Positions 1-30,894 of a stretch of DNA of 30,894 bases are shown piece by piece. Each line of letters begins with the position of its first letter. The first letter of the stretch is position 1. The stretch covers positions 1 to 30,894 of IMG/VR virus record IMGVR_UViG_3300047445_000182; one strand, given 5' to 3'. Source of the DNA: a virus. A model generated the notes under the pieces. That model saw nothing but the letters and a program-made list of their open reading frames with translations, made no database searches and had not been told where the DNA came from. Both the position numbers and the translations under genes were made by a program.

Positions 1-81
1 CTTCGGCAGCTTGCTGATCTGGTGCGGCTCGAACGGCTTGCGCAGCAGCTGCAACCCGGCCGGCTTCTCTTGTTCGCTCAT
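1..81 (-). CDS. Phage recombination-associated protein, N-terminal fragment (cut by window edge)
   Basis: The first 27 codons of a leftward gene run off the left edge in frame. The peptide begins MSEQEKPAG and contains FEPHQISKLPK. I recall this type of N-terminus from phage proteins that sit in recombination modules and continue with a Cys-x2-Cys, Trp-His-His-Pro zinc-like segment, some annotated as Rad52-like annealing proteins; only the start is visible here, so this is an inference from family memory. The ATG is preceded on the minus strand by GGGGA, a good ribosome site. It lies 17 bp downstream of the 58-residue gene and is probably co-transcribed with it. Confidence 0.5.
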   Translation of the reverse strand, partial: MSEQEKPAGLQLLRKPFEPHQISKLPK

Positions 82-98
82 GTATTCCCCTGTTGTCG

Positions 99-275
99 TT
101 AGAACGGCACCGCGCCGCTGTCAATATCGCCCTGCCGCCGCGCCAGTTCCTCCAGCGTCGGCTCGATGCGCTGCGCTTTGCCCGACCACTTCTCGGTGGC
201 CTTGGCGTACTGCTCGCGGAGCGCCTGGCGCTGCGGTTCCGGCAGGCGGTGTTTCACTCGGATTTGTTCGTCCAT
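99..275 (-). CDS. Small hypothetical phage protein (58 aa)
   Basis: A 58-residue leftward ORF beginning MDEQIRVKHR and ending DIDSGAVPF. It is hydrophilic, rich in Arg, Gln and Glu, probably helical in the middle (QALREQYAKATEKW), with no membrane segment or Cys. Its stop lies 17 bp before the start of the next leftward gene, so the two form a short operon. The ribosome site is weak. I do not recognise a domain. An 11-codon ORF (MDDSALPICSD) ends 3 bp upstream of its start at 279-314 and could be a leader or chance. Confidence 0.6.
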   Translation of the reverse strand: MDEQIRVKHRLPEPQRQALREQYAKATEKWSGKAQRIEPTLEELARRQGDIDSGAVPF

Positions 276-460
276 CTGTTAGTCACTGCATATAGGTAAA
301 GCGGAGTCGTCCATAAAGTTGGAAGCCGCGCGGCTGGTTGAGCGCTGTTCTTGTCCAAGGCTTGTAGTCGGAAAGACGTAAAGCCTATAAAGACACAGAG
401 TACGGATCGGGACTGCGCCCCACAACCATATCGAATTGCAATGGCACAACTGAAAAGTAG

Positions 461-474
461 TTGACCTAGATCAA
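461..474. promoter_or_regulatory. FNR/ANR-like dyad 1a
   Basis: The sequence TTGACCTAGATCAA matches the FNR/ANR/CRP-superfamily consensus TTGAY-N4-ATCAA at all ten defined positions. It shares the core TAGATCAA with two sites at 3813-3854. A phage repressor operator of similar form is the alternative. Confidence 0.5.
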
Positions 475-489
475 TGTTTATGCAGGTTG

Positions 490-503
490 TTGATATGAGT
501 CAA
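490..503. promoter_or_regulatory. FNR/ANR-like dyad 1b
   Basis: TTGATATGAGTCAA matches TTGAY-N4-ATCAA at nine of ten positions. It begins 29 bp from the first dyad, nearly the same spacing (28 bp) as the pair at 3813 and 3841. Confidence 0.4.
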
Positions 504-540
504 ATTCGCATAAGAAAGACCGAAGCTACTACTTTTCTGT

Positions 541-882
541 CTAATTCTTGCGCGCCACCCTGGCGAACATCGCATCTTCGAGCGTGCTGCGGTCCACGGC
601 CGACAGCAGCGGCAGCAGGTCGGCATGGGCATCCACGCCCAACACAAAACTTTCAGCTGAAAACATGTTCGTATCGGTCAGCTTGACCGCCACCAGTTCC
701 AGCTCGGGCGGCACGCCGTCGTCTTGGTCGTCGGGGTGGCCGAAGTCGCGCGCTGCCTGCCCCGCGCTGTAGCTGAACTCGACCAGCACCGGCACGCGGT
801 GGTCGGCGGCCAGCAGCAGGCCGGGGGCGATCGCCAGTTCCAGTTCGGTGAACACGTAGGGTTCGGCGTGCTTGCTGCTCAT
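541..882 (-). CDS. Hypothetical phage protein (113 aa), acidic
   Basis: A leftward ORF. I chose the internal ATG giving MSSKHAEPYVF because GGAG lies 7 nt upstream of it; a longer reading from 957 adds 25 residues without a good ribosome site. The protein is acidic (a DDQDD cluster around residue 52), with alternating hydrophobic strands such as VPVLVEFSYSAG and LELVAVKLTD, suggesting a small beta-rich fold. No HTH, membrane or metal motif is seen. It is transcribed divergently from the HTH gene at 1051, so it is the first gene of the leftward transcription unit. Function unknown. Confidence 0.65.
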   Translation of the reverse strand: MSSKHAEPYVFTELELAIAPGLLLAADHRVPVLVEFSYSAGQAARDFGHPDDQDDGVPPELELVAVKLTDTNMFSAESFVLGVDAHADLLPLLSAVDRSTLEDAMFARVARKN

Positions 883-963
883 TCTTATCTCCGGTTTCGA
901 CCAGCACCATTGCCCGCCGAGTGAGAACAGATTAGCGCAAAGGATCGCTCCGCGCAAGAACTT

Positions 964-986
964 TCTTTCCGATTGTGCCGGAAAGA
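964..986. promoter_or_regulatory. Inverted repeat, candidate operator in divergent region
   Basis: A perfect 7-bp inverted repeat, TCTTTCC then 9 bp then GGAAAGA, lies just upstream of the -35 of the rightward promoter between two divergent genes. Its position suits an operator bound by one of the adjacent small HTH proteins; this is inference. Confidence 0.4.
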
Positions 987-992
987 TTATTC

Positions 993-1021
993 TTGATCCG
1001 GCAGCTATTCTGCGCTACGAT
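993..1021 (+). promoter_or_regulatory. Candidate sigma70 promoter for the rightward early operon
   Basis: TTGATC (993-998), a 17-bp spacer and TACGAT (1016-1021), four of six matches in each box. It lies 30 bp upstream of the HTH gene start and directly beside the inverted repeat at 964-986. Confidence 0.4.
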
Positions 1022-1050
1022 TGGAGCATCACTACCAAAAAGGATGCCTA

Positions 1051-1263
1051 ATGAACGAACAATTGCAGCAAGTGCTGGCGCGGCTGAAGAAAGCCCGCTT
1101 GCAGCGCGGCCAGCTGGCGCGCATCGCGGAAGATTCCGGCGTCACCTCGCGCACGATCTACAACCTGATGCATAAGGATTGCCGGCCGAACCTAGCCACG
1201 CTGGACAAGCTGCTGGCGTATTTCAAGAAGGCCGACCGCAAGGCCAAGCGGTTGGAGGGCTAG
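1051..1263 (+). CDS. Small HTH (XRE/Cro-like) DNA-binding protein
   Basis: A 70-residue protein beginning MNEQLQQVLARLKKARLQRG. Residues about 21-62 read as a helix-turn-helix of the XRE/Cro class: QLARIAEDSGVTSRTIYNLM is the helix-turn-recognition-helix, followed by NLATLDKLLAYF, which closes the fold. The basic C-terminus (KKADRKAKRLEG) is typical of small phage regulators. The ATG has AAGGA 9 nt upstream. It is the first gene of the rightward operon facing a divergent leftward gene, so a Cro-like or early regulatory role is likely; no partner CI repressor is visible nearby. Confidence 0.75.
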   Translation: MNEQLQQVLARLKKARLQRGQLARIAEDSGVTSRTIYNLMHKDCRPNLATLDKLLAYFKKADRKAKRLEG

Positions 1264-1265
1264 CC

Positions 1266-1568
1266 ATGCCCAAGCGCAAAGGCGGCAAAGACAACCGGAT
1301 CGGCAACCGCATCGACCTGGCCAGCCCCGGCTACACCCCGGCCGCGCTGATCTACGCGGTGGCCGAGGCAATGGGGCTGGGCAGCGACGAGCAGGTCGCG
1401 CACGCGCTGGAGATCGAACCCGCGCAATTGAGCCGCATCCGGCACCGCAAGCAGCCGCTCACCGAATGGGTGCTGGTGCAGATCATGGACCGCACCGACT
1501 GGAGCATCAAGCAGGTGCGCGCGTTGGCCGGCATTCCGTTCGACGGGGCGGTGCGGGCGGTGGCATGA
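1266..1568 (+). CDS. HTH-containing phage regulator (100 aa)
   Basis: It starts MPKRKGGKDN three bases after the previous stop. After a basic leader, residues 23-70 resemble a Cro/CI-type helix-turn-helix (SDEQVAHALEIEPAQLSRIR, then KQPLTEWVLVQIMDRT), followed by WSIKQVRALAGIPF. Its place second after a Cro-like gene recalls CII or a co-regulator in lambdoid early operons, but no specific family is assigned. Its stop overlaps the next start in ATGA, so translation is coupled to the NinG-like gene. Confidence 0.65.
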   Translation: MPKRKGGKDNRIGNRIDLASPGYTPAALIYAVAEAMGLGSDEQVAHALEIEPAQLSRIRHRKQPLTEWVLVQIMDRTDWSIKQVRALAGIPFDGAVRAVA

Positions 1569-2203
1569 AGCGCACGCCGATGCAGCGCACCGCTTTCCTG
1601 CGAGCCGAGCCGAAGCCAGCCACCGGCAAGCCGAAGCCGCGCAAGTGCAAAGCCTGCCGCGCGCCCTACCAGCCCGACCCGAAGCAGCCCTTTGTCGTGT
1701 GGTGCTCGCCGGACTGCGCGGTGGCGATTGCACAGGACCGGGTCGCCAAGCAGAAGGCGGCCAAGGCCAAGGCCGAGCGGGCGGCAGACCGCAAGCGCAA
1801 GGAGGAAGGTATGCGCCATGCCGACCGCCTGGAGCTGGTGCAGAAGCTCGCCAACCGCTGCGCCGTGCTGCGCGACTGGCACGACGGCTGCATTTCATGC
1901 GACAAGGGGCCGAACTGGAACGGGACGTGGCACGGTTCGCACTACAAGAGTGTAGGCAGCAATTCCGCGCTTCGCTACAACCTGTTCAACATATCAAAGG
2001 CGTGCTCCCAGTGTAATTGGCACAGGGCCGGGAACATTGCTGAATACGAGCCGCGCCTCGCGCTGAAGTGGGGTGATGAGCGGCTGGAGTGGCTGAAGAG
2101 CCACCCGCGCTCGCGCGAGTACAGCACTGAATATCTCATACGGTTTGCGGCGGTGGCGCGCAAGTGGATCAAGCGGCGCGAGAAGCGCCTCGGCATACGA
2201 TAA
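1565..2203 (+). CDS. ninG: NinG (Rap)-like recombination protein
   Basis: A 212-residue protein with the layout of the phage lambda NinG/Rap family, a structure-specific endonuclease acting in phage recombination. A basic N-terminus with a zinc-like pair (KCKACRAPYQP at 28-38, CSPDCA at 47-52) is followed by a long basic helix (KQKAAKAKAERAADRKRKEE), then a second cysteine region (CISCDKGPNW, HGSHYKSVG, ACSQCNWHRAG) resembling an HNH-like zinc core. The C-terminal part (LEWLKSHPRSREYSTEYL and the basic end) also fits. Start ATG overlaps the preceding stop. In lambda, ninG lies in the nin region between replication and late genes; here it precedes the replication genes. Confidence 0.85.
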   Translation: MKRTPMQRTAFLRAEPKPATGKPKPRKCKACRAPYQPDPKQPFVVWCSPDCAVAIAQDRVAKQKAAKAKAERAADRKRKEEGMRHADRLELVQKLANRCAVLRDWHDGCISCDKGPNWNGTWHGSHYKSVGSNSALRYNLFNISKACSQCNWHRAGNIAEYEPRLALKWGDERLEWLKSHPRSREYSTEYLIRFAAVARKWIKRREKRLGIR

Positions 2204-2218
2204 CAACAAGGAGACCGC

Positions 2219-2404
2219 ATGAAACCGAAATTCGACCTCGACGGCAACCCGATCAAGCGCAAGATTTGCGCGCACTGCGGCAAGGAAAAAGGCAACCACC
2301 AAGCCCGCACCTTTCATTGTCCCATCGGCATGGCAACCCGCACGATGGGCTATACCACGTTCCATAAAACGCAGGCATTCCGCGACCGCTCGGAGACCGC
2401 ATGA
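2219..2404 (+). CDS. Small Cys/His protein, possible zinc binder (61 aa)
   Basis: MKPKFDLDGNPIKRK is followed by CAHCGKEKGNH, then FHCPIGMAT. The Cys-x2-Cys with later His and Cys suggests one zinc site, as in small treble-clef phage proteins. GGAGACCGCATGA spans its ribosome site and start, a junction repeated at three later genes. Function unknown; its place beside ninG is typical of a nin-type cassette region. Confidence 0.65.
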   Translation: MKPKFDLDGNPIKRKICAHCGKEKGNHQARTFHCPIGMATRTMGYTTFHKTQAFRDRSETA

Positions 2405-2628
2405 GAAAAGCCGACAACCACGCGGGCTGGTCGGTTGAGCGCCTGACCGCCACCGGCTGGCAGCCGATCAACAGCGCGCCCTTCGTTGACCGCGCCATGG
2501 CCGACGCCTACATGGCCTGCGCCGATCCGGCTGACGGGGAAACGCGCATTTACGAGGCCCTGCACACCCGCCGCGTGCGGCCCGACCAGCGCCAGGCGCT
2601 ATTCGACGAACTCAAGGAGATTGCATGA
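2401..2628 (+). CDS. Hypothetical phage protein (75 aa)
   Basis: A 75-residue ORF beginning MRKADNHAGWSVERL with a single predicted mixed alpha/beta fold (GWSVERLTATGWQPINSAPF then RAMADAYMACADP). The start overlaps the previous stop (ATGA) and is preceded by GGAGACCGC. No motif recognised. Codon use and reading-frame continuity support a real gene. Confidence 0.6.
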   Translation: MRKADNHAGWSVERLTATGWQPINSAPFVDRAMADAYMACADPADGETRIYEALHTRRVRPDQRQALFDELKEIA

Positions 2629-2846
2629 AAAAAGGTTTCTTGGCATGGTTGCGATGCTGGTTCTTTGGGCACAATATCCGCGTTCATCAACATTTCTCGT
2701 CCTCATCGCGCCGGATTGTGTGCGACCGCTGCGATGGCGACTGGGCGATGAATGACGCTGCGCGCATTGTTGTGCCGTGGAATGGTGAGTTTGCCGACTT
2801 CTACAAGAGCCAAGGCCACACAATTAAACCACGGGAGATTGCATGA
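2625..2846 (+). CDS. Small Cys/His-containing phage protein (73 aa)
   Basis: MKKGFLAWLRCWFFGHNIRV is followed by RRIVCDRCDGDW. The C...GH...C-x2-C arrangement resembles short phage zinc-binding proteins of the DUF1660 type (assignment tentative). The N-terminal 15 residues are hydrophobic and aromatic but too short for a confident membrane segment. The start lies in the GGAGATTGCATGA junction overlapping the preceding stop. AT content is higher than in the neighbours, consistent with independent acquisition. Confidence 0.6.
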   Translation: MKKGFLAWLRCWFFGHNIRVHQHFSSSSRRIVCDRCDGDWAMNDAARIVVPWNGEFADFYKSQGHTIKPREIA

Positions 2847-3424
2847 CGCCGAAAGTCCAGATCACCGCTGGCGAGCGCCAGTTGCAGCGGATCCTGGCCG
2901 TGATCCGCAGCGAAGCGTTGTCGGTGCGCGACATTGCCGGCAAGGTCCACCTGAGCGAGTCGGCGGTGCTGCGCCATGTGGCCGCCCTGCGCGCCGCGAA
3001 ACGCGCCTACGTGGCCGGGTTCCGTCCCAGCGCGGGCAACACCAAGCCGACCAAGCTGGTCCGCGCCGGCCACCGGCCGGACGCCGTGTACCGCGTCAAG
3101 AGCCGCAAGCGCCCGTGCCGCAAGGACGCCCACCGAAAACGCATGCGCGAGCTGCTGGCGCTGCCGCAAACCAGCGAGGCGCTGGCCGCACGGATGGGCC
3201 TGAGCATCACCCGGACCCGCACCTTCATTGCCGAGCTGCGCGCCGCCAAGATCGCGTGCATCGTCGACTGGCAGCTGCCGCCCACCAAGGGCAGCCAGGC
3301 CCCGGTGTACGCGCTGGGCAGCGGTCCCGACAAGCCGCGCCAGCGCCGCATGCCGCGCGTGCTCGTCAGCCGCCGCCCCAGCATCAGCGCATGGGCGGCC
3401 GGGTTCGGCGTGGGGGCACCATGA
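2843..3424 (+). CDS. Tandem winged-helix-like DNA-binding protein (193 aa)
   Basis: Residues about 10-75 form a winged-helix pattern: GERQLQRILAVIRSEALSVR, then DIAGKVHLSESAVLRHVAAL as helix-turn-recognition-helix, then a wing ending in AVYRVK. Residues about 95-155 repeat the plan: MRELLALPQTSEALAARMGL, SITRTRTFIAELRAAK, a wing ending in APVYAL. The two halves look like an internal duplication. The C-terminus is basic. Translation is coupled to the genes on both sides (ATGA overlaps). A transcriptional regulator of early or late phage genes is plausible; no target can be named. Confidence 0.65.
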   Translation: MTPKVQITAGERQLQRILAVIRSEALSVRDIAGKVHLSESAVLRHVAALRAAKRAYVAGFRPSAGNTKPTKLVRAGHRPDAVYRVKSRKRPCRKDAHRKRMRELLALPQTSEALAARMGLSITRTRTFIAELRAAKIACIVDWQLPPTKGSQAPVYALGSGPDKPRQRRMPRVLVSRRPSISAWAAGFGVGAP

Positions 3425-3747
3425 GCCGCCCCAAATCCACCCGCGTGCCGATCAGCCGCCAGATCGAAGACTACGTCACCACCAACCCCGGCGCCACCGC
3501 ACGCGAGCTGGGCGAGGTGTTCTTCCTCGACCCGCCGCACGTCCACATGAACCTCAAGCGCCTGCGCCTGATGGGCAAGCTGCGGGTGTGCGCCGACAGC
3601 CCCGCGCGCCCGCAACGCTGGGAAGGCGGCACCGACCCGGCGCTGGACTTGGCCGACAGCCTCGAAGGCAAGCCGAAGCGCGTCATCACGCAGAAGTGGA
3701 CGCCGCAGCCCATCGCGCCGCAGAGCTGGTTCAGTGCCTTGCTGTAG
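3421..3747 (+). CDS. Winged-helix-like protein (108 aa)
   Basis: MSRPKSTRVPISRQIEDYV is followed by NPGATARELGEVFFLDPPHV and HMNLKRLRLMGKLRV, a MarR/ArsR-like winged-helix pattern with a short wing at PQRWEGG. It resembles one half of the preceding two-domain protein and may have arisen from it or share its role. The start overlaps the previous stop. It is the last gene before an intrinsic terminator, closing the early operon. Confidence 0.6.
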   Translation: MSRPKSTRVPISRQIEDYVTTNPGATARELGEVFFLDPPHVHMNLKRLRLMGKLRVCADSPARPQRWEGGTDPALDLADSLEGKPKRVITQKWTPQPIAPQSWFSALL

Positions 3748-3793
3748 ATTCCCGCGCACACGGGAATGCCCGGCCCGCTTAGGCGGGTTTTTT
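3748..3793 (+). terminator. Intrinsic terminator closing the early operon
   Basis: Two consecutive hairpins: ATTCCCG (3748-3754) pairs with CGGGAAT (3761-3767), and CCCGC (3774-3778) pairs with GCGGG (3783-3787), followed by six T (3788-3793). The second is a textbook rho-independent terminator placed 26 bp after the stop of the 3421 gene. Confidence 0.85.
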
Positions 3794-3812
3794 GTTGCCT
3801 GCGCGTGGCGTG

Positions 3813-3826
3813 TTGACATAGATCAA
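3813..3826. promoter_or_regulatory. FNR/ANR-like dyad 2a
   Basis: TTGACATAGATCAA matches TTGAY-N4-ATCAA at all ten positions and is nearly identical to the dyad at 461-474. It lies just after the early terminator, upstream of the replication operon. It also contains TTGACA, so it could overlap a -35 box, though no good -10 sits 16-18 bp away. Confidence 0.5.
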
Positions 3827-3830
3827 GCTA

Positions 3831-3848
3831 TAAATCAGTTCTGATTTA
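3831..3848. promoter_or_regulatory. 18-bp palindrome, candidate operator
   Basis: TAAATCAGTTCTGATTTA is a perfect inverted repeat with 8-bp arms and a 2-bp centre. It lies between the two FNR-like dyads and overlaps the second. Symmetry of this quality points to a dimeric repressor or activator site. Confidence 0.5.
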
Positions 3849-3854
3849 GATCAA
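3841..3854. promoter_or_regulatory. FNR/ANR-like dyad 2b
   Basis: CTGATTTAGATCAA matches TTGAY-N4-ATCAA at nine of ten positions and starts 28 bp after dyad 2a. It overlaps the 18-bp palindrome, which could allow competition between two regulators. Confidence 0.4.
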
Positions 3855-3869
3855 TCGGATATTTGTCGA

Positions 3870-3897
3870 AAATCAATTTACAGAGGACAATTGATTT
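3870..3897. promoter_or_regulatory. Inverted repeat, 9-bp arms
   Basis: AAATCAATT (3870-3878) and AATTGATTT (3889-3897) form perfect arms around a 10-bp AT-rich spacer. It could be a further operator or an RNA hairpin at the 5' end of the replication transcript. Confidence 0.4.
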
Positions 3898-3924
3898 GTC
3901 GGGCTAGTAATCCGACACCTACAA

Positions 3925-4038
3925 ATGGACGGCGTAAATGATGACCTTACCAAAGCATTTCCAGAAGCGACATGGGCGTATGCCTGTGCCTCCATTCGGG
4001 TATTCGTTCTGCCGGTCTTACTAACCGGCTTCTTCTGA
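3925..4038 (+). CDS. Possible 37-aa membrane peptide upstream of the replication gene
   Basis: An ATG-initiated ORF encodes MDGVNDDLTKAF followed by a hydrophobic stretch from ATWAYACA to VLPVLLTGFF. It ends 14 bp before the DUF1376 gene. The ribosome site is poor, and the 3' end carries an inverted repeat (GCCGGT 4011-4016, ACCGGC 4024-4029) that could instead be leader RNA structure. It is either a small membrane peptide or a non-coding leader; support is weak. Confidence 0.3.
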   Translation: MDGVNDDLTKAFPEATWAYACASIRVFVLPVLLTGFF

Positions 4039-4052
4039 AAGTGCTTTGAGCA

Positions 4053-4904
4053 ATGCACTACTACAAACGCCACATTGGGGACTACGCCAAGAAGGCTGGG
4101 CATCTGTCCCCGCTGGAGCACGGCGTCTATAACCTGATCATCGACAGTTACTACGACCGCGAGCAGGCCCCCACCTTGTTGGAGGCGATGCGTTGGGCGC
4201 GCGCCCGTACCGAGGAGGAAAAATCGGCGGTCCTGGCGGTGCTGGATGAATTTTTCGTGCTGGAGGACGAACGCTACCAGCAGAACCGCATCGAGGAAGA
4301 ACTTGCGATCTACCACGGTAAGGCAGAAGTGAATCGGAAGATTGCCATTGCCAGAGAGCAGGCAAAAAAAGATCGGCGCGAGCACGACCGTGGCACGACC
4401 GACAGACGAACCGTAGCACGTTCAGAGCACGAGTCGTGCACGAATGGTGGACCAGAAACGCACGAGCTGAGCACGTCCGGTCAACCTAACCATAAACCAC
4501 TAACCACTAACCAAGAACCAAGAGAGAAAGTCAAAACCACTGTCCCGCCTGACGGCGAGACGTCGGTTGTTCGCTCGCAGGTCAAAACGGTTTTCTCCTA
4601 CTGGCAAACCAAGCGCGGCCATGATCGCGCCAAGCTGGACGACAAGCGGGCCAAGGCCATCCGCGCCCGGCTGAAGGACGGCTACAGCGCCGAGGACTTG
4701 TGCCGCGCCGTGGACGGCATCGCCAAGTCGGCGCACCACATGGGCCAGAACGACAGCCGCACCGTGTATGACGACATCGAACTGATTTGCCGGACGGCTG
4801 CCAACGTGGACAAGTTCGCCAAACTTGCCAGCCCTGCCGCAGTAGTCAACCCGGGCCTGCAACGACAAATCGACGTACTCAAAGAATGGATGGCACAGGA
4901 ATGA
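4053..4904 (+). CDS. DUF1376 (YdaU-like) phage replication protein
   Basis: A 283-residue protein. Residues 1-105 are a clear DUF1376 domain: MHYYKRHIGDYAKKAGHLSP, LEHGVYNLIIDSYYDREQAP, then FFVLEDERYQQNRIEEELA. Such proteins occupy the lambda O position and are thought to act as replication initiators or organisers. Residues about 110-160 are a low-complexity linker encoded by the iteron array and AT-rich tract. The C-terminal part (residues about 170-283) contains FSYWQTKRGHDRAKLDDKRA and AHHMGQNDSRTVYDDIELIC, a helical domain typical of the family. The ATG has a weak ribosome site and lies in a small dyad (AGTGC/GCACT). The stop overlaps the next gene in ATGA. Confidence 0.8.
   Translation: MHYYKRHIGDYAKKAGHLSPLEHGVYNLIIDSYYDREQAPTLLEAMRWARARTEEEKSAVLAVLDEFFVLEDERYQQNRIEEELAIYHGKAEVNRKIAIAREQAKKDRREHDRGTTDRRTVARSEHESCTNGGPETHELSTSGQPNHKPLTTNQEPREKVKTTVPPDGETSVVRSQVKTVFSYWQTKRGHDRAKLDDKRAKAIRARLKDGYSAEDLCRAVDGIAKSAHHMGQNDSRTVYDDIELICRTAANVDKFAKLASPAAVVNPGLQRQIDVLKEWMAQE
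4382..4520. other. Candidate replication origin: 11-bp iterons plus AT-rich tract
   Basis: GCACGA or GCACGT occurs at 4382, 4393, 4416, 4427, 4438, 4460 and 4471; the two missing steps hold degenerate copies at 4404 (AGACGA) and 4449 (GGACCA). This makes nine units at an almost constant 11-bp, one-helical-turn period. Directly after come AACC repeats at 4483, 4488, 4495, 4502, 4509 and 4516, mostly 7 bp apart, in the AT-richest part of the gene. Because 11 is not a multiple of three, the period is a DNA property rather than a protein repeat. Iterons followed by AT-rich DNA inside the initiator gene is the layout of lambda ori within gene O. Confidence 0.65.
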
Positions 4905-5554
4905 CGACCCGACAAGAACTAAGCGAAGCCATCGCCTTGCTGAACGCCGAATACGACGACATGCAGCCGGTCGACGGCCCCAGGCTGGAAATGTGGTGGG
5001 AGGCGCTGCGCCACTTCCCGGTGGGGACGGTCAAGGCATCTGCCGCCCGCCACCTGAAAACCAGCCACTTCAAGCCGCACCTGGCCGACATCGTGCGCGG
5101 CTGCGAAGCGCAGATCGAGGGGCAGTGGCTCGGCGCCGACGAGGCATGGTCCCTGATGCCGAAGTCGGAGAGCGATTCGGCCATGCTGACCGACGAAATC
5201 GCGCAGGCGATGGCCGCAGCCTCGACGCTGCTGGAGGATGGCGACAAGGTGGCGGCGCGGATGGCCTTCAAGGACGCCTACAACCGGCTGGTCGAGAAGG
5301 CCAAGGTCGAAGGCCGCGCCCCGCGCTACTTCCCGTCGTTCGGTGGCGATCCGCTGGGGCGCGTGACCATGCTCGGCAACGCGGTGCAGAAGGGCCAGAT
5401 CACGCTGGACGCCGCGACCGCTGCGCTGCCCGAGTACGGCCCCGACATCGTGCGCATGTGCGGCGTGACCAAGCACCCGCTGCTGGCCCCGCCGAAGCCC
5501 GAGAACGTGCAGCGCCTCAAGGCCCTGCTGCTGACCTTGAAGATGGGGGAATGA
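4901..5554 (+). CDS. G39P-like replicative helicase loader
   Basis: A 217-residue protein. The N-terminal 60 residues follow the Inhibitor_G39P/helicase-loader pattern: ALLNAEYDD, then RLEMWWEALRHFPVGTVKAS, then FKPHLADIVRG. SPP1 G39P loads its hexameric helicase; by analogy this protein would recruit the host DnaB to the origin opened by the upstream DUF1376 protein, since no helicase gene is seen in the window. The C-terminal half is helical and contains ALPEYGPDIVRMCG. Start ATG is chosen because it overlaps the upstream stop (ATGA); an upstream in-frame extension would run inside the DUF1376 gene. Confidence 0.65.
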   Translation: MTTRQELSEAIALLNAEYDDMQPVDGPRLEMWWEALRHFPVGTVKASAARHLKTSHFKPHLADIVRGCEAQIEGQWLGADEAWSLMPKSESDSAMLTDEIAQAMAAASTLLEDGDKVAARMAFKDAYNRLVEKAKVEGRAPRYFPSFGGDPLGRVTMLGNAVQKGQITLDAATAALPEYGPDIVRMCGVTKHPLLAPPKPENVQRLKALLLTLKMGE

Positions 5555-5736
5555 TGAGCGACTGGCGACGCTTGGCAGCGGCAACGCACCCGTACAACAC
5601 CACGCGCGGGCACGATCATCTGGCATGGGCCAAGCGCATCATGCTGCGCGAACAGCACCGCGACCCCGAACTGATGGCGATTCAAGTGACGTTCGCCAAA
5701 CAGGCGCTCGGCCTGGTCGACCAGGCCAAGCCATGA
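5551..5736 (+). CDS. Hypothetical phage protein (61 aa)
   Basis: It begins MMSDWRRLAAATHP and ends VDQAKP; the second ATG at 5554 is equally possible. It is helical and hydrophilic (HDHLAWAKRIMLREQHRD), with no motif recognised. It is coupled by ATGA overlaps to the helicase loader before and the membrane gene after it. Its position suggests an accessory replication or early function. Confidence 0.6.
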   Translation: MMSDWRRLAAATHPYNTTRGHDHLAWAKRIMLREQHRDPELMAIQVTFAKQALGLVDQAKP

Positions 5737-5882
5737 GTAACGCCCTGCTCCTGCTCGCCCTTGCCATCCTCAGCGCCGAACTGGTGGTGGACCCGGCCTT
5801 CGGGCTGGCGCTGTGCGCGCTGGGGCTGCTGCTGATGCTGTTTTTCACCTACCACCACAACAAGGGAGACACCCATGAATAA
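5733..5882 (+). CDS. Small two-helix membrane protein (49 aa)
   Basis: MSNALLLLALAILSAELVVD followed by FGLALCALGLLLMLFFTYHH gives two hydrophobic segments with a short hydrophilic tail (NKGDTHE). The start overlaps the previous stop. It is probably an inner-membrane protein expressed early; function unknown. Small early membrane proteins often serve in superinfection exclusion, but nothing here proves that. Confidence 0.6.
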   Translation: MSNALLLLALAILSAELVVDPAFGLALCALGLLLMLFFTYHHNKGDTHE

Positions 5883-6039
5883 GCCCGAGACCGACCAGGA
5901 ACCGCACCAGCCCACCGCCACCGAGCAGGCCAAGATGAGCCTCCACGCCCAGCGCGCCAAGCAGCTGGAGGCCAGCCGCGTCTTGCTGCTGGCGGGCAGC
6001 CTGGCACGCGAAGCGGCCGAGCCACAGGAGGAAATGTGA
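5875..6039 (+). CDS. Hypothetical phage protein (54 aa)
   Basis: It begins MNKPETDQEPHQPTATEQAK and continues as one predicted amphipathic helix (SLHAQRAKQLEASRVLLLAG). GGGAG sits 6 nt upstream of the ATG. It overlaps the end of the membrane gene in another frame. Its 3' end carries AGGAGG (6026-6031), the shared ribosome site for the two overlapping genes that follow. Confidence 0.6.
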   Translation: MNKPETDQEPHQPTATEQAKMSLHAQRAKQLEASRVLLLAGSLAREAAEPQEEM

Positions 6040-6797
6040 ATGGCCTGGACCATCAGCAGGGCCATGCTGGCGGCCTACGAGAACTCGAACTGTTCGCGGG
6101 CGCAGGAGGCGGCATCCTCGGCAGTCACTTGCTCGGCCACCGTACCGTCTGCGCTGTCGAGTACAACGCCTACGCCAGATCAGTATTACTGGCCCGACAA
6201 AACGACGGAACATTCCCGCCTTTCCCGATTTGGGATGACGTGCGTACCTTTGACGGCAAGCCGTGGCGAGGACTTGTTGACGTGGTTTCGGGCGGGTTTC
6301 CCTGCCAGGACATCAGCATCGGCGGTGCGGGCGATGGGCTGGACGGAGAGCGCAGCGGATTATGGGAAGAACAGCGCCGCATTGTTGGCGAGATTCGACC
6401 CCGTTACGTCCGCATTGAAAACAGTCCAATGCTCACTGTTCGAGGACTCGACCGCGTGCTCGCTGACCTTGCCGCCCTGGGGTTCGATGCGGAATGGGGC
6501 GTGCTATCTGCGGCCGATACCGGTGCACCCCATCTGCGCGAGCGAATCTGGATATTGGCCCACGCCCGTTGCGAGCATGAGCAAAGGGTCATCCAAGGCA
6601 TCGCTTACCCGCAAGAGTGGGCGCGACCGTTCCAAGGACAGATTGGACCATGCAATCATGGCTTCGGAAGGTGGCCAACTGAACGCGGAATGGTGCGAGT
6701 GGATGATGGGGTGGCCCATCGGGCAGACCGACTTAAAGCCATTGGCAACGGCCAGGTTCCAAGAGTGGCTGCGGCAGCATGGCGGCTCCTGGCATGA
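6036..6797 (+). CDS. dcm: DNA (cytosine-5) methyltransferase
   Basis: A 253-residue C5 methyltransferase that would methylate phage DNA against host restriction. Motif I LFAGAGGG is at 19-26 (SAM binding), motif IV GFPCQ at 87-91 with catalytic Cys90, motif VI ENS at 128-130 (ENV is usual), motif VIII RERIW at 168-172, and a final motif AIGNGQVP near 235-242. The target recognition region is very short (about 60 residues). The start is GTG at 6036, only 4 nt after AGGAGG and overlapping the upstream stop, which suggests reinitiation. The entire gene is overlapped in the +1 frame by a second 253-codon gene at 6040-6801; see the finding. Confidence 0.9.
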   Translation: MNGLDHQQGHAGGLRELELFAGAGGGILGSHLLGHRTVCAVEYNAYARSVLLARQNDGTFPPFPIWDDVRTFDGKPWRGLVDVVSGGFPCQDISIGGAGDGLDGERSGLWEEQRRIVGEIRPRYVRIENSPMLTVRGLDRVLADLAALGFDAEWGVLSAADTGAPHLRERIWILAHARCEHEQRVIQGIAYPQEWARPFQGQIGPCNHGFGRWPTERGMVRVDDGVAHRADRLKAIGNGQVPRVAAAAWRLLA

Positions 6798-6801
6798 CTA
6801 G
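6040..6801 (+). CDS. +1-frame gene fully overlapping the methyltransferase
   Basis: A second 253-residue reading frame starts 4 nt after and ends 4 nt after the methyltransferase. Its ATG is 8 nt from AGGAGG, the better spacing of the two starts. The protein has the features of a phage family I recognise from methyltransferase loci: MAWTISRAMLAAYENSNCS at the start, SRLSRFGMT at 59-67, LLTWFRAGFPARTSAS at 79-94, RFDPVTSALKTVQCSLF around 118-134, PPWGSMRNGAC near 145-155, GYWPTP at 171-176, and WCEWMMGWPIGQTDLKPL at 218-235. AGFPARTS is encoded by the same bases as catalytic motif GFPCQDIS. Function unknown. The retention of family motifs throughout argues that it is translated. Confidence 0.75.
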   Translation: MAWTISRAMLAAYENSNCSRAQEAASSAVTCSATVPSALSSTTPTPDQYYWPDKTTEHSRLSRFGMTCVPLTASRGEDLLTWFRAGFPARTSASAVRAMGWTESAADYGKNSAALLARFDPVTSALKTVQCSLFEDSTACSLTLPPWGSMRNGACYLRPIPVHPICASESGYWPTPVASMSKGSSKASLTRKSGRDRSKDRLDHAIMASEGGQLNAEWCEWMMGWPIGQTDLKPLATARFQEWLRQHGGSWHD

Positions 6802-7024
6802 GGGCGCCACCTGTGGCGAGTGCCGCCACTACGCCTACCAGCAGGCCACGCACGGCCTCGCGCCCTGCCACGGCTTCGACGGCGAGCGCGGCCCGGTGGA
6901 ACCGTTCGTGCGCTTCGATGGCCCGTACTGCATCGCGTACGACCGCGCCCCGCTGGCCGAGCGGCAGGCGCGGGGCCGCTGGATGGCGCAACAAAAGACG
7001 CAACAAAGTGCAGAAAGTTGTTGA
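6794..7024 (+). CDS. Cys-motif phage protein (76 aa)
   Basis: It begins MTRGATCGECRHYAY, followed by APCHGFDG and later GPYCIAYDRAP. The C-x2-C...H...C pattern suggests a single zinc site, as in small phage proteins following methyltransferase genes. The ATG at 6794 is chosen because it overlaps the methyltransferase stop (ATGA); an upstream ATG at 6779 would lengthen it by five residues. The basic C-terminus (ERQARGRWMAQQKTQQ) ends at the promoter region. Confidence 0.65.
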   Translation: MTRGATCGECRHYAYQQATHGLAPCHGFDGERGPVEPFVRFDGPYCIAYDRAPLAERQARGRWMAQQKTQQSAESC

Positions 7025-7049
7025 CACGTAGATTGAATGAGAGGATAGT
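7021..7049 (+). promoter_or_regulatory. Candidate sigma70 promoter with dyad over the -10
   Basis: Perfect TTGACA (7021-7026), a 17-bp spacer and GATAGT (7044-7049). An inverted repeat ATTGAA (7032-7037) / TTCAAT (7049-7054) spans the -10 box, a good position for a repressor. It would drive the small genes from 7100 onward. Confidence 0.55.
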
Positions 7050-7099
7050 TCAATACATGGGCAGCGCACTGGGCGCGGCGAAACAAACAGGGGAAGAAA

Positions 7100-7300
7100 A
7101 TGAACGTAACGACCGCACAAGCACTGAAAAACACCGCAATCGGCAACATGGCCGCGCTGGTCGCATCGTGTGAGCGCGTCGCCGTCGAGCACGAATCGTT
7201 TAGTTTTTCGGACGTGTACTCCTTCGCAGACGGTAGTGAAATCAACATTCACTCGAACGGGAAAGTTCACGCATACATGCGTGAAGCGAACGACGACTAA
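7100..7300 (+). CDS. Hypothetical phage protein (66 aa)
   Basis: It begins MNVTTAQALKNTAIGNMAAL and continues with alternating strands (FSFSDVYSFADGSEINIHSN, GKVHAYMREAND). GGGGAAG precedes the ATG by 4 nt. It is the first gene after the 7021 promoter and is less GC-rich than its neighbours. A small helix followed by a beta-hairpin is likely; no family recognised. Confidence 0.65.
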   Translation: MNVTTAQALKNTAIGNMAALVASCERVAVEHESFSFSDVYSFADGSEINIHSNGKVHAYMREANDD

Positions 7301-7347
7301 CACCACCCCTACCCCCACGCCCGCTACGGCGGGCCATAGGAGCCACC

Positions 7348-7578
7348 ATGTTTGATGCGAGCTGCAAACTGTTCATGAGCGGTGCCCACCGCTTCGGCGT
7401 GGTGCTGTCCGGCCCGAAGGTGGCGATCTTCGGCGGCGGCATCCACGAAACCCACCCGTACCCGGACACGCCGACCGGGCACCTGGCGGCCAGCATCCAC
7501 TTTCGCTCGCTCAACCTGGGGCGCCTGCTGGCGATAGCCGACGAGACGATGAAGCAGAAAGGAATAGCACATGAGTAA
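7348..7578 (+). CDS. Hypothetical phage protein (76 aa)
   Basis: It begins MFDASCKLFMSGAHRFGVVL and contains PKVAIFGGGIHETHPYPD and HLAASIHFRSLNLGRLLAIA. TAGGAG lies 5 nt before the ATG. The HETHPYPD loop is unusual, and several His residues could bind a metal, but this is speculation. It is followed by an overlapping gene at 7571. Confidence 0.6.
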   Translation: MFDASCKLFMSGAHRFGVVLSGPKVAIFGGGIHETHPYPDTPTGHLAASIHFRSLNLGRLLAIADETMKQKGIAHE

Positions 7579-7918
7579 CGAGAGCGACCGCGAACGGCTG
7601 GAACTGGCAGCCAAGGCGGCGGGGATCACTTACCACGATGAATTGGGTGGCTGGAAGCACGAGGACTGGTGCCGATATTGGTCGGATGGCGAGTTCTGCA
7701 CATGTGGCGGCGAGTGGAACCCGCTCACCGACGACGGCGATGCGCTGCGGCTGGCGGTAAAGCTTGGCATCCCTTTCGAGGTTGACTACGGCGTTAAGGA
7801 AGCGATCGTGCGCGGTCGTTTCGGCATCGACATCGGCTCAGACCCGTGTGCCGCTACCCGCCGCGCCATCGTGCGTGCTGCTGCCGAGATTGGCAAGACA
7901 ATGAATGGTGACACATGA
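7571..7918 (+). CDS. Phage protein with WNPLTDDGDALRLAV motif (115 aa)
   Basis: It begins MSNESDRERLELAAKAAGIT and contains a Cys/Trp-rich segment (DWCRYWSDGEFCTCGGEWNP) followed by LTDDGDALRLAVKLGIPFEV and SDPCAATRRAIVRAAAEIGK. I recall the NPLTDDGDALRLAV segment from many small phage proteins of unknown function in proteobacterial phages. The start overlaps the previous stop region. Three Cys may bind a metal. No activity can be assigned. Confidence 0.65.
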   Translation: MSNESDRERLELAAKAAGITYHDELGGWKHEDWCRYWSDGEFCTCGGEWNPLTDDGDALRLAVKLGIPFEVDYGVKEAIVRGRFGIDIGSDPCAATRRAIVRAAAEIGKTMNGDT

Positions 7919-8157
7919 GCAAAATCCAAGCCGCCCGCGACCTGATCCGGCAGGGCAGGAAGCCGGCCGACGCCGCGCGCATCAGCGGGGCCGACAAGAG
8001 CACGATCAGCCGCGACCCCGAGTGCCGCCGCTTGGTCAACCTGGCCGCCGCCGAGCGCCACGCGCTGCACGCCGAGATTGCCAAACTGGAACAGAAGCGC
8101 GCGAAACTGGGCGTCCAGATCGACCAGCTCAAGGCCAAGGCCAAGGGAGGCGCATGA
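7915..8157 (+). CDS. HTH plus coiled-coil phage protein (80 aa)
   Basis: Residues 3-40 form a resolvase/terminase-like helix-turn-helix: IQAARDLIRQGRKPADAARI, SGADKSTISRDPECRR. Residues about 45-78 form a coiled coil (ERHALHAEIAKLEQKRAKLG, VQIDQLKAKAKGG) that would dimerise it. It sits near the end of the accessory operon before the late genes, where an activator or antiterminator would be expected, but no family link supports a Q-like role. The start overlaps the previous stop (ATGA). Confidence 0.65.
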   Translation: MSKIQAARDLIRQGRKPADAARISGADKSTISRDPECRRLVNLAAAERHALHAEIAKLEQKRAKLGVQIDQLKAKAKGGA

Positions 8158-8306
8158 AGCGCGACGACTGCTGCAACCAGAATTGCTCGCAGGGCGACAC
8201 CTGCCCATACCGCGAACAGCTCGCACCCAGCGGGGCGTGGGTGTGGGTCATCCCCTTATGGCTGATCATCATCGCGGTCGCCATCATCGGCACCGTGACC
8301 GCATGA
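8154..8306 (+). CDS. Cys-rich single-span membrane protein (50 aa)
   Basis: The N-terminal half carries CCNQNCSQGDTCPYREQ with four Cys. The C-terminal half is one membrane helix (WVWVIPLWLIIIAVAIIGTV). Tail-anchor topology is likely. It is coupled to the genes on both sides by ATGA overlaps. Function unknown; an early membrane-bound exclusion or signalling peptide is possible. Confidence 0.55.
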   Translation: MKRDDCCNQNCSQGDTCPYREQLAPSGAWVWVIPLWLIIIAVAIIGTVTA

Positions 8307-8413
8307 CGCACGAATGCCCGCGCTGCGGCGGCTTCGGACACCGGCCGGAAACCTGTCGCTGGCCGCTCATCCCGGCACCGAAAGATGTTGATCAGAAACA
8401 GCAAAATGGATAA
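8303..8413 (+). CDS. Zinc-knuckle-like micropeptide (36 aa)
   Basis: MTHECPRCGGFGHRPETCRW contains C-x2-C-x4-H-x4-C, the spacing of a CCHC zinc knuckle, followed by a short hydrophilic tail. Such knuckles bind single-stranded nucleic acid. The start overlaps the previous stop (ATGA) and it ends the accessory operon. Confidence 0.55.
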   Translation: MTHECPRCGGFGHRPETCRWPLIPAPKDVDQKQQNG

Positions 8414-8600
8414 GATCAAGGCGTGGTGAATGCGCAGGCTGATGCGCTTACTGGCGGACCACGGTTCCAAACGGTGGGTAGTCAGGAGCGGATTACGGCG
8501 GAGAAGGCCCCGCAAGCCGGAGATCAGCGCCGGCCACCACATTGAACACTCGCCGCAGCCGGTGACACGGAAATGCCCGGCAGGCGCATAGGTTTGGGAA

Positions 8601-8638
8601 GCGGCTCCCTTACCCGGTATCTCCGGGGTATCAGCCGC
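8601..8638 (+). other. Long two-tier hairpin
   Basis: Outer arms GCGGCT (8601-8606) and AGCCGC (8633-8638) enclose inner arms CCCGG and CCGGG around the loop TATCT. The T-run needed for an intrinsic terminator is not adjacent. It may be a pause, antitermination or processing element. Confidence 0.4.
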
Positions 8639-8693
8639 GCCGGATGCGCCACGCAGTACCATTTTTAGCTCCACCCGCTGTCATTGGACGTTC

Positions 8694-8727
8694 CCCCGCC
8701 GCGCAGCAATGCCGGTGGGGATTTTTT
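8694..8727 (+). terminator. Intrinsic terminator upstream of the late genes
   Basis: CCCCGCC (8694-8700) pairs with GGTGGGG (8714-8720), with one G-U pair, followed by A and six T (8722-8727). It would stop early transcription, so late genes need either readthrough by antitermination or a promoter downstream. Confidence 0.7.
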
Positions 8728-8796
8728 CGTCTAAGCAACGTTCCATGTTATGCTTTCCATACGTTCGCGGGACGGTATCTCGCAGGGGAAGAGGAC

Positions 8797-9411
8797 ATGG
8801 CATCGAAGCGAATTGACTGGGAGGCATTGGAGATCCAATACCGGGCTGGGATCCGCTCTCTGAAAGACATAGGAGCGGAGTTCGGGGTATCTGACGCCGG
8901 CATCTTGAAGCGCGCAAAGCGTGATGGATGGACGCGCGACCTAAAAGCAAAGATCCAGGCGAAGGCTGACGCCAAGGTTAGCGCCTCATTGGTTAGTGGA
9001 GAAGTTAGCGCGCTAACCAGATTGGCAGAAGCTGCCGTAATCGAAGCGGAATCGACGGTTCAGGCCCGAATCCGGCTGGCGCACCGCAAGGACATTTCCC
9101 GCGCCCGCAACGTGTCGCTCGACCTGCTGGCCGAACTGGAGCATGAGACCGCCAACCCGGAACTGTTCGAGGAACTCGGGGAACTGCTGCGCAGCGAGGA
9201 CGACAAGGCGCAGGACAAGCGCAACGATATCTACCGGCGCGTGATCTCCAGCGCCGGGCGCATCGACAGCATGAAGAAGCTGGCCGACACCCTCAAGACG
9301 CTGATCGGGTTGGAGCGCGAGGCCTACGGGCTGGCGAATGCCGCCGATGGCGATAGTCCTGGCAGCAATCCGGCGCGCGGCGCGGTATTCAAGATCGTGC
9401 GCCCGGAATGA
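8797..9411 (+). CDS. Terminase small subunit
   Basis: A 204-residue protein. The N-terminus has an HTH: SLKDIGAEFGVSDAGILKRA within residues about 20-42, followed by KRDGWTRDLKAKIQAKADAK, the pattern of phage small terminases that recognise the packaging site. The middle is helical and the C-terminus (residues about 165-204) leads to the large subunit. The start ATG follows GGGGAAGAGG; an upstream in-frame extension overlaps the terminator and is rejected. The gene overlaps terL by ATGA. In P22-type phages the pac site lies within the small terminase gene. Confidence 0.85.
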   Translation: MASKRIDWEALEIQYRAGIRSLKDIGAEFGVSDAGILKRAKRDGWTRDLKAKIQAKADAKVSASLVSGEVSALTRLAEAAVIEAESTVQARIRLAHRKDISRARNVSLDLLAELEHETANPELFEELGELLRSEDDKAQDKRNDIYRRVISSAGRIDSMKKLADTLKTLIGLEREAYGLANAADGDSPGSNPARGAVFKIVRPE

Positions 9412-10829
9412 GCGACATCGCCCCGCTCGAAATCGATCTGTTCGAGGCGTTCGAGTTCCTGCTATACCCGAAGCGGATCAAGGTCGCATTCGGCGGCCGG
9501 GGCGGTGCCAAGTCGGAAGAGATCGCGGAAATCCTGGTCTGGTACGCCTGGCAGCACGGCGACAAGATCCTGTGCGGGCGCGAATTCCAGAACTCGCTGG
9601 AGGAATCCTCGTATGCGCTGATCGAGGCCAAGATTGCCAAGTTCGGGCTGGGCGACTTCTTCAAGTGCCAGAACGACGGCATCTACGGGCGCAACGGATC
9701 CTGCTTCAAGTTCGTCGGCCTGGCGCGCAACGTCACCTCGCTCAAGTCCAAATTCGGCTTTAACAAGGTCTGGATCGAGGAAGCCGAGAACGTCAGCGAC
9801 GACACATGGAAGGTCTTGATTCCGACCGTGCGCGAGGCCGATTCGGAAATCTGGATCAGCTTCAACCCGAACGAGATCGACGCCCCGACCTATACCCGCT
9901 TCGTGCTGCCCTACCTCGACATCATCCGGCAACAGGGCTATTACGAGGACGACTACACCTACGTGCGCCGGGTGTCGTACCGCGACAATCCCAAGTTCCC
10001 GGAAGTGCTGCGCATCGAGATGGAGCGCGACAAGGCGCACAACTACAAGAAATACCTGCACGTGTGGGAAGGCGAGTGCAACGCCGACTACGAGGACTCG
10101 GTGATCGAGCCGGAATGGTTCGACGCCGCCATCGATGCCCACCTCAGGCTGCACTACAAGCCGCGCGGCGAGCGGGTACTCGGCTTCGACCCGGCCGACG
10201 CCGGCAGTGACGCCAAGGCCACCGCGCGCCGCTACGGCATGTTCGTGGAGGACGTGCGCAAGTGGAGCGACGGCGACATCGACGACGCCATCGCCAGGGC
10301 ATTCGACGAGGCCTTCGACCAGCGCGCCGACCTGATCGTGTACGACAGCATCGGGGTCGGTGCCGGGGTCAAGGTCGGGCTGAAGGAGCGCATCGCCGGG
10401 CGCAAAATCGAGGTGCAGGGCTTCGGGGCCGGGGATTCGCCATGGCCGGGCAAGTACAAGGACGACCGCCTCAACGAAGATGTGTTTCGCAACCTGCGCG
10501 CAATGGGCTGGTGGCTGCTGCGCGACCGCTTCGAGAACACCTACAAGGCGGTCACCAAAGGCGAATACTTCGATCCAGCCCAGTTAATCAGCCTGTCATC
10601 CGAGATCAAGGATCTGGAACAACTCAAGACCGAACTGGTGCGCCAGCAGCGCAAGCGCACCTCCGGTTCGCGCCTGATCCAACTGGTCAGCAAGGACGAA
10701 ATGCGGGCCAAGAAGATCCCGTCCCCGAACATGGCCGACGCCCTGATGATGTGCTTCATGAGCCGCGATAAGCCGCCCCCGGCCCAATCGGTGATGCCGG
10801 AGCCAATCCGCTCCGCATGGCGCCGGTAG
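9408..10829 (+). CDS. terL: Terminase large subunit
   Basis: A 473-residue packaging motor (P22 gp2 is 499). Residues 29-36 are the Walker A GGRGGAKS. Residues 121-127 (VWIEEAE) are Walker B with catalytic Glu. The motif ISFNPNE at about 150-156 fits the coupling motif III. The C-terminal RNase H-like nuclease starts at FDPADAGSDA (260-269), with further acidic residues at VYDSIGVGAG (311-320) and in the late segment PNMADALMMC. The variant is close to the PBSX-type terminase family. Strong codon use, coupled to the small subunit by ATGA overlap. Confidence 0.95.
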   Translation: MSDIAPLEIDLFEAFEFLLYPKRIKVAFGGRGGAKSEEIAEILVWYAWQHGDKILCGREFQNSLEESSYALIEAKIAKFGLGDFFKCQNDGIYGRNGSCFKFVGLARNVTSLKSKFGFNKVWIEEAENVSDDTWKVLIPTVREADSEIWISFNPNEIDAPTYTRFVLPYLDIIRQQGYYEDDYTYVRRVSYRDNPKFPEVLRIEMERDKAHNYKKYLHVWEGECNADYEDSVIEPEWFDAAIDAHLRLHYKPRGERVLGFDPADAGSDAKATARRYGMFVEDVRKWSDGDIDDAIARAFDEAFDQRADLIVYDSIGVGAGVKVGLKERIAGRKIEVQGFGAGDSPWPGKYKDDRLNEDVFRNLRAMGWWLLRDRFENTYKAVTKGEYFDPAQLISLSSEIKDLEQLKTELVRQQRKRTSGSRLIQLVSKDEMRAKKIPSPNMADALMMCFMSRDKPPPAQSVMPEPIRSAWRR

Positions 10830-10845
10830 CGCATTTCTTTCCCTT

Positions 10846-10880
10846 TTGCAAGCGATAGCGTTAAACTATCGGTATTGCAA
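10846..10880 (+). promoter_or_regulatory. Nested dyad upstream of the portal gene
   Basis: TTGCAA (10846-10851) and TTGCAA (10875-10880), itself a palindrome, flank CGATAG (10853-10858) and CTATCG (10866-10871). The core is ATAG-N7-CTAT, shared with four other gaps of the late region. It could be a promoter-operator or RNA hairpin. Confidence 0.45.
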
Positions 10881-10899
10881 TAAAAAAGGGCTGCGCGCT

Positions 10900-13014
10900 A
10901 TGTCTGGGATTTCCAAGGAAGAACGCCTGAAACGCGTCCATGCGCGCGCCTACAGCCGCATCAACAAGGCCCAGGCCACGCTGGGCGGCGAGCGGCTCCA
11001 GTGCCTGCAAGACCGGCGCTTCGCCTCGGTCACTGGGGCCCAGTGGGAAGGCAAGCTGGGCGAGCAGTTCGCCAACAAGCCGCGCTTCGAGATGAACAAG
11101 GTGCATCTGGCGGTGATCCGGATCTTCAACGAGTACCGCGCCAACCGCATCACGGTCGACTTCACCAGCAAGGACGGGTCCCAGAATGACCAGCTGGCCG
11201 ACGCCTGCGATGGCCTGTTCCGCGCCGACGAGCAGGACTCGGGCGCGCAGGAAGCCTACGACAATATGTTTGACGAGGGCGTCTCGGGCGGCTTCGGGGC
11301 CTGCCGCCTGACCACCAGTTACGAGGATGACGCCGACGAGGACGACACTCGCCAGCGGATCAAGATCATCCCGATTACCGACGCCGACTCGTGCGTGTTC
11401 TTCGACCTAGACGCCAAGCGCCAGGACAAGGCCGACGCCCAGTGGGGCGTGGTGCTGACCGGGATGAGCCGCGACGCCTACATCGACAAGTACGACGACA
11501 ACCCGGCCACGTGGGACAAGCAGATCCACCAGAGCGAGTTCGACTGGGCCACGCCGGAAGCGGTGTACGTGGCCGAATACTATGAGATCGAGCAGCAGAC
11601 CCAGACCGTCCACGTGTTCCAGGGCATGGCCTTGGGCGAGGGCGAGCCCAACGAGTTGCGCTTCACGGATGAGGAATTGGACGCCGAAGGCAAGCGCGCG
11701 GAATTGCAGGCCACCGGCTTTCGCGAGGTGCGCAGCAAGCGCATCACGGTGCAGCGGGTCCACAAATACATTCTGTCCGGCTCCAAGGTGCTCGAGGATG
11801 GCGGCCTGATCGCCGGTTGCCACATCCCCATCGTACCGTTCTACGGCAAGCGCTGGTTCGTGGACGGGGTTGAGCGCTGCATGGGCCACGTGCGGCTGGC
11901 CAAGGACGCCCAGCAGCTGGCCAACATGCTGCGTTCGTGGCTGGCCGAGATGGCGGCCCGCTTCGACATCGAAAAGCCGATCTTCACCCCGGAGCAGATG
12001 GCGGGCCACACCGGCATGTGGTCAGCCGACAACATCGAGCGCTACCCGTACCTGCTGGTCAACCCGGTGACCGACGCCAGCGGCCAGAAGCTGCCGGCCG
12101 GGCCGATTGGCTACACCAAGGCACCGCTGATCCCGCCCGCGATGGCCGGGCTGATGCAGATTTCGGAGCAGGACCTCCAAGACTTGCTGGGCAACCAGCA
12201 GGCGGGCGAGCAGATCCAGGCGAACGTGTCGGCCAAGGCGGTCGAGCTGGTGCAGAACAAGCTCGACATGCAGACCTACATCTACATGGACAACTTTGCC
12301 AAGGCGGTCAAGCGCATCGGGGAAGTGTGGCTCGGCATGGCCAAGGACGTGTACGTCGAGGACGGCCGCAAGATGAAGTCGGTCAGCCACGACGGCGCGG
12401 TCGGCAGCATCGAACTGTACCGGCCCACGGTGGACGAATCCGGCGCGCATGTGCTGGAGAACGATCTGGGCAAGGCCAAGTTCGACGTGAACGTCGAGGT
12501 CGGCCCGTCCAGCTCCAGCAAGCGCGCCGCCACCGTGCGCGCGCTGACCGGGATGATGCAGGTCACGCAGGATCCGGAAACCCTTGCGGTGCTGTCGTCG
12601 ATGTCGATGCTCAACATGGAAGGCGAGGGGCTGGCCGACGTGCGCGACTTCTTCCGCAACAAGATGGTGCGGATGGGGGTGGTCAAGCCGACCGACGAGG
12701 AAAAGGCGGCGCTGGCGCAGGAGCAGTCCAACGCCCAACCGGACCCGAACGCCCAGTTCCTGCAAGCCTCGGCCGCCAAGGCGCTGGCCGACGCCAAGAA
12801 AGCCGACGCCGACGCGCTGCTGACCGAAGCGAAAGTCGGCCAGACCAATGCCGACACCATCGCCACCTTGGCCGGGGTCGAGCAGGGGCGCGAACAGCAC
12901 GCGGTCGACCTGGCCACCCAGCTTGGCGCGCATGGGCTGGAGCAGCGCCAGGCGGCCCTGGCCGAACAGCAGGCGGCGCAGCAGATGGCGCAACCGTCGG
13001 CCGCAACCCCGTGA
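10900..13014 (+). CDS. P22-type portal protein
   Basis: A 704-residue portal (P22 gp1 is 725), the dodecameric ring through which DNA is packaged and ejected. Segments resembling gp1 are FEYRANRITVDF-like strands near 85, GVSGGFGACRLTTSYEDDAD, the block with VYVAEYYEI, SGSKVLEDGGLIAGCHIPIV, and QLANMLRSWLAEM. The C-terminal 80 residues are Ala/Gln/Asp-rich and helical, like the barrel of gp1. The ATG at 10900 is preceded by AAAAAAGGG; an upstream in-frame start in the dyad is rejected. It is followed by its own gap with a promoter for the scaffold. Confidence 0.93.
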   Translation: MSGISKEERLKRVHARAYSRINKAQATLGGERLQCLQDRRFASVTGAQWEGKLGEQFANKPRFEMNKVHLAVIRIFNEYRANRITVDFTSKDGSQNDQLADACDGLFRADEQDSGAQEAYDNMFDEGVSGGFGACRLTTSYEDDADEDDTRQRIKIIPITDADSCVFFDLDAKRQDKADAQWGVVLTGMSRDAYIDKYDDNPATWDKQIHQSEFDWATPEAVYVAEYYEIEQQTQTVHVFQGMALGEGEPNELRFTDEELDAEGKRAELQATGFREVRSKRITVQRVHKYILSGSKVLEDGGLIAGCHIPIVPFYGKRWFVDGVERCMGHVRLAKDAQQLANMLRSWLAEMAARFDIEKPIFTPEQMAGHTGMWSADNIERYPYLLVNPVTDASGQKLPAGPIGYTKAPLIPPAMAGLMQISEQDLQDLLGNQQAGEQIQANVSAKAVELVQNKLDMQTYIYMDNFAKAVKRIGEVWLGMAKDVYVEDGRKMKSVSHDGAVGSIELYRPTVDESGAHVLENDLGKAKFDVNVEVGPSSSSKRAATVRALTGMMQVTQDPETLAVLSSMSMLNMEGEGLADVRDFFRNKMVRMGVVKPTDEEKAALAQEQSNAQPDPNAQFLQASAAKALADAKKADADALLTEAKVGQTNADTIATLAGVEQGREQHAVDLATQLGAHGLEQRQAALAEQQAAQQMAQPSAATP

Positions 13015-13027
13015 GTGCCTATTGTTG

Positions 13028-13056
13028 TTGCAAATCAAATAGTTTCAATCTATCAT
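13028..13056 (+). promoter_or_regulatory. Candidate internal late promoter before scaffold and coat
   Basis: TTGCAA (13028-13033), a 17-bp spacer and TATCAT (13051-13056, five of six matches). It contains ATAG-N7-CTAT (13039-13053). An internal promoter here would raise expression of the abundant scaffold and coat proteins. Confidence 0.55.
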
Positions 13057-13105
13057 CCTCCCATGGTTTCCACCGAGCCATATCGGTGAGTCAAAAGGGA
13101 GTCGT

Positions 13106-13990
13106 ATGACATTACTGGCAGATAACGACGATGTGATCGAAGTGGATCAGGCCGACCCGACCGGGCAGGTGGTGGCTGAACAGCAAGCGGACGAGACGTC
13201 CGGCGCTGCGCAGACCGAACAAGCTTCGGACGAGACGGCAGAGGACGAGGTAATCGTCACCATCGGCAATGCGGAGCCGCCGCCCGCAGACGAGGATGAG
13301 TTCAACGGGAAACCAGCGCCGCAGTTCGTCAAGGACCTGCGCAAGTCGGACCGCGAGAAGGCCAAGCGGATCCGCGAGCTGGAAGCCAAGCTGGCCGAGC
13401 AGGCAGCGCCGAGCACGCCCGCCACGGTGGCCAAGCCGACCCTGGCCGACTGCGACTACGACGAGGAAGCCTTCGAGACGAAGCTGACCGCGTGGCAGGA
13501 GCAGGAGCGGGCCCGCAAGGCCGAGCAGCAGGCGCAAGCCGAGCAGCAGCGCAAGGCGCAGGAGGACTACCAGTCCCGCCTGGCCGCGTTCGCCACTGAA
13601 AAGGCGCAGCTCAAGGTGCGCGATTACGAGGACGCCGAAGCGGTGGTCGACGGGCTGTTTTCCCCGACCCAGATCGGCATCATCGTCCACGCCGCCGCCA
13701 AGCCCGCCACGCTGAAATACGCGCTCGGCAAGAACCCCGCCGAAGTCCAGAAACTCGCCTCGATCACCGACCCCGTGAAGTTCGCCTTTGCGGTTGCCAA
13801 GCTGGAGGACAAATTGTCCGTCACCAACCGCAAGCCCCCGCCACCACCGGAAACCGTGGTGCGCGGCTCAGCGCCGGCCGCAGGGTCGGTGGACGCCAAA
13901 CTCGCGCAACTCGAAGCCGAGGCCGACCGTACCGGGGACCGTTCCAAGGTCGCCGCCTACCGCCGCCAGCAGCTTCGCAGCGCCACCTGA
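13106..13990 (+). CDS. Scaffolding protein (P22 gp8-like)
   Basis: A 294-residue protein (P22 gp8 is 303) between portal and coat, the scaffold position. It is strongly acidic at the N-terminus, then has a long charged coiled coil (residues about 80-180, e.g. KSDREKAKRIRELEAKLAEQ and QEQERARKAEQQAQAEQQRK), then AVVDGLFSPTQIGIIVHAAA, and a positively charged helical C-terminus (GDRSKVAAYRRQQLRSAT) that in P22 binds the coat. AAAAGGGAG precedes the ATG. Low sequence conservation is normal for scaffolds; the call rests on architecture and position. Confidence 0.85.
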   Translation: MTLLADNDDVIEVDQADPTGQVVAEQQADETSGAAQTEQASDETAEDEVIVTIGNAEPPPADEDEFNGKPAPQFVKDLRKSDREKAKRIRELEAKLAEQAAPSTPATVAKPTLADCDYDEEAFETKLTAWQEQERARKAEQQAQAEQQRKAQEDYQSRLAAFATEKAQLKVRDYEDAEAVVDGLFSPTQIGIIVHAAAKPATLKYALGKNPAEVQKLASITDPVKFAFAVAKLEDKLSVTNRKPPPPPETVVRGSAPAAGSVDAKLAQLEAEADRTGDRSKVAAYRRQQLRSAT

Positions 13991-14002
13991 TAGGAGCCAT
14001 TC

Positions 14003-15313
14003 ATGGCCACTGCATTTAGCAAGCAAGAAACCGTCCTGTTCGACGAGCTGATCGCCGGCTTCGACGACACCCTCACCATCGGCAAGAACGTGTCCAAGTT
14101 CAACGCCGACGCCACCGTGCTGGAGCGCTCGCAAGGCACCCAGATCTGGCGCCCGGTGCCGTATGTCAGCGTCTCGGTCGACGGTGCCGCCGGTACCGAT
14201 ATCTCGGCCTCGTTCGCCGACGTCACCCAGCTGTCGGTGCCGATTGGCCTCGGCTACAACAAGTCGGTGCCGTGGACCATGACGTCCGACGACCTGAACG
14301 ACCCGCAGCAGCGCGAGCGCAAGCTGAAAAGCGCCATGTCGCGCCTGGCCACCGATATCAACCTGGCCTGCGCCACCGTCGCCGGCCAGCAGGGCACGCT
14401 GGTGGTCAAGCGCACCAGCGCCGCTTCCGGCTACGACGACCTGTCGCTGGCCGACGCGCTGATGATCGAGCAGGGCCTGGTGGGCGACGCCTCGCGCCGG
14501 GTGGCGGTGCTGCATGCCCGCGACTACAACGCGATGGCCGGCAACCTGGCCAAGCCGCAGACCTCGGCCAACCCGAAGGTGAACACCGCCTACGAGAAGG
14601 CGTTCGTCGGCAACGTGTCCGGCTTCGACACCTTCAAGTCGGACTACACCTACCGCCTGACGGCGGCGGCCGGCGTGACCGTGACCATCAACGAAGCGAC
14701 CGCCGCGAATCGCCGCTTCGTGCCGCGCGCCACCTCGACCGCGACCACGGGCGAAACCGCCAACGTCGACAACCGCTACATGAACATCACCATCGCCGTG
14801 ACTTCCGGCACGGTGAAGGTGGGCGACCGCTTCACCATTGCGGGCGTCAACGCGGTGCATCACATCAGCAAGCAGGACACCGGCCAGCTCAAGACCTTCA
14901 CCATCACCGGCATCGTGTCCGGCGCGGGTGGCTCGGGCGTGATCACGTTCAGCCCGCCGATCATCGCGGCCGACTCGTCGCCGACCCAGGCCGAATCCGA
15001 GTACAAGAACGTCACCGCGACCCCGGCCAATGGTGCCGCGATCACGTTCCTGAACACGGTATCGAGCAACGTCTGCGCGTTCTGGGATGAGCGCGCCATC
15101 GAGCTGCTGCCGGGCCGCAACGGTGTCGACGACGGCCTGACCGCCGCCGGGGCCGGTTTCATGCGCGCCACCACCGAACTGGGCATCGACGTGATCATGT
15201 ACAAGTTCTTTGACATCAACACGAAGAAGTACAAGTACCGTACCGATACCCGTTTCGGCGTCGGCATGACCAACCCCGAGATGGCGGGAATTTTGCTTTT
15301 CAGTCAGACCTAA
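14003..15313 (+). CDS. Major coat protein (P22 gp5-like)
   Basis: A 436-residue coat protein (P22 gp5 is 430), HK97-fold with a P22-type inserted domain. The N-terminal part has FDELIAGFDDTLTIGKNVSK and WRPVPYVSVSVDG. The middle has NVDNRYMNITIAVTSGTVKV and GDRFTIAGVNAVHHI, very close in plan to the NVDNR and RGDKISFAGV segments of P22 coat. The C-terminus ends RFGVGMTNPEMAGILLFSQT. TAGGAG precedes the ATG by 8 nt. It follows the scaffold by 12 bp and is closed by a hairpin with a T-run at 15343-15384. Confidence 0.93.
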   Translation: MATAFSKQETVLFDELIAGFDDTLTIGKNVSKFNADATVLERSQGTQIWRPVPYVSVSVDGAAGTDISASFADVTQLSVPIGLGYNKSVPWTMTSDDLNDPQQRERKLKSAMSRLATDINLACATVAGQQGTLVVKRTSAASGYDDLSLADALMIEQGLVGDASRRVAVLHARDYNAMAGNLAKPQTSANPKVNTAYEKAFVGNVSGFDTFKSDYTYRLTAAAGVTVTINEATAANRRFVPRATSTATTGETANVDNRYMNITIAVTSGTVKVGDRFTIAGVNAVHHISKQDTGQLKTFTITGIVSGAGGSGVITFSPPIIAADSSPTQAESEYKNVTATPANGAAITFLNTVSSNVCAFWDERAIELLPGRNGVDDGLTAAGAGFMRATTELGIDVIMYKFFDINTKKYKYRTDTRFGVGMTNPEMAGILLFSQT

Positions 15314-15342
15314 GTATGGTTTAACAGGATAGGTCCTGATAG

Positions 15343-15384
15343 AATCCTCCGTGTTGTGTTCATTCACATTACGGAGGATTTTTT
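15343..15384 (+). terminator. Terminator hairpin that also masks the next gene's ribosome site
   Basis: AATCCTCCGT (15343-15352) pairs perfectly with ACGGAGGATT (15371-15380), with an 18-nt loop and six T at 15379-15384. The 3' arm contains GGAGG (15373-15377), the ribosome site of the homing endonuclease whose ATG is at 15385. The one hairpin can both end coat transcription and block translation of the endonuclease. Confidence 0.8.
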
Positions 15385-16215
15385 ATGTGCATTTTATATC
15401 GTCTCGATTTCGCATCCGGGAAAAGCTATGTCGGGCAAACACTGCGGAAATTGCATATTCGGATAAGCGCGCACCGCACAGCGGCGAATCGCGGAAGCAT
15501 GCTGCCGGTGCATTGCGCATGGCGGCGCTACGGCGAGCCGGAGATTACGGTAGTGGGGACATTCCAGTCAGCCGACGATTTGCATAAGGCTGAAATTGCG
15601 TTGATTGCGGAATTGGGTACATGCGCGCCCAACGGATATAACGTAAGTCTTGGGGGTGATACGGCACCATCGAAGAATCCTGCGGTGGCTGCAAAAATTG
15701 CCGAAGCAGCAAAGGGGCGCAAGCATAAGGATACAAGCGTATGGGCTGCATCGACGGCCAAGCAGTGGGAAGATCCAGAATATCGCGCCAAGGTTATGCG
15801 CGGGCTAAAAGCATCATGGAATGATAAAAAAAGAGAAGAGATATCGATTCGGTCCAAGGCTATGTGGGCCAAGCGCAAAGCAGAGGGATGGGTTGTTTCG
15901 GAGAGCACTCGGGAGAAAATGCGGAACAAGATAATCTTGGACGAATCTCGGGCAAAAATGAGTGCGTCGGCTAAGAATCGCATCCGGGGGAAGAATTCTC
16001 CGCAGCACATTGAAAACACGCGGACGGCAGTCAAAGGGCATTGGTCGAAGCTTACGGATGAGCAGCGCGCCGCAAGAGGCGAAGCCATCCGGCAGGGGCA
16101 ATCAAAAGAAAAACTATCAGAACTTGCCAAGCAGCGATGGCAGAACCCGGAATACCGCGCCAAAGTAGCTGCGGCGAAGTTGGCAGCGAGATTGAAGAAA
16201 ACAGCAAGTGAATGA
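15385..16215 (+). CDS. GIY-YIG homing endonuclease, free-standing
   Basis: A 276-residue mobile endonuclease. The N-terminal GIY-YIG-type domain has ILYRLDFASGKSYVGQT at 3-19 (a divergent GIY with YVG), a catalytic-region helix around residues 23-35, and Glu70 in HKAEIALIAELGTCAPNGYN. The rest has DNA-binding repeats: WEDPEYRAKVMRGLKASW (128-145), WQNPEYRAKVAAAKL (252-266), and NUMOD3-like segments such as STREKMRNK and SRAKMSASAKNR. It is AT-richer, with different codon use from the flanking structural genes, consistent with recent insertion between coat and the next structural gene. Its SD lies inside the terminator hairpin. Confidence 0.9.
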   Translation: MCILYRLDFASGKSYVGQTLRKLHIRISAHRTAANRGSMLPVHCAWRRYGEPEITVVGTFQSADDLHKAEIALIAELGTCAPNGYNVSLGGDTAPSKNPAVAAKIAEAAKGRKHKDTSVWAASTAKQWEDPEYRAKVMRGLKASWNDKKREEISIRSKAMWAKRKAEGWVVSESTREKMRNKIILDESRAKMSASAKNRIRGKNSPQHIENTRTAVKGHWSKLTDEQRAARGEAIRQGQSKEKLSELAKQRWQNPEYRAKVAAAKLAARLKKTASE

Positions 16216-16313
16216 GGTTAGAGACAAGGATTTTGTATCGCTGATTATTGCTATTGTTTATACTTGAGCTAAAGCAACCCCCTATCCAATAGGGCTAACT
16301 ACAAGGAACCACC
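16216..16313 (+). promoter_or_regulatory. AT-rich gap after the endonuclease, with palindrome
   Basis: A 98-bp gap. It holds a -10-like TATACT (16259-16264) without a clear -35, and a palindrome CCCTAT-CCA-ATAGGG (16280-16294). Because the preceding hairpin is a terminator, a promoter here would be needed for the downstream genes unless transcription reads through. Confidence 0.35.
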
Positions 16314-16601
16314 ATGCTCCGATCCCTGATCGACCGCTTCACCGGCAAGGACGCGCCCGTCGCTGTCCCGGTTGTGGCCGACCCCGACCCGCGCGGCCCG
16401 GCCGGCACCCGCGTGCACCATGAATACTTCGTGGCCGACGCCGCCGATGGCAACGGCCAGTGGGCGTGGCTGTGCCGCGTGTACGCGCAGAACGGCGCTG
16501 CCAGCGAGGAACGCGGGCTGGCCCCGAATCCGCAGGTGGCACGCGATGCCGCGCTGAGCTGGGCCAACGCGACCAAGGCCGGGCTGCGGGGTGCGCCATG
16601 A
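16314..16601 (+). CDS. Hypothetical phage protein (95 aa)
   Basis: It begins MLRSLIDRFTGKDAPVAVPV and contains HHEYFVADAADGNGQWAWLC and AASEERGLAPNPQVARDAAL. A small alpha/beta fold is likely. AAGGA precedes the ATG. It begins the block of five short structural-looking genes that follow the homing endonuclease. Function unknown. Confidence 0.65.
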   Translation: MLRSLIDRFTGKDAPVAVPVVADPDPRGPAGTRVHHEYFVADAADGNGQWAWLCRVYAQNGAASEERGLAPNPQVARDAALSWANATKAGLRGAP

Positions 16602-16999
16602 CCATGGGCCTGTCGACCACCCTGCGCAACACCCGCGCCAACGCGATCAAGACCGCCGTCGACGCGGGCGGCGCGGCCGGGTTCCTGCGCGTGTATGACG
16701 GCACCCGTCCGGCGACCGGCGGCAGCGCCACCACCCTGCTGGCCGAACTGACCTTCAGCTTCCCGAGCGCGGCAGCGGCATCCGGCGGCGTGCTGACCTT
16801 CTCGGCCGTCACTGCCGACCCCTCCGCGAACGCGACCGGCACCGCGACCTGGTGCCGCATCGTCGACTCGACCGGGGCCTTCGTGCTGGACGGCTCGGTC
16901 GGCACCGCCGGGGCCGACTACATCCTCAACACGGTATCGATCACCTCCGGGGTGCAGGTGTCCTGCTCGTCGGCCGTGATCACGGAAGGAAACGCCTGA
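16598..16999 (+). CDS. Probable small virion protein (133 aa)
   Basis: It begins MTMGLSTTLRNTRANAIKTA, then becomes beta-rich: GFLRVYDGTRPATGGSATTL, LLAELTFSFPSAAAASGGVL, ATWCRIVDSTGAFVLDGSVG. I recall this plan from small proteins beside head genes of several phages, probably a beta-sandwich. The start overlaps the end of the preceding gene. Head decoration or assembly is inferred from position only. Confidence 0.65.
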   Translation: MTMGLSTTLRNTRANAIKTAVDAGGAAGFLRVYDGTRPATGGSATTLLAELTFSFPSAAAASGGVLTFSAVTADPSANATGTATWCRIVDSTGAFVLDGSVGTAGADYILNTVSITSGVQVSCSSAVITEGNA

Positions 17000-17298
17000 T
17001 GGCCTACGCCGACATTTTCAACGCCGCCAACGATCCGCTGTTCCAGGGCCGCTGCCAGGTCGCCATGTGGACCGCCGCGCAGGACATCATGGCCGAATCG
17101 CCGCTGACCGACCACCACCAGCAACGCGCCGACTGGGCCAACGTGGTGTTGCAGGACAAGGCCAAGGTCAGCCCGCGTCAGGTGGCGATGCAGGTGCTGC
17201 GCAATCCGACGATTGCCGCCAATCCGGGCGCGGCATCGGACGGCGATATTCAATTTCAGATCAACTCGGTGATCCCGTCCTTGATCGCGCTGGGGTAA
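16999..17298 (+). CDS. Small helical phage protein (99 aa)
   Basis: It begins MAYADIFNAANDPLFQGRCQ and is helical (VAMWTAAQDIMAESPLTDHH, ADWANVVLQDKAKVSPRQVA) with ASDGDIQFQINSVIPSLI near the end. The stop/start overlap with the preceding gene is TGATG. It lies between beta-rich structural proteins and may be a head-assembly or joining protein; unproven. Confidence 0.65.
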   Translation: MAYADIFNAANDPLFQGRCQVAMWTAAQDIMAESPLTDHHQQRADWANVVLQDKAKVSPRQVAMQVLRNPTIAANPGAASDGDIQFQINSVIPSLIALG

Positions 17299-17301
17299 GC
17301 C

Positions 17302-17817
17302 ATGGCCGACTTTAAGACCAAATACCCGGCCACCTCCAGCGTCGCGCTGACGCTCGGCGTGGCGTCGCTGGCCTCCGACACCAACCTGCTGGCCGGGCGC
17401 GCCTCGACGGCGGTCGACAACACCAGCAACCTCGACCTCGACCATCTGGTGTCCGGGGTGGTCACGACCGGCACCACGCCCACGGTGAACACCACTATCG
17501 AGGTATGGGCGTACGCCAGCTACAAGACCGCTTCCGGCACCCCGACCTATCCCGACACGATCACCGGCACCGACGCCAACAAGACGCTGACCAACAGCGG
17601 CACCAAGGCGGCGGCGCTGCGGCTGGTGGCGTCGATCGTGGTCAGTGCGACCTCGAACGTGGCCTACCCGTTCGCGCCGGTCAGCATTGCCAGCCTGTTC
17701 GGTGCGATGCCCAAGTTCTGGGGTCTGTTCGTGGTGCACAACACCGGGGCCGCGCTGAATTCCTCCGCCGGCAACCACGACTTCCAGTACGAGCGCATTC
17801 AGGCGCAGTCGGTCTAG
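17302..17817 (+). CDS. Beta-rich probable virion protein (171 aa)
   Basis: It begins MADFKTKYPATSSVALTLGV and consists mainly of Ser/Thr-rich strands, e.g. DHLVSGVVTTGTTPTVNTTI and EVWAYASYKTASGTPTYPDT, with a hydrophobic end (GAMPKFWGLFVVHNTGAALN). A jelly-roll or immunoglobulin-like fold is plausible. It abuts the LamG gene directly (stop codon followed immediately by ATG), suggesting a shared structure such as a head-surface fibre and its anchor. Confidence 0.65.
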   Translation: MADFKTKYPATSSVALTLGVASLASDTNLLAGRASTAVDNTSNLDLDHLVSGVVTTGTTPTVNTTIEVWAYASYKTASGTPTYPDTITGTDANKTLTNSGTKAAALRLVASIVVSATSNVAYPFAPVSIASLFGAMPKFWGLFVVHNTGAALNSSAGNHDFQYERIQAQSV

Positions 17818-19050
17818 ATGATCCGCCCGTTCGCCGCCCGCCGCACAAGGCAGCCGCAGCAGTCGGTGCGCCTCGACTGGTCGCACCCGCTGGCCAGGAG
17901 CCTCGCGCTGGCATGGGTGGCCTCGGCGGGCGACCTCGACCTCGTCACCGGCAAGGCGGGCAGCACCGAAGGCACCCGTGCGGCGAACCAGCCATTCGCG
18001 GGCCGGATCGGGCGCAAGTTTTCCGGCAACGGCGATATCAGCTTCGGCACCCGCCCCGACCTGAGCTTCAACGGCTTGTCGAACCAGACCCTGTTCGCGG
18101 AAGTGTTCATTCCCGACACCAGCAGCGTGTCGAACTTTGTGTGCGGCCGGGTCCAAAGTAACTGGGACTATTCGCTGTCGATCAGCAGCGCCAACCAGCA
18201 ATTCGCGTTCGGCACCGGCGGCCAGTCAGGCGGCAACTCGGTGCTGGTTCCCGCCGCGTCGGTGGGCGGTGGCTTGGCCCCGTACCAAGGCCGCCCGGTC
18301 CCGCTGTGCGGCACCTACGACAAGGTCACGGCCAAGCTGTACGTCGACGGCATCCTGAAGAACAGCGCCGCCCTGACCTCGGCGTTCCCGACCGATACCG
18401 ACCAGTTCGCCATCGGCTCGCGCGGCGGCGGCAACCAGGCCGGCCAGCAACTCTCGGGTGCCTACGTCAGCATCGTACTGGTGTTCAAGCGCACCCTGTC
18501 CGATGCCGAAGTGGCGAGCCTGTCGGCCAATCCATGGCAGCTGTTCGCCAGCGCCCCGCGCCGCCTGTTCGACGAGGCCAGCAGCGGAATAAGTGGCACT
18601 TTCGCGTCGACGCTGGGCGATGCGGCACTAGTCAGTGCTGGCAGCGTCACCAATCCGGGCACGTTCGCCGCGACCTTGGCCGATGCCAGCATGGCCGCCT
18701 CCGGCACGGTGGCAACGGCACCAACCGGCAGCCTGTCCAGCACCTTGGCGAATGCGACCATGGCTGCGAGCGGCGGCGTGCTCAATGCCGGGGCACTGGC
18801 CAGCACCTTGCAGGACGCCACCTTGGCCGCCAGCGGCGCGCTGCGCAACCCCGGCACCTTCGCCGCCACACTGGGCAACGCGACCCTGAGCGCCAGCGGG
18901 ACCGTGGTGCCGAACGCCACCGGCACGCTTGGCAGCACGCTCGACAATGCAACACTATCGGCGGGCGGCTTCGTCGGCATCCCGCCGGCCGCGCCCGACC
19001 TGTTCCTGCGCCTGCCGAAAAACCCGCGCCATTTCGTGCCCTTGCACTAG
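17818..19050 (+). CDS. LamG/ConA-like lectin protein with six C-terminal repeats
   Basis: A 410-residue protein. Residues about 20-245 form a LamG/concanavalin A-like beta-sandwich: SLALAWVASAGDLDLV, IGRKFSGNGDISFGTRPDLS, TLFAEVFIPD, KVTAKLYVDGILKNSAALTS, and the typical closing LVFKRTLSDAEVASLSANPW. Residues 260-387 are six repeats of 19-23 residues near G-T-F-A-A-T-L-x-x-A-T-L-x-A-S-G. The final residues are DLFLRLPKNPRHFVPLH, perhaps an anchor. LamG domains bind glycans and occur on phage head fibres. A head fibre that adheres to host or environmental polysaccharide is a reasonable inference. It is not part of the P22 core set. Confidence 0.7.
   Translation: MIRPFAARRTRQPQQSVRLDWSHPLARSLALAWVASAGDLDLVTGKAGSTEGTRAANQPFAGRIGRKFSGNGDISFGTRPDLSFNGLSNQTLFAEVFIPDTSSVSNFVCGRVQSNWDYSLSISSANQQFAFGTGGQSGGNSVLVPAASVGGGLAPYQGRPVPLCGTYDKVTAKLYVDGILKNSAALTSAFPTDTDQFAIGSRGGGNQAGQQLSGAYVSIVLVFKRTLSDAEVASLSANPWQLFASAPRRLFDEASSGISGTFASTLGDAALVSAGSVTNPGTFAATLADASMAASGTVATAPTGSLSSTLANATMAASGGVLNAGALASTLQDATLAASGALRNPGTFAATLGNATLSASGTVVPNATGTLGSTLDNATLSAGGFVGIPPAAPDLFLRLPKNPRHFVPLH
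18595..18978 (+). repeat. Six degenerate protein repeats in the LamG gene
   Basis: These encode residues 260-280, 281-303, 304-324, 325-345, 346-368 and 369-387. Each has G-[TSA]-[FL]-[AS]-[ASG]-T-L followed by A-[AST]-[LM] and a Ser/Ala-Gly. They are conserved as protein and diverged as DNA, so they are not recent copies. A stacked or triple beta-helix stalk is possible. Confidence 0.7.
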
Positions 19051-19072
19051 GTTAATTGATATACTTGCGGCA

Positions 19073-19087
19073 ATAGGAGAATGCTAT
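19073..19087 (+). promoter_or_regulatory. ATAG-N7-CTAT site before the 19086 gene
   Basis: ATAG (19073-19076), seven bases, then CTAT (19084-19087), overlapping the ribosome site AGGAG and the start codon. It is one of five such sites in late-region gaps. Here the match may arise partly from the SD and ATG context. Confidence 0.35.
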
Positions 19088-19361
19088 GAGCCATACCATG
19101 CTGTACCGCTGCCCCGGCCCGCATGCCATCCATGGCGGCCTGTACGATTACGAGGTGGTGCCGGACGCCGAGATCGACGCCGCACTGGCGCATGGCTGGT
19201 TCCGCACCACGCCGGAAGCCAAGGCCGCGCACGACGCCGCCAAGAGCGAACCGGCCCGCGCCGCGCTGGAGCAGCAGGCCACCGCGCTGGGCATCAAGTT
19301 CGACGGCCGCACCGGCGACAAGACGCTAGCCGACAAGATCGCGCAAGCGGGCAAGGGCTGA
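19086..19361 (+). CDS. Small phage protein with SAP/HeH-like tail (91 aa)
   Basis: The N-terminus (SHTMLYRCPGPHAIHGGLYD, YEVVPDAEIDAALAHGWFRT) resembles a short domain found in many phage head-region proteins. The C-terminus (ARAALEQQATALGIKFDGRT, GDKTLADKIAQAGKG) has the helix-extended loop-helix look of SAP or HeH domains. It lies 2 bp before the gp4-like gene, with which it is probably co-translated. A role in head completion or DNA contact is possible but unproven. Confidence 0.65.
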   Translation: MSHTMLYRCPGPHAIHGGLYDYEVVPDAEIDAALAHGWFRTTPEAKAAHDAAKSEPARAALEQQATALGIKFDGRTGDKTLADKIAQAGKG

Positions 19362-19363
19362 CC

Positions 19364-19843
19364 ATGTGGACCAAGCAAGAGCTGATCGAACAGGCGTTTG
19401 CCGAGATCGGCCTCGCGGTCGACGTGTTCAATGTGTTGCCGGAACAGCTGGTGCGCGCCCTGAACAGCCTCGACACCATGATGGCGACGTGGAACGTCAA
19501 GGGCCTGCGGCTCGGCTATGCGCTGCCGTCCACGCCGGGCAGCTCGAACCTCGACGACGACTCCGGCCTGCCCGATGGGGCCAACGAGGCGGCGTTCCTG
19601 AATCTGGCGCTGCGCATCGCGCCGGGTGTCGGCAAGCAGGTGCTGCCGGCCACCCAGATCGCGGCCAAGGAAGCGCTTGACGTGCTGATGCTGGGCGCGG
19701 CGTTCCCCGCCAGCCAGCAACTGCCGGGCACCCTGCCGGTCGGAGCTGGCAACAAGCCATGGCGCAGCCAGCAGCCGTTCTTCCCGGAGCCGACGGCCCC
19801 GCTGGAAGCGGCGCTTGGTGCCGACCCGCTCACCTTCGACTGA
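19364..19843 (+). CDS. P22 gp4-like head-completion / tail accessory factor
   Basis: A 159-residue protein (P22 gp4 is 166), which binds beneath the portal and starts the tail. It shares the family plan: KQELIEQAFAEIGLAVDVFN, then ALNSLDTMMATWNVKGLRLG, then DSGLPDGANEAAFLNLALRI and AP, and the terminal GTLPVGAGNKPWR matching the LP-x-GSGN segment of gp4. The ATG at 19364 follows the preceding stop by 2 bp. P22 gp4 also has muramidase activity; I do not see a clear catalytic motif here. Confidence 0.85.
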   Translation: MWTKQELIEQAFAEIGLAVDVFNVLPEQLVRALNSLDTMMATWNVKGLRLGYALPSTPGSSNLDDDSGLPDGANEAAFLNLALRIAPGVGKQVLPATQIAAKEALDVLMLGAAFPASQQLPGTLPVGAGNKPWRSQQPFFPEPTAPLEAALGADPLTFD

Positions 19844-19850
19844 GGACCAC

Positions 19851-20486
19851 ATGACCACCATCAATCAACTGCCCGCGGTCGACGACCTGACCGGCGGCGA
19901 CCTGCTGCCGGTATTCAATACCGCGAACGGCGACACCCGCAAGGCCTCGCTGACCGCCGTCAAGGAGTTCGTGCAGGACGGCTTCGTCCCGGATGGCGGG
20001 GTACTGGCCATTTCCGGCTACTACAGCATGCGCAAGGTGCCGCTGACGCCGCTGACGATTGCGGTCGGCACCAGTTACGCCAACTTCGCCAACTACGACA
20101 GCCCGGCAATGACGTTTCCGGCCGGACGCACCAGCATTGCCGGGATGATCACGGTGGGCGAGTTCGTCATGCAGCGCGACGTCGCCGCCGTCGAGTTCTG
20201 GGCCGCGATGACCGGCACCTGGCCGACCAACCGTGACCTGACCCTGGCGATTCTGGTCGGCACCGATGCCGCGCCCTACGAATCGGCCTCCAAGTTCATC
20301 GGCGCCGGACGCGGTGCGACCAATCTGGTCTCGGCGATGTTCGGCAGCCCGGTGGTCAACCTGAACAACCCCGGCGGCACCATCAAGGCCGGTGAAAAGG
20401 TGCGGCTGGTGGCCAAGATGAACATCGCCGACAACTTCGACCTGACCCGCCTGACCTTCGTGGTCAAGACATTGGATGGGCAATAG
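19851..20486 (+). CDS. Podovirus tail- or head-associated protein (211 aa)
   Basis: The N-terminal segment TTINQLPAVDDLTGGDLLPV and FNTANGDTRKASLTAVKEFV is the sort of short anchor found at the start of podoviral tail fibres and structural proteins. The remainder is beta-rich, with ASKFIGAGRGATNLVSAMFG and TRLTFVVKTLDG. The ATG at 19851 follows GAGGACC. It lies between the gp4- and gp10-like tail genes, so an accessory tail or fibre-base role is likely, but no receptor-binding domain is visible. Confidence 0.65.
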   Translation: MTTINQLPAVDDLTGGDLLPVFNTANGDTRKASLTAVKEFVQDGFVPDGGVLAISGYYSMRKVPLTPLTIAVGTSYANFANYDSPAMTFPAGRTSIAGMITVGEFVMQRDVAAVEFWAAMTGTWPTNRDLTLAILVGTDAAPYESASKFIGAGRGATNLVSAMFGSPVVNLNNPGGTIKAGEKVRLVAKMNIADNFDLTRLTFVVKTLDGQ

Positions 20487-20504
20487 GCAGCGCCACTACA
20501 TACG

Positions 20505-20519
20505 ATAGGAAAAAACTAT
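20505..20519 (+). promoter_or_regulatory. ATAG-N7-CTAT site before the 20518 gene
   Basis: ATAG (20505-20508), seven bases (GAAAAAA) and CTAT (20516-20519), overlapping the ribosome site and the ATG. It is one of five such sites; no -35 box is seen here. Confidence 0.35.
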
Positions 20520-20817
20520 GACCATTCGCCAGCCTGTATATCCTGCCTATGGCAGCGGCCAAGTCCTGACCCCAGCCGCCGCCTCGGCCACCGCGACGAT
20601 CCGCACCGGCAACAAGCAGCTGATCCTGACCAACCTCGGCACCAATGTCTGCTACGTGCGGATCGGCCAGGCCGGACTGGGTGCCGCCACCACGGCCGAT
20701 TACCCGATCCCGGCCGGGGCGCAGGTGGTGGTCACGCGCAACGAGCAGGACACCCAGCTGTCGCATATCTCGGCGGCGGGCACCATCTTGCACGCCATGA
20801 ACGCCGAAGGGTTCTGA
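20518..20817 (+). CDS. Small beta-rich structural protein (99 aa)
   Basis: It begins MTIRQPVYPAYGSGQVLTPA and contains ATIRTGNKQLILTNLGTNVC, YVRIGQAGLGAATTADYPIP and AGAQVVVTRNEQDTQLSHIS, a beta-sandwich pattern of small phage virion proteins. It directly precedes the gp10-like gene, 6 bp apart. A tail or head accessory role is inferred. Ribosome site AGGA at 20507-20510. Confidence 0.65.
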   Translation: MTIRQPVYPAYGSGQVLTPAAASATATIRTGNKQLILTNLGTNVCYVRIGQAGLGAATTADYPIPAGAQVVVTRNEQDTQLSHISAAGTILHAMNAEGF

Positions 20818-20823
20818 TCCGCC

Positions 20824-22224
20824 ATGCAGATCAGCGTGATCGAGGGCATCTACACCGACGCGGCGGCCGAGTTCCGCAGCGCGCTGCCGCGCAACATGGT
20901 GGTGGTGCCGAAGAGCCAGGGCATCAGCAGCGGCTACCTGCGCCCGGCCGAAGGCATCACGCAGCGCGGCACCGGGCCGGGCCTCGACCGGGGCGGGATC
21001 GCCTGGAACGGGCAGCAGTACCGGGTCATGGGCGCGCAACTGGTGCAGGTGGCCGCCGATGGCAGCCTGACTGTGCTGGGCACGATTGCCGGGGCCGGTC
21101 AGGTCACGTTCACCTATTCGTTTGACCGGCTGGCGATTGCCGGCGGCGGCCTGCTGTACTACTGGAACGGAGCCGCGCTGGTGCAGGTCACCGACCCCGA
21201 CCTCGGCACGGTGCTGGACGTGGTCTGGGTTGACGGCTACTTCATGACCACCGATGGCATGTCCTTGGTGCAGACCGAACTGAACGACCCGACCAGCGTC
21301 AACCCGCTCAAATACGGCTCGTCGGAAGCCGATCCCGACCCGATCAAGGGCGTGGTTCTGCTGCGCGACGAGCTATATGCAGTCAACCGCTACAGCATCG
21401 AGCAGTTCAACAACATTGGCGGCACCCTGTTCGCGTTCCAGCGCAACGAAGGTGCCTACATCGGGCGCGGGGCCATCGGCACCCATGCCAAGGCCTTGTA
21501 CGCAGATGCGATTGCCTTCCTCGGCGGCGGGCGCAACGAGCCGCCGGCCGTCTGGCTCGGGCTGAACGGCGCGACCCAGAAGGTCTCGACGCGCGAAATC
21601 GAAACCCTGCTGTTGGCCTACACCGAGGCGCAGCTGGCGCAGTGCGTGCTGGAGACGCGCGAATCGAAGGCGCACCAGTGGCTGTACCTGCACCTGCCCG
21701 ACCGCACGCTGGTGTATGACGCCGCCGCCTCGGCGGTGGTGCAACAGCCGGTATGGTGTGAGCTGTGCTCGTCGGTCACCGGGCCGGGCCAGTACCGCGC
21801 CCGGAATTTCGTCTGGTGCCATGACCAATGGTGGTGCGCCGACCCGACCTCGCCCGCGCTGGGCGTGCTGGACGACCGGATTGCGGCCCATTTCGGGACC
21901 GTGGTCGGCTGGGAGTTCGCGACCCAGATCGTTTACAACGCCAGCCAAGGGGCGATTTTCCACCAGCTGGAACTGGTGACGCTGCCGGGGCGGGTCGCGT
22001 TCGGGGCCGAGCCGGTGGTGTGGGCCTCGTACTCGCTCGACGGCGAAACGTGGAGCCAGGAGAAGCCGTGCCGCGCCGGCCGCCAAGGCGAGCGCCTGCG
22101 GCGCCTGACCTGGCTGGCGAATGGCCACATGGGGAACTGGCGCATCCAGAAGTTCCGGGGCACCTCGGACGCCCATCTGGCAGTGGCGCGGCTGGAAGCG
22201 CAGCTGGAGCCGCTGAATGCCTAA
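20824..22224 (+). CDS. Packaged DNA stabilisation / tail hub protein (P22 gp10-like)
   Basis: A 466-residue protein (P22 gp10 is 472), which binds beneath gp4 and carries the tailspikes. It shows the propeller-like repeats of the family: GIAWNGQQYRVMGAQLVQVA, FSFDRLAIAGGGLLYYWNG-type strands, WVDGYFMTTDGMSLVQTELN, LLRDELYAVNRYSIEQFNNI, and SKAHQWLYLHLPDRTLVYDA. Position after gp4 and before the gp26-like slot matches P22 order. The ATG at 20824 lies 4 bp after GATCCGCC, with a weak ribosome site, and probably depends on coupling. Confidence 0.88.
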   Translation: MQISVIEGIYTDAAAEFRSALPRNMVVVPKSQGISSGYLRPAEGITQRGTGPGLDRGGIAWNGQQYRVMGAQLVQVAADGSLTVLGTIAGAGQVTFTYSFDRLAIAGGGLLYYWNGAALVQVTDPDLGTVLDVVWVDGYFMTTDGMSLVQTELNDPTSVNPLKYGSSEADPDPIKGVVLLRDELYAVNRYSIEQFNNIGGTLFAFQRNEGAYIGRGAIGTHAKALYADAIAFLGGGRNEPPAVWLGLNGATQKVSTREIETLLLAYTEAQLAQCVLETRESKAHQWLYLHLPDRTLVYDAAASAVVQQPVWCELCSSVTGPGQYRARNFVWCHDQWWCADPTSPALGVLDDRIAAHFGTVVGWEFATQIVYNASQGAIFHQLELVTLPGRVAFGAEPVVWASYSLDGETWSQEKPCRAGRQGERLRRLTWLANGHMGNWRIQKFRGTSDAHLAVARLEAQLEPLNA

Positions 22225-22558
22225 GCTGATGCTCGACCGCCAGACGCTGTCGGTACTGTGCAGCGGCAACCAGCAGGCCATCCGCGCGTTCGAGCAGATC
22301 CTCGAATTCGTCGGCACCACCGCGCCGGACGACATGGACGCCTTGCTGGCCTTGGTCAGCGGGGTGCGCAGCAGTGCCAGTGCCCTCAATGCGCTCGATG
22401 CCCGTCTGTCGGCACTGGAGCGCCAAGTCGGCCAACGCGCCAACTTGGCGGCCATCCTGGCGCGACTCGACGCCCTCGAAGCGCAAGTGGCACGCGGCAC
22501 CAACCTGTCGGCCCTGACGGCGCGCATTTCCCACCTTGAACAACTGACCGGACCCTGA
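22217..22558 (+). CDS. Coiled-coil protein in the tail-needle (gp26) slot
   Basis: A 113-residue protein beginning MPKLMLDRQTLSVLCSGNQQ. Residues about 50-112 are heptad-like: ALDARLSALERQVGQRANLA, AILARLDALEAQVARGTNLS, ALTARISHLEQL. The pattern is that of a parallel trimeric coiled coil. P22 gp26, encoded between genes 10 and 14, is a trimeric coiled-coil plug that seals the tail. This protein is about half as long and has no sequence motif proving homology; it could be a short needle, or a base to which another protein binds. It overlaps the gp10-like gene by 8 bp. Confidence 0.55.
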   Translation: MPKLMLDRQTLSVLCSGNQQAIRAFEQILEFVGTTAPDDMDALLALVSGVRSSASALNALDARLSALERQVGQRANLAAILARLDALEAQVARGTNLSALTARISHLEQLTGP

Positions 22559-22560
22559 CC

Positions 22561-22905
22561 ATGGCCCTGACCTTCTCGCAACTGTTCGCCCCCAAACAAG
22601 TCAACAACGCCGCGCCCGATACCCTGTTCACGGTCGCGGCCAGCCCCACCAACACGATCCTGCGCAATGGCCGGATCCGCTTTGCCAACACCACGGCGGG
22701 CGCGGTGACGATCAAGGCGTGGGCGGTGCCTGCGGCCGGCGCGGCGGGCGACGCCAACGTGTTCCTGCCGACCCTGTCGCTGACCGCCAACACCTACACC
22801 GACGTCGACGTGCCGGTGCTGGGCGCGGGCGGGTTCGTGCAGGCACAGGCCGGGGCCGCCACCAGCATCACCGCCTCGATGCTGGACGGCTTCACCCAGA
22901 GCTGA
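22561..22905 (+). CDS. Small beta-rich protein, possible tail-tip knob (114 aa)
   Basis: It begins MALTFSQLFAPKQVNNAAPD and is beta-rich (TLFTVAASPTNTILRNGRIR, FANTTAGAVTIKAWAVPAAG), with a final Ala/Thr-rich strand. It starts 2 bp after the coiled-coil gene. In phages such as Sf6 the gp26 needle has a C-terminal knob; here stalk and knob might be encoded separately, which is speculation. Alternatively it is a general small virion protein like that at 20518. Confidence 0.55.
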   Translation: MALTFSQLFAPKQVNNAAPDTLFTVAASPTNTILRNGRIRFANTTAGAVTIKAWAVPAAGAAGDANVFLPTLSLTANTYTDVDVPVLGAGGFVQAQAGAATSITASMLDGFTQS

Positions 22906-22923
22906 TAGAGCGTAATTGATTTA

Positions 22924-22953
22924 TTGCCATTGCCGATAGAAAACTTCTATAAT
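22924..22953 (+). promoter_or_regulatory. Strong sigma70-like promoter inside the late region
   Basis: TTGCCA (22924-22929), an 18-bp spacer and a perfect TATAAT (22948-22953). It contains ATAG-N7-CTAT (22936-22950). It lies 55 bp upstream of the gp14-like gene, the longest gap in the tail/ejection block. Confidence 0.6.
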
Positions 22954-23007
22954 CGGAGCTAGCTGAGAGACCGGGCCGCCAGCAGCTCGCCCCGCACGGG
23001 AGGATGG

Positions 23008-23466
23008 ATGCTTGAACTGCTGCCCTTGGACGACCCGGACGCGCTGGCGCGGCTGTATGCCGATCCCTACATCGCCCGCATCGGCCACGACCACCGCCCG
23101 GCGGCACCGATCCACCACCCGCAGGCGCGCTATCTCGGGGCCTACCGCGACCACCAGCTGGTCGGGGCCTTCCTCGTGATCGACTCCGGCTTCATCGAAT
23201 GCGACCTGCACGCGCTGTTGACCCGCAGCGCCTTGAGCGTGTCGCGCGAATTCGGCCGCCTGTGTCTGGCGCAGGTGTTCGCCAATCCGGCGATTCAACG
23301 TGCCACCGCCTACATCATCGACGGCCTGACGGCTGCCCGCAACTACTGCCTGAAGCTTGGCTTCAAGCCCGAAGGCTACCGGCGCGACGCCTGCATCAAG
23401 CATGGCGCGCTGGTGGGCGTGCAGGTGCTGGGCATCACCCGCCTCGACTGGGAGACCATCCAATGA
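23008..23466 (+). CDS. GNAT-like protein, P22 gp14 position
   Basis: A 152-residue protein with a GNAT-like fold: ARYLGAYRDHQLVGAFLVID, ALTARSALSVSREFGRLCLA-type helix, NPAIQRATAYIIDGLTAARN, YCLKLGFKPEG. The segment around NYCLKLGF-KPEGYRR matches the C-terminal acetyl-CoA-fold region of GNAT-like DUF2824 proteins. In P22 gene 14 lies between genes 26 and 7 and is annotated for head assembly; this gene has the same place. Whether it acetylates anything is unknown. GGGAGG precedes the ATG by 6 nt. It overlaps the gp7-like gene by ATGA. Confidence 0.65.
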   Translation: MLELLPLDDPDALARLYADPYIARIGHDHRPAAPIHHPQARYLGAYRDHQLVGAFLVIDSGFIECDLHALLTRSALSVSREFGRLCLAQVFANPAIQRATAYIIDGLTAARNYCLKLGFKPEGYRRDACIKHGALVGVQVLGITRLDWETIQ

Positions 23467-24101
23467 GTTTTATCGGCAGAGCCATCGGCAACATCGTCGG
23501 CGGCATCACTGGGGCCAAGCAGCAATCCGAAGCGGCCCAGCACGCCGCCGACACCCAAGCCAACGCGGCCCAGCTGGGCATCGACGAAAGCCGGCGCCAG
23601 TTCGACGCCTTCCAGAAAGCGCTGGCCCCGTATGTGAATGCCGGCACCCCGGCACTGGCGGGGCAGCAGGATCTGCTCGGGCTGAACGGCGGTGCCGCCC
23701 AGCAGACGGCGATTGGCGGCATCCAGAATTCGCCCCAGTTCCAGGCACTCCAGCAGCAGGGCGAGGACGCGATTCTAGCCAATGCCTCGGCCACCGGCGG
23801 CCTGCGCGGCGGCAACACGCAGGGGGCGCTGGCCCAGTTCCGGCCGCAACTGCTGGCCCAGCTGATCAACGAACAGTATGCCAAGCTGGGCGGCCTGACC
23901 AGCCTCGGCCAGAACGCGGCGGCCGGCACCGGCAATGCCGGAATGCAGACCGGCGGCCAGGTCGCCCAGTTGCTGCAACAGCAGGGGGCCGCGACAGCCG
24001 GCGGGCAACTGGCGGCGGGCAGCGTGCCGCGCATGGCGTTCGGTGATCTGCTCAACATTGCCGGCACCGTCATCGGCGCCAAGAAAGCGGGGGTGTTCTG
24101 A
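23463..24101 (+). CDS. DNA ejection protein (P22 gp7-like)
   Basis: A 212-residue protein in the gp7 position. It has IGNIVGGITGAKQQSEAAQH, DESRRQFDAFQKALAPYVNA, then IQNSPQFQALQQQGEDAILA and GLRGGNTQGALAQFRPQLLA, the pattern of ejected virion proteins (ARGGL-like glycine loop). The C-terminus is Gln/Gly/Ala-rich. Ejection proteins of P22-type phages leave the virion with the DNA and form a conduit through the periplasm. The start overlaps the gp14-like stop. Confidence 0.82.
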   Translation: MSFIGRAIGNIVGGITGAKQQSEAAQHAADTQANAAQLGIDESRRQFDAFQKALAPYVNAGTPALAGQQDLLGLNGGAAQQTAIGGIQNSPQFQALQQQGEDAILANASATGGLRGGNTQGALAQFRPQLLAQLINEQYAKLGGLTSLGQNAAAGTGNAGMQTGGQVAQLLQQQGAATAGGQLAAGSVPRMAFGDLLNIAGTVIGAKKAGVF

Positions 24102-25369
24102 TGGACCCGATCAACTACATGGGGGCGGTGCCGCAACTCGATATCGGCAAACAGTTCCTCAGCGGCTTGCAGGCCGGTTCCGCGCTGGGCAGCATCGAGA
24201 ACACCGCCGAGAAGCAGCGGCTGGCACTGGCGGCGGCCAAGCAGTACCAGACCGACCTGCAAGGGGCGCTGGCCAACCCGAATCCGCAGGCGTTCGCGGC
24301 GCTGGCGCTGAAATACCCGGCCCAGCGCGAGGCGGTCAAGCAGTCGTGGGACCAGTTGTCCGAAGCCGACCGCAAGCAGGAAGGCGACACCATGGCGCAG
24401 TCGTATAGTGCGCTGTTGTCGGGCAAGCCGGAGATTGCCAAGCAGGTGGTGCAGGCGCAGATCGACGCGCGCAAGAATTCCGGCCTCGACACCTCGCACT
24501 ACGACAATGCGCTGGCGCTGCTGGACGCCGACCCGCAGAAGGCGCAGGCGGCGCTGGGCTTCACGCTGGCGCACATCAACGACCCGAAGGCGTTCGCGAC
24601 CCAGTTCGGGGCGCTCGGCGGCGAGCAGCGCGCGCAGGAGCAGGCTCCGGCCGAACTGGACAAGAAAGTTGCCGACGCCAGCACGGCCAAATCGGAAGCT
24701 GCGCTGAAAGGCGCGCAGGCCAAGAACGCCGACCAACTGGCTTTGCTGGACCTGCAAAAAAAGGGCTGGGACATCAAGGCGATTCAGGAGGACATCGGCT
24801 ACAAGAAGGAATCGAACCGGATCGCGGCGATGAATGCGGCCGCCAACCGCGAAAGCAATACGCTCAAGAAGCAGGAACTCGGAATCAAGATTCAGGAGGC
24901 GCAAACCGCATTGCAGGACAAGGTGCGCGCCAAGGTGGCCGATGCCGAGAGCGCGGCGACCAACATCGACAACATGCTCAACACGATTGTCCGAGTCAAG
25001 CAGCATCCGGGCCTCGACAGCGTGGTCGGCTCGATCCAAGGCCGCCTGCCGGCCGTGATCAGCGACGAGAACGCGGACGCGATTGCGCTGATCGACACGC
25101 TCGGCTCGCAGGCGTTCCTGTCGCTGGTGCCGACCATGAAGGGGCAGGGCAGCCTGTCAAACGCGGAAGGCGAGAAGCTGCAAGCGGCGCTGCAAAACCT
25201 CAAGCGCGCCCAGTCAGAGACCCAATTCAAGGACAATCTTGACGAGGCGGCGCGGATCCTGACCAAAGGACGCGCAAACGTCAGCAAGCGCTACGGCGTC
25301 CCGCTCGGCAACCCCGACACCCCGGCGGCCGGCGGCAAACGCCCGCCGCTGTCCTCGTTCGGAGGCTGA
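24101..25369 (+). CDS. DNA ejection protein (P22 gp20-like)
   Basis: A 422-residue helical protein in the gp20 position (P22 gp20 is 471). It is mostly Ala/Gln-rich helix (ALAAAKQYQTDLQGALANPN, LQKKGWDIKAIQEDIGYKKE). The C-terminal domain has SQAFLSLVPTMKGQGSLSNA and EGEKLQAALQNLKRAQSETQ, a conserved-looking segment of phage DNA transfer proteins. The ATG overlaps the preceding stop by one base. It probably assembles with the gp7- and gp16-like proteins. Confidence 0.8.
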   Translation: MDPINYMGAVPQLDIGKQFLSGLQAGSALGSIENTAEKQRLALAAAKQYQTDLQGALANPNPQAFAALALKYPAQREAVKQSWDQLSEADRKQEGDTMAQSYSALLSGKPEIAKQVVQAQIDARKNSGLDTSHYDNALALLDADPQKAQAALGFTLAHINDPKAFATQFGALGGEQRAQEQAPAELDKKVADASTAKSEAALKGAQAKNADQLALLDLQKKGWDIKAIQEDIGYKKESNRIAAMNAAANRESNTLKKQELGIKIQEAQTALQDKVRAKVADAESAATNIDNMLNTIVRVKQHPGLDSVVGSIQGRLPAVISDENADAIALIDTLGSQAFLSLVPTMKGQGSLSNAEGEKLQAALQNLKRAQSETQFKDNLDEAARILTKGRANVSKRYGVPLGNPDTPAAGGKRPPLSSFGG

Positions 25370-25372
25370 CGA

Positions 25373-27367
25373 ATGCCATTCGACGTTCAAGGGGCGCGCG
25401 CAGCCGGCTATACGGACAAGGAAATTGCCGACCATCTGGCGGGCGAAGCCAAGTTCGACCTGGCCGGAGCGCGCAAGGCCGGCTATTCCGACAGCGAGAT
25501 CATCGGCCATCTGAGCGCTGCCAAGGCGGCGCCGAGTACTGCCGACCAGATCCCGGTATCGGTCATGGAGCGCGAATTTGCCGCCCGTCAGACGCCCGCT
25601 GCTACCAAGCCGGCCGACCCAACGCTGGTCGGCAAGATCCTCGGGGCCGGGGAAACGGCGGCCTCGCTGGCGTCCGGCATCGTGGGCGGCACCTTGGGTG
25701 CCATCGGCGGCACCGTGGGCGGCTTGGCGGGCGCGGTGGCCACTGGCGAATTCGGCACCCCGCAGGCGGCGCGCCAGGTCGAGCAGGCGGCCGGCGAAGG
25801 CATGGGAGGGCTGACCTATGCGCCGCGCACCGAAGCGGGGCGCGAACAAACCGAAGCAGTCGGCAGCGCGATGGCGGCCACGCTGCCAATCGTGCCGCTG
25901 ACGGCCGAAGTCGGCGCCTTGGGGCGTGGTGCGGCCGGCGCAGCCGGGGCGGCACGCGACCTGTCGGCAGGCACGGCGGCGCGGGTCGGCACGGCGGCCA
26001 CCACTGCAGTGGAGCGGCTCCGGCAAGCCTCGCCCGAGATCGCGGCGCGGGTGCAGCGCACGCTCGGACGCCATCCCGAGCCGACCCCCGGCTCGGCGGG
26101 CAGCGTGGGCGCGGCCGGTACCGACATGGCCACCCAACGCCACGCCTTGGCCGATTCGCTGCCGGTGCCGGTGGAATTGACGGCGGGCGAGGCCTCGCGC
26201 GACCCGCTCCAGATGCGCTTCGAGAACGAGGCCGGCAAGCAGGAAGTCGGGGCACCACTGCGCGAACGGGCGCTCGACACCAACAAGAAAATTGGCCAGA
26301 ACTTCGACAACTACGTCGACCAGACCGGCACCACCACCACCGACAAGACCGAAGCGGCCAAGTCGGCGGTCAACGTGATCCGCAAGGAAGCGGCGCGCGA
26401 CAAGGCCGAGATCCGGGTGGCCTACACCAACGCCGAGAAGTCGGCCGAAGGCGTGGCCCCGGTCCAACTCGATGGCGTGGTCGACTTCCTCAACGAATCG
26501 GCCCCCGACCAGGCGGTGTCGAAGGTGCTGGAAGCGGCCCGCAAACGTGCCATTCAGCTCGGCATCGCGGCAGAGGACGAGGCCGGCAATCTGGTGCCGA
26601 TGGATACCACCGTCAAGAATGCCGAACGATTCCGGCGCGCGATTGGCGAGGCCACCGACTACGAGCCGACCAACATCCGCAACGCGGCGATGATGAAGGG
26701 GCTGATCGACAGCCAGACCGAAGCCGTGGCCGGGCCGCTGTACCGCACTGCGCGCCGGCTGCGCGAGAACTACGCCAACAAGTACGAAAACCGCGCCGTG
26801 ATCGGCGACCTGGTCGAGAACAAGCGCGGCAGCAAGGATCGCAAGGTGGCGCTGGAACACGTGTTCGACCGCGCCATCCTGAATGGCGACCGCGCCGAGC
26901 TGTCGCATCTGCGCGCGGTGCTCCAGACGGCCGGCGAAGAAGGCAAGCAGGCGTGGAAAGACTTGCAGGGCACCACCGCCCAATGGCTCAAGGACGAGGC
27001 TTTCAAGAACTCGGCCACCGACGCCACCGGGGCGCCGATTGCCAGCTATGCGCGCCTGAAAACCGCCATCGACAAGCTGGAGCGCGGCAAGCGGCTTGAC
27101 TTCATCTTCGGCAAGCAGGGGGCGCAACAGGTGCGCGACTTGGCCGAAGTGGTCAGCTACGTCAAGACCGCGCCGCCCGGCTTCATCAACAGCAGCAATA
27201 CCGCGTCGACGATCCTGGCGGCCTTGGGCGAGGCCGGTGCCACCGGGGCCTTGACCGGCATCCCGGTGCCAGTGCTGTCGCTGATGCGCCTGCTGGCCAA
27301 GCAAGCCAAGAACCGCGCCCTCGAAAAACGCATCACGCAGGCGCTGCACCCGCGCCGCCAATCGTAA
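25373..27367 (+). CDS. DNA ejection protein (P22 gp16-like)
   Basis: A 664-residue protein in the gp16 position (P22 gp16 is 609). Residues 3-47 are two 25-residue repeats: FDVQGARAAGYTDKEIADHL and FDLAGARKAGYSDSEIIGHL. Residues about 80-125 form a glycine-zipper hydrophobic stretch (AASLASGIVGGTLGAIGGTV and following) that could insert into membrane. A long helical body follows, with DLQGTTAQWLKDEAFK and a final GNAT-free helical segment ending ITQALHPRRQS. P22 gp16 can cross membranes after ejection; the glycine-zipper fits such a role. It starts 3 bp after the gp20-like stop. Confidence 0.8.
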   Translation: MPFDVQGARAAGYTDKEIADHLAGEAKFDLAGARKAGYSDSEIIGHLSAAKAAPSTADQIPVSVMEREFAARQTPAATKPADPTLVGKILGAGETAASLASGIVGGTLGAIGGTVGGLAGAVATGEFGTPQAARQVEQAAGEGMGGLTYAPRTEAGREQTEAVGSAMAATLPIVPLTAEVGALGRGAAGAAGAARDLSAGTAARVGTAATTAVERLRQASPEIAARVQRTLGRHPEPTPGSAGSVGAAGTDMATQRHALADSLPVPVELTAGEASRDPLQMRFENEAGKQEVGAPLRERALDTNKKIGQNFDNYVDQTGTTTTDKTEAAKSAVNVIRKEAARDKAEIRVAYTNAEKSAEGVAPVQLDGVVDFLNESAPDQAVSKVLEAARKRAIQLGIAAEDEAGNLVPMDTTVKNAERFRRAIGEATDYEPTNIRNAAMMKGLIDSQTEAVAGPLYRTARRLRENYANKYENRAVIGDLVENKRGSKDRKVALEHVFDRAILNGDRAELSHLRAVLQTAGEEGKQAWKDLQGTTAQWLKDEAFKNSATDATGAPIASYARLKTAIDKLERGKRLDFIFGKQGAQQVRDLAEVVSYVKTAPPGFINSSNTASTILAALGEAGATGALTGIPVPVLSLMRLLAKQAKNRALEKRITQALHPRRQS

Positions 27368-27376
27368 AGGAATCCC

Positions 27377-29254
27377 ATGCTCCCGGTCGAACAACCGTAC
27401 AAAGTCTACACCGGCCTCGATGGCAAGCCGCTCGATCAGGGCTATGTGTATTTCGGCCAGCCGGCGCTGAACCCGCTGAACCCGGCCCAGCAGATCACCG
27501 TGTACTGGGATGCGGCCGGCACCCAGCCCGCCGTGCAGCCACTACGTACCGTGAACGGCTACATCGTGCGCGCCGGCACCCCGGCCAATGTCTTCGTGGA
27601 CGTTGCGTATTCCGAGCTGGTCCTCGACAAACAGCAGCGTCAGGTGTTTTATGCCAGCACTTCGGCCGAATTTAGCATTGCGTCCGTAGTAATCAGCTTC
27701 ATCACCAACTTGGCCTCGTCCCTCGGTTCCTCGCTGATCGGCTTCCTCCAGGCCGGGGCCGGGGCGGTCTTGATGACGCTCCAAGCCGCGCTGCGCGAGC
27801 GCGCCGTCACCCCGGCCCAGTTCGGCGCGGTGGGCGATGGCGTGGCCGACGACACCGCCGCCTTCACCCGCGCGCTTGCCACCGGGCGCAAGGTGTTCGT
27901 GCCAAAGGGCACCTACCTGTGCGGCCCGCTGACCCTCGCCAACCAGGGCCAGCAGATCAGCGGCGAAGGCGCGGCTTCGGTGCTGCTGCAAAAGACGGCC
28001 GGCCAGAACCTGTTCAACGTCACCGCCGACTATGTGACGATCCGCGACCTGCGCCTGAACGGGGTCGAGACCAGCAGCGCCAACACGACCTTCGCAATCA
28101 GCACCGACCTGAGCGACCCGGCCAGCTACCTGACCGTCGAGAACGTGCTGATCAGCGGTGCCAGCGCCGGGGTCGGGTTCGCCAACGCGATCAAGTTCGA
28201 CGACGGCTGCGACTACGGCACCGTGCGCGACTGCGCCATCGAGCGCCTGTGGGGCAATACTTCCGGGCATGGCTACGGCATCCTGGCCGGCAACGTGGCC
28301 GCGTGCCGGGCGCTCGACAACAAGCTGATTGCCACGGCCGGACGGGGGCGGCATGGCGTGTACTTCAGCGCCGGCTGCCATGATTCGGTGGCAGACGGCA
28401 ATTACATCAAGGGCTTCGACCAGGAAGGCATCAGCCAGTACAGTACCGGGGCGCAGCCGGCCTGCGCCCGCAATATCTACAGCAACAACACGCTGGTGGG
28501 CTGCTCGGCCAGCAACAACGCGGCGTCCGGCGCGATCGGCATCTACCAGCATTCGTTCGGCTGTGTCATTGCGCACAACACCATCAGCGGTTCCGGCCAG
28601 AAGGGCATCACGGTGGACGGCAGCAGTGTCACCGATTGCGCCAATACCTTGGTAACCGGCAATACCGTGTCGTTCTCGGGCACCAACGGGATCAGCCTGA
28701 CCGCCACCACCCGCACCAGCGTGGTCGGCAACATCGTGCATGAGTCGAGCGCGAATGCGGCCGGGGCCTCGGCCAACATCATGATCCGCACCGATGGCGT
28801 GACCGCCTGCGTCGATACCCTGATCGCCGACAATATCTGCTCGGGCAACAGCTTCGCCCGCTGCGCACTGGGGGTCGACCCGGGACCGCCGGCACCGTCG
28901 CTGCTCAAGCTGGAAGGGAACGACTTCCGGCCCGGCACCGCCTTTACCTTGGAGCTGAACGGCGTGAGCGGCATCCAGATCGACGGTCGACTCCAGTTCC
29001 GCTTCGACGGGGTCGGCTACGGGCCGATTGCCAACGGTGCCGCGTTCACCGGGCCGCTGGTGCTGACCGGGGCCGACCAGGGCGACACCTGCACCGTCGA
29101 CCATACCCAGAACACGGACGGCTGCGTGGCGGCGGTGCAGATTGCGGCCACGAATACCGGGGTGCTGACCATCGCCAACCTGAGCGGCGGCGCAAAAACC
29201 ATCGCGGCCGGCACCTTGCGCGTGGATGTGTGGAAACACAATCCCCCATTATAA
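27377..29254 (+). CDS. Tailspike with P22-type head-binding domain
   Basis: A 625-residue protein. Residues 1-about 110 are the P22 tailspike head-binding domain: VEQPYKVYTGLDGKPLDQGY, VYFGQPALNPLNPAQQITVY, PAVQPLRTVNGYIVRAGTPA, NVFVDVAYSELVLDKQ. A linker follows, then a right-handed beta-helix starting at VTPAQFGAVGDGVADDTAAF (144-163) with pectate-lyase-like rungs (YVTIRDLRLNGVE, YGTVRDCAIERLW, IAHNTISGSGQKGITVDG). The C-terminal part is beta-rich. The helix should bind and perhaps cleave or deacetylate surface polysaccharide; no catalytic residues are assigned. AAAGGAA precedes the ATG. Confidence 0.9.
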   Translation: MLPVEQPYKVYTGLDGKPLDQGYVYFGQPALNPLNPAQQITVYWDAAGTQPAVQPLRTVNGYIVRAGTPANVFVDVAYSELVLDKQQRQVFYASTSAEFSIASVVISFITNLASSLGSSLIGFLQAGAGAVLMTLQAALRERAVTPAQFGAVGDGVADDTAAFTRALATGRKVFVPKGTYLCGPLTLANQGQQISGEGAASVLLQKTAGQNLFNVTADYVTIRDLRLNGVETSSANTTFAISTDLSDPASYLTVENVLISGASAGVGFANAIKFDDGCDYGTVRDCAIERLWGNTSGHGYGILAGNVAACRALDNKLIATAGRGRHGVYFSAGCHDSVADGNYIKGFDQEGISQYSTGAQPACARNIYSNNTLVGCSASNNAASGAIGIYQHSFGCVIAHNTISGSGQKGITVDGSSVTDCANTLVTGNTVSFSGTNGISLTATTRTSVVGNIVHESSANAAGASANIMIRTDGVTACVDTLIADNICSGNSFARCALGVDPGPPAPSLLKLEGNDFRPGTAFTLELNGVSGIQIDGRLQFRFDGVGYGPIANGAAFTGPLVLTGADQGDTCTVDHTQNTDGCVAAVQIAATNTGVLTIANLSGGAKTIAAGTLRVDVWKHNPPL

Positions 29255-29278
29255 TTACTCACCTGAAAGGAGCACCGC

Positions 29279-29371
29279 ATGAAACAGCAGACCATGGCCA
29301 CCGGCGCCGGTGGCGGCAAGCAGCGCCCGACCGAAGAAGCGAAAGCCCCGGCCCCGAAGAAGAAGAAATGA
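29279..29371 (+). CDS. Small basic phage peptide (30 aa)
   Basis: It reads MKQQTMATGAGGGKQRPTEE then AKAPAPKKKK. AAAGGAG lies 6 nt before the ATG, and its stop overlaps the next start (ATGA), so it is translationally coupled to the membrane gene. Short Gly/Lys-rich peptides of this kind are common at the start of phage lysis cassettes. A -10-like TATAAT (29249-29254) lies upstream without a recognisable -35. Confidence 0.6.
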   Translation: MKQQTMATGAGGGKQRPTEEAKAPAPKKKK

Positions 29372-29775
29372 CCGGCTGGCGCGCGCGGCTCGGCATGGGG
29401 CTGCTGATGCTGGCGGCCTTGGCGGCGCATGCGCACGCCACCGCCGACCTGCCGAATACGCCGCTGGCGCTGCTGGTGTTCCATGGCAGCGCGGCGCTGT
29501 GCGACGCCGCATTGCTGCTGGCCTGCCCGGCGCTGTTGCATGGGCGGCTGTGCGACGACACCGAGACCTTGCTGCTGGCGTCGGTCATCGGCAACGCGGC
29601 CGGCTGGCTGCTGTACCTGGCCTACGCGCCGCCGATCTTTTACAACGCCGCCATGGGCGCGCTGACCGTGGCGCAGGGGCTGCGATTACTCTATGTGGAC
29701 CGCCATGATGCTGATCATTTGGGGTTCGATCTGGTTTGCGGTCGTGATCGTTTCCGCAATCAACTTCACTCTTGA
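29368..29775 (+). CDS. Polytopic membrane protein in lysis cassette (135 aa)
   Basis: It has four likely membrane segments: LGMGLLMLAALAAHAHATAD (or signal), LALLVFHGSAALCDAALLLA, LLLASVIGNAAGWLLYLAYA, and YNAAMGALTVAQGLRLLYVD. The tail (RHDADHLGFDLVCGRDRFRN) is charged and cytoplasmic. I recall a similar layout from podovirus genes near holins. It may regulate or assist lysis, or be a superinfection-exclusion protein. The 38-codon nested frame at 29705 overlaps its 3' end. Confidence 0.65.
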   Translation: MTGWRARLGMGLLMLAALAAHAHATADLPNTPLALLVFHGSAALCDAALLLACPALLHGRLCDDTETLLLASVIGNAAGWLLYLAYAPPIFYNAAMGALTVAQGLRLLYVDRHDADHLGFDLVCGRDRFRNQLHS

Positions 29776-29821
29776 AAGACGACGGCATGCAAGAATCTCA
29801 AAGCCTGAACGCGGCCATTGA
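29705..29821 (+). CDS. Nested single-span membrane peptide (38 aa)
   Basis: MMLIIWGSIWFAVVIVSAIN is one membrane helix, followed by FTLERRRHARISKPERGH, a strongly basic cytoplasmic tail. It lies in a different frame across the end of the 29368 gene and the start of the holin gene. Overlap on both sides is typical of compact lysis cassettes, and the shape recalls pinholin or antiholin peptides. No clear ribosome site is seen, so confidence is limited. Confidence 0.45.
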   Translation: MMLIIWGSIWFAVVIVSAINFTLERRRHARISKPERGH

Positions 29822-30017
29822 AGTAATCGCCAGCAACCCGAAGGTGGCCACCAGCGTAGCGATCGCCAACACCGCAATTGGCGGTGCCTCCAGCCTCGCC
29901 ATTCTGCAAGGCTGGGGCGCGTTCCTGTCGCTGTGCATCGGCATCCTGACCGGCATCGTGGTACTGGCTTACCAGACCATCAAGCTGGTGCGCTTCTGGC
30001 GGGCGAAGGAACAATAA
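29787..30017 (+). CDS. Holin
   Basis: A 76-residue protein from the ATG: MQESQSLNAAIEVIASNPKV, then two hydrophobic stretches (TSVAIANTAIGGASSLAI and WGAFLSLCIGILTGIVVLAY) and a basic tail (KLVRFWRAKEQ), the plan of a class II holin. A TTG start 15 nt upstream is possible. It directly precedes the lysozyme by 1 bp. It would form the membrane hole that lets the signal-less endolysin reach the wall. Confidence 0.75.
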   Translation: MQESQSLNAAIEVIASNPKVATSVAIANTAIGGASSLAILQGWGAFLSLCIGILTGIVVLAYQTIKLVRFWRAKEQ

Positions 30018-30018
30018 C

Positions 30019-30441
30019 ATGGACCGCGCGAAACTGGCCGCACAATTGACCGTCGACGAGGGGCGCAAAAAGCGCATCTACCGCGATACTGCCGACCCGC
30101 CGCGCTGGACCGGGGGTGTCGGTCGGAACCTGACTGACCGCGACTTCTCCGACGACGAGATCGACCTGATGCTGAAAAACGACATCGACAAGGTCGAGCG
30201 CGAACTGGACCATGCGCTGCCGTGGTGGCGCACGCTCAACGAGGCACGCCAGAATGCGCTGGCCAACATGTGCTTCCAGCTCGGTCTGGCGGGCCTGCTG
30301 GCCTTCAAGAACACGCTGGCGCTGTTGCAGGCGGGCCGCTGGGATGCCGCCGCCGCCGCCGCGCTCGACAGCAAGTGGCAGAAGCAGGTTCCCGCCCGCG
30401 CCAAGCGCGTTACCGACATGATCCGCACAGGAGAATTCTGA
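30019..30441 (+). CDS. T4-type lysozyme (GH24 endolysin)
   Basis: A 140-residue muramidase with no signal peptide, so it needs the holin. The catalytic trio is Glu14 in VDEGRKKRIY, Asp23 in YRDTADPP and Thr31 in RWTGGVGRNLT. Compared with T4 lysozyme (Glu11, Asp20, Thr26) there are two extra residues between Asp and Thr (the ADPPR turn). The C-terminal lobe follows T4: NEARQNALANMCFQLGLAGL, AFKNTLALLQAGRWDAAAAA, WQKQVPARAKRVTDMIRTGE. The ATG follows the holin stop directly. Confidence 0.95.
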   Translation: MDRAKLAAQLTVDEGRKKRIYRDTADPPRWTGGVGRNLTDRDFSDDEIDLMLKNDIDKVERELDHALPWWRTLNEARQNALANMCFQLGLAGLLAFKNTLALLQAGRWDAAAAAALDSKWQKQVPARAKRVTDMIRTGEF

Positions 30442-30894
30442 TGGCTCCGATTCTGCTCGGCTTGGCGCAGCTTGCGCCCAGCCTGATCAAGTATTTCAGC
30501 GGTAACGACATGGCCGCCTCGGTGGCCGCCCACGTGGTTGGCATCGCGCAGACCGTGACCGGGACGGCGGAGCCGGATGCGGCATTGACCGCCTTGCAGG
30601 CCGATCCCGCCAAGGCGCTGGAGTTCCAGCAGAAGGTGCTGGAAGCCGATACGCTGCTGACCGCCGCACTGCTGGCCGACGTCCAGAACGCCCGCGCCAT
30701 GCAGGTGGCGGCGCTGGGGCAGGACGATATTTTCAGCAAGCGCTTCGTCTACTACTTTGCCTCGGTCTGGTCGGCGTTCAGCATGGCCTACTTCTGCGCC
30801 GTCACCTTCGCCCCGTTACCTGCCGCCGGCCAGCGCGTGGCCGATACCATCCTCGGGGTGCTGATCACCAGCGTGGTCGGGGTGATGTTCGCCT
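30441..30894 (+). CDS. Membrane protein of lysis region (cut by window end)
   Basis: 151 codons are visible and open to the edge. It begins MAPILLGLAQLAPSLIKYFS, then has a helical soluble part (TGTAEPDAALTALQADPAKA, LEFQQKVLEADTLLTAALLA, DVQNARAMQVAALGQDD), and then two hydrophobic segments (YYFASVWSAFSMAYFCAVTF, TILGVLITSVVGVMFA). I recall this plan from small phage proteins next to endolysins, some annotated as holin-like. The start overlaps the lysozyme stop (TGATG). A spanin or second holin may follow outside the window. Confidence 0.7.
   Translation, partial: MAPILLGLAQLAPSLIKYFSGNDMAASVAAHVVGIAQTVTGTAEPDAALTALQADPAKALEFQQKVLEADTLLTAALLADVQNARAMQVAALGQDDIFSKRFVYYFASVWSAFSMAYFCAVTFAPLPAAGQRVADTILGVLITSVVGVMFA

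Follow-up and report, generated by a model that had tools for sequence, protein, structure and literature searches.

Tailed phages very probably overlay the catalytic and the target-recognising halves of one DNA-methylating enzyme on the same stretch of DNA, and the annotations examined here overlook one half. The case in point lies in a window of 30,894 nucleotides (the whole stretch of DNA that was analysed), in which a C5 cytosine methyltransferase gene is covered along its length by a second reading frame. With high confidence, the locus can be read as a heterodimeric C5 methyltransferase, in which a subunit for catalysis (alpha) and a subunit for recognition that also carries motif IX (beta) are nested from start to stop.

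Two reading frames and one ribosome-binding site

The window is a tailed-phage record, the locus being preceded by primosomal and helicase-loader-like genes and followed by genes for terminase, portal (phrog_156), head protein and head-closure Hc3. (The structural region also contains, at 25373–27367, a 664-aa ORF without any PHROG match.) Both frames are on the forward strand. The alpha frame (frame 0) runs from a GTG at 6036 to a TGA at 6797 and encodes 253 aa, while the beta frame (+1) runs from an ATG at 6040 to a TAG at 6801 and likewise encodes 253 aa. Alpha is a C5 cytosine methyltransferase, as judged from its matches to Pfam PF00145 (E 5e-29, above the gathering score) and phrog_363 (E 1e-63). 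Beta matched no family in Pfam or NCBIfam, and matches phrog_1008, which is labelled ‘DNA methyltransferase’.

The starts of the two frames are interlocked within the sequence GTGAATGG (6036–6043), which comprises the alpha GTG at 6036, a beta-frame TGA at 6037–6039 and the beta ATG at 6040. Upstream lies a Shine-Dalgarno sequence common to both, AGGAGG at 6026–6031, 4 nt 5' of the alpha GTG and 8 nt 5' of the beta ATG. In the homologs its end is most often found 4–5 nt before the alpha start, which is often GTG or TTG in the window's clade, and hence 8–9 nt before that of beta. It is probable from this spacing that one Shine-Dalgarno sequence feeds both subunits; in other words, a single site would serve two starts 4 nt apart, such that alpha and beta would be made from the same mRNA.

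A preliminary description of this DNA had reported two complete 253-codon ORFs with one AGGAGG over 6036–6801, and the coordinates, lengths and Shine-Dalgarno sequence are all confirmed. It had also drawn attention to the frames starting 4 nt apart and ending 4 nt apart. In this regard the start offset is a conserved feature, since the distance from the alpha start to the beta ATG is exactly 4 nt, with the in-frame TGA immediately before it, in 131 of the 172 members of the window's clade. The end offset is not, given that the stop-to-stop distance varies from about −16 to +20 nt among the homologs and is exactly −4 in only six of the 172, and the equal length of alpha and beta is therefore a coincidence.

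Purifying selection on the second frame

A total of 52 phage records contain homologs of the second frame. The loci collected by searching with one or the other protein, or taken from phage records, number 212 and include species genomes; all of them have both frames, in 211 cases in the same phase. Co-occurrence on its own is weak evidence, as the conservation of a methyltransferase will itself produce a look-alike +1 frame as a shadow, and it could be that conserved methyltransferase residues together with codon bias give an open, similar-looking frame from which nothing is made. Synonymous codons were therefore shuffled gene by gene. The shadow effect is indeed a large one, since genes of the closest group retain a score of ~196 bits with the second-frame profile even after shuffling, such that motif similarity alone proves nothing; the real genes of this group, however, score 387 bits. 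More widely, the score exceeds that of all 60 synonymous shuffles in 346 of 348 phage genes and, where only genes left out of profile building are considered, in 190 of 192. Open +1 runs are ~245–275 aa in real genes as against ~110–118 aa after shuffling, that is, about twice as long. For the window itself, the +1 frame over the methyltransferase region has one stop and a longest open run of 251, whereas 500 shuffles gave 6.4 ± 1.6 stops (minimum 3) and a mean longest run of 91 (maximum 183); with both values lying beyond all 500 shuffles, the frame is more open than chance would allow. Cellular C5 methyltransferases show no such frame, their +1 stops being at the shuffle number (for example 12 versus 12.4, and 7 versus 7.8) and their profile score at about zero.

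Selection was assessed over 99 independent locus pairs, from the ratio (SN/SS) of changes that are silent in the methyltransferase and alter the second frame to those that are silent in both. This ratio is 0.34 (0.30–0.39) in the beta frame, as against 0.96 (0.78–1.25) when the corresponding frame of 37 flanking genes is used, and is a family-level figure, the window's own pairs containing only 1–6 doubly synonymous changes and being underpowered for that locus. The methyltransferase frame's own ratio in these pairs is 0.17. For changes that create stops in the beta frame, the rate is 0.22 times that of SN changes, compared with 0.86 in the flanking genes. A +2-frame control with the profile was likewise in excess; this is to be expected, as beta constrains the wobble base of alpha, and reliance is therefore placed on the stops, the flanking genes, the cellular methyltransferases and the locus L465.

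L465 amounts to a natural experiment. In this locus motifs I–VIII and X are followed, in the same frame, by the variable module and motif IX that are otherwise found at the C-terminus of beta (see below), giving a permuted order, and its C-terminal end can be aligned with that of beta in L210 and in L007. Here the +1 frame over alpha has decayed to neutrality, with 14 stops (14.5 ± 1.7 in shuffled sequences) and a profile score of 16.4 bits (14.4 ± 7.2 shuffled). The N-terminal part of beta is absent from L465 altogether. This pattern is as expected if the module serves the methyltransferase and the N-terminus of beta is needed only for holding two chains together. L465 is a single metagenomic contig, and a repeat search returned the same contig alone. 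Taken with the comparisons to shuffled and cellular genes, and already disfavoured by the selection test, a +1 frame that is open without a product can be given hardly any credence.

A scan for TPTTKANY, a motif specific to beta, with every match listed, yielded 85 ORFs: 82 overlie alpha, a further one is L465 with its fusion, and the remaining two are short and chance-like. An earlier unbiased scan had used WVEWLMGFP, which is also shaped by the conserved bases of alpha, and TPTTKANY is for this reason the better means of finding free copies. The beta family thus sits on methyltransferase genes almost without exception. The second frame is a genuine gene on which purifying selection acts in its own right, and the preliminary description, which had taken it for one, is borne out both by the dual-frame selection analysis and by the coincidence of the two sets of loci.

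Division of the methyltransferase motifs between two frames

The annotated alpha frame contains motifs I–VIII and motif X, which are connected by a variable linker, and is without motif IX. Motif I (LFAGAGGG, 6090–6113), motif VI (ENS, 6417–6425) and motif VIII (RERIWI, 6537–6554) fall on invariant columns of alignment A2, in which motif X (GNGQVP, 6744–6761) and the catalytic GFPCQ of motif IV (6294–6308) are also located; from the same bases as the latter, beta reads AGFPAR. The invariant residues in this alignment are F20, G24–26, PCQ 89–91, EN 128–129, R168/R170 and N238/Q240. Pfam and HHalign matches to alpha stop after motif VIII. The AlphaFold2 (AF2) model of alpha (pLDDT 76.1) superposes on M.HhaI with a VIA-align Z of 22.1 and an rmsd of 2.8 over 196 residues, with model residue 253 mapping to HhaI 319, and its pLDDT falls below 50 at residues 188–192 and 194–231. 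Alpha is accordingly predicted to fold as the large domain of HhaI without the small domain, and with a disordered linker (residues 188–231, 6597–6728) that results from reading the beta module and motif IX in the alpha frame.

What alpha lacks appears to be encoded at the C-terminus of beta. In the window this consists of a PTP-headed variable module (WPTPVASMSKGSS..., 6556–6678) and then the pattern LNxxWxEWMMGWP (LNAEWCEWMMGWP, 6679–6717), and in relatives the second frame terminates in LNPxWVEWLMGFPxGWT. The key to these sequences is provided by two relatives, L440 and L367, that are single chains. In L440 the equivalent LNPDWVEWLMGYP immediately precedes motif X and is in frame with it. 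The IX–X segment aligns without gaps to M.HhaI 270–318; the conditional E of 2.7e-4 is modest, and the match relies on its being colinear with a strong one at the N-terminal side (Pfam covers 2–322 of 324). L367 has everything in a single frame, motifs I–VIII as well as PTP-headed modules and motifs IX and X. From these two relatives, the C-terminus of beta can be assigned as the target-recognition (TRD) region and motif IX; motif IX is, by this motif assignment, on the second polypeptide rather than on alpha. Profile–profile comparison of beta with canonical methyltransferases picks out motif IX, at an E of 0.49 that is not significant alone, a search of the beta profile against PDB sequences gave chance matches only, and the AF2 model of beta alone is poor (pLDDT 53.7).

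The PTP-headed module is proposed to be a target-recognition module from its position between motifs VIII and IX, from its likeness to L367 and from a census of such modules; it varies among betas, and the alpha linker at the TRD position is the part predicted to be disordered. Many betas contain tandem PTP-headed modules of ~30–40 aa, which are met again next to varying neighbours (for example L001 1501–2397 and L038 2124–3506). These tandem modules are candidates for exchangeable recognition modules, and each may act as a separate TRD. The N-terminal part of beta (about residues 1–172, 6040–6555), which lies over motifs I–VIII of alpha, is of a different nature: its ~165–172 residues are without counterpart in the single-chain L367 and L440, as in the fusion L465, and are proposed to bind alpha.

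In the heterodimer reading, therefore, frame 0 (6036–6797) would provide the catalytic subunit with motifs I–VIII and X, and the +1 frame (6040–6801) would provide a subunit that brings the target-recognition module and motif IX. With both frames translated, the C-terminal module of beta would dock on alpha where single-chain enzymes have their small domain and would pick the target cytosine site, while the overprinted N-terminus of beta probably keeps it on alpha. Activity would then depend on beta, and specificity would reside in it. The most likely use for the phage would be methylation of its own DNA against host restriction.

Two further explanations need to be weighed against the heterodimer. 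In the first, which is in line with the preliminary description, beta would be an independent anti-restriction or regulatory protein that arose by overprinting, and not a part of the methyltransferase. The overprinted N-terminal ~165 residues are in keeping with this, as is the lack of a Pfam or NCBIfam match. However, the C-terminus is made up of motif IX and TRD-like modules that are missing in alpha and in one frame in the single-chain relatives, the module also occurs fused to a methyltransferase (L465), and phrog_1008, to which beta matches, extends over motif X too, all of which makes an independent protein improbable. The joint action of the two products, which the same description had envisaged, is very likely, albeit as two subunits of one enzyme; protection from restriction may be their joint role.

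The second explanation is that programmed frameshifting joins the beta C-terminus to alpha as a single chain, with no separate subunit. It draws on the position of motif IX, which lies in the +1 frame between motifs VIII and X of frame 0, such that two shifts would restore the canonical order. These shifts would, however, have to be opposite ones. Moreover, a stop in the beta frame is followed by a conserved ATG that belongs to beta itself, at a suitable distance from the Shine-Dalgarno sequence, and the N-terminus of beta, useless to a frameshifted product, is conserved as well (alignment A3). Frameshifting is on this account highly improbable, and the heterodimer is the reading followed below.

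Origin, known systems and annotation

Among the non-redundant alpha genes, 326 of 379 have motif X in alpha and motif IX in the +1 frame, and where loci were found by methyltransferase motifs alone 79 of 124 are fully nested and 14 more have motif IX in the +1 frame. The beta frame carries motif X as well in L038, L055, L363, L273 and L276. In the window's clade beta and alpha start at about the same place; in distant clades the start of beta mostly falls near codon 50–65 of alpha. The alpha tree (FastTree) is weakly resolved and gave no polarity among single-chain, split and nested states, its only supported placement being that of L465 within the window's clade (SH-like 96).

The preliminary description had suggested that the whole partner family may have been born by overprinting. 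This holds for the N-terminal ~165 residues only, because the C-terminus of beta is old methyltransferase sequence, namely the enzyme's own TRD region and motif IX in another frame; overprinting thus explains parts of the locus, the N-terminus of beta and the linker of alpha. The overprinting is in fact reciprocal, in that the N-terminal ~165 codons of beta lie over motifs I–VIII of alpha and the VIII–X linker of alpha lies over the beta module. On balance, it seems reasonable to regard this as a common tailed-phage arrangement, in which both subunits have been written over each other in two frames, each inventing its extra part on the coding sequence of the other, with beta extended upstream stepwise (from near alpha codon 55–65, as in distant clades, to alpha codon 2, as in the window's clade) and with exchangeable recognition modules. 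Mosaic ORFs that join alpha and beta parts in one frame occur in L346, L208, L391, L467 and L006 and may be frameshifts, sequencing errors or real swaps. In L607 and L641 a second methyltransferase-like ORF (profile 76–258) lies ~1–1.8 kb upstream of the alpha/beta pair.

Multispecific C5 methyltransferases of Bacillus phages (SPR, phi3T) have several recognition modules in their variable region, as do many betas with their several PTP-headed modules, although SPR and phi3T are single chains. M.HhaI is also a single chain and shares the large-domain fold of alpha; its TRD and motif IX are in that one chain, unlike in alpha, where beta supplies the missing motif. In M.EcoHK31I the beta subunit is reportedly encoded inside alpha in another frame. 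As summarised in PMC3404938, M.EcoHK31I (YGGCCR) is a two-polypeptide C5 methyltransferase (Lee, Kam and Shaw 1995) with motifs I–VIII and X in its large subunit, motif IX on the small one and a TRD predicted in the large subunit. As far as that summary goes, the window's enzyme divides its motifs in the same way, here from sequence only, and its kind is therefore already known; the likeness is one of motif division, and the window differs in having TRD-like modules in beta, in being from a phage, in its start-to-stop nesting and in its shared Shine-Dalgarno sequence. M.AquI (CYCGRG) has motifs I–VIII in alpha and the distal variable region, IX and X in beta (PMC3404938), which resembles the five relatives with motif X in beta and differs from the window, where alpha itself has motif X and is overlapped by beta over almost its full length. 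The ShiLan out-of-frame HNH insertion in mycobacteriophage methylases (PMC11855218) is a similar case of a phage methylase gene with a second gene concealed in a different frame, but this is an inserted homing endonuclease, whereas the second frame here would be the methylase's own other half; a homing-endonuclease reading of the second frame was considered and rejected. The open-access literature searched contained no prior report of the phage breadth, the start-to-stop nesting or the in-frame fusion, which is far from proof of absence; the features that look new are the wide occurrence in phages, the start region common to both frames and the reciprocal overprinting.

In the 17 same-strand records, only alpha is annotated in 12, only beta in five (L003, L004, L571, L572 and L573) and both in none. 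With databases listing one frame, phage C5 methyltransferases that are cloned or modelled from it would miss half of the enzyme. Moreover, the loci provide hundreds of examples of a dual-coded enzyme in single-chain, tandem-fused, partly overlapping and fully nested states, such that the origin, persistence and separation of overlapping genes become testable. Recognition modules in beta, if indeed present, would account for quick changes of phage methylation specificity.

Individual records contain some further features. In Stenotrophomonas phage SOVA965 (L572, 684–1184) it is the beta frame that is annotated ‘DNA-cytosine methyltransferase’, with alpha unannotated. L186 (at about 3228–3230) and L527, from a Microvirga genome, have a CAG to TAG change within the catalytic PCQ of alpha, which is synonymous in the beta frame, and beta stays open over its full length. 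In E. coli PCP07014 (L567, 601–1362), PGAP calls alpha a pseudogene with an internal stop, and beta is likewise interrupted by a stop, at almost the same position, such that both halves are broken together.
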